From contig NZ_QVMV01000007.1 in the NCBI RefSeq assembly GCF_003417465.1, forward strand, positions 62,001 to 126,000: a stretch of DNA of 64,000 bases. The letters are read 5' to 3'. The stretch comes from Wenzhouxiangella sp. 15190. GTDB lineage: Bacteria; Pseudomonadota; Gammaproteobacteria; Xanthomonadales; Wenzhouxiangellaceae. The position numbers and the translations under genes are program-made. Positions 1 to 64,000 of this stretch are shown one piece after another. Numbering within the stretch: the stretch's first letter is position 1; every line of letters begins with the position of its first letter. The notes under the pieces are model-generated. The model was not told the DNA's origin, did no database searches, and saw only the letters and a program-made list of their open reading frames with translations.

Positions 1-738
<738 letters not shown>

Positions 739-744
739 ATGACA

Positions 745-853
745 AAGTGTGAAGTGGCAATAAAAGTGTGAAGTGTTAAGTGTGAAGTGTTAAGAGGCGG
801 GCATCCTGCTGGGTTTTTCTTTTCTTCACACTTCACACTTCCCACTTCACACT
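745..853. repeat. Inverted array of GTGTGAAGTG-type units between metK and ahcY
   Basis: The left arm (about 745-794) holds three copies of a GTGTGAAGTG-like unit, two followed by TTAAG. The right arm (about 824-853) holds the reverse-complement unit (CTTCACACTTCACACTTCCC and on). The arms can pair into a long imperfect hairpin. The 29-nt spacer between them contains a T-rich stretch (GGGTTTTTCTTTTC), so the structure might also act as a terminator or attenuator for metK. No SAH-riboswitch-like fold was recognised in this gap. Confidence 0.75.
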
Positions 854-898
854 CAACTCTAATTGCAACGAATTCAAATAGTAACGAGGAAATAACTT

Positions 899-2359
899 AT
901 GAACGCTAATCCCGAAGACGTGAGAAAGAGCGTACTCTTCGACGAGCAGCTGGCCCCCACCGACAAGGACTTCTGTATCGCCGATCCGAGCCTGGCCGAC
1001 TTCGGTCGCAAGGAAATGAAGATTGCCGAGACGGAAATGCCGGGTCTGGTGCAGACCCGCGCCGAGTATGCCGACGACCAGCCGCTCAAGGGCGCGCGCA
1101 TCGCCGGTTCGCTGCACATGACGATCCAGACCGCCGTGCTCATCGAGACCCTGATCGAGCTCGGCGCTGAAGTGCGCTGGGCCTCGTGCAACATCTACTC
1201 GACGCAGGATCACGCCGCGGCCGCCATTGCCGAACGCGGCATCCCCGTTTTCGCCTTCAAGGGCGAGTCCCTGGACGAATACTGGGAGTTCACCCACCGC
1301 ATCTTCCAGTGGCCCGACGGCCAGACGGCCAACATGATTCTCGACGACGGCGGCGATGCCACCATGTTGCTCAACCTGGGCGCCCAGGCCGAGCAGGATC
1401 CGAGCGTCCTCGAGAATCCGGGCAGCGAGGAAGAGACGGCGCTGTTCGCCGCCATCAAGAAGCGTCTCGAGTCCAACCCCGGCTGGTACTCCCAAGCGCT
1501 CGAGAACATCCAGGGCGTGACCGAGGAAACCACCACCGGTGTCAATCGCCTCTACCGGATGGAGCGCGAGGGTACGCTGAAATTCCCGGCCATCAATGTC
1601 AACGATTCGGTCACCAAGTCGAAGTTCGACAACCTCTACGGCTGCCGCGAGTCGCTGGTCGACGCCATCAAGCGCGCCACCGACGTGATGGTTGCCGGCA
1701 AGACCGCCATCGTCTGTGGCTACGGTGACGTCGGCAAGGGTTCGGCCCAGTCGCTGAGGGCGTTGTCAGCCAACGTCTGGATCACGGAAGTCGATCCGAT
1801 CTGTGCCCTGCAGGCGGCCATGGAAGGCTACAAGGTGGTCAATCTCGAGGACGAAGGCGTGGTCGAATCAGCCGACATCTTCGTCACCGCTACCGGTAAC
1901 TACAACGTGATCAATCACGACCACATGCGTCGCATGAAGGACGAGGCAATCGTTTGCAACATCGGTCACTTCGATAACGAAATCGACGTGGCCAGCCTCG
2001 ATCAGTACGAGTGGGACGAAATCAAGCCGCAGGTCGACCACATCACCTTCCCCGACGGCAACAAGATCATCCTGCTCGCCCGCGGCCGCCTGGTGAACCT
2101 GGGCTGCGCCACGGGCCACCCGAGCTTCGTGATGTCGAACAGCTTCACCAACCAGACCCTGGCCCAGATCGAGCTGTTCAAGCACGGCGACCGCTACGGC
2201 AACCAGGTCTACGTGCTGCCCAAGCATCTCGACGAAAAGGTCGCACGCCTGCACCTGGAACGCATCGGCGTTCGCCTGACCGAGCTCAGGCCCGAGCAGG
2301 CCGACTACATCGGCGTCACGGTCGAAGGGCCGTATAAGCCGGAGCATTATCGCTATTGA
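899..2359 (+). CDS. ahcY: Adenosylhomocysteinase
   Basis: Hydrolyses S-adenosylhomocysteine to adenosine and homocysteine, removing the inhibitory product of methyl transfer. The 486-residue length is that of the long bacterial form with the extra segment in the substrate domain (around [19 protein letters not shown], residues 180-198). The NAD-binding loop GYGDVGKG starts at about residue 274, followed by [26 protein letters not shown] and the family-typical C-terminus [10 protein letters not shown] are present. The ATG is preceded by GAGGAAATAACTT. A GC-rich stem (CCGGAG..CTCCGG, 2377-2399) without a clear T-run lies just downstream. It sits between metK and metF. Confidence 0.98.
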
Positions 2360-2416
2360 CGGTAGCTTCGGAGGTTCCGGAGTCGGTCTACGGCTCCGGG
2401 GCTTTGGCCAGCGTGG

Positions 2417-2456
2417 GAGAAAATAGTAAATAGTAAATAGTGAATAGAAAATAGAG
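2417..2456. repeat. AAATAGT-unit array, left flank of the four-helix-bundle gene
   Basis: A run of about five units with a 7-base period (AAATAGT, ending in GAATAG and AAAATAG) occupies nearly all the sequence before the four-helix-bundle gene. The complementary motif CTATTTTCT recurs on the other side of that gene at 2857-2891, so the gene lies between inverted arms. Confidence 0.75.
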
Positions 2457-2478
2457 TGTGCTGGTCGAGGGTTTGGAT

Positions 2479-2853
2479 GTGACCACAAAGCCGCAGCATT
2501 ATCAGTTGGAAGTCTGGAAGCGCTCTATGCGGATGGTGCGTGCGGTGTATGAGGTCACAGCGTCATTCCCTGATGAGGAGCGTTATTGTCTGACGGCACA
2601 GATGCGACGCTGTGCGATCAGTGTGCCTTCAAATATCGCTGAAGGCGCTGCCCGATCAGGCAACAAGGAATTCGTTCGCTATCTGATAATGGCCAGAGGA
2701 TCTCTGATGGAGCTTGATACACAAACCTGGATTGCAAAGGATCTCGGTTATATCGCTGAGGAAGTTGCCTCGCTTCAATCCGAGTTTCACGAAATCCTGG
2801 CCATGCTCAATGGCTTGATCAGAAACCGAAGGGTAACCCCCGCACCTGATTGA
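2479..2853 (+). CDS. Four-helix-bundle protein (23S rRNA intervening-sequence protein family)
   Basis: A 124-residue protein of the S23/IVP four-helix-bundle family. Visible signatures are HYQLEVWKRSMRMVRAVYEV near the N-terminus, QMRRCAISVPSNIAEGAAR in the centre and LIMARGSLMELDTQ afterwards. Family members were first seen encoded in intervening sequences of 23S rRNA genes, and a relative (Avd) works with diversity-generating retroelements; no rRNA or reverse transcriptase gene is nearby. The biochemical role is unknown. I chose the GTG at 2479, preceded by CGAGGGTTTGGAT; an in-frame GTG at 2458 would add seven residues. The gene looks less GC-rich than its neighbours and sits between inverted AAATAGT arrays, which suggests it arrived with them. 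Confidence 0.88.
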   Translation: MTTKPQHYQLEVWKRSMRMVRAVYEVTASFPDEERYCLTAQMRRCAISVPSNIAEGAARSGNKEFVRYLIMARGSLMELDTQTWIAKDLGYIAEEVASLQSEFHEILAMLNGLIRNRRVTPAPD

Positions 2854-2856
2854 GCC

Positions 2857-2891
2857 ATTTCTATTTTCTTTTTTCTATTATCTATTTTCTT
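2857..2891. repeat. CTATTTTCT array, right flank of the four-helix-bundle gene
   Basis: Pyrimidine-rich units (TTCTATTTTCTTTTTTCTA and TCTATTTTCT) starting directly after the four-helix-bundle stop codon. They are reverse complements of the AAAATAG units at 2417-2456. The two arrays form inverted ends around a single gene, about 475 bp in total. Confidence 0.75.
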
Positions 2892-2935
2892 GTCACTAAC
2901 GTTGACAATCCTGATAAAGCCCCCGGACGAAACAA

Positions 2936-3817
2936 ATGGCAACAACCACCGAGTACCCCCAACTATCCTTCGAATTCTTCCCGCCGAAGAACGACAAGCA
3001 GCAGGAAACGTTCGAACGATCGCGTGATCAGCTGGCCGAGCTCGGCCCGGATTACATGTCGGTGACTTTCGGTGCCGGCGGTTCGACGCGTACGCGTACC
3101 TTCGAGACCGTGCGCAATATCATCGAGGCGACCGGTGTGCCGGCGGCACCGCATATCTCGTGCATGTCCGAAGACATCGACAGTATCCGCGACCTGCTCG
3201 ACGACTACCGCGACAACGGTATCGACCGGCTCGTGGTATTGCGCGGCGACCGGCCCTCGGGCGGCGGGACGGGGGTTTTTGATCATGCCGTCGACCTGGT
3301 GCGATTCATTCGCGAGTACTACGGTGACCGCTTTCACATCGAAGTTGCCTGCTATCCCGAGCACCATCCCGAATCGAAGACGCCCGAGGCCGACATGAAG
3401 CATTTCCGCGCCAAGGTCGACGCCGGCGCCGACGGTGCCATAACGCAGTACTTCTTCAGCGCCGAAAGTTACTTTCGTTTCGTCGAGGACGTGCGTTCGC
3501 GCGGCGTGGATGTTCCGATCGTGCCGGGCATCATGCCGATCACCAACTACTCGGGCCTGGCGCGTTTCTCGCGCATGTGCGGCGCTGAAATCCCGCTGTG
3601 GATCGCCAAGCGCATCGAGGCCTGGGAAGAGGCCGAAGACATGACTTCGTTGCGCGCTTTCGGTGAGGAGGTCATTACCGACCTGTGCCGGCGCCTGCTC
3701 GAAGGCGGCGCGCCCGGCATCCATTTCTACACCCTCAACCGCTGGAAAGCTTCGACGGCGCTGTGCCGCAATCTGGGGCTGGGCAAAGGCAACGAAGCCA
3801 AGCGCAACATCGCCTGA
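2936..3817 (+). CDS. metF: 5,10-methylenetetrahydrofolate reductase
   Basis: Reduces 5,10-methylene-THF to 5-methyl-THF with FAD, supplying the methyl group for homocysteine remethylation. The 293-residue length matches bacterial MetF. Recognisable blocks are LSFEFFPPKNDKQQETFERS at the N-terminus, YMSVTFGAGGSTRTRTFETV, LVVLRGDRPSGGG and EVACYPEHHPES, then AITQYFFSAESYFRFVEDVR, VPGIMPITNYSGLARFS and a C-terminal GAPGIHFYTLNR. With metK and ahcY it supports methionine/SAM recycling. The preceding repeat array leaves only about 45 bp for signals, and no strong ribosome-binding site is evident. Confidence 0.98.
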   Translation: MATTTEYPQLSFEFFPPKNDKQQETFERSRDQLAELGPDYMSVTFGAGGSTRTRTFETVRNIIEATGVPAAPHISCMSEDIDSIRDLLDDYRDNGIDRLVVLRGDRPSGGGTGVFDHAVDLVRFIREYYGDRFHIEVACYPEHHPESKTPEADMKHFRAKVDAGADGAITQYFFSAESYFRFVEDVRSRGVDVPIVPGIMPITNYSGLARFSRMCGAEIPLWIAKRIEAWEEAEDMTSLRAFGEEVITDLCRRLLEGGAPGIHFYTLNRWKASTALCRNLGLGKGNEAKRNIA

Positions 3818-3852
3818 CCACCGATTACCGATTGCCGATTGCCGACTACTGA
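3818..3852. repeat. CCGATTGCC-type tandem units after metF
   Basis: Immediately after the metF stop are short imperfect tandem units (ACCGATTACCGATTGCCGAT, then TGCCGACTAC). Unlike the other intergenic arrays here, no inverted partner arm is seen. The array runs into the convergent CPXCG gene, whose stop codon lies inside it. Confidence 0.55.
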
Positions 3853-4064
3853 TCCTCCGCCCGCACGTCCGGCGGCAGGTTCGGATCGAGCGGCGAGACG
3901 ATCTCGATCGGCCGGCAGCACACGCGGCAGTCCATAACCACCACCTGGCCGCGTTCATCGGGATCGATGAACACTTCGTTGGGCTCGCCGCAGCAGGGGC
4001 AGGCGAACGTCCAGTCTTCACTCCCGGGTTCCGTCATTGATTCGCCCCCGCTGCCCGCTTTCAT
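3846..4064 (-). CDS. CPXCG-motif cysteine-rich small protein
   Basis: A 72-residue protein with two cysteine knuckles, CPCCGE and CRVCCRP, typical of the CPXCG family of presumed zinc-binding proteins; its function is unknown. The ATG at 4064 overlaps the stop of the upstream tRNA-editing gene as ATGA. A second ATG at 4037 (MTEPGSEDW) has a better G-rich sequence upstream and would give the more usual length of about 63 residues, so the start is uncertain. It is probably cotranscribed with the alaX-type gene. The stop codon lies within a short repeat array. Confidence 0.85.
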   Translation of the reverse strand: MKAGSGGESMTEPGSEDWTFACPCCGEPNEVFIDPDERGQVVVMDCRVCCRPIEIVSPLDPNLPPDVRAEDQ

Positions 4065-4762
4065 TCGCTCAGCGCTAGCTTGACGCGCCGGTTGCGGCGC
4101 CCCTTCTTCTCGATCTTGCGCACCCGCACCGGCCCGATTTCGCCGGTGGCCGCCACGTGGGTGCCGCCACAGGGCTGCAGGTCCACGCCTGGAACCTCGA
4201 TCAGCCGAATCCGCCCAACGCCGCGGGGCGGACGGACCGACAGCGTCTTGACCAGCTCGGGGCGCGCGTCGAGTTCGCTTTCGTCGATCCAGCGCGAATG
4301 CACGGGATGATCGGCTTCGATCAGGGCGTTGAGTTCTAGCTCCACGCGTTCCCGGTCGGGCGGTTCGGCCAGATCGAAGTCGAGCCGGCCGCGGCCGTCC
4401 TCGACCTGGCCGCCGGTCACCGGGTAGGGCAGCACGGCCGAAAGCAGGTGCAGGCAGGTATGCATGCGCATCAGGCGGTGGCGTCGCGGCCAGTCGATTA
4501 CCGCACGGACTTCTGTCCCCGGCGTGGGCCGCGGTGCGTTTTCGGACAGCACGTGCACGATTTCGCCGTCCGGGCCGTAGCGGGTGTCGATCACCTCGGC
4601 GGCGCCGCCGTCGACAACCAGGCGGCCGGTATCGCCTGGCTGGCCGCCGCCGCGGGCGTAGAAAACGGTTTCGTCGAGTACCACGCCATCATCGTCTGCG
4701 GCGACCACTCGGGCGGAGCATTCGCGGCGGTAGGCATCGTCGCGGAACAGGGGTTCGGTCAT
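4061..4762 (-). CDS. Alanyl-tRNA editing protein (AlaX family)
   Basis: A 233-residue stand-alone relative of the AlaRS editing domain, which deacylates tRNA(Ala) mischarged with serine or glycine. The fold markers are clear: GGGQPGDTG at residues 38-46, the zinc ligand pair H101/H105 in HTCLH, and C198/H202 in CGGTH. The C-terminal basic segment KIEKKGRRNRR is also family-like. It overlaps the downstream CPXCG gene by four bases, so the two are likely translated from one mRNA. The family is clear; the exact substrate preference cannot be read from sequence. Confidence 0.93.
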   Translation of the reverse strand: MTEPLFRDDAYRRECSARVVAADDDGVVLDETVFYARGGGQPGDTGRLVVDGGAAEVIDTRYGPDGEIVHVLSENAPRPTPGTEVRAVIDWPRRHRLMRMHTCLHLLSAVLPYPVTGGQVEDGRGRLDFDLAEPPDRERVELELNALIEADHPVHSRWIDESELDARPELVKTLSVRPPRGVGRIRLIEVPGVDLQPCGGTHVAATGEIGPVRVRKIEKKGRRNRRVKLALSE

Positions 4763-4846
4763 GAATCCGGACTCCTGTGGCGTGACTCGGCAAGCTTCGC
4801 GCCGGCTCTGTGCTGATGCCGGACGATGATCCAGCCCACCGGCATG

Positions 4847-5839
4847 TCAGCCCTCTGAGTCTTCGCGATAGATCAGGACCTGCAGCTTGCCGTCGCCGTC
4901 GACGGAGGCGCGGTACATACCGGGCGTGTTGAAGGGCATGCTGACGTTGCCCTGCGGATCGACGGCGATCACACCGCCGTCGGCGCCGGCTTCCTTGAGC
5001 GTTTCATTGATGACCTGGTTGGCAGCCTCGTCGAGGGTCATGCCGGCCATGCGTACCAGGCTGCAGATGCTGTGTGCGGCCACATGGCGAATGAAGAATT
5101 CCCCGTGGCCGGTCGCCGAAATCGCGCAGGCGCGGTTGTCGGCATAGGTGCCGGCGCCGATGATGGGCGAGTCGCCGACGCGGCCCCAGCGCTTGTTCGC
5201 CATGCCGCCGGTCGAGGTGGCCGCGGCCAGGTTGCCGTGCGCGTCGAGCGCCACGGCCCCTACCGTCGAGTGCCAGCTCTCGGAAAGCTGCATTCCGGCC
5301 TGCTCGTCGGCCTGGATGGTCTCGAGCTGCCGGCGCCGGAAGTCGGTGATGAACCAGTCCTCGTCCATGAATTCCAGGCCGTGGTCTTCGGCGAAGCTCA
5401 TGGCGCCTTCGCCCATCAGCATGACGTGCGGCGAGTCGTGCATTACCAGCCGGGCCGCGTCGATCGGGTGACGGATGCGCTTGACGGAGGCGACGGCGCC
5501 GGCTTCGAGGTCGGCGCCGTTCATGATCGAGGCGTCCATCTCGACAGTGCCGGTGTTGGTCAATACCGCGCCTCGTCCGGCGTTGAATTCGGGTGAGTCC
5601 TCGAGAATGCGGATGGCCGCCACGACGGCGTCCAGGGCCGGCCCACCGGATTCGAGAACCTCGTGTCCGGCGTGAGCCGACTCCTCGAGCGCGGCGCGTA
5701 TGGCCTGCTCGCGCTCGGCGGTCATTTTCTCCGGCAGGATCGTGCCGGCGCCGCCGTGGATGGCGATGGCGACCGGTGATTCAGCCACGGCAAGGCTGGC
5801 GGCCAGAAGTACGGCCGTGAGGAAGGTGATTCGCAGCAT
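4847..5839 (-). CDS. Isoaspartyl peptidase / L-asparaginase (Ntn hydrolase), exported
   Basis: A 330-residue plant-type asparaginase precursor. A signal peptide (MLRITFLTAVLLAASLAVAE) precedes IAIHGGAGTI, the start of the mature family domain. Autocleavage is expected before Thr192 in HSTVGAVALD, giving alpha and beta chains. RWGRVGDSPIIGAGTYAD and ATGHGEFFIRH are typical of the beta chain. The residue before the nucleophile is Ser rather than the usual Gly. The enzyme would remove isoaspartyl residues from peptides or hydrolyse asparagine, probably in the periplasm. It is divergent from the MAPEG gene, with a 100-bp shared promoter region. Confidence 0.94.
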   Translation of the reverse strand: MLRITFLTAVLLAASLAVAESPVAIAIHGGAGTILPEKMTAEREQAIRAALEESAHAGHEVLESGGPALDAVVAAIRILEDSPEFNAGRGAVLTNTGTVEMDASIMNGADLEAGAVASVKRIRHPIDAARLVMHDSPHVMLMGEGAMSFAEDHGLEFMDEDWFITDFRRRQLETIQADEQAGMQLSESWHSTVGAVALDAHGNLAAATSTGGMANKRWGRVGDSPIIGAGTYADNRACAISATGHGEFFIRHVAAHSICSLVRMAGMTLDEAANQVINETLKEAGADGGVIAVDPQGNVSMPFNTPGMYRASVDGDGKLQVLIYREDSEG

Positions 5840-5880
5840 ATCGGTGCAGTCCGTTTTTGTTTGGCTGGATTTTCATTGGA

Positions 5881-5909
5881 TTGGTCAAGTCTAGCATCGG
5901 CACTATACT
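5881..5909 (+). promoter_or_regulatory. Candidate sigma-70 promoter for the MAPEG gene
   Basis: A good -10 (TATACT, 5904-5909) lies 17 bases from a weak -35 (TTGGTC, 5881-5886), about 30 bases before the MAPEG start. GAGGGAAG just upstream of the start is the ribosome-binding site. Assigned by pattern only. Confidence 0.45.
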
Positions 5910-5939
5910 GCCTGTTTTGATCCTCGAGGGAAGCGTCTG

Positions 5940-6347
5940 ATGTCATTCACGATCACGATGTTCTATGCTGGTCTGCTGGGATTGGCGTACCTGGGGCTGG
6001 CTCTGCGCGTGGTGTATCTGCGCCGCAGCCTGAAAGTGGGAATTGGCAGCGGCGGCCACGATTCACTCAATCTGGCGATACGTACACACGCCAATTTCGC
6101 CGAGTACGTTCCCCTGGCACTTGTCTTGCTGGTCCTGGTCGAAGCCGGGACCGCCGCGCCCGCATGGGCATTGCACCTGCTCGGAGCGGGCCTGCTGGTC
6201 GGGCGACTGATGCACGGATTTGTCGGCCTCAATCGAAGTGCCGGCTATTCCGTGGGTCGACTCTGGGGTACCGGCCTGACCTGGCTGGTCATCTTCGTCG
6301 CGGCCCTGATGCTCGTCGCCACTGCCGTGGGACGCTGGATGATGTGA
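5940..6347 (+). CDS. MAPEG family membrane protein
   Basis: A 135-residue integral membrane protein with four predicted hydrophobic helices. The pattern RTHANFAEYVPLALVLL in the second quarter is characteristic of MAPEG proteins (membrane-associated eicosanoid and glutathione metabolism superfamily), as is GRLMHGFVGL further on. Bacterial members are probably inner-membrane glutathione transferases or peroxidases, but the substrate is unknown. The ATG follows a good GAGGGAAG ribosome-binding site. It appears to be a single-gene transcript, followed by short hairpins (around 6352-6400, with a repeated GGCTGTAACGG) and then a MITE-like repeat. Confidence 0.92.
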   Translation: MSFTITMFYAGLLGLAYLGLALRVVYLRRSLKVGIGSGGHDSLNLAIRTHANFAEYVPLALVLLVLVEAGTAAPAWALHLLGAGLLVGRLMHGFVGLNRSAGYSVGRLWGTGLTWLVIFVAALMLVATAVGRWMM

Positions 6348-6430
6348 TCACCGGCTCAAGTCGGTGGGTGGCTGTAACGGACCGGCTGTAACGGCGCAAA
6401 GCCGGATTGATTGGCTAACGGTCGATGGAT

Positions 6431-6693
6431 TAAAGCACCAAATTACAAGCACCAATTCTCAAACAAATTCGAATGAACGAAATTCCAATGACCCAAACCG
6501 CAGCGGCGGCCAGAGCATGCGCCTTGCCGCAATCCCGGGCCGGTTGGCCGCCTACCGACCCTGCAGCTGGGCGCCTGCACCTGCCAAAGTGCACAGGTCT
6601 GTCGCATCGGCGCCATGCCCGTTTCGGCCATTTAAAAATTAGGTCATTCGAATTTGTTTGATATTTGGTGCTTGAGATTTGGAATTTTTCAAG
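6431..6693 (-). repeat. MITE-like intergenic element, copy 1
   Basis: This non-coding element fills most of the roughly 400-bp gap between the MAPEG and Nudix genes. Read on the minus strand it begins AGCTTGAAAAATTCCAA (near 6693) and ends in AATTTGGTGCTTTA (near 6431). The two ends are themselves loosely inverted. The GC-rich core includes ATGGCGCCGATGCGACAG. Copy 2 (17134-17355, opposite orientation) shares both ends and part of this core. A 62-codon frame crosses the core here, but copy 2 has a stop codon there, so coding is unlikely. Confidence 0.8.
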
Positions 6694-6745
6694 CTGGACC
6701 CATCGCCTCAAGACGAGGAATTTACGGATCCCTTTATCGGGGACG

Positions 6746-7273
6746 CTAAACCTTTCGGCTCCAGTACAGCGCCGTGTAGATCTTGGGATCGATGGCGAGG
6801 CCTTCGTGGTGGCGATCGGCCAGCCAGGCATCGACCCGCTCTCGACCGACGGCATGGACGCGGATTTCCTCGCTGGCGTCGCCGCCACCGTCGCTGACGC
6901 GTTCGAGTTCCGTTGCCCGAACGAACACGGCCATCTCGTCGGTCATACCCGCCGAGGTGGGGCAGGGCATGATCTCGGCAACCCGGCCGGCTCGCCAGCC
7001 GGTTTCCTCCTCGAGTTCGCGGGCCGCCGCTTCCAGGATCGCTTCGTCTTCCAGGCCGGCCGTGTCGCCGACCAGCCCGGCCGGCAGCTCGATGGTGGGC
7101 CGCTCGAGCGGAACGCGGTATTGCTCGACCAGCAGCAGCTCGTCGGCGGGCGTCCAGGCGACGAGCACGGCCACGCGATGCTTGCGCGAAACCAGCTCCC
7201 ATCCGCGGCGGTCAACCAGTGTCAGGTAGCGACCGGCGTACAATAGTGTGTCGTTGTCTGTCGTTTGCGCCAT
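6746..7273 (-). CDS. Nudix hydrolase, ADP-ribose pyrophosphatase-like
   Basis: A 175-residue Nudix hydrolase. The catalytic helix is RELEEETGW, preceded by IELPAGLVGD as in NudF/ADP-ribose pyrophosphatases, and GMTDEMAVFVRAT follows as in that subgroup. The Nudix-box spacing before the helix carries a small insertion compared with the consensus. The likely reaction is cleavage of ADP-ribose or a related nucleoside diphosphate derivative. I chose the ATG at 7273, with AAGGA ten bases upstream; a longer TTG-initiated reading from 7324 is less likely. It is divergent from the exported protein gene that starts at 7360. Confidence 0.92.
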   Translation of the reverse strand: MAQTTDNDTLLYAGRYLTLVDRRGWELVSRKHRVAVLVAWTPADELLLVEQYRVPLERPTIELPAGLVGDTAGLEDEAILEAAARELEEETGWRAGRVAEIMPCPTSAGMTDEMAVFVRATELERVSDGGGDASEEIRVHAVGRERVDAWLADRHHEGLAIDPKIYTALYWSRKV

Positions 7274-7359
7274 GGTTTCGGCATCCTTGTCGGGCTGAAC
7301 GAATTGCGTCGATGACAGTCCCAATGCCCGCGAACAATCACCAACAGGACATAAGAATT

Positions 7360-8802
7360 ATGCGCATTTCCGCAATTGTACTGAGCCTTCTGGTCGGCCT
7401 GCTGATGGGTTCGGCTGCGGCGGCGCAGTCCGAAGCCGAGGGCGAACAGTCGACTTCCGAAGCTGGCTCCGGGAGTGGACAGTCGGCCAGCCCGGCACCC
7501 GGGCAAAAGATGTCGCACTGGTTTCGGAAAGCGGCGAGCGCCTACCGGCGCCAGGACATCGAAGGCTGGGTCGAGGCGACCCGGGAGTTGCACAAGCTCA
7601 GGCCCTACAACCAGGACTTCATGCGTCAACTGGTGGAAGGCCACGCCCGCCTCGGCAATCTCAGCGAAGCCTTCAACATGATGCTCAAGATGCAGCAACA
7701 GGGCCTGTCGGTCGACTGGGACGAAATCGATGCCGTCGACCCGCTGCGCGAGCACGATCTCTACGACCATCTCAACGAGCTGATGACCGAAGCCGGCAAG
7801 CCCTTCGGAGATGCCAGCGTCTGGTCGACGCTCGACAGTGAGCACGCCATGCCTGAGGCAATGGCCATCGACAGCGCCTCGGAGCGGGTTTTCGTCGGCA
7901 CGATCCGGGACGGCGAGATTCTCGTCAGTGAAGACGGCGAGTCCTGGGATGTATTCGCTTCATCCGAGACCGTGCCCGAACTGGCTGCCGTTTTCGACAT
8001 CGCCGTGGACACGGACCGGGGCCACTTGTGGGCCGCCGTGGGCCGTGTCTCGCATTACCAGGGGCCGGAATCCGAGTCAGACGTCAACAGCGCGCTGCTC
8101 CGGCTCGACCTGGAGACGGGTGAGCTCCAGGAGCAGTACACGCTCAGTAGCGATGATCAGCAAAACCTGCTCGGCAGCCTGGCCCTCGCCGGCGACGGTA
8201 CTGTATTCGCCGCTGACACGCAGGCACCCATCGTCTATCGACTCGAGCCCGGGCAGGACAAGCTCAAGCCCTACTTCGGTCATCCCAATTTCACCAGCCT
8301 GCGCGGTATCGCCCTCAACGACGACGATAGCCTCTTGTACGTGGCCGACTATGAACTCGGCATCCTGGTGCTGGATGCCACGGGCGGTCAGCAGGCCTGG
8401 CAACTGGCCGTTCCGGAGACTTTCAATGCCGGCGGCATCGACGGTCTGTACTGGTGGAATGACCATCTGGTCGCCATCCAGAACGGCATCTCGCCGCAGC
8501 GAGTCGTCCGTCTCGAACTGGGCGCTGACGGCCTGGGCGTGACCGCGGTCGCGCCGCTGGCGGCCGCCAAGGAAGAGTTCGACACCCCGACCTTCGGCGC
8601 CATGGACGGGCAAATGCTGTATTTCCTGGCCGGCAGCCATTGGCGGCATGTCGATCAGGAGGGCAATCCGGCCGACGGCCTTCCGGACGTTCCGATCATG
8701 CAGCTCGATGTCGACGCGGCCTCGGTGCGGGTCGTGGGCGAGGAGATCCTGGAAGAGCTCAAGAAACAGAACCGGGAAGTTCCGGACGACCAGGACGGTT
8801 GA
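7360..8802 (+). CDS. Exported protein with helical N-terminus and beta-propeller-like repeats, function unknown
   Basis: I do not recognise a characterised family for this 480-residue protein. A signal peptide (MRISAIVLSLLVGLLMGSAAAAQ) is followed by a Ser/Glu/Gly-rich linker. Next comes a helical segment resembling a TPR (HWFRKAASAYRRQDIEGWVE, then LVEGHARLGNLSEAFNMML). The remaining three quarters contain blade-like repeats, such as PEAMAIDSASERVFVGTIRD, ALAGDGTVFAADTQAPIVYR and GIALNDDDSLLYVADYELGI, reminiscent of SMP-30/NHL-type beta-propellers. It is therefore probably a periplasmic binding or scaffold protein. Starts upstream of 7360 lack a signal peptide; AGGAC before this ATG supports the choice. 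Confidence 0.8.
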   Translation: MRISAIVLSLLVGLLMGSAAAAQSEAEGEQSTSEAGSGSGQSASPAPGQKMSHWFRKAASAYRRQDIEGWVEATRELHKLRPYNQDFMRQLVEGHARLGNLSEAFNMMLKMQQQGLSVDWDEIDAVDPLREHDLYDHLNELMTEAGKPFGDASVWSTLDSEHAMPEAMAIDSASERVFVGTIRDGEILVSEDGESWDVFASSETVPELAAVFDIAVDTDRGHLWAAVGRVSHYQGPESESDVNSALLRLDLETGELQEQYTLSSDDQQNLLGSLALAGDGTVFAADTQAPIVYRLEPGQDKLKPYFGHPNFTSLRGIALNDDDSLLYVADYELGILVLDATGGQQAWQLAVPETFNAGGIDGLYWWNDHLVAIQNGISPQRVVRLELGADGLGVTAVAPLAAAKEEFDTPTFGAMDGQMLYFLAGSHWRHVDQEGNPADGLPDVPIMQLDVDAASVRVVGEEILEELKKQNREVPDDQDG

Positions 8803-8839
8803 ACTGGCGTAGACACCGTCGCGCCCGCGCAGAGATTAG

Positions 8840-9754
8840 TCAGAGGTTCCTGAGCCGATGCAGCCGTTCGCGTAGCGGGCGGCCGAATCCCAGGCTGTCG
8901 AGCAGGGCATCGAGTGCATCGGCATCCCCGCCGGTGCGCTCCAGTTCTCCGATCTCGGTGAGCAACGGCACCTCGCAATGCAGTCCGGTCAGGCGGCGCG
9001 CCAGCCGCGCCGCCGGTTCGTGTTGCCGCAGTTTTGCCGCCAGCGTCTTTGCGCCGCGAATTTTCAGCCAGGCGATCTCGTCGAGCCGCTCGTAGAGCGC
9101 ATCCAGGCTGCCGAAACGAGCCAGCAATGCGCTCGCCGTCTTGGGACCCACGCCGGGCACGCCGGGGATGTTGTCGACCGGGTCGCCGGTCAGCGCCAGG
9201 AAGTCGGCCATCTGGTGCGGATGCACGCCGAAATGCTCGAATACCCCGCGGCGGTCCAGGCGCCGCCGGCGCGAGAAATCCCACCAGTGATCGTCGTCGA
9301 CCAATAATTGGGCGAGATCCTTGTCGCCGGTGACCACGCACACCGACTGCTGACGTGAACGACACTGGCCGGCCAGGGTGGCGATCAGGTCGTCGGCTTC
9401 GTAGTAGCTGTCGGCGCAGACCGACAGCCCCAGCGCCCGGCCGAGATCCTGGCACCAGGCGAACTGGCGTTTGAGTTCCTCCGGGGCGGGCTCGCGATTG
9501 GCCTTGTAGTCCGGATAGATCTCGTTGCGAAACGAGGTGGTCAGCGACTCGTCGAAGGCCACCGCCACGTGGCCGGCCTGCGTTTGCTCGAGCAGCTCGC
9601 ACAAAAAGCGGGCAAAGCCGTAGACGGCGTTGGTCGGATTCCCGGCCGGGTCGGCGAAACGGTCTGGCCTGCTGTACCAGGCACGAAAGATATAGACGCT
9701 TGCGTCGACCAGGTAGGCCGGCTGGCCCCCCGGCGTTTCGGGTGAGACCGCCAT
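8840..9754 (-). CDS. 5'-3' exonuclease / flap endonuclease (Xni or Pol I 5'-nuclease type)
   Basis: A 304-residue stand-alone 5'-nuclease. Metal-binding acidic residues lie in LVDASVYIFRA (residues 15-25), VAFDES, SYYEADDLIATLA and VVTGDKDLAQLL. The helix-hairpin-helix GDPVDNIPGVPGVGPKTA (190-207) is complete. The length and lack of a polymerase domain match Xni-like exonucleases, which remove flaps or RNA primers. The ATG overlaps the stop of the HNH gene by one base (TGATG), so translation is coupled. A much longer upstream reading in this frame only overlaps the HNH gene and is not used. Confidence 0.93.
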   Translation of the reverse strand: MAVSPETPGGQPAYLVDASVYIFRAWYSRPDRFADPAGNPTNAVYGFARFLCELLEQTQAGHVAVAFDESLTTSFRNEIYPDYKANREPAPEELKRQFAWCQDLGRALGLSVCADSYYEADDLIATLAGQCRSRQQSVCVVTGDKDLAQLLVDDDHWWDFSRRRRLDRRGVFEHFGVHPHQMADFLALTGDPVDNIPGVPGVGPKTASALLARFGSLDALYERLDEIAWLKIRGAKTLAAKLRQHEPAARLARRLTGLHCEVPLLTEIGELERTGGDADALDALLDSLGFGRPLRERLHRLRNL

Positions 9755-10353
9755 CAGAACGTGGCGGTCAGGCGCTTGCGCAGCACGCTGTCGCGCGGGA
9801 AGTGCGCGAGCAGGAACTCCATCTGGTCGGCCAGTATGCGGCGACCCTGCAGGTACACGTATTCGGCATGGGTGGGGGTGAACGGAATGGCCAGCAATTG
9901 CATGCCCGCTTGCTCGGGTGTTCGCGAACCCTTGTGATTGTTGCAGCGCTTGCAGGCGGTGACCACGTTGGCCCAGGTGTCCACGCCATCTTGCGAGAGC
10001 GGATGCACGTGATCGCGCGACAGATCGCGTTCGCGAAACTGCTCGCCGCAATACAGGCAAAGATTTTCGTCACGCCGGAACAGGGCGCGATTGGAAAGCG
10101 GCGGCGTGTAGCGATCGTAGAAACGATGGGCGTCCGGGTGGGAGCCGTGCGTGGCGATGATGGCATTGACCGGAATTTCAGTGCGCCGGCCACTGCTGGC
10201 GTTGATGCCGCCGTGCAGACGGTAGAGCACACTGCCCAGGGCGTAGCAGACCTGATCGAGAACGATAAGGCGAACCGCATCCTGGTAGCCGATCCATTCG
10301 AGCGGCATGCCGGTCACGTCGGTTCGCAGTACTTGCTGGTCCAGGTTCAGCAT
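9754..10353 (-). CDS. HNH endonuclease
   Basis: A 199-residue HNH nuclease. The zinc knuckles are C99/C102 (CLYC) and C134/C137 (CKRC), with the catalytic motif SRDHVHPLSQDGVDTWANVV between them and NNHKG after. The N-terminal 60 residues (PLEWIGYQDAVRLIVL) match HNH proteins common in proteobacterial chromosomes outside restriction loci. No methylase or mobile-element gene is adjacent. It is the promoter-proximal gene of a two-gene unit with the downstream exonuclease, which points to a DNA-processing role. The 227-bp gap before the divergent degQ gene has no other feature I can support. Confidence 0.92.
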   Translation of the reverse strand: MLNLDQQVLRTDVTGMPLEWIGYQDAVRLIVLDQVCYALGSVLYRLHGGINASSGRRTEIPVNAIIATHGSHPDAHRFYDRYTPPLSNRALFRRDENLCLYCGEQFRERDLSRDHVHPLSQDGVDTWANVVTACKRCNNHKGSRTPEQAGMQLLAIPFTPTHAEYVYLQGRRILADQMEFLLAHFPRDSVLRKRLTATF

Positions 10354-10580
10354 ATTGTGCTCTCCAGGCCCTACCTACCCAAGATGCTGGGTCGCGAAAC
10401 CTGTGTTGCGCCTATATCATCCGGGTTTTGCGTGCAAATGCAACCCTTTGGTGCCGCGTTGAAGGCCGCACGATCATTCTTCCGCGCTGTTGGGCGGATT
10501 CGGGTGAAACTGTTGTCGACCACACCAGTCAAACGCGGCATCGTTCGATCAATCAATTGCCACTTCGAGCTTACAGGTCA

Positions 10581-11936
10581 ATGATGAAAAACGCATTCCG
10601 GATTTCGCTCGCCATCGTCCTGCTATTCATGCTGCGTGCCGTACCGGCGGCGCTGCCGGCCGCCGTCGACGGCGAACCGCTGCCCTCATTGGCGCCGATT
10701 CTCGAGGACGTCATGCCGGCGGTGGTCAATGTGCATACCCGAACCCGCGTGCAGGTGCGCACCAGCCCGTTTTTCGACGACCCGTTCTTCCGTCGCTTTT
10801 TCGACTTTCCCAGCATGCCGCGCGAACGGGTACAGCAGAGCCTGGGCTCGGGCGTGATCGTCGACGGCGAGGACGGCTACGTGCTGACCAACAACCATGT
10901 CATCGACGGTGCCGACGACATCGCCGTGCGCCTCGAGGACGGGCGCGAACTGGATGCCGAGTTCGTCGGTTCGGATCGGGATACCGACCTGGCGGTGATC
11001 CGCGTCGAGGCCGACGACCTGGCCGAACTGCCGCTGGATGAATCCGATCGCCTGCGTGTGGGCGATTTCGTGGTGGCCGTGGGCAATCCCTTCGGCCTGG
11101 GCCAGACCGTGACCTCGGGCATCGTCTCGGCCCTGGGCCGGCAGGGCCTGCGCGGGCTCGAATATCAGAACTTCATCCAGACCGACGCCTCGATCAACCC
11201 CGGCAACTCCGGCGGGGCGCTGATCAACCTGCGCGGTGAACTGGTCGGCATCAACACCGCCATCTTCACACCCTCGGGCGGCAATGTCGGCATCGGTTTT
11301 GCCATTCCCGTCAGCACCGCCACGCACGTCATGGAACAGCTGATCGAACATGGCGAAGTGCGCCGCGGTTCCTTCGGCGTCGAGGTTCAGGACCTCGACG
11401 AGGAACTGCGCGAGGCGCTGGGTCTCGAATCGACCCAGGGTGCGGTCGTCACCCGTCTGAAGGAGGATTCGGCCCTGCGAGCCGCGGGGCTGGAGGCCGG
11501 TGATGTGATCGTTTCGGTCGATGGACGGCCGGTCGAGAACGCCCAGGGCCTGCGCAATATCGAGGGCCTGCTGGCCGTGGGTAGCCGCGTGCGGGTCGAA
11601 TACCTGCGTGACGGCGAGCGCGACTCGGTACGCGTGGTCATCGAGGAGAACCTGGACGAACGCATCTCCGGCCAGCGCCTCGACGAACGGCTCGAGGGCG
11701 CGGCGCTGGCGCGCATTCCCGAGCGCGTCCGTGCACAGGGCGTGCTGATCGAGGATGTTCGCCGTAATTCCGCGGCGTGGAATACCGGACTGCGGCCGGG
11801 CGATGTGATCGTCGGCTTCAACCGCGGGGAAATCGCCGACCTGGGCGAACTGCGCGAGCAATTCCCGGTCGATGGTAGCTTCGCGCTACAGATCCGCCGC
11901 CGGGGCAGGGGCTATATTGTTCGCTTCGACGAGTAG
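10581..11936 (+). CDS. degQ: DegQ/DegP-type periplasmic serine protease
   Basis: A 451-residue HtrA-family protease-chaperone for misfolded envelope proteins. A signal peptide (MMKNAFRISLAIVLLFMLRA...) leads into the trypsin-like domain with the full triad: His106 in NNHVIDG, Asp136 in DTDLAVI and Ser210 in PGNSGGAL. Two PDZ domains follow (about 265-350 and 370-445); GLEAGDVIVSVDGRPV and GLRPGDVIVGFNRGE are their ligand-binding cores. The short LA loop favours DegQ over DegP. The ATG is the first of a double ATG preceding the signal peptide. It ends four bases before the convergent metzincin gene. Confidence 0.94.
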   Translation: MMKNAFRISLAIVLLFMLRAVPAALPAAVDGEPLPSLAPILEDVMPAVVNVHTRTRVQVRTSPFFDDPFFRRFFDFPSMPRERVQQSLGSGVIVDGEDGYVLTNNHVIDGADDIAVRLEDGRELDAEFVGSDRDTDLAVIRVEADDLAELPLDESDRLRVGDFVVAVGNPFGLGQTVTSGIVSALGRQGLRGLEYQNFIQTDASINPGNSGGALINLRGELVGINTAIFTPSGGNVGIGFAIPVSTATHVMEQLIEHGEVRRGSFGVEVQDLDEELREALGLESTQGAVVTRLKEDSALRAAGLEAGDVIVSVDGRPVENAQGLRNIEGLLAVGSRVRVEYLRDGERDSVRVVIEENLDERISGQRLDERLEGAALARIPERVRAQGVLIEDVRRNSAAWNTGLRPGDVIVGFNRGEIADLGELREQFPVDGSFALQIRRRGRGYIVRFDE

Positions 11937-11940
11937 ATTC

Positions 11941-12954
11941 TCACTGTTGTTCGAAGCGATCCCGAAAGATGAGACCCGACAGTGTGCTGTTGAAGTACCA
12001 GTTGACGGCACTGGTGGATCCCAGTGTGATCGTGCCCGATGTAATCGAGATGTGGGGCGAATTTGTAGGGTCGCCGCCTATTTCGCAGAGTCCAAACCCA
12101 TCATCCTTCATCCTGATGGTGATGTCGCAGTCGTCGGCAATTCCACCGTAGGTTAATTGGATGCCATAGTCGTCCCCGGTGCCCTGATCCTCGTCCAACC
12201 CCGCCATACCAATGCGCAGGGTGGTGGCGTCTTCGTTGTGGATCTTGCGCTGGGTTTCCTGTGGAAACGTGCCTTGATTCATGACGCCTTCGCCGGAGCC
12301 CTGGCCAAGATCCTGCGACACGTCGAATGAGGCGATCTCGATCCAGGTATGTCCCGACGGCAGGTCGTTTTTGTCGTTGGAATAGGTGTCGAGGTCGATT
12401 TCCGACTCGTACAGGAAGGGATCGTTTTTGCCGATCCGGAACCAGTTCAGGTTGACGTCGTCACCGCGCACATCATCGCGGCTGCCGGGGATGCCGTCAC
12501 CACCGGCATCGAGATCGTAGGCGCCATTGCTACCGTTCAGCGCCATGGCGAACTCTTGCTCGGTATTTGTAAGATTAGGCTCTGACTTTTTGCCCAGGTT
12601 CGGGTGGGCCAGTCCAATACAGTGACCGAGTTCATGCAGCAGTACGCTTTCCACATCGAACTGATTCGGACCCAATTCGCTGTCGGAGCGTGTGACATTG
12701 GAATTGGTTGGCTGTAATGTCGTCCAGGTAGCCGCAGCATTTTGGACCGGAATTTCCAGTTCGGACTGACTCTCTGAATCTGTGGCGATGCAGACTGATA
12801 CTTCCAGCGTTTCTCCGGTGCCGTTGTAACCGATCGGGTGGGTGATGATATCCGGATCTTCCTGGCTTTCCGCAAACATGAACGTGCCCCCGTATGCCGG
12901 GGACGCCAGAGCGATAGCGAGAATCGATGCGGTTATGAATCTGTTCATTTTCAT
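11941..12954 (-). CDS. Secreted metzincin (matrixin-like) metalloprotease with C-terminal FRDRFE tail
   Basis: A 337-residue exported zinc protease. The signal peptide MKMNRFITASILAIALASPAYG precedes the catalytic domain. The extended zinc motif HELGHCIGLAH (His107, Glu108, His111, His117) is the metzincin HExxHxxGxxH, and GVMNQG about 120 residues later is a plausible Met-turn. A C-terminal domain of about 80 residues carries Cys pairs and beta-rich sequence and ends in LIFRDRFEQQ, a short hydrophobic-acidic tail I associate with secreted proteins of Xanthomonadales-like bacteria. The start overlaps the stop of the upstream lipoprotein gene (ATGA), implying coupling. The gene appears less GC-rich than its surroundings. 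Confidence 0.86.
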   Translation of the reverse strand: MKMNRFITASILAIALASPAYGGTFMFAESQEDPDIITHPIGYNGTGETLEVSVCIATDSESQSELEIPVQNAAATWTTLQPTNSNVTRSDSELGPNQFDVESVLLHELGHCIGLAHPNLGKKSEPNLTNTEQEFAMALNGSNGAYDLDAGGDGIPGSRDDVRGDDVNLNWFRIGKNDPFLYESEIDLDTYSNDKNDLPSGHTWIEIASFDVSQDLGQGSGEGVMNQGTFPQETQRKIHNEDATTLRIGMAGLDEDQGTGDDYGIQLTYGGIADDCDITIRMKDDGFGLCEIGGDPTNSPHISITSGTITLGSTSAVNWYFNSTLSGLIFRDRFEQQ

Positions 12955-13463
12955 TGCGCACGCTCCCTTGCCTGATCACGCATCCAGGCCGCCAGCTCCT
13001 TTGCGATCGTCGCTACGGTGCCCATGTCATGCCCTTCGGGAAGATGTTTCTGCCAGATTTCGGGTGACGGGACAACAATTTGGTTCTGGCCGCGAGTCGC
13101 GTCATTGATCTCCAGAACAACGCGGTCGGTATCGGCAACCTCGATCAGTCCCTGAGAGCGCGTCGTTTGTATGCTCGTAAGCAGGCTTTCCGACTCGATG
13201 TCTCCGATAGGCGCCACCAGATCGAGAAGATTCCGGATCTCCTCCGGGGGCAGGGTCCAGCGATATGTTCCGGCCTGGGGAGAATGGCGGGGGAAGTGGG
13301 CCTCTACAGTCCCATCGTCGTAGACGGTGAGACTGTACGTGTTGTCTTCATGAGCGACCTGTGAGTGGGTTCGCTCATACTGAATAAGAGGTTCTGCGGC
13401 TGAGGGTGCTTCGGCGCATCCGAGCACCAGGAACATAACGACCAGGTGAATTTTCATCTTCAT
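12951..13463 (-). CDS. Putative lipoprotein, partner of the metzincin gene
   Basis: A 170-residue protein of no family I recognise. The N-terminus MKMKIHLVVMFLVLGCAEAP is a signal sequence with a plausible lipobox (VLGC). The ATG has an ideal AAGGAG eight bases upstream. The body is beta-rich (YSLTVYDDGTVEAHFPRHSP, GTYRWTLPPEEIRNLL, RVVLEINDATRGQNQIVV), like small periplasmic DUF proteins. It overlaps the downstream metzincin start by four bases, so it may be an inhibitor, chaperone or membrane anchor for that protease; this is inference from context only. Confidence 0.75.
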   Translation of the reverse strand: MKMKIHLVVMFLVLGCAEAPSAAEPLIQYERTHSQVAHEDNTYSLTVYDDGTVEAHFPRHSPQAGTYRWTLPPEEIRNLLDLVAPIGDIESESLLTSIQTTRSQGLIEVADTDRVVLEINDATRGQNQIVVPSPEIWQKHLPEGHDMGTVATIAKELAAWMRDQARERAQ

Positions 13464-13599
13464 GGCGCTCGCTCCTTGAGCGATTACTGTCATGCCATGA
13501 AAGTCTAGCATTCGCTACTTCCACCGTCGAAATCGCGCTCCGGCGACCCGGGTTTCTGCTAACTTGTAGGCGTTTATCCGTCGCTACCGTTTTGGCGCA

Positions 13600-14712
13600 A
13601 TGTCCGAAGGCCTCCAATTCAATCGAGATTCCGAGCAGCCTGAACGGCTTGTCGCTTCGGGCGACTGGCGACTCGATCATGCTTCCAACCTGGAACGCAT
13701 TGTTGCCGGTGTTAGCGGTGAAGCTCGCGTCGTCGATGCCAGCGGGATCGAGTATCTCGACGCGGCCGGCGCCTTTCTGCTCTTGCGTGCCGCGCGCCGG
13801 CTTTCCCTCGAACCCGGTGATATCGAGTTGCGCGACGAGCACCGGCCGCTGTTCGATGTGATCGTCTCCGCGCTGGAAGGCGAGGGCGAGCGGGAGACCG
13901 AACCACCGCCGCTCTGGCGCGAGTGGCTGGGGGGCATCGGGCTGGTCGTTACCGGGGCGGGCGGCAATTTCCGCCTGCTGGTCGGGTTCCTCGGGCTGGC
14001 GTTGAGTCGATGGGCGACGACCCTGTTCCGTCCCTCGCAGTGGCGCGTGACCGCCACCGTCTTTCACATGCAGCAGACCGGGCTCAATGCCCTGCCGCTG
14101 ACGGCGCTGCTGGCATTCCTGGTGGGGGCCGTCGTGGCCTACCTGGGGGCGACCGTGCTGCGCGACTTCGGTGCCGAGCTGTTCGTCGTCGACCTGATCA
14201 CCTACGCGTTCCTGCGCGAGTTCGGGGTGTTGCTGACTGCCATCCTGCTGGCCGGGCGAACCGCCAGTGCGTTCACCGCCCAGATCGGCACCATGAAATC
14301 GCGCGAGGAAATCGACGCCATGCGCACCCTCGGGCTCGATCCCGTGGTGCTGCTGGTGCTGCCGCGCCTGCTGGCCCTGCTGGTCATGCTGCCGATCCTG
14401 GCGCTGCTGGCTACGGTGGCCGGTTTTCTCGGCGGCCTGGCGGTATCGGTGCTGGCACTGGGTATCGAGCCAAACATGTTCCTGACGCGCATGCAGGAAG
14501 CCGTTACCCTTCAGCACTACCTGGTCGGCCTGGTCAAGGCGCCGCTGTTTGCCGCCACGATTGCACTGATCGGCTGCCTGGAGGGCTTCAAGGTGGCCGG
14601 AACGGCCCAGTCGGTGGGTGAGCACACGACATCGGCGGTGGTGCAGAGCATCACGCTGGTCATCGTCATCGACGCGCTGGCGGCCATTTTCTTCATGGAA
14701 ATGGGATGGTGA
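13600..14712 (+). CDS. MlaE-family lipid ABC transporter permease with N-terminal STAS domain
   Basis: A 370-residue inner-membrane permease of an MCE lipid transporter. Residues 1-95 form a STAS-like domain (RVVDASGIEYLDAAGAFLLL), equivalent to the separate MlaB protein of E. coli. The MlaE domain follows from about residue 110, with the family signature EFGVLLTAILLAGRTASAFT and the conserved block IGTMKSREEIDAMRTLGLDP. Membrane helices include LLALLVMLPILALLATVAGF. The next gene, an ATPase, starts inside its last codons. Transport of phospholipid or another hydrophobic cargo between membranes is expected. Confidence 0.95.
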   Translation: MSEGLQFNRDSEQPERLVASGDWRLDHASNLERIVAGVSGEARVVDASGIEYLDAAGAFLLLRAARRLSLEPGDIELRDEHRPLFDVIVSALEGEGERETEPPPLWREWLGGIGLVVTGAGGNFRLLVGFLGLALSRWATTLFRPSQWRVTATVFHMQQTGLNALPLTALLAFLVGAVVAYLGATVLRDFGAELFVVDLITYAFLREFGVLLTAILLAGRTASAFTAQIGTMKSREEIDAMRTLGLDPVVLLVLPRLLALLVMLPILALLATVAGFLGGLAVSVLALGIEPNMFLTRMQEAVTLQHYLVGLVKAPLFAATIALIGCLEGFKVAGTAQSVGEHTTSAVVQSITLVIVIDALAAIFFMEMGW

Positions 14713-15509
14713 AGGTGACGGATTCGGACGAAGACATCGCGATCCGGGTCCGCGGCCTGGTCAACCGATTCGGCACACAGACCGTCCACCAGGGCCTGGA
14801 CCTGGACGTCTATCGCGGTGAGATCCTGGGCGTGGTCGGTGGTTCGGGCAGCGGCAAGTCGGTGCTGATGCGCGCCATTCTCGGTCTGCTCGAGCCGCAG
14901 GGCGGCATGATCGAGGTGCTGGGCCGGCAGGTGGACGGCAGCGGCCAGTCGCTGCAGGCTCTGCGGCGTCGCACGGGCGTGCTCTTCCAGGACGGCGCGC
15001 TGTTTTCTTCGCTGACCGTGCGCGAGAATGTCGAAGTGCCGATTCGCACACACCATCCGGAAATCGGTGACGAGCTGCGCTGTGAACTGGCCCGGCTCAG
15101 GATCCTGCTCACCGGACTGAATTTGGATGCCTGCGGCAAGTATCCCGCCGAGCTTTCCGGCGGCATGCGCAAGCGCGCCGGCCTGGCGCGGGCCCTGGCG
15201 CTGGACCCCGAGCTGCTTTTCCTCGACGAGCCGACGGCCGGCCTGGACCCGATCGGGGCCGCGGCGTTCGACGAACTGCTGCGCACCCTGGCCGATGCGC
15301 TGGGATTGACCGTATTCCTGATCACGCACGATCTTGATACGCTTTACGGTATCTGCGACCGCATCGCCGTCATCGGAGACCAGCGTATCCTTGTAAGCGG
15401 GCGACGCGACGTCGTCGAGGCGTTCGACCATCCCTGGGTCCGGGACTACTTCCACGGCCCGCGGGCACGACAGGCAAAGCAGGCGCAACAGGCGCAGGAA
15501 AACTACTGA
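14706..15509 (+). CDS. MlaF-type ABC transporter ATP-binding protein
   Basis: A 267-residue ATPase that energises the MCE transporter. Walker A is GGSGSGKS (about residues 45-52), the ABC signature is LSGGMRKR, and Walker B is LLFLDEPTAGLDP, followed by the H-loop LITHDLDT. The LSGGMRKRAGLARALALDPE form, with Met-Arg-Lys after the signature, is typical of MlaF/TTG2A-type rather than sugar or peptide ATPases. It overlaps the permease by seven bases and is followed two bases later by the MCE gene, so all are cotranscribed. Confidence 0.96.
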   Translation: MVKVTDSDEDIAIRVRGLVNRFGTQTVHQGLDLDVYRGEILGVVGGSGSGKSVLMRAILGLLEPQGGMIEVLGRQVDGSGQSLQALRRRTGVLFQDGALFSSLTVRENVEVPIRTHHPEIGDELRCELARLRILLTGLNLDACGKYPAELSGGMRKRAGLARALALDPELLFLDEPTAGLDPIGAAAFDELLRTLADALGLTVFLITHDLDTLYGICDRIAVIGDQRILVSGRRDVVEAFDHPWVRDYFHGPRARQAKQAQQAQENY

Positions 15510-15510
15510 C

Positions 15511-16479
15511 ATGGAACCGCGGGCCAATCACGTACTGATCGGAGCGTTCACGCTGGCGGGCGCCATTCTGTTGGTACTCGGCGGCCTGTGGTCGGCCAAG
15601 TGGGCGAGCGACGAGGCCTGGCGGGAAGTGGAGGTGCATTTCCTGCAGCCGGTCAGCGGCCTCAACGTGGGTTCGACCGTGCAGTACAACGGCATCAGCA
15701 TGGGCAGCGTACGTGACCTGCGGCTTTCCCCCGATGACCCCGGCCGGGTCATCGCCGTCATTCGTATCGAATCCCAGGTGCCCTTGCGCGAGGACACGAC
15801 CGCGCGGCTGTCGGTCTCGGGATTGACGGGCGTGTCCACCATCCAGCTTCGCGGTGGTACGTCGGACAGCCCTGTGCTCGAGGCGGAGCCAGGGCGCGAG
15901 CGGCCGATCATCATTGCCGAGGAATCGAGCCTGCAACGACTGATCGAAACCTCCGAGGACATCGCCAGCACCGCCAGCGAGGTCATGCTGCGCCTGCTGG
16001 ACTTCCTGAACGAAGAAAATGCGCAGCGCGTGAATACCACACTGAACAACATCGATGCGTTCGTAAATACATTGAATGGTGAAGGCGAGCGCGTCGGTGA
16101 GATCGTGCAGAATCTGCATCGGGGCAGTGAGGAGTTGCTGCCGTTGCTCGAGGAATTCCGGGCCACCGTGGCGGAAATCTCGGTTTCGCTGGAGCGCCTC
16201 GAGCCGGCACTGGTCGAGACCTTGCCGCAGGCCGCCGATCAGTTGCGCGATACCATGGAACAATTGTCGGTCACGGCCGAGCGGATTGATCGAATGGTGG
16301 CTCGTAACGAGGCCGCCGTGGGCGGTTTCGGTGACCAGGTCATCACGCCGCTCGGACCGGCGGTCCAGGAGTTTCGCCAGCTCATCGACGAGCTTTCCGC
16401 CATGACCGAGAAGTTCGAACGCAGTCCGGCCGGTTTCCTGCTCGGCGACGAACGACCCGAGGAGTACGATCCGAAATGA
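15511..16479 (+). CDS. MCE-domain substrate-binding protein (MlaD-like)
   Basis: A 322-residue single-span membrane protein. An N-terminal anchor (ANHVLIGAFTLAGAILLVLG) is followed by one MCE domain (about residues 38-115: VEVHFLQPVSGLNVGSTVQY, SGLTGVSTIQLRGG). A long helical region with coiled-coil character follows to about residue 300. MCE domains assemble into hexameric rings that conduct lipids. The tail is longer than E. coli MlaD and more like members that extend a needle or tether across the periplasm. The stop overlaps the next gene's ATG (ATGA). Confidence 0.94.
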   Translation: MEPRANHVLIGAFTLAGAILLVLGGLWSAKWASDEAWREVEVHFLQPVSGLNVGSTVQYNGISMGSVRDLRLSPDDPGRVIAVIRIESQVPLREDTTARLSVSGLTGVSTIQLRGGTSDSPVLEAEPGRERPIIIAEESSLQRLIETSEDIASTASEVMLRLLDFLNEENAQRVNTTLNNIDAFVNTLNGEGERVGEIVQNLHRGSEELLPLLEEFRATVAEISVSLERLEPALVETLPQAADQLRDTMEQLSVTAERIDRMVARNEAAVGGFGDQVITPLGPAVQEFRQLIDELSAMTEKFERSPAGFLLGDERPEEYDPK

Positions 16480-17105
16480 TGTCTTCCCTCAACAGACTGG
16501 CGATCGTGCCGATTGTCGTAACGATCGCCGTGGTGTTTCTCTCAGCCTGCGCGCTCGGCGGTGGCAAGACGGCTTACCGGCTGATCGCGCCGGAGGTGGA
16601 TGCCCCGCAGCCGGCACAGGCCGATCCTGCCGAGCGGACGCTTGCCGTTTCCAGGCCCGAAGCCGACCAGACCCGGGACTCGACGCGCATTCTGGTCCGG
16701 CGCGATCGCACGCTGATGCCCTGGAAAGGAACGGCGTGGATCGACCGCGCCCCGGACCTGCTGCAGGACTTGCTGGTCCGGTTTCTCGATGGTCGCGTCG
16801 CCACGGTCGGTCGCACCGGAAGCCTGCCGGCGGAATTTCGCCTGGAACTGGTCATGCGCCGGTTCGAAATGGCCGAGCGCTCCGGCGGGCTCGAAGCCGA
16901 AGTGATTGTGGTGGTGCGGTTGTTCGATGCGGTTGGGCGGTTACTGGCCGTCAATACCCTGGAAGGTCGGGAACCGGCAGGCGGCGATTCGCTGGATGCT
17001 TCCGTGACGGCCATGGAAACGGCCATGGGCGAGGTATTTAGCGATCTTGCCGACTGGCTGCGGCCGAAGATGGCGAGGGGTGATGCTCAAGTAGCACCTG
17101 AATAA
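16476..17105 (+). CDS. ABC-type transport auxiliary lipoprotein (PqiC/YmbA-like)
   Basis: A 209-residue outer-membrane lipoprotein candidate. The signal peptide ends in the lipobox LSAC. The mature part follows the auxiliary-component pattern: YRLIAPEVDAPQ near the start, then ILVRRDRTLMPWKGTAWIDR, DLLQDLLVRFLDGR and a C-terminal amphipathic helix with DSLDASVTAMETAMGEVFSDL. Such proteins are thought to form the outer-membrane end of MCE systems lacking MlaA/MlaC. It is the last gene of the operon; a MITE-like repeat follows. Confidence 0.9.
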   Translation: MMSSLNRLAIVPIVVTIAVVFLSACALGGGKTAYRLIAPEVDAPQPAQADPAERTLAVSRPEADQTRDSTRILVRRDRTLMPWKGTAWIDRAPDLLQDLLVRFLDGRVATVGRTGSLPAEFRLELVMRRFEMAERSGGLEAEVIVVVRLFDAVGRLLAVNTLEGREPAGGDSLDASVTAMETAMGEVFSDLADWLRPKMARGDAQVAPE

Positions 17106-17133
17106 CTCGTTCCGTAAACCGCTCGCCTTTTCG

Positions 17134-17355
17134 AGCTTGAAAAATTCCAAGTTCCAAGCGCCAATGCCCAAACAAATCTCCAAGAACCGAATTCTTAAAG
17201 ACCGAAATGGCCATGGAGCCGAAGTGACAGGTATACGCATATGGGCGGGTGAAGGCACTCCTGGTGTAATCTGACCCCAGTCGTGATTTGGGTCATTGGA
17301 ATTTCGTTCATTGGAAATTGTTTGAAATTTGGTGCTTGTGATTTGGTACTTAAAC
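17134..17355 (+). repeat. MITE-like intergenic element, copy 2
   Basis: This element fills most of the roughly 330-bp gap between the MCE operon and the convergent regulator gene. It starts AGCTTGAAAAATTCCAA and ends GATTTGGTACTTAA. Its core begins ATGGAGCCGAAGTGACAG and also contains GGTGTAATCTGACCCC. Copy 1 at 6431-6693 is in the opposite orientation and has matching ends and a related first half of the core (ATGGCGCCGATGCGACAG). Copy 1 has a longer, different second half. No long open frame is conserved between copies. The remaining sequence to 17438 holds nothing I can identify. Confidence 0.8.
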
Positions 17356-17438
17356 CAATCGGCGTATGGCCGATCAATCCGGCTTCGAGCCGTAACATCA
17401 AGCCAGCGGCTTTAGCCGGTGGCAGTTGCGCAGGTGCC

Positions 17439-18560
17439 TTAGTGAGAGCGCCAGGGCCGGCGGCCTGAGGGATCGTCGTCTCTGCCGCTGCTACGGTCTG
17501 CTTCCTCGAGCATGACGAGCAGGGGATGCAGTCGCACTTTCAGCGACGCCAGGTGTGGTTTGATCCGATCGCCCTGACCGCGCTCGATCATGCGCAGTGC
17601 CTGTTCGATGCCGAGACCCGGCTCGCGCCTCGTCCCTGGCGCGACGGGGCTGGCGCGACCGGCCAGGCCTTCTTCAAGAATATGCGCTCCGTCACGACCG
17701 TTCGGCGGGGGCGGCGTCTGGATGATGAATCCGGCTTCCACATCGAGTACTTCGCCGGCTGGGCGCAGTCCCAGTTCGTCGAGGTCGGGCATGAAGCGTT
17801 CCTGCAGCATTTCGGCGCCCTCGGCGTCGGTGGCCGGAAGCAGGAAGGAAAAGGTTTCGCTGTCGGATCGAAATACCGTGTCTTCACGCCGGACCCTGCG
17901 GCTCAGGGTAGTGCCGATGCGCTTGAGCGCTCGCGAGGCATGCGTTTCGCCCAGTTCCTCGAGCAATGCCGAGAGGCCGTCGAGGCGCAGGTGCATGATC
18001 GTCAGCGCTTGCTGATGACGATGGGCGAAACTCATCGCCTGCATCAACCGTTCCTCGCAGTAGCGACGGTTGCCGAGCCCGGTTTCCGGGTCGATGTGAT
18101 GGTCCTGCTCGAGCAGGCGCAGGCGCCTGGCTGACTGGCCGCTGTGTGCGTAGGCCGAGGCGCGTGCGGTCAGTTCGCTGGCCTGGAAGGGCTTGGAAAT
18201 GAAGTCCGTGGCGCCGAGCAGCAGGGCGTGCTTGCGTTTGCGCTCACCATCTTCTTCGCCCGTGATCAGCACCACCGGCAGGTCGACCAGGTGCGGTTTC
18301 TGGGCGTGGCGGATCTGCTGCAGCAGGTCAAGACCGCTCTTGCCGCCCATGTGCAGATCACTGAACAGCGCTTCGATGCGCAAGTCGGTCTGCAGCAGCT
18401 CCCAGGCCTGCTCCGCCGATTCGGCCAGTACCAGGTCGAACTGCTGGCCCAGAATGCGGGTGGCGCAGGCGCGCATGAGCCGGCTGTCATCCACGAACAG
18501 GATGCGGGGTCGGGATGAAGACGGACTGGTGTGTGTGGCGGCGTTCATGCGATCAATCAT
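17439..18560 (-). CDS. Response regulator with degenerate GGDEF domain
   Basis: A 373-residue two-domain protein. The receiver domain spans about residues 18-135, with acidic pocket VDDSR, phosphoacceptor Asp68 in FSDLHMGG and the conserved lysine in ISKPF. A GGDEF-like domain follows (DPETGLGNRRYCEERLMQAM at its start), but the signature is RSDSETFSFLL, so the diguanylate cyclase active site is lost. A Gly/Arg-rich tail follows. It might bind GTP or a partner rather than make c-di-GMP. The start is uncertain: ATG codons at 18560 and 18548 both lack a good ribosome-binding site. No kinase gene is adjacent. Confidence 0.88.
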   Translation of the reverse strand: MIDRMNAATHTSPSSSRPRILFVDDSRLMRACATRILGQQFDLVLAESAEQAWELLQTDLRIEALFSDLHMGGKSGLDLLQQIRHAQKPHLVDLPVVLITGEEDGERKRKHALLLGATDFISKPFQASELTARASAYAHSGQSARRLRLLEQDHHIDPETGLGNRRYCEERLMQAMSFAHRHQQALTIMHLRLDGLSALLEELGETHASRALKRIGTTLSRRVRREDTVFRSDSETFSFLLPATDAEGAEMLQERFMPDLDELGLRPAGEVLDVEAGFIIQTPPPPNGRDGAHILEEGLAGRASPVAPGTRREPGLGIEQALRMIERGQGDRIKPHLASLKVRLHPLLVMLEEADRSSGRDDDPSGRRPWRSH

Positions 18561-18598
18561 GCAATTGGCGTGCCATGTTCTTCAGGAACTTGCTGCAG

Positions 18599-18652
18599 CC
18601 TGTTGAAATGGCGCTCAACAGGCCGCTTGAAAGCCCCTCGAAAAATTCGAGG
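18599..18652. repeat. Two small perfect hairpins upstream of the regulator gene
   Basis: CCTGTTGA and TCAACAGG (18599-18622) form an 8-bp stem; CCTCGAA and TTCGAGG (18636-18652) form a 7-bp stem with a 3-base loop. They lie in the 192-bp divergent gap between the regulator and DUF2937 genes. Possible roles are 5'-leader structure or terminator; there is no clear T-run. Confidence 0.45.
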
Positions 18653-18752
18653 CCCGGCCTCGGGTGACAATAGGGGTCAATTGACGGCACACACCGGCAA
18701 CGCCCGGCGCCCTGGCTTGACTTGCCGGTGACCGCGCCGGAGACTGGCTGCA

Positions 18753-19232
18753 ATGAGCTGGATGGGCCGAAAGTTCGATAATCTGGGCAGCGCCGTGTCC
18801 GGTGCCGGCGGCGGCATGGGGCTATCCCAGGCCCCCGCCTTTACCCAGGCGTATCTGCAGCGCCTGGGTGGCCATCTCGACGAGGCACGGCGGACGCTCG
18901 ACCTGGTCGAGCGCGGGATTCTGGTACCCGAATTGACGGCAGCTGAGCGGAGCCAGGCCGTGGCGGGCTTCGCCGATCGTGTGGCCGAACTGGAGGCAAC
19001 CTATGCGTCCATTGCCGAGGCCACACCCCTGATGCAGCCCATTCTCGTGATGCGGCATGGCGATTCGGAGATTGCCCGTCGAGCCTGGGAGACGTTTACG
19101 CCGGCGGTGCCCATCGATGCGACTTCCCTGATCTGGACCGGTCTCGGCGTGCTGGTTGCACTCGTGATCTATGAGCTGTTCAAGTCGCCGGCGGCCGTCG
19201 TTCGGCGCCGGCGCCGGCTGCGCACCGGTTGA
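18753..19232 (+). CDS. DUF2937 family membrane protein
   Basis: A 159-residue protein. AFTQAYLQRLGGHLDEARRT near residue 29 matches what I recall of DUF2937, whose function is unknown. One membrane span near the C-terminus (SLIWTGLGVLVALVIYELF) is followed by a strongly basic tail (VVRRRRRLR), which suggests an inner-membrane protein with a periplasmic helical N-terminal region. It precedes the M17 aminopeptidase gene by about 70 bases and may share its transcript. Confidence 0.8.
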   Translation: MSWMGRKFDNLGSAVSGAGGGMGLSQAPAFTQAYLQRLGGHLDEARRTLDLVERGILVPELTAAERSQAVAGFADRVAELEATYASIAEATPLMQPILVMRHGDSEIARRAWETFTPAVPIDATSLIWTGLGVLVALVIYELFKSPAAVVRRRRRLRTG

Positions 19233-19305
19233 TTCGGAGTGGGCGCCTGACGAGGCTGGCGCTACGCTATCCTAGACGGCTTCTTGATAACAATCTGGAG
19301 TCGTC

Positions 19306-20664
19306 ATGTTCAGCGTTTCCCCCGAGCGGTCCATTCCCGTTCATTCCCTGGATTCCGAAGGCCTGGAAGCCTGGAAAAGTTCCGCCGATGAAAGGACCCG
19401 CCGCTGGGTCGAAGCCAGCGGGTTCCGGGCGAAGCCCGGTGAACTCCTGCTCGTGCCCGACGAACACAGCAGTATTGGCGAGGTGCTGGCCGGGAGAGAG
19501 CCCAGTGATCGCCTGTGGGCCCTCGCCCACCTGCCTTCCAACTTGCCCGAGGGGGACTACCATCTCCAGACGGACTGGCCGGCCGAGGAACAGGAACGCG
19601 CCGCCATCGGTTGGGCTCTGGGTTGCTACCGCTTCGATCGTTACAAGGAAATGGAAAGGCCCGGCGCCCGGCTGGTTCTGGAACCGGGGAGTGAACAGCG
19701 TGTTCGCACATTAGCGGAGTCCTCGGCTTTTGTTCGCGACCTGGTCAACACCCCCGCCATCGATCTCGGTCCGGGCGAGCTGGCCGATACCGCGCGCACC
19801 CTGGCCTCGGAACACGGCGCCGATTGCGAGGTCATCGAGGGCGAGCGACTGGAAAAGGAGTTCCCCGCCATCCACGTGGTTGGCCAGGCCGCCAGCCGCG
19901 CACCGCGGCTGATTCGCATGCAGTGGGGGCGCGAGGATGCCCCGTCCCTGGCCCTGGTGGGCAAGGGCGTGATCTTCGACTCCGGCGGGCTCAACATCAA
20001 GCCCGGCGCGGGGATGCTGCTGATGAAAAAGGACATGGGCGGGGCCGCGCACGTCCTGGGCCTGGCGAAGATCATCATGACGCTGGGGCTCGATGTGAAC
20101 CTGCGCGTCTACATTCCGGCCGTGGAAAACGCCATCTCCGGCAACGCCTACCGGCCCTCGGACATCATCAATACGCGCAAGGGCACCAGCGTGGCGATCG
20201 GCAATACCGATGCCGAGGGACGGGTGGTGCTTTCCGATGCCCTGACCCTGGCCTCGGAGGAGGGCGCCGAGCGCATCATCGATTTCGCCACGCTGACCGG
20301 TGCGGCCCGCATCGCGCTGGGTGAGGATCTGCCGCCGATCTACGGCCGCGACACCGAGAAGGCCCGCACCATCCAGGATCTGAGTTTCGAGCTCGAGGAT
20401 CCGCTCTGGCACATGCCCCTGTTCGAACCCTATCGCGAGCAGATCGAGCCGGCGATCGCCGACATTTCCAATACCGGCACTTCCAGCTTCGGCGGCAGTC
20501 TCACGGCGGCACTGTTCCTCGACCATTTCGTCGATGCAGGTATCGACTGGTACCACCTCGATATCTATGCGTGGAACCTGTCCGACCGCCCCGGACGACC
20601 GGCCGGGGGCGAGGCCCAGGGGCTGCGCAGCATGTGGCAGTGGCTGGCGTCGCTCTATGAGTGA
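19306..20664 (+). CDS. Leucyl aminopeptidase family M17 protein
   Basis: A 452-residue cytoplasmic di-metal aminopeptidase. The M17 signature NTDAEGRVVLSDALTLASEE is intact, preceded by the metal-binding blocks VGKGVIFDSGGLNIKPG and LMKKDMGGAAHVLG. Catalytic Lys and Arg positions are present. The N-terminal domain differs from E. coli PepA and resembles the shorter M17 subgroup (PepB-like or M17 with a divergent N-domain). It should release N-terminal amino acids during peptide turnover. The ATG is 73 bases after the DUF2937 gene. Confidence 0.94.
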   Translation: MFSVSPERSIPVHSLDSEGLEAWKSSADERTRRWVEASGFRAKPGELLLVPDEHSSIGEVLAGREPSDRLWALAHLPSNLPEGDYHLQTDWPAEEQERAAIGWALGCYRFDRYKEMERPGARLVLEPGSEQRVRTLAESSAFVRDLVNTPAIDLGPGELADTARTLASEHGADCEVIEGERLEKEFPAIHVVGQAASRAPRLIRMQWGREDAPSLALVGKGVIFDSGGLNIKPGAGMLLMKKDMGGAAHVLGLAKIIMTLGLDVNLRVYIPAVENAISGNAYRPSDIINTRKGTSVAIGNTDAEGRVVLSDALTLASEEGAERIIDFATLTGAARIALGEDLPPIYGRDTEKARTIQDLSFELEDPLWHMPLFEPYREQIEPAIADISNTGTSSFGGSLTAALFLDHFVDAGIDWYHLDIYAWNLSDRPGRPAGGEAQGLRSMWQWLASLYE

Positions 20665-20805
20665 TTTTCCGAGTCGCCTGCTCTCCCCGGCGACCTTTTG
20701 ATCGGTGCCAGCAGCGCCAAAAAACAGGTGTCGAGGGCGGACAATGGCGTTACGATAAGCGTTGGCGGACAAGTGCGCGGTATATGCGCTTCTAGGAGGA
20801 ATACG

Positions 20806-21336
20806 ATGCGTTATCTGTTGATTCTGACGATCATCCTGGCGCTGGCGGCCTGCCAGTCCGAAGAGTCCAGTGAAATCGAGGAGGCCGGTGACGAAGCGGC
20901 CGAGCAGGTCGAACAAACCGGCGAGGAAGCGGCCGAAGCCTACGAAGAGGCCCAGGAAGAAGGCGAGGAGGCCCGCGAGGAGATCGAGGAATTCGTCGAA
21001 GAAGGTCCAACGACCGACGAAGAAGCGCTGCATGAGCAGGTCTGGCAGCGCGCTCGCGAACTGGCCGAAGAGGCCCGAGTCAAGACTGAAGAGGCGCTGG
21101 CGGCTGCCGAGGAAGGAAGTGGTGATGCCTGGGAAGAGGCGCGTGAAGCGGCCGAACGGTCCCGCAAGCAGGCCAAGAATGCCTGGGAAGAAGCCAGCCA
21201 ATTCGCCGGTGATACCTGGGAAGGCACCAGCGCCGAGGCGCGGGAAGCCTGGCAGGAAGCCCAGTCTGCCTGGGATCGCCTGGCCGAGCGTATGGACGAG
21301 GAGTCCGACGACGGCGAGGAAGGCGGCGAGCAGTAA
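20806..21336 (+). CDS. Acidic, Ala/Glu-rich helical lipoprotein
   Basis: A 176-residue lipoprotein: MRYLLILTIILALAAC ends in a lipobox (LAAC) and the ATG follows an excellent TAGGAGGAA site. The mature protein is almost wholly charged alpha-helix. The first half is Glu-rich (EEAGDEAAEQVEQTGEEAAE). The second half has recurring Trp at helix-compatible spacing (DAWEEAREAAERSRKQAKNA, then WEEASQ, TWEGTS, AWQEAQ, AWDRL). This recalls LEA-like or apolipoprotein-like amphipathic helices, but I know no named family. Its own terminator follows, so it is likely monocistronic. Starts further upstream lack a signal peptide. Confidence 0.84.
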   Translation: MRYLLILTIILALAACQSEESSEIEEAGDEAAEQVEQTGEEAAEAYEEAQEEGEEAREEIEEFVEEGPTTDEEALHEQVWQRARELAEEARVKTEEALAAAEEGSGDAWEEAREAAERSRKQAKNAWEEASQFAGDTWEGTSAEAREAWQEAQSAWDRLAERMDEESDDGEEGGEQ

Positions 21337-21355
21337 GTTTCCATGACGTCCCCGA

Positions 21356-21389
21356 GCGCGCCGCCCCGCCCCGGGGCGGCGTGCGTTTT
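21356..21389 (+). terminator. Rho-independent terminator after the helical lipoprotein
   Basis: A GC-rich stem of about 12 bp (core GCCGCCCC paired with GGGGCGGC, loop GCCCC) is followed by GTTTTA. It lies 20 bases after the lipoprotein stop and before leuS. Confidence 0.7.
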
Positions 21390-21391
21390 AG

Positions 21392-24009
<2,618 letters not shown>

Positions 24010-24010
<1 letters not shown>

Positions 24011-24507
24011 TGCCTCGCGCCATCCTCGTCATTGTCGTCGCTGCGATGCTGACCGCCTGCGGTTTTCAGCTGCGGGGCGAGGCTCGCCTGCCGGCGTTCA
24101 TGGATCGGACCTTCGTGGCGGTGGCCGACGACAGTACCGTGTTCATGCGGGAACTCGGGCTGCTGCTCGAGGCCAACGGCGTCGAGGTCACCGAAGAACC
24201 GGGGCCGGGCGCTGCCACGCTCCGCATCGATTCGCAGAACATCTGGCGCCAAGCGCTGTCGGTGACTGGCCAGGCGCGGGTGCGCGAGTACCTGATCGTG
24301 TTCGAAGTCACCTGGCGGCTGGAAGATACCCAGGGCGAGGTAGCGCTCGAGCGTTCCACGCTCCGGCTCACGCGCGATTACAGCTTCGACGAAGGCGAAA
24401 TCCTGGCCGCCCAGCGCGAGGAAGAATTCCTGCGCGACGAGCTCGGCCGGGCGATGGCGACCCAGTTGGTCCGGCGCCTGGAGGCGCTCGCCGGGACCAG
24501 CGGATGA
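24010..24507 (+). CDS. lptE: LPS-assembly lipoprotein LptE
   Basis: A 165-residue outer-membrane lipoprotein that plugs LptD and helps insert LPS. The signal peptide ends in the lipobox LTAC, directly followed by GFQLRGEARLP, the hallmark LptE mature N-terminus. The rest (QALSVTGQARVREYLIVFEV, then DTQGEVALERSTLRLTRDYS) fits the family. The ATG overlaps the leuS stop (TGATG) and its own stop overlaps the holA start (ATGA), the arrangement common in gammaproteobacteria. Confidence 0.95.
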
Positions 24508-25523
24508 AACTGTTTCCCGAAAAGCTGCCACAGCGCCTCAAGCAAGGCCTGGACCCGGTCTACCTGATCGCCGGCCAGGAGCCCTTGCTGATCGAGGAGG
24601 CCTGCGACGCTCTCAGGGCCGGCGCACGGGAGGCCGGCGTGGGTGAACGCCTGGTGCTCGAGGCCGATGCACGCTTCGACTGGAGCCAGCTCGGCAGCGC
24701 CACCGAAACCGGATCTTTGTTCGCCACCCAGCGTCTGGTGGAAGTGCGCCTGCCCTCGGGCAAGCCCGGGCGTGAAGGTGGCGCGGCGTTGCGCGAGTTC
24801 GTGGAACAGGATGGCGACGACATCCTGCTGGTCAAGTGCGATGCCTGGGACATGGGCAGTGAGAAGACCGCTTGGGCCAAGGCCCTGGACGCGGCCGGCG
24901 TGTACGTGCCTTGCTGGAAGGTCAAGCCGCAGCGGTTGCCGCAGTGGATCGCCCAGCGTCTGTCCAGTCGGCGTATCCAGGCCGACCAGCCTGCATGCCG
25001 TTTCCTGGCCGAGCGGCTGGAAGGCAATCTGCTGGCCGCCGCGCAGGAGATCGAGCGCCTGGCCCTGCTTTATCCGGGCGGGCAGATCGGTCTCGAAGAG
25101 GTGCGAGCGGCGGTGGCCGACAGCGCACGCTTCGACAGTTTTCGCCTGATCGAACTGGTATTGGCCGGACAGGCCGGCCCGGCTGTGCGCTGCATCCGAG
25201 GGCTCAGAGAGGCCGATACGCCGATGCCGATGATCGTCGGGGCGCTGGCGCGCGAGCTCCAGACCATCGGCAATTTCCAGTTGCTCACGCGCACGCAATC
25301 GGCCGGGCAGGCTTTCAAGACCCTGGGGATCTGGAAGAGCCGGCAGCAACCGGTGGCCGACGCTGCCCGCCGCATTTCGCCCGAATTGGTGCGCCAGACC
25401 CTGGCCCGGCTCTCCGAACTCGATCTGCTGTCGAAGTCGACCGGTCGCGAAATGTTCTGGCTCAGGCTCGAGCGCCTGTGCGTGGCGCTCGCCACCAATC
25501 GCCCGGAGTACAGCGCGGCATGA
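24504..25523 (+). CDS. holA: DNA polymerase III subunit delta
   Basis: The clamp-loader delta subunit, which opens the beta clamp. The 339-residue protein starts MKLFPEKLPQRLKQGLDPVY, followed by LIAGQEPLLIEEACDALR; these match HolA. Later blocks include VKCDAWDMGSEKTAW, RLEGNLLAAAQEIERLALLY and SARFDSFRLIELVLAGQAG. The ATG overlaps the lptE stop by four bases, and its own stop overlaps nadD. A longer frame upstream is excluded because it would lie within lptE. Confidence 0.95.
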   Translation: MKLFPEKLPQRLKQGLDPVYLIAGQEPLLIEEACDALRAGAREAGVGERLVLEADARFDWSQLGSATETGSLFATQRLVEVRLPSGKPGREGGAALREFVEQDGDDILLVKCDAWDMGSEKTAWAKALDAAGVYVPCWKVKPQRLPQWIAQRLSSRRIQADQPACRFLAERLEGNLLAAAQEIERLALLYPGGQIGLEEVRAAVADSARFDSFRLIELVLAGQAGPAVRCIRGLREADTPMPMIVGALARELQTIGNFQLLTRTQSAGQAFKTLGIWKSRQQPVADAARRISPELVRQTLARLSELDLLSKSTGREMFWLRLERLCVALATNRPEYSAA

Positions 25524-26155
25524 ATCACGCCACGGTCATCTTCGGCGGCACTTTCGACCCGGTGCATTACGGCCATCTGCGCGCGGCCGCCGAGGTTTGC
25601 GAGAAGCTGGCCGTCGACGATTTCCGCCTGTTGCCAGCAGGCATCCCGCCGCATCGTGACTATACCGGGGCGGAGGCCTATCATCGCCTGGCCATGCTCG
25701 AACTGGCACTGGCGCCCTATCCCGACCTGACTGTCGACGAACGCGAGGTGCGTCGCGATGGCCCCTCCTACATGGTCGAGACTCTGGCTTCCATTCGCGA
25801 CGAGGTCGGGCCGCGCCCGATCATTCTCTGCCTGGGGCAGGATGCCGCCAACCAGCTCAGCGGCTGGCATCGCTGGCGCGAACTGCTCGAACTGGCCCAC
25901 CTGCTGGTCATGAAGCGTCCCCGCAGCCGGCCGAAGTACACGGGCGAAGTGGAAAAGGTGCTGCGCGAACGTCGCATACGCCGTCCCGCCCAGTTGATGG
26001 AAGTCGAGTCCGGCCGGGTCTGCTACCTGGGTGTGACCCAGCTGGCCATTTCCTCGACCGACATTCGCCGGCAAGTGGCCGAAGGCCGGGACCCGCGTTT
26101 TCTGCTGCCGTCGACCGTGCTGGCCTATATCCGTAAACACGGCCTTTATCAATGA
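25520..26155 (+). CDS. nadD: Nicotinate-nucleotide adenylyltransferase
   Basis: Converts nicotinate mononucleotide and ATP to nicotinate adenine dinucleotide in NAD synthesis. The 211-residue protein carries the nucleotidyltransferase motif GGTFDPVHYGHLR at residues 9-21, LPAGIPPHRD (substrate loop), GQDAANQLSGWHRWREL, and the C-terminal ISSTDIRRQVAEGRDPRFLL motif. The start is the ATG overlapping the holA stop; the same frame extends far upstream but only inside holA. Confidence 0.96.
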   Translation: MNHATVIFGGTFDPVHYGHLRAAAEVCEKLAVDDFRLLPAGIPPHRDYTGAEAYHRLAMLELALAPYPDLTVDEREVRRDGPSYMVETLASIRDEVGPRPIILCLGQDAANQLSGWHRWRELLELAHLLVMKRPRSRPKYTGEVEKVLRERRIRRPAQLMEVESGRVCYLGVTQLAISSTDIRRQVAEGRDPRFLLPSTVLAYIRKHGLYQ

Positions 26156-26215
26156 CCGCATCACGCTTGCTGAAAGCGTGGCGCAACGGGCGTAAAATAC
26201 GCAGCGTGTTCAATC

Positions 26216-26590
26216 ATGGGTAATTCGTTGAGCGAAAAGGAATTGACCGGCCCGCAGGATTTGCGGGATCTCGCCGTCGCCGTTCTGGAAGATGCCAAGG
26301 CCCAGGACATCCAGGTTATCGATCTGTCCGAGCGCAGCAGCTTCGCCGACTACATGGTCATCGCCTCGGGGACTTCTTCCCGCCAGGTCAAGGCCGCGGC
26401 CGACCGGCTGGTACAGCGCGTCAAGTCGCTCGGCATTCAGCCGCTGGGTGTGGAAGGAGCCGACGACGCGGACTGGGTGCTGGTCGACCTGGCCGACGTC
26501 ATCGTTCATGTCATGCAGCCCCAGACGCGCGCTTTCTACAACCTCGAGAAACTCTGGGCGGCACCACCGGCAACACGCGCCCAGGCCTGA
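26216..26590 (+). CDS. rsfS: Ribosome silencing factor
   Basis: A 124-residue RsfS (Iojap/YbeB) protein that binds ribosomal protein L14 and prevents subunit joining in starvation. The family core is clear: AQDIQVIDLSERSSFADYMV, IASGTSSRQVKAAADRLV and GADDADWVLVDLADVIVHVM. The Gln-Thr-Arg-Ala-Phe-Tyr segment follows, as usual. It lies 60 bases after nadD; a TAAAAT sequence at 26193-26198 is a possible -10, although the best -35 (TTGCTG) is 20 bases away. rlmH follows three bases later. Confidence 0.95.
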   Translation: MGNSLSEKELTGPQDLRDLAVAVLEDAKAQDIQVIDLSERSSFADYMVIASGTSSRQVKAAADRLVQRVKSLGIQPLGVEGADDADWVLVDLADVIVHVMQPQTRAFYNLEKLWAAPPATRAQA

Positions 26591-26593
26591 ACC

Positions 26594-27055
26594 ATGGACC
26601 TGGTGGTCGCCGGTGTGGGCACCCGCATGCCCGCCTGGGTGGCCGACGGTTGGCGGGAATACGCCCGGCGAATGCCGCCCCATCTGCCGCTGCAACTGGT
26701 CGAGGTGCCGGTGGCCGGCAAGGCCGGTGCAGGCCGCGAGTCTTCCCTGGAAGCCGAACGCCTGTTCGGCAAGTTGCCCGAGCGTGTCCGCGTGGTGGTC
26801 CTGGAGATCACGGCGCGACCCTGGTCGACTGAAAAGCTGGCCTCCCGGCTGGAACAATGGCAGCTCGACGGCGATCCGGTCTGGTTCCTGATCGGCGGCG
26901 CCGACGGGCTCCATTCATCGGCGCTCGAACGTGCCGACGAACGCTGGTCACTGGGCCCCGCGACGCTGCCCCACATGCTGGTGCGCGTGTTGGTGGCCGA
27001 GCAGCTATACCGCGCTTCGACGATCCTGAGCGGGCATCCTTACCATCGAGCCTGA
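26594..27055 (+). CDS. rlmH: 23S rRNA pseudouridine-1915 N3-methyltransferase
   Basis: A 153-residue SPOUT-class methyltransferase that modifies pseudouridine 1915 of helix 69. Visible family blocks are VAGVGTRMPAWVADGWREYA at the start, VVLEITARPWSTEKLASRLE, FLIGGADGLHSSAL (SAM-binding knot) and a C-terminal LVRVLVAEQLYRASTILSGH ending in PYHRA. It follows rsfS by three bases, the conserved order. The two long hairpins downstream probably mark the end of this operon. Confidence 0.97.
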   Translation: MDLVVAGVGTRMPAWVADGWREYARRMPPHLPLQLVEVPVAGKAGAGRESSLEAERLFGKLPERVRVVVLEITARPWSTEKLASRLEQWQLDGDPVWFLIGGADGLHSSALERADERWSLGPATLPHMLVRVLVAEQLYRASTILSGHPYHRA

Positions 27056-27093
27056 ACGGGGGCCCTTCACTGGCTGGTTATGGTGGCTCCGAC

Positions 27094-27172
27094 GTCGGCC
27101 CGGCCCGGGATGCTTTGCTTCAGTTCGACGCGGTGGCGAGGCCTTCAGCAAAGCATCCCGGGCCGGGCCGAC
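27094..27172. repeat. Long perfect hairpin A (26-bp stem, 27-nt loop)
   Basis: Arms at 27094-27119 (GTCGGCCCGGCCCGGGATGC, then TTTGCT) and 27147-27172 are perfect reverse complements over 26 bases. The 27-nt loop starts TCAGTTCGACGCGGTGGCGA. This lies in the 314-bp gap between rlmH and maf. The loop of hairpin B (27206-27284) is nearly this loop in reverse complement. It is too large and lacks the T-run expected of a simple terminator. Confidence 0.85.
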
Positions 27173-27205
27173 AGCGAATGGCTGCACACCGGCCGGGGTG
27201 TCGAC

Positions 27206-27284
27206 GTCGCCTTGTTTGGGGAGGCTTCGCTGAGGGCCTCGCCACTGCGTCGAACTGAAGCGAAGCCTCCCCAAACAAGGCGAC
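27206..27284. repeat. Long perfect hairpin B (26-bp stem, 27-nt loop)
   Basis: Arms at 27206-27231 (GTCGCCTTGTTTGGGGAGGC, then TTCGCT) and 27259-27284 pair perfectly over 26 bases. Its loop, read in reverse complement, matches the loop of hairpin A at 25 of 27 positions. The stem agrees with stem A at 17 of 26 positions, and every difference is compensated on the other arm. Between the two hairpins is a small palindrome (CACACCGGCCGGGGTGT), so the pair looks like a head-to-head REP/BIME-like unit. The remaining sequence to maf holds no other recognisable feature. Confidence 0.85.
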
Positions 27285-27369
27285 TGGGGCCCGAAACTTC
27301 GCCGTTTTCTCAGGCCCTACTTGGCCCCCTCTATCGCACAATCTCGCGAACCGAAAAACGAAACAACCA

Positions 27370-27960
27370 ATGAACGAAAGAACGAATATACGAACCCGCC
27401 TCATTCTGGCTTCCGCCTCGCCCCGCCGCCGCGAACTCCTGTCGCTGTTCGAGATCGACTTCGACGTTCAGCCCGCGGATATTGACGAGACAGTGCGTGA
27501 GGGGGAGCCGCCGGAGAATTATGTGCGGCGCATGTCGCGCGAGAAGGCGATGGCGATCCACGGGCAAGTCGACGATTGCTTCGTGCTCGGCTCGGACACT
27601 GCCGTTGTCCTCGATGACGAATGCCTGGGAAAGCCGGGCGATGACGAACAGGCACGCGAAATGCTCGAGCGCCTGTCCGGCCGTGAACATCGCGTGCTTT
27701 CGGCGGTCGCCCTGGCCGCGACGGATGGCGGGATTGATGAACGCTTGAGCGTCACACGGGTCGAATTCGCCCAGCTGCCCGCCGCCTGGATCGATCGCTA
27801 CGTCGCTTCCGGCGAGCCGCACGACAAGGCCGGCGCCTACGGCATCCAGGGGGCGGCCGGCATCTGGGTACGATCGCTTTCGGGCAGCTACACCGGCGTG
27901 GTCGGGTTGCCACTGTTCGAAACCGGCGAACTGTTGCGCGAAGCCCGGCTTGCCGACTGA
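27370..27960 (+). CDS. Maf-family nucleoside triphosphate pyrophosphatase (YhdE type)
   Basis: A 196-residue Maf protein that hydrolyses dTTP/UTP or modified nucleotides to monophosphates. Motifs are LILASASPRRRELL, VLGSDTAVVLDDECLGKPGD and the C-terminal GAYGIQGAAGIWVRSLSGSY followed by TGVVGLPLFET. The last two blocks resemble YhdE more than the m7GTP-specific YceF. The position just before rng, yhdP and tldD is the same as for yhdE in enterobacteria. The ATG is close to the end of the hairpin region. Confidence 0.93.
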   Translation: MNERTNIRTRLILASASPRRRELLSLFEIDFDVQPADIDETVREGEPPENYVRRMSREKAMAIHGQVDDCFVLGSDTAVVLDDECLGKPGDDEQAREMLERLSGREHRVLSAVALAATDGGIDERLSVTRVEFAQLPAAWIDRYVASGEPHDKAGAYGIQGAAGIWVRSLSGSYTGVVGLPLFETGELLREARLAD

Positions 27961-28044
27961 CGCGGCGCCGTGTCTGGAGGCTTCCCGGATGGCGCTGGTG
28001 CTATTCTTGCCCAATACCAAATAGCTTGAGCGGACTTCTCGGCC

Positions 28045-29517
28045 GTGAGTGATGAAATACTGATCAACGTCTCGCCGACGGAGCGGCGCGTGGCCGTCGT
28101 CGAAAGCGGCCTGTTGCAGGAGCTCTACCTGGAGCGCAGCGGCGATACCAGCTACGTGGGCAACATCTACATGGGCCGGATCGAGCGGGTGCTGCCGGGC
28201 ATGCAGGCGGCCTTTGTCAATATCGGCCTGGAGCGCACGGCCTTCCTGCATGCGACCGACATCGTGCCGCGCCAGCCCGAACTGGACGAAGAGGGCGAAG
28301 CTCGACCTATTCCTCTGATTACCGAACTGGTCAGCCAGGGACAGAAGCTGCTGGTCCAGGTAATCAAGGATCCGCTCGGCACCAAGGGTGCGCGTCTGAC
28401 CACCCAACTAAGCATTCCGTCGCGCTACCTGGTGTTGCTGCCGGGCGTGACCAGCCTGGGCGTGTCGGTTCGAATCGAGGCCGAAATCGAGCGTGAGCGG
28501 CTGCGCGGCCTGCTGCGCGAATTGACCGGCGAGGAGCCCGAGCACGGTTTCATCATTCGCACCAATGCCGAGGGCATCGAGAGCGACGCCCTGGCCCGGG
28601 ATCTGAAATACGTGCGGCGACTGTGGCCGAGAATCGAGGCCGACGCCGACCAGGCAGTCGCCGGGCAGCTGGTCTACGAGGACCTGTCCTTGCCGTACCG
28701 CTCACTCAGGGATCTCATGCACGCCGGCATCGAGAAGGTGCGCATCGACGAACGCGAAACCTTTCAGCGGGCGGTGCGTTTCGCCGGCGAATTCTTTCCC
28801 GAATGGGCCGATCGCATCGAGTTCTATGACGGTGAAGGGCCGTTGTTCGATCTCTATGGTGTGGAGACCGAGATCGAGCGCGCGCTCGATCGCAGCACGC
28901 CGTTGAAATCCGGCGGGCACCTGACCATCGACCAGACCGAGGCGATGACCACCGTCGACGTCAACACCGGCTCCTACCTGGGCTATCGCAACCTCGAGGA
29001 AACCATCTACAAGACCAATCTAGAGGCGGCCCAGGCGATTGCGCGCCAGCTTCGGCTGCGCAACCTCGGCGGCATCATCATCATCGATTTCATCGACATG
29101 AGCGAGGACGATCACAAGCGCCAGGTACTGCGGACGCTGCAACGGGCGTTGTCACGCGATCATGCGCGCACGACCGTGTCGGAAATCTCGCCGCTGGGTC
29201 TGGTGGAGATGACGCGCAAGCGCACCACCGAAAGCCTCGAGCATCGCCTGTGCGAATCCTGTCCGTCCTGCGACGGCAGCGGCCGGGTCAAGAGTGTTGA
29301 CACTGTCTGCTCGGAAATCTTCCGCGAGATCATGCGGGCCGTGCGCCAGTTCGAGACCGGGCAAATGCGGGTGATGGCCTGCCCGGCTGTGGTCGATCGC
29401 ATGCTCGAGGAACACCACCGCTCGATTGCCGAGCTGACCGAGCAACTGGGAACCAGCATCCAGTTCCAGCCGGAAGAGCAGTACGACCAGGAACAGTTCG
29501 ACGTGGTCTTGCTTTGA
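28045..29517 (+). CDS. rng: Ribonuclease G
   Basis: A 490-residue endoribonuclease of the RNase E/G family that matures 16S rRNA 5' ends and degrades mRNA. An S1 RNA-binding domain lies near the N-terminus (GNIYMGRIERVLPGMQAAFV, NIGLERTAFLHA). The catalytic DNase-I-like part has MTTVDVNTGSYLGYRNLEET and IIIDFIDM with the metal-binding Asp residues. The zinc-link cysteines occur in CESCPSCDGSGRV. There is no long C-terminal degradosome region, which separates it from RNase E. The start is GTG. The stop overlaps the TTG start of the next gene. Confidence 0.96.
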   Translation: MSDEILINVSPTERRVAVVESGLLQELYLERSGDTSYVGNIYMGRIERVLPGMQAAFVNIGLERTAFLHATDIVPRQPELDEEGEARPIPLITELVSQGQKLLVQVIKDPLGTKGARLTTQLSIPSRYLVLLPGVTSLGVSVRIEAEIERERLRGLLRELTGEEPEHGFIIRTNAEGIESDALARDLKYVRRLWPRIEADADQAVAGQLVYEDLSLPYRSLRDLMHAGIEKVRIDERETFQRAVRFAGEFFPEWADRIEFYDGEGPLFDLYGVETEIERALDRSTPLKSGGHLTIDQTEAMTTVDVNTGSYLGYRNLEETIYKTNLEAAQAIARQLRLRNLGGIIIIDFIDMSEDDHKRQVLRTLQRALSRDHARTTVSEISPLGLVEMTRKRTTESLEHRLCESCPSCDGSGRVKSVDTVCSEIFREIMRAVRQFETGQMRVMACPAVVDRMLEEHHRSIAELTEQLGTSIQFQPEEQYDQEQFDVVLL

Positions 29518-32500
29518 GCGAACGCAGCGCCCACAACCCGGCATCGAAGACGCGAACGGCCCTGAAACGGGTGCGGCAATGGCTGGCCGCGATCGCGGCG
29601 GTGCTCATCATCGCCACGGCGGTGATCGTCGGCATCGGGCGATTGCTCATCCCCTACGCCGACGAGCTTCGGCCGTGGCTGGAGACGCAGCTGTCCGAGC
29701 GGCTCGACCAGCCGGTGACGATCGAGCGTGTAGAGGCGCGCTGGCCGCGCCTGACACCGCAGATCACGCTCAACGGTCTCGAGGCCGGTCCCGGCGACGC
29801 GCCGCTGCTCGAGGTTGCCCGGGCCCGGCTGGAACTGCATCTGCCGGACCTGGTGCGACCGGATCGCAATCCCTTTCGCCTTGTACTGCTCGGCCTCGAC
29901 CTGGTGCTGGCCGAGGACGAGACCGGTCGCTGGGGCCTGCGCCTGGAAGACGGCGGCGAACTCGGCGCAGCGTCCGGCGGTGATGAGGCGCTCGCCGGTG
30001 ACCTGATCTTGCGGGATGTGAGCGTTCGGGTACGCCCGCATGACGGTCCGCGGCTCGATCTGGTCATCAGCGAAGGCGATATTCGGCGCCGCGGCGACCG
30101 CACGACGCTGGTGGCGCGGGCACACCCGGCCGCCGCCCCGGAGGCGGAACTGTCGTTGACACTGCTGGGCCGCCATGTCGACGGCCGTCTGCGCTCCCTG
30201 TCGGGCCGCGTGGACATGAGGCGACTGCGCTTGACCGCGCCCGGGCTCGACCGTCTTCTTCCCGATTTCCTGCGTCTGCCGCCGGACCGTCTCGATGCCG
30301 GCCTGGTATTCGGCTGGCACGAGGCGCGCGGCGGCTCGGCGGACCTGGATTTCGAACTGACGGGCAGCGACGGATTCAATGCCAGCGCGCAACTGCGCCT
30401 GGAGCGCACGGACCGCCGAATCGACGCCGAACTGGTCCGCCTGGCGAGCGGCGGGCGGACGCTTGTGGAGGATGTCGTGCTGGCCAACGAAGACAATCGA
30501 TGGGCAGCGTCCGTTTCCAGTCTGGCGCTTGCCGACCTTCACGAGCTGGCGGGGCGCTGGCTGGGCGGCTGGCGGCACTGGCCGGAGTCGATGTCGGGTC
30601 AGATCAGTGGTCTCGAGTTGCTGTACCGGCATCCGGGGTCTTTTCACCGGCTCGAGGGTGCGGTCGACGACCTGACGGTCGATCTGCCGGGGGATCGGCT
30701 TGGCCTGGCCGATCTGGATCTCGACCTGGGCGTGGCCGGCGATCGTGCCGCCTTGTCGCTGTCGGGCAGCCCCGTGATCGACTGGCCGGACAGGATGCGC
30801 CGCACGATTCCCATCGATACGATTTCCGGCCGGATCATCGTTTCGCCGGACGCGGTGCAACTCGACGATATCGTGGGTGAGCGGCCCGAGGCCGAGGGCC
30901 GGGCCAACGGTTGGGTGTGGCTCGGCGGCGAGCGGCCCTTCCTCGACTTCACTGTCATTTCCGACCGGGTCGGCGCCGTCGATCCACGTCCATGGTTGCC
31001 GGCCGGAAAGATTCCGCCCAAGGCGCTCGCCTGGCTGGATCATGCTCTGCTGGGTGTTTCCGGGGCCAGCGGTGGACTCAACTACCATTTCCGCGCCGGT
31101 CGCAAGTTTCCTACCTGGGATGCGGGCGATTTTCAGGCCTGGATCGATTTCCGCGGGGCCGAACTGGATTTCTGGGAGGACTGGCCGCTGGCCCGGGATC
31201 TCGGTGGCCGGGTCGATTTCGTTGGCCGCAGCATGGTCGCCCGTGTCGATGCCGGGCGATTCGGAGACGTGCCGGTCTCTGCCGAGCGGGTCGTCATCGA
31301 TGATTTGACCGAGCCTGAGATCGATATTTCATTGGCCGCGGACCGGGTCGCGGCGGGGCCACTGCGGGATCTGGTCGCGTCCTTTCCGATCGAAGGCTGG
31401 TCGCGCTTCGTCGACCCCATCGCCGCTTCGGGCACGCTGTCGGTGCAAACGGATCTTTTCCTGCCGGTGCGTCGCATGTCCGAGTGGCAATTGGACGGCC
31501 GCGTGGCCCTGGCGGGAACGACGCTGGCCTTGCCGGATGTCAACCTGCGTTGCCCCGAATTGCGTGGCAGTGTTTCCTTCGACCGCAGTGGCATCGAGCC
31601 GGCGCAACTGCAGATGGCCGGAGCGGAGGACGGCAGCCTGGAAATCGAGGCCGGGTTTTCATCGCCGGTGCGTCTGGGCGTGAGCGGTAACCTGCCACTT
31701 TCGCGCATGCTTCCCGATCGTCCGCCTTTCTCCGCGTTGGCCGATCGAATCGCTGGTGCCAGCCAGTGGCAGTTGCGCCTCGGCGCCCAGCCGGCGGGCG
31801 GCTGGCAGCTGGAAGCCGAGTCCGATCTGCGCGGACTCTCGCTGGATTTTCCGCATCCTTTGAGCAAGTCGGCCGACGAATCGATGGCTCTGGATTTGCG
31901 TGTGCTTGGGCAGGATGGTGGGCTGACGGTCAGTGGCCGCCTGGGCGATTGGCTCGACCTCAGGGCCGAGGACATGGGCGGTCGCTGGCGCCTGGCGGCC
32001 GGTCTGGATCAGGCAGCACCGGAACTGCCTTCGGCGGGGGGATTTGAAGTATCCGGAAGCATTGGTCGGCTGGATTTGAAGGACTGGAGTGACTGGTTGT
32101 CGAGTCTTTCGATGTCGCCAACCGGCTCGGATGCGACAGGATCGGGGGTTATCCGGCTTCAACTCGGGCGTCTCGATTATGGTGATTTGAGCTTGCGTGA
32201 AGTTGCGCTCGATGCACAGCGCGGCAAGGCGGAGTGGCAGCTGGGATTGTCGGGCGAGTCCATCGAGGGCGTGATCAGCGTTCCGCTGCCGATCGATTCC
32301 GGGCGGGTCGTGGCGATCGATCTCCAGCGCCTGGATCTGGCCCGCAGCCTGGCCGAACGCCCGGTCGACGATCTGGCGCAGGCGCCGGTGCCGGAGCAGA
32401 CGCGAGTGCGTGTGCCGACTGATTTTCCGCCCATCCACCTGCTGGTCGAAAACCTGCATTTCGGGGATTTTCCGCTGGGGCGCGTGCGGATCGAAAGTCA

Positions 32501-33296
32501 CACACGCCGGGACGGAATCGAGATCGAGCAGGTCGAGGTGGCCGGGCCGCAGCTGGAATTGAGCGGATACGGGCGCTGGATTCTCGAGGACGACGGCCCG
32601 GTGACCGAGTTCCAGGGACGCATGATCAGCACCGACCTGCCGGCCCTGCTCGAGAGCTTCGGTCAGGAATCGCAGTTCATGGTCGACCGTGCGCAGGTGG
32701 ACATCGAGGGGCGCTGGTCGGGCGCGCCGGTTGATTTTGCCCTGGCCCGGCTCAGCGGCAACCTGCACCTGGTCATGAGCGACGGCCGCATCCCGGAAGC
32801 GCAGCCCGGTGCCGGCCGGCTGGTCGGCCTGATCAGTTTCAGCGCCATGCCGCGGCGCCTGATGCTCGACTTTCGTGATGTGTTCGGCGAGGGGCTGAAA
32901 TTCGATCGGATCGAGGGTTCTTTCGAAATCGACGACGGCCTGGCCAGGACCGAAGGGCTCCGTCTCGAGTCGCCGGCCGCTGATATCACCGTCAGTGGCG
33001 AGACCGATCTGGGCGGGCAGACCTACGACCAGACGGTCCTGGTCGAGCCCGGGGTGAGCGGCACGTTGCCGGTACTCGGCGGCCTGGCGGGCGGTCCGGC
33101 CGGCGCTGCCGCGGGTCTGATCCTGCGCAGTCTGCTCGAGCGCCCGCTACAGGGCATCGGCGAAGCCCGGTACCGGGTCACGGGCCCCTGGGAAGATCCG
33201 AACGTCGAACTGATCGACGCCCGCGCCGCCGAACCGGATTACATCCGCGACGATAATGGGGACGAAAACGAGACTTCATCCCGGCCGCCCGATTGA
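29514..33296 (+). CDS. yhdP: YhdP family AsmA-like envelope protein
   Basis: A 1260-residue protein with one N-terminal membrane anchor (WLAAIAAVLIIATAVIVGIG) and a very long, beta-rich periplasmic region. The C-terminal AsmA-like block (LDFRDVFGEGLKFDRIEGSF, GETDLGGQTYDQTVLVEPGV) and the order rng-yhdP-tldD identify YhdP. In E. coli YhdP is one of three AsmA-like proteins that carry phospholipids to the outer membrane. The frame begins with TTG overlapping the rng stop (TTGA); a GTG at 29569 is the next alternative. No ATG lies close to this point. Confidence 0.93.
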   Translation: MSERSAHNPASKTRTALKRVRQWLAAIAAVLIIATAVIVGIGRLLIPYADELRPWLETQLSERLDQPVTIERVEARWPRLTPQITLNGLEAGPGDAPLLEVARARLELHLPDLVRPDRNPFRLVLLGLDLVLAEDETGRWGLRLEDGGELGAASGGDEALAGDLILRDVSVRVRPHDGPRLDLVISEGDIRRRGDRTTLVARAHPAAAPEAELSLTLLGRHVDGRLRSLSGRVDMRRLRLTAPGLDRLLPDFLRLPPDRLDAGLVFGWHEARGGSADLDFELTGSDGFNASAQLRLERTDRRIDAELVRLASGGRTLVEDVVLANEDNRWAASVSSLALADLHELAGRWLGGWRHWPESMSGQISGLELLYRHPGSFHRLEGAVDDLTVDLPGDRLGLADLDLDLGVAGDRAALSLSGSPVIDWPDRMRRTIPIDTISGRIIVSPDAVQLDDIVGERPEAEGRANGWVWLGGERPFLDFTVISDRVGAVDPRPWLPAGKIPPKALAWLDHALLGVSGASGGLNYHFRAGRKFPTWDAGDFQAWIDFRGAELDFWEDWPLARDLGGRVDFVGRSMVARVDAGRFGDVPVSAERVVIDDLTEPEIDISLAADRVAAGPLRDLVASFPIEGWSRFVDPIAASGTLSVQTDLFLPVRRMSEWQLDGRVALAGTTLALPDVNLRCPELRGSVSFDRSGIEPAQLQMAGAEDGSLEIEAGFSSPVRLGVSGNLPLSRMLPDRPPFSALADRIAGASQWQLRLGAQPAGGWQLEAESDLRGLSLDFPHPLSKSADESMALDLRVLGQDGGLTVSGRLGDWLDLRAEDMGGRWRLAAGLDQAAPELPSAGGFEVSGSIGRLDLKDWSDWLSSLSMSPTGSDATGSGVIRLQLGRLDYGDLSLREVALDAQRGKAEWQLGLSGESIEGVISVPLPIDSGRVVAIDLQRLDLARSLAERPVDDLAQAPVPEQTRVRVPTDFPPIHLLVENLHFGDFPLGRVRIESHTRRDGIEIEQVEVAGPQLELSGYGRWILEDDGPVTEFQGRMISTDLPALLESFGQESQFMVDRAQVDIEGRWSGAPVDFALARLSGNLHLVMSDGRIPEAQPGAGRLVGLISFSAMPRRLMLDFRDVFGEGLKFDRIEGSFEIDDGLARTEGLRLESPAADITVSGETDLGGQTYDQTVLVEPGVSGTLPVLGGLAGGPAGAAAGLILRSLLERPLQGIGEARYRVTGPWEDPNVELIDARAAEPDYIRDDNGDENETSSRPPD

Positions 33297-33330
33297 AACC
33301 ATCCACCCGCGACCGAATATCCTGTGCACT

Positions 33331-34761
33331 ATGTATAAACAAGTACTCGACAGCCTCCTGGCCCCGGCCGGCGTAGGCGAACAGGAAATGGAGCTGGCGC
33401 TCGGTCGGCTGGTGTCTTCGCAGATCGACTTCGGCGAGCTTTATTTTCAACGCCGCGTCAGCGAAGGCTGGTCGCTCGAGGACGGCGCCGTCAAGAGCGG
33501 CAGCTTCGACTCCGATCAGGGCGTGGGCGTCCGTGCCGTGGCCGGTGCCGGCACGGGTTTCGCGTATGCCGATTCCATGGCGTTGCCGGCCCTGCTCGAT
33601 GCCGCCGGCAGCGCGCGGGCCATCGCCCGTGCGGGTGGCAACGGTATGGCGCACGTCGGTCAGCCGCGGAACGCACCGGCGCGCTACGGCGCGCATGATC
33701 CCGTCGGTGGCGGCGAATCGTCGGATCGGGTCGAGCTGCTGCGCACCATAGACGCCTATGTGCGTTCGCTCGATGACCGCGTCAGCCAGGTCAGCGTCAA
33801 TATCGCCGCCAGTCACGATTCGATCCTGGTGGCCGCCACCGACGGTTTGCTCGCCGGGGATGTCCGGCCGCTGGTGCGGCTGGATATCCGGGTACTGATG
33901 GAATCGGGCGATCGGCGCGAGCAGGGCATGTCCGGCGGTGGCGGTCGCTGGGGGATGGCATCGATCATGGAGCCGGAATTCTGGCAGGAACATGCCCGCG
34001 AGGCCGTGCGGATCGCCGCGGTCAACATGACGGCCGAAGCCGCACCCGCTGGTTACATGACCGTGGTGCTGGGTTCGGGTTGGCCCGGCGTGCTGCTGCA
34101 CGAGGCCGTCGGCCACGGTCTCGAGGGAGACTTCAACCGCAAGGGCATTTCGGCCTTTGCCGATCGCATGGGCGAGATGGTGGCGACGCCCGAGTGTACG
34201 GTCGTCGACGACGGCACGCTTGAAGACCGGCGCGGCTCGCTGAGCATTGACGACGAGGGCACGCCGTCGGCTTGCAATACCCTCATCGAGAACGGACGCC
34301 TGGTGGGCTACATGCAGGACAAGCTCAACGCCCACCTGATGGGCGGCAAGCCCACCGGCAACGGGCGTCGCGAGTCTTTCGCCCACCTGCCCATGCCGCG
34401 CATGACCAACACTTACATGCTGCCGGGCAGTCACGACCCGGGCGAAATCCTGGCTTCGGTCGATGACGGCATCTACGCGGTCGGTTTCAACGGCGGGCAG
34501 GTGGACATTACCTCCGGCAAGTTCGTGTTTGCCGCCTCCGAGGCCTATCGCGTCAAGAACGGCAAGGTCGGCGCACCGATCAAGGGTGCCACGCTGATCG
34601 GCAACGGCCCGGACGTACTCACGCGCGTGGGCATGGTCGGCAACGATCTCGAACTCGACTCCGGTGTGGGTGTGTGCGGCAAGGAAGGCCAGGGCGTACC
34701 CGTGGGGGTGGGTCAGCCGACGCTGAGAATCGACGGGCTCACGGTCGGAGGTACGGGATGA
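33331..34761 (+). CDS. tldD: Metalloprotease TldD
   Basis: A 476-residue subunit of the TldD/PmbA (TldE) heterodimeric protease that degrades unfolded or small peptides and matures some antibiotics. The zinc motif HEAVGHGLEGD places the ligands at H257 and H261. Other family blocks are GVGVRAVAGAGTGFAYADS, NRKGISAFADRMGEMVATPE and GGQVDITSGKFVFAASEAY. I chose the ATG at 33331 (MYKQVLDSLL); an upstream ATG in frame at 33256 lies within yhdP and gives no similarity. The stop overlaps the pmbA start (ATGA). Confidence 0.96.
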   Translation: MYKQVLDSLLAPAGVGEQEMELALGRLVSSQIDFGELYFQRRVSEGWSLEDGAVKSGSFDSDQGVGVRAVAGAGTGFAYADSMALPALLDAAGSARAIARAGGNGMAHVGQPRNAPARYGAHDPVGGGESSDRVELLRTIDAYVRSLDDRVSQVSVNIAASHDSILVAATDGLLAGDVRPLVRLDIRVLMESGDRREQGMSGGGGRWGMASIMEPEFWQEHAREAVRIAAVNMTAEAAPAGYMTVVLGSGWPGVLLHEAVGHGLEGDFNRKGISAFADRMGEMVATPECTVVDDGTLEDRRGSLSIDDEGTPSACNTLIENGRLVGYMQDKLNAHLMGGKPTGNGRRESFAHLPMPRMTNTYMLPGSHDPGEILASVDDGIYAVGFNGGQVDITSGKFVFAASEAYRVKNGKVGAPIKGATLIGNGPDVLTRVGMVGNDLELDSGVGVCGKEGQGVPVGVGQPTLRIDGLTVGGTG

Positions 34762-36143
34762 GTCGCAGCCCGTTGATCGACAGCGACAATACCGCCCTGC
34801 TGCACGACCCCGAGCGTGAAACCGAACTGCTGGTCGGCATTGCCCAGCACGTGCTCGACCGGGCCCGTGCCGGTGGCGCCGACCAGGCCGAGGTTTCCCT
34901 CGGCTCGAGCCTGGGGCGGGAAGCGAGCGTACGCCTGGGCGAAATCGAGACCCTCGAGGAGGCGCGTGACCGCAGCGTGGATGTCACCGTCTACACCAAC
35001 CAGTGCATGGGAAGTGCCAGTACCGGCGATCTGCGCCCGGAAGCGATCGACGAGACGATCGAGCGCGCCCTGGCCATTGCCCGCAATACCCAGCCCGATC
35101 GCGCCGCTGGCCTGGCCGATGCCCGACTGATGGCGAGCGAGTTACCCGACCTGGATCTGTGGCATCCCGACGACATTGCGCTGGATGATCTGGTTACCCG
35201 CGCCCTGGCCATCGAGCAGGCCGGTCGGGATGCCGACGATCGCATCGCCAATTCCGAGGGGGCAAGCGTGACGAGCGAGGCCAATCTCGGGGTTTATGCC
35301 AACAGCCACGGCTTTATCGGGCGCATGCGTGGCACGGGCTATTCCCAGAGCTGCGTGCTGATTGCCCGGGATGAATCGGGCATGCAACGCGACTACGAAT
35401 ACGATACACAGCGACGCTGGGCCGACCTGGCTGCGCCGGAGCATACGGGTGTCGGTGCGGCACGTCGGGCCGTTCGTCGCCTGGATTCCAAGCGTATTCG
35501 CACCGGGCGCATGCCCGTGCTTTTCGCGCCGGAAGTTGCCCGCGGTCTGATCGGCCACCTGGTCGCGGCCGTCTCCGGCGGCAATCTGTATCGGCGCAGC
35601 AGCTATCTGCTCGATGCCGTCGGTGAGCGCGTGATGCCGGAGTGGGCCTCGTTGATCGAACGCCCGCATCTGCCGCGGGGGCCGCGTTCGTCAGCCTTCG
35701 ACGCAGACGGGGTCGCCACGCGCGAGTCGCCGCTGGTCGAGTCGGGCGTACTCGCGCGCTACGTGCTCAGCAGCTATTCGGCGCGCCGTCTGGGGCTGGA
35801 GACCACCGCCAACGCCGGCGGCATTCACAACCTGGAATTCGTCGGCGCGACGCATTCCTTCGATGAACTGATCGCCGAAATGGGCGACGGGGTGGTGGTT
35901 ACCGAGCTGATGGGTCAGGGGATCAACCTGGTCACCGGTGACTACTCGCGGGGCGCGGCGGGTTTCCGGGTCGAAGGCGGCAAGGTCGGCGCAGCGGTCG
36001 AGGAAATCACCATCGCCGGCAACCTGCGCGACATGCTCGCAGGGCTGCGTGCGGCGGGTACGGACGTGGATCCGCGCCACAACATCCGCACCGGCTCCCT
36101 GCTGGTTGACGAGATGACTATCGCCGGCCAAGATGCCGGCTAA
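34758..36143 (+). CDS. pmbA: Metalloprotease PmbA (TldE)
   Basis: The 461-residue non-catalytic partner of TldD. N-terminal segments AGGADQAEVSLGSSLGREAS and DVTVYTNQCMGSASTGDL are typical. The central NSHGFIGRMRGTGYSQSCVL and the C-terminal MGDGVVVTELMGQGINLVTG, then DYSRGAAGFRVEGGK, are strongly conserved in PmbA. It lacks the HExxxH zinc motif, as expected. It overlaps tldD by four bases; in E. coli the two genes are apart, so the direct pairing here is informative. A repeat array starts at the stop codon. Confidence 0.95.
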   Translation: MSRSPLIDSDNTALLHDPERETELLVGIAQHVLDRARAGGADQAEVSLGSSLGREASVRLGEIETLEEARDRSVDVTVYTNQCMGSASTGDLRPEAIDETIERALAIARNTQPDRAAGLADARLMASELPDLDLWHPDDIALDDLVTRALAIEQAGRDADDRIANSEGASVTSEANLGVYANSHGFIGRMRGTGYSQSCVLIARDESGMQRDYEYDTQRRWADLAAPEHTGVGAARRAVRRLDSKRIRTGRMPVLFAPEVARGLIGHLVAAVSGGNLYRRSSYLLDAVGERVMPEWASLIERPHLPRGPRSSAFDADGVATRESPLVESGVLARYVLSSYSARRLGLETTANAGGIHNLEFVGATHSFDELIAEMGDGVVVTELMGQGINLVTGDYSRGAAGFRVEGGKVGAAVEEITIAGNLRDMLAGLRAAGTDVDPRHNIRTGSLLVDEMTIAGQDAG

Positions 36144-36246
36144 AGTCGGTGGTCGGTGGTCGGTTGTCAGTAGTCAGTAGTCAGTAGTCAGTCGAAACGA
36201 CGAAACGACACACAGACCACCGACCACAGACCACAGACCACAGATT
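36144..36246. repeat. Inverted array of GGTCGGT/AGTCAGT units after pmbA
   Basis: The left arm (36144-36193) consists of GGTCGGT and then AGTCAGT units. After a 15-base spacer of GAAACGAC repeats comes a right arm (36209-36246) of CAGACCACC/ACCACAG units, which are imperfect reverse complements. The array fills the convergent gap between pmbA and yceI and can fold into a long imperfect hairpin. Confidence 0.75.
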
Positions 36247-36248
36247 CC

Positions 36249-36830
36249 TCAGTCTTCGTCCTGTCGCACGCCCTCGATCGAGAGAATGATCTCGACTTCC
36301 TCGGCCGTCGGGCCCAGGTCGTAGTCGATGCCGAAAAATTCCAGCGGCAGCTCGGTGCGGCCCTGGAAGCCTCGGCGGAAGCCGCCCCAGGGATCCTCGC
36401 CGGCGCCGATTTCGGTGACGTTGATTTCGATTTCCCGGCTGATCCCGCGTAGCGTGAATTCACCGGTCAAGCGGTAGCGATCGTCGCCCAGGGGCTCGAA
36501 GTCCGTGGACTCGAAAGTGGCTTCGGGGTGGTTTTCGACATTCAGGAAATCGTCGCTTCTGAGATGCTTGTCCCGCCGCTCGTGGTTGGTGTCGACGCTG
36601 GCGGTCTGGATCGTTGCCTGCACGGCGGAGTTCTCGGGATTTTCCGGATCGAAGGTGAATTCGCCCTCGAAATCGTTGAATCGCCCGTAAAGCCAGGAAA
36701 AGCCCAGGTGCGAAATCTTGAATTGCACGAAGGCGTGCATGCCCTCGGTGTCGATCTCGTAGCGCTCGGCCGCCTGTAGCGGCAGCGCCAGGGCCATGGC
36801 GAAAAGAGCGGTCATCAGATGATGTTTCAT
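36249..36830 (-). CDS. YceI family periplasmic protein
   Basis: A 193-residue YceI-type lipocalin-like protein. The signal peptide MKHHLMTALFAMALALPLQA is followed by ERYEIDTEGMHAFVQFKISH, LGFSWLYGRFNDFEGEFTFD and TLRGISREIEINV, all family-typical. YceI proteins bind isoprenoid lipids such as polyprenyl pyrophosphate or octaprenyl-like quinones in the periplasm. The start at 36830 has GGAGGAG ten bases upstream; an ATG 63 bases further upstream would spoil the signal peptide. It is divergent from the DUF2845 gene. Confidence 0.94.
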   Translation of the reverse strand: MKHHLMTALFAMALALPLQAAERYEIDTEGMHAFVQFKISHLGFSWLYGRFNDFEGEFTFDPENPENSAVQATIQTASVDTNHERRDKHLRSDDFLNVENHPEATFESTDFEPLGDDRYRLTGEFTLRGISREIEINVTEIGAGEDPWGGFRRGFQGRTELPLEFFGIDYDLGPTAEEVEIILSIEGVRQDED

Positions 36831-36966
36831 ATAGTGCAAACTCCTCCGTGCGGGTACGACAGAATTGTCATTATTGCATCGTGGGTGGATCATCTCTTGC
36901 TTCCGACAAGGGGGCGTGAACGGAATTCAGTTTGCGTTCATGGCTGGCCAGTAGGCTCGACAAGGT

Positions 36967-37539
36967 ATGAAAGTGCTGACGATTGCTCTCGGGCTGTTCT
37001 TGCTTGCGCCCTCGCTCGCCCTGGGCGTCAACGACGGTTTTTACTGCGGTCAGCGCATCGTCAGCGTCGGCGACCGGATCTGGGAAGTGGCGCGCAAATG
37101 CCCCGAGCCCTTCTGGACGGAATCCTACGACCGCCCGCTGGCTGCTGATCGTCACGGCCGTCTACTGGGACTGGCGCGAGTCGAGGTCTGGGCGCTGAAC
37201 TTCGGGGCGAACCACTTCATGCGTCGACTGGAGTTCATCAATGGGCGACTTTCCCGCGTGCGAGACCTCGGATACGGCGTCGACTACGAGCCCGGCAGCC
37301 GCCGCTGCGGCCCCCACGAGCTGACCCAGGCCGGAAAGACGACCGCGGAGGTTTTCGCCCGCTGCGGGCTGCCCGATTACAGCTACGAGATCCCGTCGGC
37401 GCAGCACTACGGGTACTTCGGCGGCAGTGCTTATCGCCAGGGCGAGCATCACGTCTGGACCTATGAATTCGGGCCCCGGCGGCAACCGCGTGAGTTGCTG
37501 TTTGTCGAGGGGCGATTGCAGCGAATGTCCATTCCCTGA
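36967..37539 (+). CDS. DUF2845 family exported protein
   Basis: A 190-residue exported protein of unknown function. The signal peptide MKVLTIALGLFLLAPSLALG is followed by two similar modules, each with a Cys pair: FYCGQRIVSVGD with ARKCPEPFW, and RRCGPHELTQAGKT with FARCGLPDYSYE. Each module ends with a beta segment containing aromatic residues (VEVWALNFGANHF, HHVWTYEFGPRRQ). This is the pattern of DUF2845 domains in duplicate. It stands alone between yceI (divergent) and tpiA. Confidence 0.87.
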   Translation: MKVLTIALGLFLLAPSLALGVNDGFYCGQRIVSVGDRIWEVARKCPEPFWTESYDRPLAADRHGRLLGLARVEVWALNFGANHFMRRLEFINGRLSRVRDLGYGVDYEPGSRRCGPHELTQAGKTTAEVFARCGLPDYSYEIPSAQHYGYFGGSAYRQGEHHVWTYEFGPRRQPRELLFVEGRLQRMSIP

Positions 37540-37624
37540 ATCGATTCGCTCATCTTCTACTTTATCCCCCTTGCCCGAAAGCAGTAGAATCTGCGTCCTT
37601 CATTGACTGCCCGATGGTGAAACC

Positions 37625-38374
37625 ATGCGTACCAAGCTGATTGCCGGCAACTGGAAAATGCACGGCAGCAAGCCCGAGATCCGCAGCCTGATCGGCGGCA
37701 TTCTCGCCCGCCTCGACCCGAACCGGACCGCCGAGGTCATGGTGCTGCCGCCGTTTCCCTACCTGCCGCTGGTCGATTCGCTGGTGGACGCCACGCCGGT
37801 CGTGCTCGGTGCTCAGGACCTTAGCGCCCATGCCAGCGGTGCCTACACCGGTGAAGTCTCCGGCGCCATGCTGGCCGACTGGAATTGTTCCTACGTGCTG
37901 GTGGGTCATTCAGAGCGGCGTGCGTTGCATGACGAGAGCAACGATGTGGTAGCCGGCAAGTTCGTCGCGGCCCAGGATGCCGGGCTGCAGCCGATTTTGT
38001 GTGTCGGCGAGACGCTCGAAGAGCGGGAAGCCGGACGCACGCGCGAGGTCATCGGTCAACAGATCGCCAGCGTTATCGAAACAGCCGGTATTCAGGCGTT
38101 CGCTCGTGCCGTGGTGGCCTATGAGCCGGTCTGGGCGATCGGCACCGGACAGACGGCTTCACCCGAACAGGCGCAGGAAGTTCACGCCGCGATCAGGGCG
38201 CAGTTTGCCGAGGAGGATGCTACAATAGCCGGCCGAATCAGGATCCTGTATGGCGGCAGCGTCAAGCCCGACAATGCCGCTGATCTGTTTACCTGTGAAG
38301 ATATCGACGGTGGCCTGATCGGCGGCGCATCGCTGCAGGCCGAAACATTCATGGCGATTTATCAGGCGGCCTGA
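37625..38374 (+). CDS. tpiA: Triosephosphate isomerase
   Basis: Interconverts dihydroxyacetone phosphate and glyceraldehyde 3-phosphate. The 249-residue TIM barrel has the N-terminal IAGNWKMHGS with the catalytic Lys, VLVGHSERR with the catalytic His, AYEPVWAIGTG with the catalytic Glu, and ILYGGSVKPDNA plus LIGGASLQ for phosphate binding. tpiA-secG followed by tRNA-Leu and nuoA is a conserved gammaproteobacterial order. Confidence 0.98.
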   Translation: MRTKLIAGNWKMHGSKPEIRSLIGGILARLDPNRTAEVMVLPPFPYLPLVDSLVDATPVVLGAQDLSAHASGAYTGEVSGAMLADWNCSYVLVGHSERRALHDESNDVVAGKFVAAQDAGLQPILCVGETLEEREAGRTREVIGQQIASVIETAGIQAFARAVVAYEPVWAIGTGQTASPEQAQEVHAAIRAQFAEEDATIAGRIRILYGGSVKPDNAADLFTCEDIDGGLIGGASLQAETFMAIYQAA

Positions 38375-38402
38375 TCCCGACAGTTTCTAGACGAGATTTT
38401 TG

Positions 38403-38834
38403 ATGTATACGGTTCTCATCGTTTTTCATGTATTACTGGCCGCGGCCCTGATCGCCGTGGTGCTGGTTCAGCGCGGCCCGGGCGCCACCATGGGTGCGGC
38501 CTTCGGTTCCGGTGCCTCCGGCACGGTGTTCGGCTCGCGCGGTGCGGCCGGCTTCCTGACCAAGCTCACCAGCTGGCTGGGCGTGGCTTTCTTTGCCGTG
38601 AGCCTCACCATGGCCGTGATGGTGGCCCGTTCGGGCAACGTCGGCGGCCAGTCCGAAGATCTCGGCGTCGCCGGCCAGCTGGCGCAGCCGGCGGCCGAGG
38701 AACAGGCCGAGGGCGAGCAGGCGTCGAGCGAGGCTGCTTCGGAGGCCGAGTCGAGCGACGAGGAGTTTCTCGAGGTGCCGGTCGAGGAAGAAGAAACCGA
38801 GGACGAATCGGAGCAGCCGCCGAGGGTTGACTGA
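38403..38834 (+). CDS. secG: Preprotein translocase subunit SecG
   Basis: A 143-residue inner-membrane subunit of SecYEG. Two hydrophobic spans (YTVLIVFHVLLAAALIAVVL and a second at TSWLGVAFFAVSLTMAVMVA) surround the conserved VQRGPGATMGAAFGSGASGT loop. The C-terminal 60 residues are an acidic, Glu/Ala-rich tail longer than in E. coli SecG. I chose the ATG at 38403; the preceding TTG codon is less likely. Confidence 0.96.
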   Translation: MYTVLIVFHVLLAAALIAVVLVQRGPGATMGAAFGSGASGTVFGSRGAAGFLTKLTSWLGVAFFAVSLTMAVMVARSGNVGGQSEDLGVAGQLAQPAAEEQAEGEQASSEAASEAESSDEEFLEVPVEEEETEDESEQPPRVD

Positions 38835-38868
38835 GGTCAATTGCGGTTGCTCCTCGATCATTGAAAAT

Positions 38869-38955
38869 GCCGAAGTGGTGGAATTGGTAGACACGCTGTC
38901 TTGAGGGGGCAGTGGCCTAACGGCCGTGCCGGTTCGAGTCCGGCCTTCGGCACCA
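38869..38955 (+). tRNA. tRNA-Leu (anticodon GAG)
   Basis: An 87-nt class II tRNA with encoded CCA. The acceptor GCCGAAG pairs with CTTCGGC, followed by A and CCA. The anticodon stem-loop is CTGTC-TTGAGGG-GGCAG, giving GAG. A long variable arm (GGCCTAACGGCC) and the T-arm GGTTCGAGTCC follow. The place between secG and nuoA is conserved. Confidence 0.97.
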
Positions 38956-39048
38956 TATTGCAACGCCGGTGTCCTTCCACCTGGGGCATGGCGAAGACTG
39001 CGACAACAAGAGTCGCCACGACAATCGACGCACTGGCAGGGTAGAAGG

Positions 39049-39405
39049 ATGCTGGCTGACTATTTTTCGATTCTGTTGTTTCTGGCCGTCGGCCTCGGTA
39101 TGGGGGTCATGCTGCTTCTGGTCGGTGGCATTCTCGGGCCGCGGCGTCCCTCGAGCGAGAAGCTCTCGCCCTACGAGTGCGGTTTCGAGGCGTTCGAGGA
39201 TTCACGTATGAAGTTCGACGTGCGCTTCTACCTCGTGGCCATCCTGTTCATCATCTTCGACCTGGAAATCGCCTTCCTCTTTCCCTGGGCCGTGGCGCTG
39301 GATTCCGTCGGCGTGACCGGCCTGGTGGCGATGGGCGTGTTCCTGCTGATCCTGGTCATCGGCTTCATCTATGAATGGAAGAAGGGAGCGCTGGAATGGG
39401 AATAA
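39049..39405 (+). CDS. nuoA: NADH-quinone oxidoreductase subunit A
   Basis: First gene of the complex I operon; a 118-residue membrane subunit near the quinone site. Three helices are visible, with the conserved loop [20 protein letters not shown] between the first two and [20 protein letters not shown] as the second. The ATG at 39049 (MLADYFSIL) follows CAGGGTAGAAGG; starts further upstream would run into the tRNA. Its last codons overlap the start of nuoB. Confidence 0.96.
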
Positions 39406-39941
39406 GTGAAATCATGCACAACCCGGTCCCCGAGGGCCAGGTTGACGACATCCTGCGCCCCGGCGGCGACAACCCGCTGATCGAGAAGGGTTTCGTGACC
39501 ACCAGCGCCGATGCGCTGATCAACTGGGCCCGCACCGGGTCGATGTGGCCGGTCACCTTCGGTCTCGCCTGCTGTGCGATCGAGATGATGCATTCGGCGG
39601 CCTCGCGCTACGACCTCGACCGCTTCGGAATGATCTTCCGGCCGAGCCCGCGCCAGTCCGACGTGATGATCGTGGCCGGCACGCTGGTCAACAAGACGGC
39701 GCCGGCGCTCAGGAAGGTCTACGACCAGATGCCCGATCCAAAGTGGGTGATCTCCATGGGGTCGTGCGCCAACGGCGGCGGCTACTATCACTATTCCTAT
39801 TCCGTGACCCGCGGCTGCGACCGGATCGTGCCGGTCGACATCTATGTGCCCGGTTGTCCGCCGACGGCCGAGGCCCTGGTCTACGGCGTACTGCAGCTCT
39901 ACAAGAAGATTCGTCGCACCAACACCATCGCCCGCTCATGA
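39396..39941 (+). CDS. nuoB: NADH-quinone oxidoreductase subunit B
   Basis: A 181-residue subunit carrying the N2 [4Fe-4S] cluster that reduces quinone. Ligands are C59 and C60 ([10 protein letters not shown]), C124 (MGSCANGGG) and C154 (VPGCPPT). The start at 39396 overlaps the end of nuoA by ten bases and has GGGAG upstream; an ATG seven codons earlier is possible but less well placed. nuoC begins at the stop codon (ATGA). Confidence 0.97.
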
Positions 39942-40663
39942 CCCAGTACTCTTCCCGCAATCAGGCGCTGGCCCAGTCGTTGAGCGACATCCTCGGCGAG
40001 CGGATCGCGTCGATGTCCGAACACCGTGGCCAGCTGACCGTCGAAATTCCGCGCGATCACTGGCTCGATGCCGCCTGGCTGCTGCGCGACGAGCCCGAAC
40101 TGGCTTTCGAGCAGCTGCTCGATTTGTGCGGCATCGACTACCTGGGCTATGGCGACGACGAGTGGGAGACGGCCGAGGCGACCGGCCAGGGCTACTCGCG
40201 TGCTGCAGACGAGCTCGGACCCGGCCGCTTTTCCTGGGAAGAACGGCCCGAGGCGGGCGAGTTCCCCAACCGCTTCGCCGCGGTGGTCCACCTGCTCTCC
40301 CTCAAGCACAACCGGCGCCTGCGCATGCGCTGCTATGCGCCGGACAACGAGTTTCCGATGCTGCCGTCGCTGATCGAGGTCTGGAATTCGGTCAACTGGT
40401 ACGAGCGCGAGGCCTTTGACCTCTTCGGTATCGTCTTCGAGGGCCATCCGGATCTGCGGCGCATCATGACCGACTACGGCTTCATCGGTCATCCCTTCCG
40501 CAAGGATTTCCCGCTGATCGGCAATGTCACCGTGCGCTATGACGAGGACAAGGGCCGCGTGGTCTACGAGCCGGTCGAGATCGAGCCGCGCGTGACCGTG
40601 GCCCGTGTGGTTCGCCGCGACAGCCGCTATGTCGACGACAAGCTGGAAGGAACCGGCTCATGA
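39938..40663 (+). CDS. nuoC: NADH-quinone oxidoreductase subunit C
   Basis: A 241-residue 30-kDa subunit of the peripheral arm. The conserved segment is [20 protein letters not shown], followed by [20 protein letters not shown]. The N-terminal half is more variable and carries an insert ([20 protein letters not shown]) compared with short NuoC proteins. NuoC and NuoD are separate here, unlike the fused NuoCD of E. coli. It overlaps nuoB and nuoD by four bases on each side. Confidence 0.96.
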
Positions 40664-41913
40664 GCGAGATTCGCAACTTCACCATGAACTTCGGGCCGCA
40701 GCACCCGGCCGCCCACGGTGTACTGCGCCTGATTCTCGAACTCGATGGCGAAACGGTCGTACGTGCCGATCCGCATGTCGGCCTGTTGCATCGCGCCACC
40801 GAGAAGCTGGCTGAATCCAAGCCGTTCAATCACTCCATCGGTTACATGGATCGCCTCGATTACGTCTCGATGATGTGCAGCGAGCACGCCTACGTCATGG
40901 CGATCGAAAAGCTGCTCAACATCGAGGCGCCGGAGCGGGCGCTGTGGATCCGCACCATGTTCGACGAGATCACCCGCATCCTCAATCACCTGATGTGGAT
41001 CGGTTCGAACGCGCTCGACCTGGGCGCCATGGCGGTCTTTCTCTATGCCTTCCGCGAGCGCGAGAGCCTGTTGGACGTCTATGAGGCCGTCTCGGGAACG
41101 CGCATGCACGCCACCTATTACCGCCCGGGCGGTGTCTACCGCGACCTGCCGGAGGAAATGCCCAAGTTGGCGGAGTCGCCGTGGCGCAAGGGCAAGGATC
41201 TCGAACGGATGAACGAGTGGCGCCAGGGCAGCATGCTCGATTTCATCGAGGCGTTTACCGATGATTTCTTCGATCGCGTCGACGACTACGAAACCCTGCT
41301 GACGGACAACCGTATCTGGAAGCAGCGCACGGTCGGCATCGGTGCGGTGAATCCCGACCGCGCCCTGCAATTGGGCTTCACTGGCCCGATGCTCAGGGGC
41401 TGCGGCGTCGAGTGGGACCAGCGCAAGAAGCAGCCTTACGCCAAGTACCGCGAGGTCGATTTCGACATCCCGGTCGGTACCAATGGCGATTGCTACGACC
41501 GCTACCTGGTGCGCGTCGAGGAGATGCGCCAGTCGGCACGAATCATCAAGCAATGCATTGCCTGGCTGCGCGAAAATCCCGGCCCGGTGATCGTGCGCAA
41601 CTTCAAGGTGGCTCCGCCGACGCGCGAGGAGATGAAGGACGACATGGAAGCGCTCATTCATCACTTCAAGCTGTTCACCGAGGGGTACTGCGTGCCCGAA
41701 GGCGAGACGTACGCCTCGGTGGAAGCGCCCAAGGGTGAATTCGGCTGTTACCTGGTTTCCGACGGCGCGAACAAGCCCTTCCGCGTCCATCTGCGCGCAC
41801 CCGGGTATGCGCACCTGTCGTCGATGAATGAAATGGCCAAGGGGCACATGCTGGCGGATATTGCGGCACTCATCGCCACGCAGGACATCGTTTTCGGAGA
41901 GATTGATCGATGA
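40660..41913 (+). CDS. nuoD: NADH-quinone oxidoreductase subunit D
   Basis: A 417-residue 49-kDa subunit that forms the quinone cavity with NuoB. Characteristic parts are [18 protein letters not shown] at the N-terminus, [14 protein letters not shown], and a C-terminal [20 protein letters not shown]. The HPAAHG His pair lies near the quinone headgroup. ATGA overlaps link it to nuoC upstream and nuoE downstream. Confidence 0.97.
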
Positions 41914-42437
41914 CGGATCAAGCCACCACAAGCGCGGTCGCCGGCAAGGCCGAACTGTTGAGCGAGGAAACGCGTCGCGAGATCGATCACTGGCGCGCCA
42001 AGTTCCCCGAGGGCATCGAGGGCCGGCGCTCGGCCATCATCCAGGCCCTGGTCGCCGCCCAGCACCAGAACGGCGGCTGGGTGAGCGTCGACCTGATGGA
42101 CGGCGTGGCCGATTACCTGGAAGTGCCGCCGGTGTGGGTTTACGAGGTTGCGACTTTCTACTCCATGATCGAGACCGAGCCGGTCGGCCGGCACTCGATC
42201 TCGATCTGCACCAACATCTCCTGCATGCTCTGCGGTTCAGACAAGATCGTCGATCACGTCGAGAAGAAGCTGGGCACGCGCATCGGCGAGACCACGCCGG
42301 ACGGACGCATCTTTCTCAAGCGCGAGGAAGAATGCCTGGCCGCCTGCACGGGAGCGCCGATGATGATCGTCGACGGCCACTATCACGAGAACCTGACACC
42401 GGAAAAAGTGGACGAGATTCTCGACGGGCTTGAATGA
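41910..42437 (+). CDS. nuoE: NADH-quinone oxidoreductase subunit E
   Basis: A 175-residue 24-kDa subunit with the N1a [2Fe-2S] cluster: ligands C100, C105 (CTNISC), C142 and C146 (CLAAC). The thioredoxin-like fold motif [20 protein letters not shown] precedes them. It is the last gene of the nuoA-E block; a 174-base gap with a repeat element separates it from nuoF. Confidence 0.96.
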
Positions 42438-42444
42438 AAAGGCA

Positions 42445-42600
42445 TCTACAGATGAACACAGATGAACACAGATTGGGATCCGAGTTCTCGATATTGGGTA
42501 GAGCATCTTTGCATGTTGATGGCTTCAGCCTTGTTCGTGAAAACACAAGCTCCGAAATGACTGCTTCTATCTGTGTTGATCTGTGTTCATCTGTGGACAA
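42445..42600. repeat. Inverted CAGATGAACA element between nuoE and nuoF
   Basis: The left arm (42445-42474) has two CAGATGAACA units plus CAGATT. The right arm (about 42569-42600) carries the reverse complement (TATCTGTGTTGATCTGTGTT, then CATCTGTGG). The 94-base centre is less GC-rich than the genes around it and has no convincing open frame. This is the longest non-coding interruption of the nuo operon. Confidence 0.78.
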
Positions 42601-42611
42601 GGTAATCCATC

Positions 42612-43907
42612 ATGGCTGAACACAATATTTGCTTTACGCATCTCGATGAGGAGAACTGCTGGACGCTGGAGGCCTATCGCAAGCACGGTGGCTGGCAGGC
42701 CTGGGAAAAGATCCTCGAGGACAAGACGCCGCCGGAAGAGATCATCGAGACGGTCAAGAAGTCCGCCCTGCGCGGTCGCGGTGGGGCGGGCTTTCCGACC
42801 GGCCTGAAGTGGTCGTTCATGCCGCGATCCGCGCCGGGGCAGAAGTATCTGGTGTGCAACTCCGACGAGTCCGAGCCGGGTACCTGTCACGATCGCGACA
42901 TTCTGCGCTACAACCCGCATGCGCTGCTGGAGGGCATGGCCATTGCTGCCTATTCGATGGGTGCGACGGTGGCCTTCAACTATCTGCGCGGTGAGTTCCA
43001 CCACGAGCCCTTCGAGCGTGTCGAGGCGGCCCTGAAGGAGGCCTACGAGGCCGGCTACCTGGGCCGGAATGTCCAGGGCTCGGGCATCGACATGGATATT
43101 CATAACCTGCTCGGTGCCGGCGCCTACATCTGCGGTGAGGAAACCGCACTGATGGAGTCGATCGAAGGCAAGAAGGGCATGCCGCGGTTCAAGCCGCCGT
43201 TCCCGGCCAATTTTGGTGTCTACGGCCGCCCCTCCACGATCAATAACACCGAAACCCTCGCCTCGGTGCCGGCGATCATGCGCAACGGCGGGGACTGGTT
43301 CCTCGAACTGGGCAAGCCCAACAATGGCGGTTCGAAGATCTTTTCGGTTTCCGGGCACGTCAACAAGCCCGGCAACTACGAGGTGCCGCTGGGCACACCG
43401 TTTTCCGAACTGCTGGAGATGGCCGGCGGCATGCGTGACGGCAACAAGATCAAGGGCGTGATTCCCGGCGGCTCGTCGATGCCGGTACTGCCGGGTGACA
43501 CCATGATGGAACTGACCATGGATTACGACGATCTCCAGAAGGCCGGTTCAGGGCTGGGCTCGGGAGCGGTGATCGTCATGGACGAAACCACCGACATGGT
43601 CGCGGCCTGCAAGCGCATCGCGCGTTTCTACTATGCCGAATCCTGTGGACAGTGCACGCCCTGCCGCGAAGGCACCGGCTGGATGCACCGCATGCTGCAC
43701 CGCATCATGGTCGGGCAGGGCAGGATGGAAGACCTGGATACGCTCGCTTCGGTCACCACCCAGATCGAGGGCCACACCATCTGCGCCTTCGGCGAAGCCG
43801 CCGCCTGGCCGGTGCAGGGCTTCCTCAAGCACTTCCGGGAAGAGTTCGAGTACTACGTCGAGCACGGCCGTTCGATGGTGGCCGACAAGATCGGCGAGGC
43901 GGCCTAA
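42612..43907 (+). CDS. nuoF: NADH-quinone oxidoreductase subunit F
   Basis: A 431-residue 51-kDa subunit that oxidises NADH with FMN. The NADH/FMN motifs are [16 protein letters not shown] and [16 protein letters not shown], and [19 protein letters not shown] lies in the middle. The N3 [4Fe-4S] ligands are in [12 protein letters not shown] plus a later Cys in [10 protein letters not shown]. The start ATG lies 12 bases after the repeat element. It is followed by nuoG after 53 bases. Confidence 0.97.
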
Positions 43908-43960
43908 ATGAATGGTTCATCCGTGGGCGAATTTCACAAGCATTCCATCGGAATAGATTG

Positions 43961-46324
43961 ATGGCTACTGCCGAAAACAAACAGGACGACACCGTCACGA
44001 TCGAAGTCGACGGGCATGCGCTCGAGGCGAAGAAGGGCGAAATGATCATCCAGGTCACCGACCGGGCCGGGATCGATATTCCGCGTTTCTGCTATCACCA
44101 CAAGCTCTCGATCGCGGCGAACTGCCGCATGTGCCTGGTCGATGTCGAGAAGGCGCCCAAGCCGCTGCCCGCTTGTGCCACGCCGGTGGCCGACGGCATG
44201 AAGGTGTTCACCGAGTCGCGCCGGACCGTCGATGCGCAACGCGGAGTGATGGAGTTCCTCCTCATCAATCATCCGCTCGACTGCCCGATCTGCGACCAGG
44301 GCGGCGAATGCGAGCTACAGGACCTGGCCATGGGCTACGGCCGTTCGGTTTCCCGCTTTACCGAGCGCAAGCGCGTGGTGCGCGACAAGAACGTCGGCCC
44401 GCTGATCGAAACCGACATGACGCGCTGCATCCACTGCACGCGATGTGTCCGTTTCCTCGAGGAGATTGCCGGCACCTGCGAGCTCGGCGGCATGAGCCGC
44501 GGTGAGCATCTTGAAATCGGCACCTTCGTCGAGCGCAATATCAACTCCGAATTGTCGGGCAACGTGATCGACCTCTGTCCGGTCGGCGCGCTGACCAACA
44601 AGCCGTTCCGCCACACCGCGCGGCCGTGGGAAATGCGTGCGAGGAAATACATCGGCACCCACGACTGCCTGGGCTCGCATCTCTTCTATCACACGCGTGG
44701 CGCGAAGATCATGCGCGCCGTTCCGCGCGACAACGAGGCGGTCAACGAATGCTGGCTCGCCGACCGCGACCGTTACAGCCATTTCGGCCTGCGCGCCGAC
44801 GACCGTTTGACCGCACCGCAGATCAAGGTCGACGGTCAATGGCGGCAGGCAAGCTGGGAAGACGCCCTGGCGGCCGCATCCGGTGCACTAAAGGGCGCCG
44901 TCGAGACGCACGGCGGAAACGAGTTGGGTGTGCTGGTCTCGCCGCGCGCGACGACCGAGGAACACTATCTCGCCGCGTCCATGGCGCGTGCGCTGGGCAG
45001 TGAAAACGTCGATCACCGACTGCGCCTGCTCGATTTCTCTCACCCGCAGGCCGGGCGAGGGCAGCTCGACGTGCCCACAGCGAAAATTGCCGAATCCGAC
45101 GCCATTCTGCTGGTTGGCAGCAATATCCGGCATGAACAGCCGATCCTGGGTCATCGCGTCCGGACGGCCTGGCGTCTCAACGGCGCGAAGATCGCCGATC
45201 TCAACAGCGTGGCCTGGGAATTCCATTTCGAGCTGGCCGAACGAATGATCGTGCCGCCGCAGGCGATGGTCGACACCTTCGCTCGCCTGGCCAAGGCCGC
45301 TGCTGATCTGACTGGCGCAAACCTGCCCGAAGGCAAGCCGGGTGAATTCATTGCCGAGCGTCAGCCCGAGCAGGAAGTCCAGCAGGTCGCCAGCATGCTC
45401 AAGGACGCCGATTCGGGCGTGCTGCTGCTGGGCGACCAGGCGCTCAATCACCCGGAAGCCGGTTGGTTGCGGAATATCGCCGAATGGCTGGCCGAGACGC
45501 TCGAGGTCGCGCTCGTGGTGTTGCCGGGGCCGGCCAACAGCATGGGTGCCTGGCAGGCCGGCAATGTGCCCGGTTCCGGCGGGCTCAATGCCCGCAGCAT
45601 GATCGACAAGGGGCGCCAGGCCTACCTGCTCTGGGATATCGAACCCGATTTCGACCTGGCCGATCCGGCCGCTGCGCGCCGGGCACTCGACGGCGCCGCC
45701 TCGGTCGTGGCGGCCACGACCTACGACAACAGTGTCTTGCGCGAAACGGCCGAGGTGCTGCTGCCGCTCGCCCCGGTGCCGGAAGTCGACGGCACCTGGA
45801 TCAACGCCGACGGTCATCGCGAGTCGCTGCAAGCGATCGGGCGCCCGCCCGAACAGGCGCATGCCGGCTGGAAGATTCTGCGCAAGCTCGGCGAACTGGT
45901 CGGAGCCGAAGGTTTCGATTTCGCCACCCTGGATGCCGTTACGGAAAAATCGCTGGCGGCCGACGCCGTCGAAGCCGCCTGCGACGACCCGGCCGACCCC
46001 ATCGTTGCCGAGGGCGATACGCTGTGGCGCACGGGCGAGGTACCGATCTATTCCGGCGACAGTGTCCTGCGCCGCGCACCCGCCTTGCAGCAGACCACGC
46101 ATGCAGCGGCCACAGTCTGCGCAATCCATCCGGCGACCGCCCGTCGCCATGGCCTGGAGAACGCAGAGCGGGTTCGCGTCCGCCAGGGTGAGGCGAGCGC
46201 GGAGCTGGAGCTGGCCATTGACGCCCGCGTGGCGCCGGGCGCTGTCGGGCTGCCGGTGGCCACTTGCCCGGTGTCGACTCTGGGCCCCGGCGGCGGCGAG
46301 ATCAGCCTGGAGGTGTTGTCATGA
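43961..46324 (+). CDS. nuoG: NADH-quinone oxidoreductase subunit G
   Basis: A 787-residue 75-kDa subunit with several FeS clusters. The N-terminal ferredoxin-like part has [15 protein letters not shown] and a further Cys in PACAT ([2Fe-2S] N1b). [18 protein letters not shown] and [20 protein letters not shown] supply the [4Fe-4S] ligands. The rest is a molybdopterin-oxidoreductase-like domain. I chose the ATG at 43961; a longer frame upstream overlaps nuoF. The stop overlaps nuoH (ATGA). Confidence 0.96.
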
Positions 46325-47340
46325 TCGAACAGCTCACCACTTTGCTGTGGACCATGACCAAGATCACGATGATCGTCCTGCCGGTGACCATCGGTGTGGC
46401 CTACTTCACCTACTTCGAGCGCAAGGTGCTCGGTTACATGCACTCGCGCCGGGGCCCCAACCGCATCGGGCCGCTGGGTCTGCTGCAGCCGTTTGCCGAT
46501 GTCTTCAAGATGTTGTTCAAGGAAGTCATCGTCCCGACCAACGCCAACAAGTTCCTGTTTCTGCTTGCGCCGTTACTGTCGCTGGCGCCGGCGCTGGCGG
46601 CCTGGGCGGTCGTGCCCTTCGATGACTGGCTGGTATTGGCCGATATCGACGCCGGACTCCTGATGATTCTGGCGCTGACCTCCCTGGGCGTCTACGGCAT
46701 CCTGCTCGGCGGCTGGGCCTCGAATTCCAAGTACGCGCTGCTCGGTGGCCTGCGAGCGGCCGCGCAGACGGTCTCCTATGAGATCGCCATGGGGTTTGCC
46801 CTGGTCGGCGTGATCGTGCTCTCCGGCACGCTCAACCTAACAGCCATCGTCGAGGCCCAGGCGGGTAACATCTTCACCTGGTACTGGCTGCCGTTGCTGC
46901 CGCTGTTCGTGATCTATTTCGTCTCCGGCGTGGCCGAGACCAATCGCGCGCCCTTCGACGTCGCCGAAGGCGAGTCGGAGATCGTCGCCGGCTTCCATGT
47001 GGAGTACTCGGGTGCCGGCTTCGCGGTGTTCTTCCTGGCCGAATACGCCAACATGATCCTGGTTTCGGCAATCGCCGCCCTGCTGTTCATGGGCGGCTGG
47101 CTTTCGCCGTTCGCCGGCATTCCGGTCGTCGGCGAGACCATCCTGGGCGAGGGCGGGGTGCACTGGTTCCTGCTCAAGACGGTCGTATTCTGTTTCCTGT
47201 TCCTGTGGTTCCGGGCGACCTTCCCCCGCTATCGCTATGACCAGATCATGCGCCTGGGCTGGAAGGTGTTCATCCCGATTACCATCGTCTGGATCATGGT
47301 CGCCGGCGTTTTCCGCGTGATGGGCTGGTTCGGAGGCTGA
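46321..47340 (+). CDS. nuoH: NADH-quinone oxidoreductase subunit H
   Basis: A 339-residue multi-span membrane subunit that joins the peripheral arm to the proton-pumping arm and shapes the quinone channel. Signatures are [19 protein letters not shown] in the first loop, and [20 protein letters not shown] with conserved acidic residues in the middle. Start ATG overlaps nuoG's stop. About eight membrane helices are apparent. Confidence 0.97.
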
Positions 47341-47351
47341 TCGAGGTTTTT

Positions 47352-47840
47352 ATGCAAGCTGTCACCCGATATCTTCGTTCACTGATGCTGCTGGAGTTGT
47401 TCCAAGGCCTGGCGGTGACCTGGCGCTTCGGAACCGCGCCGAAAATTACGCTCAACTATCCGGAGGAGAAGACGCCCACGTCGCCGCGCTATCGCGGCCT
47501 GCACGCCCTGCGCCGCTATCCCAACGGCGAGGAACGCTGCATTGCCTGCAAGCTTTGCGAGGCGGTCTGCCCGGCGCTTGCGATTACCATCGAGTCGCAC
47601 AACCGCGACGACAACACCCGGCGCACCACCCGCTACGACATCGACCTGTTCAAGTGCATCTATTGCGGATTCTGCGAGGAGTCATGCCCGGTCGACTCGA
47701 TTGTCCTGACCGATATCGGCGAATACCACATGGAGGACAAATCCGAGAAGGTGGTCGACAAGCAGCAACTACTGGCCATCGGTGATCGGTTCGAGGAAAG
47801 CATCGCCGCCAACCGCGCGCAAGACGCTCGTTACCGCTAG
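47352..47840 (+). CDS. nuoI: NADH-quinone oxidoreductase subunit I
   Basis: A 162-residue ferredoxin-like subunit with two [4Fe-4S] clusters (N6a and N6b). Ligands are C63, C66, C69 and C73 ([12 protein letters not shown]) and C102, C105, C108 and C112 ([12 protein letters not shown]). The N-terminal helix [15 protein letters not shown] lies at the membrane surface. It starts 11 bases after nuoH. Confidence 0.97.
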
Positions 47841-47853
47841 GGGTCTGACTGGT

Positions 47854-48456
47854 ATGCCAATCATCGAAATCATCTTCTACCTGTTCAGTACCGTTCTCGT
47901 GTTGTCGGCCCTGAGTGTCATCACGGTGGGCAACGCGATCCACGCGGTTCTGTTCCTGATACTCAGCTTTTTCTCGGCCGCCTGCATCTGGATACTTCTG
48001 CAGGCCGAGTTTCTGGCCATTACGCTGGTGCTCGTCTACGTAGGCGCCGTGATGGTGCTGTTCCTTTTCGTGGTGATGATGCTCGACATCAACGTCACCT
48101 CAGCCAAGGAAGGCTTTGCCCGATACCTGCCGGCCGGCGTGCTTGTTTCACTGGCGATGGCCGTGCAACTCTTTCTCGTTATCTGGACGCGCGGGATGGA
48201 AACCGTCCCGATGCCCGCGGCCGAGGGCGAAGACTACAGTCATACCAGCGCGATCGGTGAATTACTCTATAGCGAGTATCTCTACGCCTTCGAGATCGCG
48301 GCCGTGCTGCTGCTGGTGGCGATTATCGCCGCCATCTCGCTGACGCATCGCCGCCGTCCGGAAACCAAGTACCAGGATCCCAGCCGCCAGGTGCGCGTCA
48401 AGCGCGAGGAGCGCCTGCGCATTATCAAGATGAAAAGCGAAGGGGAGGAAGGCTGA
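47854..48456 (+). CDS. nuoJ: NADH-quinone oxidoreductase subunit J
   Basis: A 200-residue membrane subunit with five hydrophobic helices. The third helix carries [20 protein letters not shown], the hallmark of NuoJ with its pi-bulge Tyr/Gly region. The C-terminus is basic ([19 protein letters not shown]). The start ATG at 47854 comes 13 bases after nuoI; the frame extends upstream into nuoI but without similarity. The stop overlaps nuoK (TGATG). Confidence 0.95.
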
Positions 48457-48761
48457 TGCTGACACTGGCCCACTTCATCACCCTCGGCGCGGTGTTGTTC
48501 TGCATTTCCGTCGCCGGCATCTTCCTCAACCGCAAGAACGTGCTCATCCTTTTGATGTGCATCGAGTTGATGCTGCTGGCGGTGAACATGAACTTCATCG
48601 CCTTCGCGCGTTTTCTCGATGTGCTTGACGGGCAGGTGTTCGTGTTCTTCATCCTGACCGTGGCCGCGGCCGAGGCCGCCATCGGCCTGGCGCTGCTGGT
48701 GGTGCTGTTCAGAAACCGCCGTTCGATCAGCGTCGAGGATATTGCCGACCTGAAGGGATAA
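48456..48761 (+). CDS. nuoK: NADH-quinone oxidoreductase subunit K
   Basis: A 101-residue subunit with three membrane helices, MrpC-like. The central helices hold the conserved Glu residues of the proton path ([20 protein letters not shown] and [20 protein letters not shown]). The start overlaps the nuoJ stop by one base. A repeat element follows before nuoL. Confidence 0.96.
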
Positions 48762-48781
48762 GTCCGAAAAAAATCAATATG

Positions 48782-48832
48782 TCCACAGATGAACACAGAT
48801 ACACACGGATGAAAAAGAAAAAATTCTGTGGA
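48782..48832. repeat. CACAGATGAACACAGAT element between nuoK and nuoL
   Basis: The core TCCACAGATGAACACAGAT matches the nuoE-nuoF element. An inverted partner TCTGTGGA at 48825-48832 closes a hairpin with a long A-rich loop (ATGAAAAAGAAAAAA). It lies in the 103-base gap between nuoK and nuoL. Confidence 0.7.
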
Positions 48833-48864
48833 AGGTTTCAAAATAGAGAATGGAATAACTGGCT

Positions 48865-50832
48865 GTGAGCATTGAAACCGTACTGTTGCTGATACCGCTG
48901 CTGCCGCTTGTCGGCAGCGCCGTGGCCGGGTTGTTGCGTCACCAGGTCGGTAGAGCGGGCGCACACTGGATCACCATTCTCGCGGTGGCCGGTTCGGCCC
49001 TGCTGTCGGCCTGGGTGGCCTGGCAGGTGTTTTTCAACGGCCTGCCGACGATGGATTACACCGTCTATACCTGGGCTGTGGCCGACGGTATCCGTTTCGA
49101 GGTCGGGTTCCTGGTCGACAGCCTGACCGCGCTGATGATGACGGTCGTGACATTCGTGTCGCTGATGGTGCACATCTACACCATCGGATACATGCACGAC
49201 GATCCCGGCTACCAGCGATTCTTTTCATACATCAACCTGTTCACCTTCGCCATGTTGATGCTGGTGATGGCGAACAACTTCATGCAGCTGTTTTTCGGCT
49301 GGGAAGCCGTGGGCCTGGTCTCTTACCTGCTGATCGGCTTCTGGTTCAAGAAGGACACGGCGGTGAAGGCCAACCTCAAGGCTTTTCTGGTCAACCGCGT
49401 TGGCGACTTCGGTTTCCTGCTCGGTATTGCCGCCATCCTGGCCTACATGGGATCGCTCAACTACGCCGAGGTGTTCGCGCAGGTGCCGGCCGTGGAGGGC
49501 ACCACCATCAGCCTGTTCGGCGACACGCAGTGGTCGCTCATGACGGTCATTTGCATATGCCTGTTTATCGGCGCGATGGGCAAGTCGGCACAGGTGCCGT
49601 TGCACGTGTGGCTTCCGGATTCCATGGAAGGCCCGACGCCGATTTCGGCGCTGATTCACGCGGCCACCATGGTCACCGCCGGCATTTTCATGGTCGCGCG
49701 CCTGTCGCCGATCTTCGAGTCCTCGGAGGTGGCACTGAGCTTCATCCTGGTCATCGGGGCGATCACGGCCCTGTTCATGGGCTTGGTCGGCATTGTCCAG
49801 AACGACATCAAACGTGTCGTGGCTTACTCGACCCTGTCGCAGCTCGGCTACATGACCGTCGCGCTGGGCGCGTCGGCCTATTCGGTGGCGATTTTCCACC
49901 TGATGACCCACGCCTTCTTCAAGGCGCTGCTGTTCCTGGCTGCCGGCTCGGTCATCATCGCGCTTCACCACAAGCAGGACATGCGCGAGATGGGCGGCCT
50001 TCGGAAATACATGCCGATCACGGCCGCGACCGCCTGGGTCGGCTCGCTGGCGCTGATCGGTTTTCCGTTCTTCTCGGGTTTCTTCTCCAAGGATCTGATC
50101 ATCGAGGCGGTGCACTACGCCGATCGCCCCGGTGCCGGCTTCGCCTATTTCGCGGTCATGGCGGGCGTGCTGATTACCGCGCTCTATACCTTCCGCATGC
50201 TGTATCTGACCTTCCACGGGCCGACGCGTATGGACGAGGAAACCCGTTCGCATGCGCATGAAACACCGGCGGTGGTCACGATTCCGCTGATCCTTCTGGC
50301 CATCCCGTCCCTGGCCATCGGCTACTTCACGGTCGAGCCGTTGTTGTTCGGCGGCGCCCTGTCGGATTCGATCGTGGTGCGTTCGGCCAACGACGTGGTC
50401 GCCAACGACCTGGCCGGCAAGTTCGATCACGGTGTGCTCGCCTTTGCTCTGCACGGCTTTCTGACGCCGGTGTTCTGGCTGGCGATGCTGGGTGTCGGTA
50501 TCTCCACGTATATCTATCTGTTCAACCCGGGCCTGGCCGATACACTCAAGCGGCGTTTCCACGCCATTTGGAAAATTCTCGACAACAAGTACGGCTTCGA
50601 TACGCTGTACCAGAAGACATTGACCGGGGCCGGCCTGGGTATCGCTTCGGGCCTTTCGAAGGGCGGTGACCGCACGGTGATCGACGGCTGGCTGGTCAAT
50701 GGCTCGGCCCGAATGGTCGGCCGCATGTCCGGCGCGCTACGCCAGCTGCAGTCCGGTTTCCTCTTCCACTACGCCTTCGTCATGGTGGTCGCGCTGGTCG
50801 CGCTCGTGGCGTCGTTCGTTCTGCTCCGGTAA
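48865..50832 (+). CDS. nuoL: NADH-quinone oxidoreductase subunit L
   Basis: A 655-residue antiporter-like proton-pumping subunit at the distal end of the membrane arm. About 15 helices and the long amphipathic lateral C-terminal helix are expected. GWEAVGLVSYLLIGFWFKK contains the essential Glu; KSAQVPLHVWLPDSMEGPTP and HAATMVTAGIFMVARLSPIF follow. The start is GTG at 48865: an in-frame ATG five codons upstream is cut off by a stop. Confidence 0.96.
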   Translation: MSIETVLLLIPLLPLVGSAVAGLLRHQVGRAGAHWITILAVAGSALLSAWVAWQVFFNGLPTMDYTVYTWAVADGIRFEVGFLVDSLTALMMTVVTFVSLMVHIYTIGYMHDDPGYQRFFSYINLFTFAMLMLVMANNFMQLFFGWEAVGLVSYLLIGFWFKKDTAVKANLKAFLVNRVGDFGFLLGIAAILAYMGSLNYAEVFAQVPAVEGTTISLFGDTQWSLMTVICICLFIGAMGKSAQVPLHVWLPDSMEGPTPISALIHAATMVTAGIFMVARLSPIFESSEVALSFILVIGAITALFMGLVGIVQNDIKRVVAYSTLSQLGYMTVALGASAYSVAIFHLMTHAFFKALLFLAAGSVIIALHHKQDMREMGGLRKYMPITAATAWVGSLALIGFPFFSGFFSKDLIIEAVHYADRPGAGFAYFAVMAGVLITALYTFRMLYLTFHGPTRMDEETRSHAHETPAVVTIPLILLAIPSLAIGYFTVEPLLFGGALSDSIVVRSANDVVANDLAGKFDHGVLAFALHGFLTPVFWLAMLGVGISTYIYLFNPGLADTLKRRFHAIWKILDNKYGFDTLYQKTLTGAGLGIASGLSKGGDRTVIDGWLVNGSARMVGRMSGALRQLQSGFLFHYAFVMVVALVALVASFVLLR

Positions 50833-50843
50833 GGATTGATTCG

Positions 50844-52355
50844 ATGTTGGATTGGCCACTGCTGAGTCTGCTGACCTGGATTCCGATCGCCGGCGCCGTC
50901 GTCGTGGCCGCGCTGGGCCAGCGTTCGCCCGACATGGTTCGCCCGCTGGCGCTGATCGTCGCGCTGGTCACCTTCGGTCTGTCGCTGCTACTGTATGTCG
51001 GTTTCGATGCCTCGACCGCCCAGATGCAGTTCGTCGAGAAGACGGTCTGGATCGAGGCCTTCAATATTCACTATCACCTTGGTATCGACGGTCTTTCACT
51101 ACCGCTGATCCTGCTCAATACCTTGATCTGCGTGCTGGTGATCGTCGGCGGCTGGGGTATCAAGGATCGGCCGCATCAGTACATGGCCGCATTCCTGATG
51201 TTGCATGCCCTGATGACCGGCATGTTCGCCGCACTCGACGCGCTGCTGTTCTACGTCTTCTTCGAAGCCATCCTGGTGCCGATGTTCCTCATCATCGGTA
51301 TCTGGGGCGGGCCAAATCGGATCTACGCCACGGTCAAGTTCTTCCTGTTCACCTTCTTCGGTTCGGTGTTCATGCTCATCGCGTTGCTGTGGCTCTATCT
51401 TGATTCCGGCAGCTTTGCCGTGGCGGACCTGCAGCAACACCAGTTCGGCCTGACGGCCCAGATCCTGGTCTTCCTGGCCTTCCTGATCGCATTCGCCGTC
51501 AAGGTGCCGATGTGGCCGGTCCATACCTGGCTGCCGGATGCCCACGTCGAGGCTCCTACCGGCGGCTCGGTTGTTCTGGCCGCGGTCATGCTCAAAATCG
51601 GCGGCTACGGCTTGCTACGGTTTGCGCTCCCGATCACGCCGGATGCCGCCGCCCACCTGGACTGGCTGGTGATCGCGTTGTCGCTGATCGCCATCGTCTA
51701 CATCGGCTTTGTGGCGCTGGCGCAAAGCGACATGAAAAAGCTGATCGCCTACAGCTCGATTTCGCATATGGGCTTTGTCACGCTCGGCATGTTCCTGGCC
51801 TTCGCTATCGCGCGCAATACCGGCGAACTGACCGGTGCCGGGCTGGGTATTTCGGGTGCCATGGTGCAGATGATTTCGCACGGTTTCATTTCCGGCGCGA
51901 TGTTCCTCGCCGTCGGTGTTCTTTATGATCGGGTCCACAGCCGTGAGATTTCAGCCTACGGCGGGGTGGCCAACACCATGCCGTGGTTTGCCATGTTCGC
52001 CGTGCTGTTCTTCATGGCCAACTCCGGCCTGCCGGGCACGTCCGGCTTCGTCGGCGAATTCATGGTCATCCTGGCGGCCTTCCATGCCAGCTTCTGGTTC
52101 GCCTTCGCGGCGGCGGTCACGCTGATTCTCGGCGCGGCCTACAGCCTGTGGCTGGTCAAGCGCGTTTTCTACGGCGAGGTGGCCAATGACAATGTCGCCT
52201 CGCTCAAGGACTTGGAGGGTCGCGAGTGGTTCATGCTGACGGTTCTGGCGGTCTTCACGCTGGGCCTGGGACTGTGGCCCTATCCGCTGATCGAACTGAT
52301 GGAGCCCTCGGTCCAGAATCTGGTCGAGCACATCATGCAATCGAAACTCGGTTAA
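50844..52355 (+). CDS. nuoM: NADH-quinone oxidoreductase subunit M
   Basis: A 503-residue antiporter-like subunit. LLFYVFFEAILVPMFLIIGI contains the conserved Glu of transmembrane helix 5, and VKVPMWPVHTWLPDAHVEAP and SGAMVQMISHGFISGAMFL are typical of NuoM. The start ATG is 11 bases after nuoL. A short hairpin element follows before nuoN. Confidence 0.97.
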   Translation: MLDWPLLSLLTWIPIAGAVVVAALGQRSPDMVRPLALIVALVTFGLSLLLYVGFDASTAQMQFVEKTVWIEAFNIHYHLGIDGLSLPLILLNTLICVLVIVGGWGIKDRPHQYMAAFLMLHALMTGMFAALDALLFYVFFEAILVPMFLIIGIWGGPNRIYATVKFFLFTFFGSVFMLIALLWLYLDSGSFAVADLQQHQFGLTAQILVFLAFLIAFAVKVPMWPVHTWLPDAHVEAPTGGSVVLAAVMLKIGGYGLLRFALPITPDAAAHLDWLVIALSLIAIVYIGFVALAQSDMKKLIAYSSISHMGFVTLGMFLAFAIARNTGELTGAGLGISGAMVQMISHGFISGAMFLAVGVLYDRVHSREISAYGGVANTMPWFAMFAVLFFMANSGLPGTSGFVGEFMVILAAFHASFWFAFAAAVTLILGAAYSLWLVKRVFYGEVANDNVASLKDLEGREWFMLTVLAVFTLGLGLWPYPLIELMEPSVQNLVEHIMQSKLG

Positions 52356-52359
52356 TTTC

Positions 52360-52391
52360 GTCCACGGATGAGCACACATTCATCTGTGGAC
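52360..52391. repeat. GTCCACGGATGA hairpin between nuoM and nuoN
   Basis: A 12-bp inverted repeat (GTCCACGGATGA and TCATCTGTGGAC, one G-T mismatch) with an 8-base loop. The sequence is a shortened form of the elements before nuoF and nuoL. It occupies half of the 63-base nuoM-nuoN gap. Confidence 0.75.
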
Positions 52392-52418
52392 CATTAGAAG
52401 CAGACAAGTGAAAAAGAT

Positions 52419-53855
52419 ATGACCCTTGCCGAACTGCAACTGGCGCTACCCGAGATCTTCGTGCTCAGCATGGCCTGCGTGGTGTTGCTGGCCGATCTGT
52501 TCATTTCCGATGAGCGCCGCGGGCTGACGCATACACTGGCGGTGATCACGCTGGTATTTGCCACCATCCTGAGTCTGCGCCTGATGATGGCGCCCGGTGA
52601 AGTGATCTATGGTTTCAGCGACACTTTCATTCGTGATCGTTTCGGCGATGTACTGAAAGTATTCAGTTACCTGATCCTGATTGGTGTATTTGTCTACGCC
52701 AAGCACTACCTGCGGCAGTTCGACTTGTTCAAGGGGGAGTTCTATACCCTCAGCCTGTTCGCGCTGCTGGGTACCATGGTGCTGATTTCGGCCGGTTCCC
52801 TTCTCACCGTCTACCTGGGCCTCGAACTGCTGACCCTGGCGAGCTATGCGCTGGTGGCGATCGACCGAAATTCCATGCAGGGTTCCGAGGCCGCCGTGAA
52901 GTACTTCGTTCTGGGCTCATTGGCCTCGGGCTTTCTGTTGTTCGGCATGAGCCTGATCTTCGGGGCCACCGGCAGCCTGGATCTCAATGACGTGAGCGCC
53001 GCATTGGCTTCGGGTATGGGCGAGAGCATGCTGCTGACCGTTGGCCTGGTCTTCATCGTGCTCGGCATTGCCTTCAAACTGGGTGCCGTTCCCTTGCATA
53101 TGTGGATACCCGACGTTTATCACGGTGCGCCGCTGCCGATCACGCTCTTCCTCAGCTCGATACCCAAGCTGGCCGCCGTGGCGCTGGCCATCCGCCTGCT
53201 CGACAACGGCCTGATCGAACTGCACGCCGACTGGCAGGGCATGCTGATCGTCCTGGCCGCCCTGTCGATGATCCTGGGTAACGTGGTCGCCATCGCCCAG
53301 ACCAACATCAAGCGCATGCTGGCCTACTCCACCATCTCTCACATGGGTTTCGTGCTGCTCGGCATGCTGCCGGCCACGCAGCAGGGTTATGCCGCGGCCA
53401 TGTTTTACGCCATTGTCTACGCCATCATGTCCGCAGGCGCCTTCGCCGTCCTGATCCTGTTGTCGAACAAGGGCGCCGAAGCAGAAAACCTGGACGATCT
53501 CAAGGGCCTGGCCAAGCGCAACCCCTGGCACGCTCTGATGATGTTGATGCTGATGTTTTCGCTGGCGGGTATCCCGGTCTTCGTCGGTTTCTTCGCCAAG
53601 TGGCAGGTCATCGCCGCGACACTCTCCGCCGGCTTTACCTGGCTGTCGATCCTGGCGGTCGTAATGGCCGTGATCGGAGCGTTCTATTACCTGCGTGTGG
53701 TCAAGTTGATGTACTTCGACGAGCCCGACGACACTGAGCCGGTAGCCGCCCCGGTGGATTTCCGCGCCGTGCTGACTGTCAATGGTGTGGCCGTGCTCGC
53801 GCTGGGCATCTTCTCGGGTGGGCTGATCAGCCTGTGCGTGAGTTCGTTCGTCTAA
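52419..53855 (+). CDS. nuoN: NADH-quinone oxidoreductase subunit N
   Basis: A 478-residue antiporter-like subunit and the last gene of the operon. YLGLELLTLASYALVAIDRN carries the conserved Glu, FKLGAVPLHMWIPDVYHGAP and AYSTISHMGFVLLGMLPAT are typical. With nuoA-M it completes a 14-subunit complex I. A 13-base gap separates it from the convergent DUF456 gene. Confidence 0.97.
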   Translation: MTLAELQLALPEIFVLSMACVVLLADLFISDERRGLTHTLAVITLVFATILSLRLMMAPGEVIYGFSDTFIRDRFGDVLKVFSYLILIGVFVYAKHYLRQFDLFKGEFYTLSLFALLGTMVLISAGSLLTVYLGLELLTLASYALVAIDRNSMQGSEAAVKYFVLGSLASGFLLFGMSLIFGATGSLDLNDVSAALASGMGESMLLTVGLVFIVLGIAFKLGAVPLHMWIPDVYHGAPLPITLFLSSIPKLAAVALAIRLLDNGLIELHADWQGMLIVLAALSMILGNVVAIAQTNIKRMLAYSTISHMGFVLLGMLPATQQGYAAAMFYAIVYAIMSAGAFAVLILLSNKGAEAENLDDLKGLAKRNPWHALMMLMLMFSLAGIPVFVGFFAKWQVIAATLSAGFTWLSILAVVMAVIGAFYYLRVVKLMYFDEPDDTEPVAAPVDFRAVLTVNGVAVLALGIFSGGLISLCVSSFV

Positions 53856-53868
53856 GACACTGAACCCC

Positions 53869-54372
53869 TTACAACCACCAGGCCAGGGCGAACCAAACCA
53901 CTATCAAGGCACCAATGGCCGCACCGGCTGCGGTGCCGACCATGACGCCGATGCCGGCACCGACGCCGGCGCGAAGCGAGGCATCCAGGTTGGCTTTCCC
54001 GACGAGGTGGCCGAGTACGGCGCCCAGGAAGGGTCCGAACAGGATGCCGGGAAGGCCGAAGAACAGGCCAATGAACAGACCCAGCGTTGCGCCCAGGATG
54101 GCGTAGCGACCCGCTCCGAAGCGTCGTGCGCCCTCGGCCGTGGCGATGAAGTCGATCAGTACCGAAAGCAGGGTCAGGGCGGTCAGCCACAGGAGTGTGC
54201 CCCAGCCGACCCGTTCGAAACCGTCGAGCCAGGCCATCAACACCAGACCCAGCATGATGATCGGCACGCCGGGAAGAATTGGCAGAATGGTGCCGGCAAG
54301 CCCGACTATCACCAGCAGTACGGCCAGCACCCAGCCCGGCCAGATCAGTAGTTCCCAACTCAGCCATTCCAT
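53869..54372 (-). CDS. DUF456 family membrane protein
   Basis: A 167-residue membrane protein with glycine-rich helices. LAGTILPILPGVPIIMLGLV, GARRFGAGRYAILGATLGLF and GIGVMVGTAAGAAIGALIVV fit the DUF456 family, whose role is unknown. GXXXG-rich helices suggest tight packing or oligomerisation. It is convergent with nuoN and divergent from the histidine kinase gene, with 211 bases between them that hold no other feature I can identify. Confidence 0.9.
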   Translation of the reverse strand: MEWLSWELLIWPGWVLAVLLVIVGLAGTILPILPGVPIIMLGLVLMAWLDGFERVGWGTLLWLTALTLLSVLIDFIATAEGARRFGAGRYAILGATLGLFIGLFFGLPGILFGPFLGAVLGHLVGKANLDASLRAGVGAGIGVMVGTAAGAAIGALIVVWFALAWWL

Positions 54373-54583
54373 GGCGGCTCGTCTTGCGTTGAACTGCGCC
54401 TATCATAGGCGTAGGCGTCTTCACTGTCACAGGTGGTATTTGCCTGGCTGCGCACGGCGCCCCTACATTTCGGTAACCGCTCCCCCGACGCATGGCAGCC
54501 GCCCGGCGTTTCTGGAAGGGAACGAATTGATCGAGTTGCTGCCGAAATTTCAGGCGCGTGCAACCTGAAAAGAGAGCCTATCA

Positions 54584-55900
54584 ATGGAGAGTCCGGCCAC
54601 CGAGAACCAGGCTACCTGTCCGGCTACTAGAATTTCTGGTGAAGACTCGCGCTGGCGGATCGAGCAGATGGTCGAGATGATCAACGAGGTCACGGCCCCG
54701 CTGACCGGCGGCGACTATTTCCGCGCGCTGGTGACCCGATTCGCGCAGAGTCTCGACGTCAATGCTGCGCTGGCGACCGAATGTCTCGAATACCCCGAGA
54801 ATCATGTTCGTACCCTGGCCTTCTGGGAAGGCGAGGACATTACCGAGAACATCGAATTCGATCTGGTCGGCACGCCCTGTGAGGAAGTCATCCACGGAGG
54901 GGCCTTCTGTTTCTATCCGGATGACCTGTCGAGGCGGTTTCCAGAGTGGGCGGCCGAGGAAGGCGGCATGGAGAGCTTCATCGGTATTCCAGTGCTCGCA
55001 CCCAGTGACGGCCGAACCCTGGGCCATATAGCGGTCTATGGCCGCAAGCCCATGGCCGAGGACGCTGTCGTCGAGTCGATGTTTCGCATCATCGCCGCGC
55101 GTGCCGGTGCCGAAATCGAACGTCTGCAGGCCGAACGGGCCCTGCGCGACAGTGAGGCCCGTGCCAGACAGCACCTGACGGAACTGGCGCATGTCTCGCG
55201 ACTGGGTTCCATGGGTGAACTGGCCTCGGCGTTGGCGCATGAGGTCAATCAGCCGCTAACGGCCATCATGACCTATTGCCGGACCTGCCTGCGCATGCTC
55301 GAGCAGGGTCGGTTGTCAGAGGACGATCTCCACAAGGCGATGAGCAACTCGCTGACCAGCGCCGAACATGCGCGAGAGGTGGTGAGCAAGTTGCGCACGT
55401 TCATTCAACGCGGCGAGATGAAGCCGCACCCGATACCCGCCGCGCACTTGGTCAGAGAGTGCCGCGTGCTGCTCGAAACCGAAGCGCGGCACCACCATGT
55501 CCACCTTCGGATTGCGGCGGCGGAGGATCTGCCCACCGTTCGCGTCGATTCGGTGCTCATCCAGCAGGTCATCTTCAACCTGGTGCGCAACGGGATCGAA
55601 GCGATCAACGAAAGCGACCATCCGCAACGTGAACTGACGGTGCAGGCCAGTGCCGAAGGTGACAACGTGGTGGTTTGCGTCAGTGATACCGGCAAGGGGG
55701 TCGATGAGGATCTGCGCGAGCGCCTGTTCGATCCTTTCGTCAGCACGCGCAAACAGGGCCTGGGAATCGGCCTGTCACTGTGCCGCTCGGTACTCGATCG
55801 TCACAAGGGGAAAGTATGGGTCGAGGAGACCCCGGGTCCGGGCGCGACTTTCTGTTTCAGCCTGCCAATCCACCGCGTCGCCGAAGCCATCGAGAACTGA
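54584..55900 (+). CDS. GAF-domain sensor histidine kinase
   Basis: A 438-residue soluble histidine kinase. Residues 25-180 look like a GAF domain (TPCEEVIHGGAFCFYPDDLS, GGMESFIGIPVLAP). A short coiled-coil leads to the dimerisation domain with His219 in ALAHEVNQPLTAIMTYC, in the style of FixL/DctB kinases. The N box is IQQVIFNLVRNGIEAI and the G boxes are VSDTGKGVDEDLRERLFD and RKQGLGIGLSLCRSV. No transmembrane segment is present, so it senses a cytoplasmic cue. It is convergent with the FixJ-like regulator, its probable partner. Confidence 0.93.
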   Translation: MESPATENQATCPATRISGEDSRWRIEQMVEMINEVTAPLTGGDYFRALVTRFAQSLDVNAALATECLEYPENHVRTLAFWEGEDITENIEFDLVGTPCEEVIHGGAFCFYPDDLSRRFPEWAAEEGGMESFIGIPVLAPSDGRTLGHIAVYGRKPMAEDAVVESMFRIIAARAGAEIERLQAERALRDSEARARQHLTELAHVSRLGSMGELASALAHEVNQPLTAIMTYCRTCLRMLEQGRLSEDDLHKAMSNSLTSAEHAREVVSKLRTFIQRGEMKPHPIPAAHLVRECRVLLETEARHHHVHLRIAAAEDLPTVRVDSVLIQQVIFNLVRNGIEAINESDHPQRELTVQASAEGDNVVVCVSDTGKGVDEDLRERLFDPFVSTRKQGLGIGLSLCRSVLDRHKGKVWVEETPGPGATFCFSLPIHRVAEAIEN

Positions 55901-55930
55901 CTTTCGAGGGTGACCGCTGGGCTTGGACGG

Positions 55931-56587
55931 CTATAGCAGCCAGTCCCGGTAGCTGTGGCTCGAGAGCACCATCCGGATCATTTCCGAACTGTTTCTCGCT
56001 CCGATTTTCTCCAGCGCATTGGCGCGGTGGATTTCGACGGTGCGCACGCTGATGTCGAGGTCGTCGGCGATGATCTTGTTGAGTTTGCCCTCCAGGATGC
56101 CTTCCACGACTTGGCGTTCGCGGGGCGTGAGTGACAGCACTCGCTGCTCAATCTCGTCGCGCTCGACTTCGTTTTCCCATTCCTCGCGATCGAGGTCGGT
56201 GGCGTTGCGGATCTTTTCGATCAGCAGTTCGTCGTCGAACGGTTTTTCGACGAAATCCAGTGCCCCGGCCTGGACGGCTCTCACCGCCGTACTGACATCC
56301 GCGTGGCCGGATATGAAGATGACCGGCAGACGGATACCGCGCTCGTTGAGTTTTTTCTGTGCCTGGAGTCCGTCGAGGCCCGGCATGCGGACGTCGAGCA
56401 GGATGCAGCCGCGGTGGCCGGGCGTGACGTTATCGAGCAATTCGTCGGCCGAAGCACACAGCATGTAGTCCAGGCCTTCGGAACCGAGCAGGAAGGCAAT
56501 CGCTTCGCGCACGGAGTCGTCGTCGTCGGTGACGAAGACGCAGGGTGCGCGAGCGCGCTCGGTTTTCGGGGATGCCTCCGAATGCAT
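55931..56587 (-). CDS. FixJ-type response regulator (receiver plus LuxR-type HTH)
   Basis: A 218-residue transcription regulator. The receiver domain has VTDDDDSVRE, the phosphoacceptor Asp65 in LLDVRMPGLDGLQ, and VEKPFDDELLIEKI with the conserved Lys. The C-terminal LuxR-type helix-turn-helix runs from LTPRERQVVEGILEGKLNKI to ISVRTVEIHRANALEKIGAR. This is the FixJ/TtrR layout that pairs with FixL-like kinases such as the convergent neighbour. Its ATG overlaps the stop of the DoxX-type gene by TGATG, so it is cotranscribed with that gene. Confidence 0.94.
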   Translation of the reverse strand: MHSEASPKTERARAPCVFVTDDDDSVREAIAFLLGSEGLDYMLCASADELLDNVTPGHRGCILLDVRMPGLDGLQAQKKLNERGIRLPVIFISGHADVSTAVRAVQAGALDFVEKPFDDELLIEKIRNATDLDREEWENEVERDEIEQRVLSLTPRERQVVEGILEGKLNKIIADDLDISVRTVEIHRANALEKIGARNSSEMIRMVLSSHSYRDWLL

Positions 56588-57279
56588 CAGCCGTAGCCAT
56601 TCGTTCCGGGTTGTTTCGTGATTCTGGCACGGATGAACAGAGCGATGGCGACGAGTGCAAGCACGATGCCCCAGGAAGGGATCAACCAGAACGTGATCAC
56701 GGCAAGGATCAGGGCAGCGAGTGCGAAGGCCGTGGTATCTGCGGTGGGTTCCAATCGTTCCCGGTTGCCGGTCAGATGCACGATGAGGTGATCAAGGCTC
56801 AGCTTTCCGGGACCCGAGAACAACAGCAGAAGCAGCATGGCGAGGAAAAGCAGCGGAATGCGGAAATTGCCGCGGAACTCGCCGTCGTCCATGACCCGCG
56901 AGACCGAATAGCCCTCCCACAGCTGGCCGAGAGTGGCCCAGGATTCCGGCCAGTGCACGGCTGCGATGGCCACCGTCGTGATGATGATCAGGACGAACGC
57001 GAAGAATCGCGTGAACAGGCCGAAGACCAGGGCCAGGCCGGCGACCAGTTCGCCCAGGGCCACCAGTAGCCAGTTCAAGTCGGCCGGGAGAATCCCGAAC
57101 GGGAACGGGAAGTTCTGGTTGGCGAACCAGCCGGGCGCTTCACCCAGGCCGGCGCCAAGTTTCTGCTGGCCGGCACTGAGGAATTCGTAGGCCAGCAGAA
57201 GGCGCAGCCCCAGCGGGGCCAGCCAGAGGCCGGCGCCGTCGAGGCGGTTCCTGATGGATTGCAGGGTCGATGTCAACAC
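56587..57279 (-). CDS. DoxX/TQO-small-subunit-like membrane protein
   Basis: A 230-residue membrane protein of the DoxX/DoxD type. LGLRLLLAYEFLSAGQQKLG, LLVALGELVAGLALVFGLFT and FAFVLIIITTVAIAAVHWPE are family-like. Further hydrophobic helices follow near the C-terminus (AFALAALILAVITFWLIPSW). DoxD-type proteins are subunits of thiosulfate:quinone oxidoreductase in some archaea, but bacterial members have varied or unknown roles. The GTG start follows an excellent AAGGAGG site. Coupling to the FixJ-like regulator suggests a redox or respiration-linked unit. Confidence 0.85.
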   Translation of the reverse strand: MLTSTLQSIRNRLDGAGLWLAPLGLRLLLAYEFLSAGQQKLGAGLGEAPGWFANQNFPFPFGILPADLNWLLVALGELVAGLALVFGLFTRFFAFVLIIITTVAIAAVHWPESWATLGQLWEGYSVSRVMDDGEFRGNFRIPLLFLAMLLLLLFSGPGKLSLDHLIVHLTGNRERLEPTADTTAFALAALILAVITFWLIPSWGIVLALVAIALFIRARITKQPGTNGYG

Positions 57280-57395
57280 TTTATGTGTCCTCCTTGCGGA
57301 CGGTCGTCGAAGCGTGACGACATCCTAGGCGGCGGAGGGTGAGCGGTCATTACGCAATTGCACGTACGGTACTTTCACGTAAAGGGGGGCATAAC

Positions 57396-57425
57396 GAAAA
57401 ACGGGGCCGTCAAGAACGGCCCCGT
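57396..57425 (-). terminator. Rho-independent terminator after tRNA-Val
   Basis: On the minus strand a perfect 10-bp stem (ACGGGGCCGT with a 5-base loop) is followed by a run of five T. It lies 10 bases after the tRNA-Val 3' end, an ideal position to end that transcript. Confidence 0.85.
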
Positions 57426-57435
57426 CGAGGTTCGG

Positions 57436-57510
57436 TGGTGGGCGATGCTGGACTTGAACCAGCGACCCCTGCCGTGTGAAGACAGTGCTCTCCCACTGAG
57501 CTAATCGCCC
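57436..57510 (-). tRNA. tRNA-Val (anticodon CAC)
   Basis: A 75-nt tRNA with encoded CCA on the minus strand. GGGCGAT pairs with ATCGCCC; the D-arm is GCTCAGTGGGAGAGC; the anticodon stem-loop is CTGTC-TTCACAC-GGCAG, giving CAC (valine GUG codons); the T-arm is CTGGTTCAAGTCCAG. It is followed by its own terminator. Confidence 0.96.
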
Positions 57511-57661
57511 GAAGACCGCATATTCTAGGCGCTGTTTCCGTTGCGGGCAAGCGCTCCCGGTGGTTATCGGCCGGATAGGGCCGAGCTGGCGCATTCGCGC
57601 CGGGAAATTCGTAAAGTGTAGGAACGCCATTCTTCAACAAGCCAAATTCGGGAGGACGCTC

Positions 57662-58057
57662 ATGTTCAAACGGACCTTCATGATCACCCTGGTTGCCGCG
57701 TTGTGGCTGGCCGGCTGCGCAACCGCTCCGGTGCTGGACAGCCCGCGCCAGATCAGCGTGCCGCAGGCCGCTTCCGTCTCCGACGTGGAGGAGGCCATTC
57801 TGGACGCCATGCGAAATCGCGGCTGGGCGGTGGCCGAGCGCAGCGACGGTCATATCGTTGCCGATCTCAATGTGCGCAGTCACTTCGCCCGTGTCGACAT
57901 TCGTTACGATGCCGATTCTGTCTCGCTCGAATACGCTGACTCCCGAAATTTGGAATACGAGGTCGTCGACGGCGAAGAGCGCATCCACGGCAACTTCAAC
58001 AGCTGGATGACCAACCTGATCAGCGACATTCAGCGTTCGCTCAGCTACGTCGAGTAG
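57662..58057 (+). CDS. Small lipoprotein, function unknown
   Basis: A 131-residue lipoprotein: MFKRTFMITLVAALWLAGC ends in a lipobox and the ATG follows CGGGAGGACGCTC. The mature domain is predicted alpha/beta (SVSDVEEAILDAMRNRGWAV, then RVDIRYDADSVSLEYADSRN). This resembles small periplasmic proteins common in proteobacteria, but I cannot name the family. Upstream starts add a poor leader. It ends 18 bases before the convergent RND permease gene. Confidence 0.82.
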   Translation: MFKRTFMITLVAALWLAGCATAPVLDSPRQISVPQAASVSDVEEAILDAMRNRGWAVAERSDGHIVADLNVRSHFARVDIRYDADSVSLEYADSRNLEYEVVDGEERIHGNFNSWMTNLISDIQRSLSYVE

Positions 58058-58075
58058 CCACTGATTCGCTTCGAT

Positions 58076-61000
58076 TCAGCTGGAAGAGACGGGCCTGCCC
58101 CGGGGCTGACTGAGCCGGTAGGCCGCCGGAATCACCACCAGGGTCAGCAAGGTCGCGGCCAGCAAGCCGGAGATGATCGCCCAGGCCATTGGCGGCCACA
58201 GCGTCGACTGCGTGAAGGTCAGCGGCAGCAGGCCGACGATGGTGGTGGCCGTGGTCAGGAGAATGGGACGGATACGACGCCCCACGGCACCCGAGATCGC
58301 TTGCTCGACGGTCAGGCCCTCGGCCTGGTTGGTCTGGATGACGTCGATGAGCACGATGGCATTGTTGACCACGATGCCGATCAGCGCGACGACACCCAGG
58401 GTGGCGGTGAAGCTGAAGGGCTGGCCGGTAAGGATGAGGCCGGGTACGACACCGATGGCCGCCATTGGAACGGTCAGAAGAACCAGTGCGACCAGTCGGA
58501 AGGAGTTGAACTGCCACAGCAGGAAGCCGACCAGCAAGACGAGGCCGATGGGCAGTGAACTGAACAATGCACTGTTGGCGGTGTCGGCCTCGGCCGCGGA
58601 CCCGCCCTGTTCCATGCGGACGCCGTCAGGGAGGTCGAGCTCATCGAGCCTGGGTTGCAATTCGGCCACGACTTCGTTGTAGGTCGCGCCTTCCGTTGTC
58701 TCGGCGAGCACGGAGGTCATTCGCTGCAGGTCGCGGTGGAGAATGACGGCCGGTTCCAGGCCGAGTTCGATGTCGACGAACTGGTCGAGCGGGACGGGAC
58801 CGGCGGCGGTGGGGACCTGCAGTCCGGCGAGGGCGCGCTCCGGCAGTGCCTCGCCATCGGGGCTGCGCAGCCGAATCGGCACTGGTTCCCGGCCGGCCCG
58901 CCAGGTCGATATCTGCCGTCCGAAACTGGCCTGGCTGAGCACACCGGCGATATCGGAGCGATTGACGCCGTGGCGGGCCGCTTCGGCATCGTCGATGGCG
59001 AAGGTCAGTGTCGGCATGCCGTCGCCGAGCTTGTGGCGCACGTCGCGCGCGCCCGGTGTGGCGCGCACCGCGGCCATGACCTGCCGGCTGGCGCGCGCGA
59101 GCTCGGCGGAATCCTCGCCGTAGAGCCGCACTTCGACGGGTGCGTCCACCGGTGGTCCCTGGCCCAGGCGGTGGGCGACCACCTGGGCATCCGGAATGCG
59201 GTCGGGAACGTGGCGGTCGATCCAGTCCATCACATCGGGCAGTTGCGAGTCATCCTCGGTGACGACCACCAGGCGTGCCAGATGCGGCGAACGCGGAATC
59301 TCGATCAGGTTGTAGAAGAAGCGCGGCCCGCTGAAGCCGGCGAAGTGGTGCACGGCCCGGACCTGGGGCAGGGCTTCCATTGAAGCGGCCAGGTCGCTGG
59401 CTTTCAGTGCCGTGTGCTCGAGCCGCGTGCCTTCGGCAAAGTAGAGGTCGACGATGAGCTGGTTGCGATCGGTACTGGGAAAGAAGTCGCGCTGCATGAA
59501 GCCGCTGATGCTCAAGGCACCGACGATGAGCAAAGCCGTGATTCCCATCACCGGCCAGGGACGCCGGACGGCCATGCTACCGAGACGACGACCCAGGTTT
59601 CCCAGTCCCGCCGAGGTATGACCTTCGCCGGGTTTGAGGATGACTGCGGCGACCGTGGGGGTGACCAGCACGGCATAGAGATAGCTCACCACGAGAATCA
59701 GCATCACCATGATCGGGATGGCGCGTGTGAAATCGGCCGTGTCGCCGCTCGATAGCAACAGCGGCGTGAAAGCCGCCAGGGTGGTGCCGGTAGCCGCAGC
59801 CAGCGGACCCGCCAGTTCGGTGACCGAGGTCACGGCCGCCTGGGTTCGGCCTTTGCCTCGGTCGAGATGCCACTGCAGGTTCTCGACCATCACGATGGCG
59901 TTATCGACCAGCATGCCCAGGGCGATCAGCATGCCGGCGATGGCCATCTGGTGAAGCACACCGCCGCCCATGGCGTAGATGGCCAGGCCGCTGAGGGTGA
60001 CGACCGGCAGAAGGGTGGATACGACGAGGCCCAGTCGCGGCCCCATCGTCAGCAGCAGTACGAGAGCGACGACCGCTACGCCGATCAGCAGCGAGCGGCC
60101 CAATTCCGCCAGGCGCTGCTCGACCCAGCGGGGCTGGTAGAACATCTCGCGGATCTCCAGCGGCGCGTAGTCCGGGCGCAACTCGTCGATGATGTCGCGC
60201 GCCTTGCGACCGAAGTGCACGGCGTTGAGCCGGTTTTCGGGGATAACGATGCCAAGACCGATCGCGGGCTCGCCGTTGAACCACATGCGCTGGACAGCCG
60301 GCTCCTCCGGCCCCAACTCGATGCTGGCGATTTCGCTCAGGGGTAAGATCTGCCCGGTTTGAGTGCGAATGGGCGTGTCGGCCAACGCCTCGAGATCCGC
60401 GAAATCCGTCAAGGGGCGAACCACCAGGCTACGGCCGCCGCTGGCCAGGGTGCCGCCGGGCATGACACGGTTGCGTTCGGCGATCTGCTCGGCCAGGGAC
60501 GGGAGATCGATGCCGGCCGCCATGGTGTTGGCATCGTCGAGTCGGATTATGAGTTGTTCGCCCGGGTCGGCGATCAGATCGATCCGCCCGACGTCGGGAA
60601 TACGGAACAGGTCGCGCTTAAGTCCGCGGGCGGCATCGAGCAGTTCGAGCAGGTCCCGGGAGCCGGTTACCGCCAGCACGATGCCGTGTGTTTCCATCGA
60701 GCGGTCCTCGATGGCGGCCTGGCCGGCGCCGTCGGGGAATCGTCGTTCGGCTCGCTCGACGGCGACGCGGATGCGGTCCCAGACCGCGTCGGTGTCGTAG
60801 ACGTGCTGGTGCATGCCGATGATCACGTGGGCGAAGCCCAGTCTGGCGGTACCGCGAATCATGTTGACTTCCTCGACGCCGGCGATTTCCTCTTCAAGCG
60901 GGTCGAGCACGAGACGCTCGATCTCGGCCGGTTCGGCCCCCGGCCATGCGACCTGGACGTTGCCGTAGCGGAATGGGAAGAAGGGATCCTCCTGCCGGTC

Positions 61001-61096
61001 CATGCCCAACCAGGCGGCCAGGCCGATGAGTGAGAGCATCACCACGCCGGTCAGAATCAGGCGCCGACGGTTCAGGGCACCGTGCATCAGTTTCAT
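58076..61096 (-). CDS. RND-family efflux transporter, permease subunit
   Basis: A 1006-residue inner-membrane proton-driven exporter of the HAE family. The N-terminal half begins with a span near residue 12 and a porter region (YGNVQVAWPGAEPAEIERLV, VLDPLEEEIAGVEEVNMIR). The TM4 proton-relay region reads ALGMLVDNAIVMVEN, with Asp-Asn where AcrB has Asp-Asp; the second half has GVVALIGIVVNNAIVLID. It overlaps the adaptor gene by four bases. No outer-membrane channel gene is in the operon, so a shared TolC-like protein is assumed. Substrates are unknown. Confidence 0.95.
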   Translation of the reverse strand: MKLMHGALNRRRLILTGVVMLSLIGLAAWLGMDRQEDPFFPFRYGNVQVAWPGAEPAEIERLVLDPLEEEIAGVEEVNMIRGTARLGFAHVIIGMHQHVYDTDAVWDRIRVAVERAERRFPDGAGQAAIEDRSMETHGIVLAVTGSRDLLELLDAARGLKRDLFRIPDVGRIDLIADPGEQLIIRLDDANTMAAGIDLPSLAEQIAERNRVMPGGTLASGGRSLVVRPLTDFADLEALADTPIRTQTGQILPLSEIASIELGPEEPAVQRMWFNGEPAIGLGIVIPENRLNAVHFGRKARDIIDELRPDYAPLEIREMFYQPRWVEQRLAELGRSLLIGVAVVALVLLLTMGPRLGLVVSTLLPVVTLSGLAIYAMGGGVLHQMAIAGMLIALGMLVDNAIVMVENLQWHLDRGKGRTQAAVTSVTELAGPLAAATGTTLAAFTPLLLSSGDTADFTRAIPIMVMLILVVSYLYAVLVTPTVAAVILKPGEGHTSAGLGNLGRRLGSMAVRRPWPVMGITALLIVGALSISGFMQRDFFPSTDRNQLIVDLYFAEGTRLEHTALKASDLAASMEALPQVRAVHHFAGFSGPRFFYNLIEIPRSPHLARLVVVTEDDSQLPDVMDWIDRHVPDRIPDAQVVAHRLGQGPPVDAPVEVRLYGEDSAELARASRQVMAAVRATPGARDVRHKLGDGMPTLTFAIDDAEAARHGVNRSDIAGVLSQASFGRQISTWRAGREPVPIRLRSPDGEALPERALAGLQVPTAAGPVPLDQFVDIELGLEPAVILHRDLQRMTSVLAETTEGATYNEVVAELQPRLDELDLPDGVRMEQGGSAAEADTANSALFSSLPIGLVLLVGFLLWQFNSFRLVALVLLTVPMAAIGVVPGLILTGQPFSFTATLGVVALIGIVVNNAIVLIDVIQTNQAEGLTVEQAISGAVGRRIRPILLTTATTIVGLLPLTFTQSTLWPPMAWAIISGLLAATLLTLVVIPAAYRLSQPRGRPVSSS

Positions 61097-62226
61097 CTCA
61101 GTACCCGAACCCTTTCTCCGTCGAGCAGCTGGCCGTGGCCGGCGACGATCACCTCGTCGCCGGTTTCGAGTTCACCTTCGACCCGGACCTGACCGCCGTC
61201 GAGTTCACCGGGAATGACGGTGACCAGGTCGGCATGGTCATCGCGCAATCGGAATACGTGCGGCAGACCGTCACCGGTATCGATGAGGGCGTCGAGCGGT
61301 ATGCTGAGCCGGTCGTCGCCGGTCCAGGACAACTCGACGTGCACGGCCTGTCCGGGCGACCATTCTGGCCAGGCGGTATCAGTCAGGTCGATGACCGCCG
61401 TAGCCGGCCGGCCCGGTGCCGGCAGGCCGATTTCTCGAATCGTTCCGCTGTGGGGCGTTCCACCTTCGAGTCGGCGCACGCGCACGGATTCCTCCACGGT
61501 TAGAGCCCGTGCCTGCCGAGCCGACAGGTCGACGGTGACCTCGAGGCGCTCGGGTGCGCTGACCGAAACGACAGGCTGCCCGGCACTGACGAACTGGCCG
61601 GGTTCGACCGGAAGGGCCACGACCCGGCCGGAAAATGGCGCTCGCAGCGTGGCTTCGTCCAGCTGATCGCGGGCTTCATCGAGCCTGGCTTGCGCCTGTT
61701 CCCGTGCCTGGCGGGCGGCATTGCGCCGGGCGCGTACGCGGTCGAGTTCGTCGGTTGCCACCAGGCCGCGCTCGTGCAGGTTTTCCAGGCGGCGGGTTTC
61801 GCGCTGAAGTTGCTGCAGTTGTTCTTCGAGTTCGTTCACCCGCGCGGCCGCGGCGGTGACACCGGGCATCAGCGCGGGGTTGTGCAGTATGGCCAGGGGC
61901 TGGCCGGCACTGATGGCTTCGCCGCGATTGACCAGGCGTTCGGCCAGGTGGCCGCTGTGCAAGAAGGCCAGGTCGGCACGTTCGATCGCGCGGGTGACAC
62001 CCGGCAAGCGCAGCCGCACGGGCGGCTTGCTCTCGCTGACGGTGGCGATACGAACGGGTTGACCCGGTTCGGGCGCCGGTGCCTGCGTGGCTGGTTCATC
62101 GGAACAGGCCGTGGCAACCGCCAGGACCATGATAAGGACCGGCAGAAGTAAAATGCGGTTGGCGTTGACCAATAAACTGGCCGGCCGGTCAGTTAATTGG
62201 GCATGTGAAAGCGGTGCAGGGAACAT
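61093..62226 (-). CDS. RND efflux periplasmic adaptor subunit
   Basis: A 377-residue membrane-fusion protein. The N-terminus has an unusual leader of about 22 residues before the hydrophobic core (LLLPVLIMVLAVATAC), with a lipobox at Cys41. The biotinyl-lipoyl halves flank a coiled-coil hairpin (RVNELEEQLQQLQRETRRLE); ATLRAPFSGRVVALPVEPGQ is typical. It joins the inner-membrane pump to an outer-membrane channel. GAGG lies eight to nine bases before the ATG. A TetR-operator-like palindrome falls within codons 11-18, and tetR ends 12 bases upstream. Confidence 0.93.
   Translation of the reverse strand: MFPAPLSHAQLTDRPASLLVNANRILLLPVLIMVLAVATACSDEPATQAPAPEPGQPVRIATVSESKPPVRLRLPGVTRAIERADLAFLHSGHLAERLVNRGEAISAGQPLAILHNPALMPGVTAAAARVNELEEQLQQLQRETRRLENLHERGLVATDELDRVRARRNAARQAREQAQARLDEARDQLDEATLRAPFSGRVVALPVEPGQFVSAGQPVVSVSAPERLEVTVDLSARQARALTVEESVRVRRLEGGTPHSGTIREIGLPAPGRPATAVIDLTDTAWPEWSPGQAVHVELSWTGDDRLSIPLDALIDTGDGLPHVFRLRDDHADLVTVIPGELDGGQVRVEGELETGDEVIVAGHGQLLDGERVRVLR
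62175..62194. promoter_or_regulatory. Second TetR-operator-like palindrome, inside the adaptor coding region
   Basis: AACTGGCCGGCCGGTCAGTT is a 20-base quasi-palindrome (two mismatches) sharing the TGACCGGcCGG core with the operator upstream of tetR. It overlaps codons 11-18 of the adaptor. It may be a second binding site, or chance. Confidence 0.45.
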
Positions 62227-62238
62227 GATCGTTTGGCC

Positions 62239-62868
62239 TCAGTTGCCGTCGGTCTCCGGCCCGGTCGCTCGCGGAGCCAGGCCGTCCATGAAGATTTTCA
62301 GGAAATCGTCGAGGTATTCGTCGTCGCTGCCGATGCCCTCCCAGTTCTTGTGCTGCGGTCGCACCTCGAACCACTGCGAACAGGCATTAATGAACACCGT
62401 GACGACGTGGGTCGGATTGACGTCGGAGCGGAGCAGCCCGGCGTCCTGGGCCTCGCGCACGCGGCGGGCGCCCAGTTCGACCAGTTCGGCGTCCATTTCG
62501 TTGCAGGTTGTGTCGCCCTCGAGGTGCATCCAGGTGAACAGCCGCACGACCTGCGGATTTTCCTGGAGAAACCGGAAGTAGCGAGTCACGCCGTTTTTCA
62601 GCAGCTCCGGGTCGGGTGAGTCCGCGCCTTCGAGCTCGTCTTTCTGCCCCTCGTAGTAACGCGCGAAAGCCGCTTCCTTGACGGCGTCCCACAGTCCTTC
62701 CTTGGTTCCGAAATGATGGTGGATCAGGCTCTTGGTCACGCCCGATCGCTCGGCCAGCTCGCGCATGCTCACGGCCGCGAAGCCCTTGTCGACGAACAGG
62801 TCGAAAGCCGCGTCCAGGATTCGGGCTTGGGTGAGATCCGGATCTCTTGTGGCGATGGACTCGTTCAT
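62239..62868 (-). CDS. TetR family transcriptional regulator
   Basis: A 209-residue repressor. The N-terminal DNA-binding domain is clear: QARILDAAFDLFVDKGFAAV, SMRELAERSGVTKSLIHHHF, GTKEGLWDAV. The C-terminal ligand domain has no recognisable subfamily. It is the first gene of an operon with the adaptor and RND permease and most likely represses it through the palindrome upstream. The start ATG lacks a strong ribosome-binding site. Confidence 0.94.
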   Translation of the reverse strand: MNESIATRDPDLTQARILDAAFDLFVDKGFAAVSMRELAERSGVTKSLIHHHFGTKEGLWDAVKEAAFARYYEGQKDELEGADSPDPELLKNGVTRYFRFLQENPQVVRLFTWMHLEGDTTCNEMDAELVELGARRVREAQDAGLLRSDVNPTHVVTVFINACSQWFEVRPQHKNWEGIGSDDEYLDDFLKIFMDGLAPRATGPETDGN

Positions 62869-62877
62869 TTCAAGCTA

Positions 62878-62906
62878 ATGCTAGCATTGACTGACCGGTC
62901 GGTCAA
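62878..62906 (-). promoter_or_regulatory. tetR-efflux operon promoter with overlapping TetR operator
   Basis: On the minus strand TTGACC (-35, plus-strand 62901-62906) and TAGCAT (-10, 62878-62883) are 17 bases apart. The quasi-palindrome TTGACTGACCGGTCGGTCAA (62887-62906) covers the -35 and most of the spacer. This layout fits autorepression by the TetR protein. Confidence 0.7.
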
Positions 62907-62940
62907 TTAGTAAGACCCGGGTAAAACTGCTCCGGCGCGG

Positions 62941-63594
62941 TCAACGTGCCGGGTCGATGGTGCCGCCGATCGACGTGTTGAGCCGGAACCAGCCGGCAAT
63001 GCTGGTGCGGTCGGTACGGGAGGTCAGAACCTCGTGGGGAATTTCCTCACTGAGAAACATCACGAACGTGCCGGCGCGCGGTTCGATCGTGGCCGATACC
63101 GTCTCGCCATCCTCCGAGTAGACCACGAGTTCGCCGCCGTCGCCCGGTTGCCAGCTTTCGGTCAGATAGGTCACGGCCGAGACGATACGGTTGGCCGCAC
63201 CCCGGAAACTGTCGAGGTGTTTTCGGTACAGCCCGCCGGGCGGGTAGTGCGCATAGTGGGCCTCGAACTCGAACAGGCCCAGAAACAGCTCGCGGTTGAG
63301 CGACAGGCGCAGTTGTTCCATACGCTCGAGAAAGCGAGCCTGTGCCGGTCTCCGGCGCGTCAGCCAGAAAACACGATCGCTTCGAATGTCGCGGTCGAGG
63401 TGATAGTCCTGTTCGCGGCCGATGCCGGCCCGGTGCAGACGGTCGGCTTCCATGAGTTCCTGCAGGTCGGCGCGAAGTTCGTCGACGAGCTCTCGGTCGA
63501 GCGCGTCCCTGCCGATCCACCAGCCTTGTTCACGCAGGCCCAGGGCGGCGGACTCGAAGGCATCCCGGTCAACCGGAAGCGGCGCGTCAGGCAT
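62941..63594 (-). CDS. 2-oxoglutarate-Fe(II) oxygenase
   Basis: A 217-residue Fe(II)/2-oxoglutarate dioxygenase. Iron ligands are His126 and Asp128 (KHLDSF) and His187 (IPHEV), with Arg196 for 2-oxoglutarate binding. The N-terminal half (VFWLTRRRPAQARFLERME) and YPPGGLYRKHLD are shared with SM-20/PKHD-type proteins that hydroxylate amino-acid side chains. The substrate is unknown. Its start overlaps the end of srkA by eight bases, so both genes probably form one unit. Confidence 0.9.
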   Translation of the reverse strand: MPDAPLPVDRDAFESAALGLREQGWWIGRDALDRELVDELRADLQELMEADRLHRAGIGREQDYHLDRDIRSDRVFWLTRRRPAQARFLERMEQLRLSLNRELFLGLFEFEAHYAHYPPGGLYRKHLDSFRGAANRIVSAVTYLTESWQPGDGGELVVYSEDGETVSATIEPRAGTFVMFLSEEIPHEVLTSRTDRTSIAGWFRLNTSIGGTIDPAR

Positions 63595-64000
63595 GTTCGA
63601 GGTTCAATGGCGGTTCGGATAGTTCCGCGAGTTGCTCGCGCAACTGGCCGATAACGGTTTCCCAGTGACGGTCGTCGCCGAACCATGGAAAGGCGGCCGG
63701 AAAGGCGGGATCGTCCCAACGCCGGGCCAGCCAGGCCTGATAGTAGATCATTCGAAGGGTGCGCAACGCTTCGACCAGATGCAGTTCACGCGGGTCGAAG
63801 TCGTTAAATACCTTGTATTCCTCGATTAGCCAGCCCAGCTGCTGCTCGCGTTCGGCGCGATCGCCGGAAATCAGCATCCACAGATCCTGGATGGCCGGGC
63901 CGGTCAGGCAGTCGTCGAGATCGACGAAATGCGCATGCTCGTCGCGCCAGAGGATATTGCCCGGATGGCAGTCGCCGTGCAGGCGGATTCTTCGGTAGTC
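63587..64000 (-). CDS. srkA: Stress response kinase SrkA (YihE/RdoA), C-terminal part
   Basis: The 3' part (137 residues) of an aminoglycoside-phosphotransferase-like protein kinase; the N-terminal two thirds lie beyond the window end. The visible catalytic loop RLHGDCHPGNILW and the metal-binding FVDLDDCLTGPAIQDLWM are very similar to SrkA, which counters stress-induced death in E. coli. The C-terminal helix bundle follows (LGWLIEEYKVFNDFDPRELH, RTLRMIYYQAWLARRWDDPA). It is cotranscribed with the downstream dioxygenase gene. Confidence 0.92.
   Translation of the reverse strand, partial: DYRRIRLHGDCHPGNILWRDEHAHFVDLDDCLTGPAIQDLWMLISGDRAEREQQLGWLIEEYKVFNDFDPRELHLVEALRTLRMIYYQAWLARRWDDPAFPAAFPWFGDDRHWETVIGQLREQLAELSEPPLNLEHA

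Follow-up and report, generated by a model that had tools for sequence, protein, structure and literature searches.

The ERIC and NEMIS repeats form RNA hairpins that alter mRNA decay (PMC2229807, PMC10969869). ERIC is small, intergenic and palindromic, resembles a MITE, and acts on neighbouring mRNAs through its RNA fold, an effect that is reported to depend on orientation; NEMIS/Correia of Neisseria is a long-TIR MITE, and RNase III cuts the RNA hairpin that it forms (PMC2229807, PMC10969869). CIR exposes a conserved motif in a terminal RNA loop (PMC2229807). REP/BIME repeats are intergenic, lie 3' of genes as inverted dimers and clusters, contain G-T stem pairs and are usually tied to RAYTs that have their own GTAG repeats; TIRtrons, which are RAYTs flanked by long TIRs, are accompanied by TIR repeat families, some of them self-complementary (PMC3733652).

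A pair of hairpins in Wenzhouxiangella sp. 15190 shares traits with each of these systems. As in ERIC, the element is a small intergenic MITE-like palindrome; unlike ERIC, which measures 127 bp and has TA termini, it has an unrelated sequence, a 22-bp TIR, an 8-bp TSD and a freely changing stem below a fixed tip. The TA termini and TSD of ERIC and NEMIS were not recovered (8-bp TSD, different TIR). In NEMIS/Correia the TIRs themselves form the hairpin that is cut, whereas here an inner stem-loop, apart from the TIRs, is conserved. The conserved tip recalls CIR, which differs in its two arms and GANTC motif; the two were compared by description only, and a sequence relation is not apparent. The hairpins are members of a newly recognised repeat family, MITE-derived palindromic repeats as a kind being already known, and what is unusual in this family is how stem and tip share the work, the stem free to change and the tip fixed.

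The hairpin pair between rlmH and maf

The sequence-only reading of the window, that is, of the whole 64-kb stretch of DNA analysed, had described two 79-nt hairpins with perfect 26-bp stems and 27-nt loops, placed after rlmH and before maf. This geometry was reproduced exactly, and both genes were confirmed with NCBIfam (Table 1). The two loops are indeed identical at 25 of 27 positions once one is reverse-complemented, a small palindrome, ACACCGGCCGGGGTGT, does lie between the hairpins, and all nine stem differences that had been reported (positions 5, 7, 8, 10, 11, 12, 13, 18 and 23) are compensated. No other perfect arms of at least 20 nt within 60 nt occur in the window. The hairpins have fold stabilities of about -62 to -67 kcal/mol, and their folding z-scores against dinucleotide shuffles were -10.9 and -11.3, with 0 of 200 shuffles as good.

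Table 1. Features of the hairpin pair and its surroundings (window positions)
Feature	Position	Strand	Remarks
rlmH, upstream gene	26594..27055	(+)	NCBIfam NF000986, E 4e-53
Flank of hairpin 1	27085..27092	(-)	GGCTCCGA on (+); counterpart of TCGAAGCC; basis: alignments
Hairpin 1	27094..27172	(-), selected	perfect 26-bp inverted repeat; loop on (-) is GAAGGCCTCGCCACCGCGTCGAACTGA
Hairpin 1 arms	27094-27119/27147-27172		26-nt perfect inverted repeats, 27-nt loop
Hairpin 1 apical module	27120..27146	(-)	27 nt, structured; conserved in loop copies, internal covariation
Spacer between inverted hairpins	27173..27205		33 nt, contains the palindrome
Hairpin 2	27206..27284	(+), selected	perfect 26-bp inverted repeat; loop on (+) is GAGGGCCTCGCCACTGCGTCGAACTGA
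Hairpin 2 arms	27206-27231/27259-27284		26-nt perfect inverted repeats, 27-nt loop
Hairpin 2 apical module	27232..27258	(+)	27 nt, structured
Hairpin 2 tip, tandem G.A/A.G	27232-27233 with 27257-27258	(+)	invariant columns
Hairpin 2 tip, covarying R-Y pair	27234/27256	(+)	
Hairpin 2 tip, mini-stem	27240-27242/27247-27249	(+)	RNA fold agrees
Hairpin 2 tip, apical loop	27243-27246	(+)	
maf, downstream gene	27370..27960	(+)	NCBIfam TIGR00172, E 2e-51

Other copies have the flank sequence TCGAAGCC on the 3' side of the stem, and the intact MITE contains it too. Two simple explanations of the pair were set aside. An intrinsic terminator was rejected because a U-tract is absent, TGGGGCCCGAAACTTCG following hairpin 2 and GTCGGAGCCACC following hairpin 1 on its strand. 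Guide-like stem arms were rejected after a whole-genome search in which the full arm matched nowhere outside the hairpins and gave only short background hits.

The window holds other repeats. Positions 6438-6682 contain an AT-rich 47-nt inverted repeat, 85% complementary with 151 nt between its arms, which is possibly another MITE and resembles sequence at a contig end in G008 (L065). Short tandem repeats such as AAGTGTG, GTCGGTG and ACAGATGAAC, with inverted partners, lie at 745-860, 36145-36238 and 42445-42597, apparently in intergenic sequence. Short repeats of the GAAC/GAAA type straddle the intergenic sequence and the beginning of maf (27350-27395), a site at which W. sediminis has a longer GAACGAAT run (L210).

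Copies in Wenzhouxiangella and its relatives

Other copies of the 27-nt loop were found both in this genome and in relatives. The window's genome (G000) has seven copies at four loci, namely the inverted pair in the window, inverted pairs on contigs C25 and C24, and a single copy on C26. A loop pattern search placed the element in 20 of 30 Wenzhouxiangella genomes and in 0 of 31 others. With a covariance model, copies were detected in 21 of the 30 Wenzhouxiangella genomes and in two of six sampled genomes of one sister genus, and a subfamily with a 26-nt loop was recovered; among 250 genomes sampled across the order, the model found copies in no further genus. Nine Wenzhouxiangella genomes, several of them nearly complete, are without any copy, so the element is not essential.

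The plasmids and viral contigs searched gave no match to the element, and none of five loci with the element had an Rfam match that reached the gathering score. The window region gave only sub-threshold Rfam hits, to mir-4659 on both strands, which were taken as a long-hairpin artefact. Titles and abstracts of the Wenzhouxiangella papers retrieved by a text search do not mention a repeat of this kind, and the first 14 bases of the TIR were not found in the literature searched.

Stem covariation

In 36 non-redundant copies, 24 of the 26 stem pairs have changed on both sides, and 96.4% of cells are paired compared with 67.9% in shuffles. The covariation score was 0.776 against 0.200 for shuffled alignments, a value reached by 0 of 500 shuffles, and shifting the partner column by one lowered pairing to 46%. 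Stem length across copies is mostly 22-26 bp.

Hairpins that have no TIRs occur at orthologous places in several species, where the stem changes mostly as matched pairs and the 26/27-nt tip is nearly fixed. At the rlmH-maf site, G000 and G003 (W. sediminis XDB06) differ by three compensated pairs with none broken; at gcv-2, G003 and G027 differ by seven compensated pairs, none broken, with no loop change. Across orthologous hairpins up to seven pairs are compensated with none broken, and zero to two of the 27 loop positions change. Some orthologues have decayed or broken stems, as at gcv-1 in G000 and thrS in G010. The earlier proposal that selection acts on the stem itself, made from the two window copies, is borne out by the covariation among the 36 copies and by the compensated changes between orthologues.

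The selected strand and the structured tip

The two strands of the stem are not equivalent. The strand that reads GAAGGCCTCGCCACCGCGTCGAACTGA in the loop has more G.U pairs than A.C mismatches, 164:22 when all cells are counted and 43:19 with one count per cluster of similar copies (p=0.003); the separately collected copies with a 26-nt loop gave 27:3 (p=8e-6). An excess of G.U over A.C on one strand only indicates that one single strand is under selection. Covariance model R1 scored hairpin 1 at 102.4 bits on (-) and 50 on (+), and hairpin 2 at 97.2 bits on (+) and 47.7 on (-), a preference for the selected strands that follows from R1 having been built on that strand.

Loop conservation was assessed in 129 copies with a 27-nt loop and 36 with a 26-nt loop, the single base between them lying in the apical loop (CACC or CAC). 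At least 159 of the 165 copies have G.A in tip column 2/-2 and A.G in column 3/-3, and these invariant columns would form sheared G.A pairs. Pair 4/-4 is A-U in 132 copies, G-U in 17, G-C in 12 and A-C in 3 (p=3e-8), and pair 10/-11 covaries between C-G and U-A (p=2e-5), both probabilities being uncorrected for shared ancestry. As many copies had been found through the loop, elements defined by their TIRs were counted as a control, and 29 of 32 had a loop within two differences of the consensus; some of these loci had originally been fetched through the loop, so that the control is partly independent. Judged by its alignment, the loop is a conserved folded module and more than a plain loop. 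A one-strand structure with a fixed tip is under selection, also in species that lack the mobility ends.

These features bear on two rival readings of the hairpin. In one, the stems have no function and owe their complementarity mainly to mutation, as template switching corrects quasipalindromes. Perfect arms and rapid stem turnover are what such correction yields; a conserved, internally covarying tip, a one-strand G.U excess and the persistence of broken stems are not predicted by it. Tip conservation and the G.U asymmetry speak against quasipalindrome correction as the sole cause, and we consider this account improbable. In the other, the loop is conserved as the last part of a short coding sequence (...FAEGLATASN-stop), in keeping with a frame common to most 27-nt-loop copies and with several loop variants at third codon positions. 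Here, though, a stop lies two to five codons upstream with no start between in the G022, G029 and G002 copies, the variable positions pair with each other, and the 26-nt loops shift the frame. The frame-shifted subfamily refutes this reading, to which we give scarcely any credence. A coding palindrome of the Rickettsia type (RPE) was rejected on similar grounds, stops and the 26-nt-loop frameshift precluding a frame through the element.

The hairpin as the centre of a MITE in related species

In seven related genomes (G025, G011, G013, G021, G022, G028 and G015) the hairpin forms the centre of a MITE with a modal length of 184 bp and a 22-bp TIR, CCTGATTAGCGTCGTGTCTCAG. For 39 elements the 8-bp flanks match at 61.5% compared with 35.6% in shuffled pairings (z=9.4, 0 of 1000), and the optimum is sharp at 8 bp. 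The element is short, multicopy (at most about 20 copies per genome) and contains no transposase gene, and these observations show the MITE itself in the related species. The 22-bp TIR together with the 8-bp TSD points to a transposase of DDE type.

In G000 the TIR has no match at up to three mismatches, and its copies retain only the hairpin and a TCGAAGCC-like flank. The window copies probably descend from the MITE, a descent that rests on the hairpin and flank they have in common with it. No autonomous element bounded by the same TIRs was seen among the TIR matches of 41 genomes or at L450, draft assemblies being broken at the repeat.

Other families of the order also carry the TIR, or CCTGATTAGCGTCGAGTCTCAG (G049, with 87 hits, G058, G112, G199, G247, G262 and G292). 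In G049, G058, G112, G292 and G247 (L426-L455) a TIR of the form CCTGATTRGCGTCGWGTCTCAG bounds elements that are mostly about 190-300 bp long, with apparent near-8-bp direct repeats judged by eye. Their interiors are different palindromes, of the CTCCCTCCCC...GGGGAGGG type. It seems that one TIR class carries lineage-specific palindromes, and the TIR carrier appears to be older and more widely spread than the hairpin studied here. No transposase bounded by the order-wide TIR ends was found in the genomes searched. A 1.5-kb TIR pair in G049 was rejected as an autonomous transposon because it encloses host-like frames (ProC-like, by eye).

Several other elements were seen. IS110 elements are known to target palindromic repeats, and a frame resembling an IS110-type transposase (by eye) adjoins a MITE end in G049 (L450 310-1266, contig C4). 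A repeat of at least about 430 bp occurs at L363 540-974 (G022:C371) and some 40 other places in G022; it lies inside one MITE and seems to break the assembly. A GGAGCCTCTGAATAACTCTGCGCAGAGTTATTCAGAGGCTCC-type palindrome is spread in the genomes of L356 (G028:C171), L265, L269 and the L243 flanks, and at L356 a related palindrome is inserted into the hairpin loop.

Relation to REP/BIME repeats and RAYTs

The sequence-only reading had likened the pair to REP/BIME repeats while remarking that each unit is longer than usual REPs. The likeness in arrangement stands: the hairpins are intergenic, lie behind genes and form inverted dimers, and one locus in G017 (L410 1037-1811, contig C35) carries seven family hairpins in strictly alternating, BIME-like orientation with a repeat unit of about 230 bp. 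Identity with REPs moved by a RAYT does not. On that account a RAYT (HUH Y1) transposase would act on single-stranded hairpins, and the inverted pairs, the alternating array and one-strand G.T pairs are compatible with it, as is the precedent of TIRtrons (PMC3733652). In G022 a RAYT also has a half-element about 150 bp upstream, an adjacency that was judged incidental. However, the element end has no GTAG/CGTC tag, its flank being TCGAAGCC or variable; the stems measure 22-26 bp rather than the 6-13 bp of described REPs, in a unit of about 79 nt rather than 20-40 bp, which upholds the remark on length; and the 26/27-nt structured tip is a further difference from REPs. The possible RAYT link also failed, in that no Y1_Tnp match was detected in G003 or G011 (the latter 84% complete), both of which have copies, and model R1 found no hairpin at RAYT loci. 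No tyrosine transposase bounded by these TIRs was found in the genomes searched, and the precise 8-bp TSD of the MITE indicates another transposase class from that of TIRtrons. Movement by a RAYT is therefore, in our estimate, a very unlikely origin.

The RAYT genes of G000, G018 and G015 (L388, L390 and L391) and a Y1_Tnp match at L389 have their own, unrelated GTAG-type repeats, which at L390 form a large tandem cluster downstream.

Genomic location

The hairpins are intergenic and mostly 3'-proximal, behind gene ends. Convergent gaps made up 38 of 87 hairpin-bearing gaps compared with 14 of 108 other neighbouring gaps, and divergent gaps 8 of 87 compared with 34 of 108. Where the flanking genes are co-directional, the selected strand was sense 18 times and antisense 22 times, so no orientation bias was evident. 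All these counts are approximate, as genes were called with a simple script based on codon usage, which got rlmH wrong. A simple strand-specific 3'-UTR element would be expected to show an orientation bias, and its absence is the main evidence against a plain element of that kind.

That the element itself sets the selected strand, whichever way the genes beside it run, would also be expected if selection acted on the hairpin as single-stranded DNA, which a protein of the host or of the element would bind or cut in replication or transposition. G.T and G.A pairs stabilise DNA hairpins too, and the mobile, TIR-bearing copies retain the tip. Against a role as DNA, transcribed repeats are likewise enriched behind gene ends and between convergent genes, DDE-type insertion marks require no single-stranded hairpin, and persistence at orthologous sites without TIRs requires a role on the host side. 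We regard selection as single-stranded DNA as rather unlikely.

Discussion

With somewhat better than even confidence, we read the window hairpins as MITE-derived palindromic elements without TIRs whose tip-bearing strand acts as an RNA hairpin. A transposase supplied in trans, most likely of the DDE type that the TIR and TSD suggest, would have spread the MITE; the TIRs would then have been lost and the hairpin kept at orthologous sites, with the selected strand working as RNA. Given the intergenic position behind gene ends, read-through transcripts would carry the hairpin. That it acts as RNA we infer from this location and from the precedent of ERIC and NEMIS. The tip may then serve as a recognition site for a protein or an RNA, and the most likely role would be to control how mRNA 3' ends decay or are processed, in a way like that of those two repeats.

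A bolder extension of the RNA reading, tentative and on the doubtful side, is a dispersed RNA regulon in which a mobile element carried a single folded tip, with its tandem G.A pairs and mini-stem, to many intergenic sites, and a dedicated RNA-binding protein of these bacteria recognises it. The stem would be no more than a handle of arbitrary sequence, and the drift of its sequence under conserved pairing would be explained.

The results suggest that the cell benefits from the folded single strand itself. In this family, evolution has preserved the shape of a single-strand structure that a miniature transposon left behind, with a freely covarying stem and a fixed, folded tip, which makes it a clear natural example of this process. 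The presence of one TIR across the order, around palindromic interiors that differ between lineages, points to a modular carrier for elements of this kind, and the passage from mobile DNA to a host RNA element becomes testable in a genus with cultivated strains.
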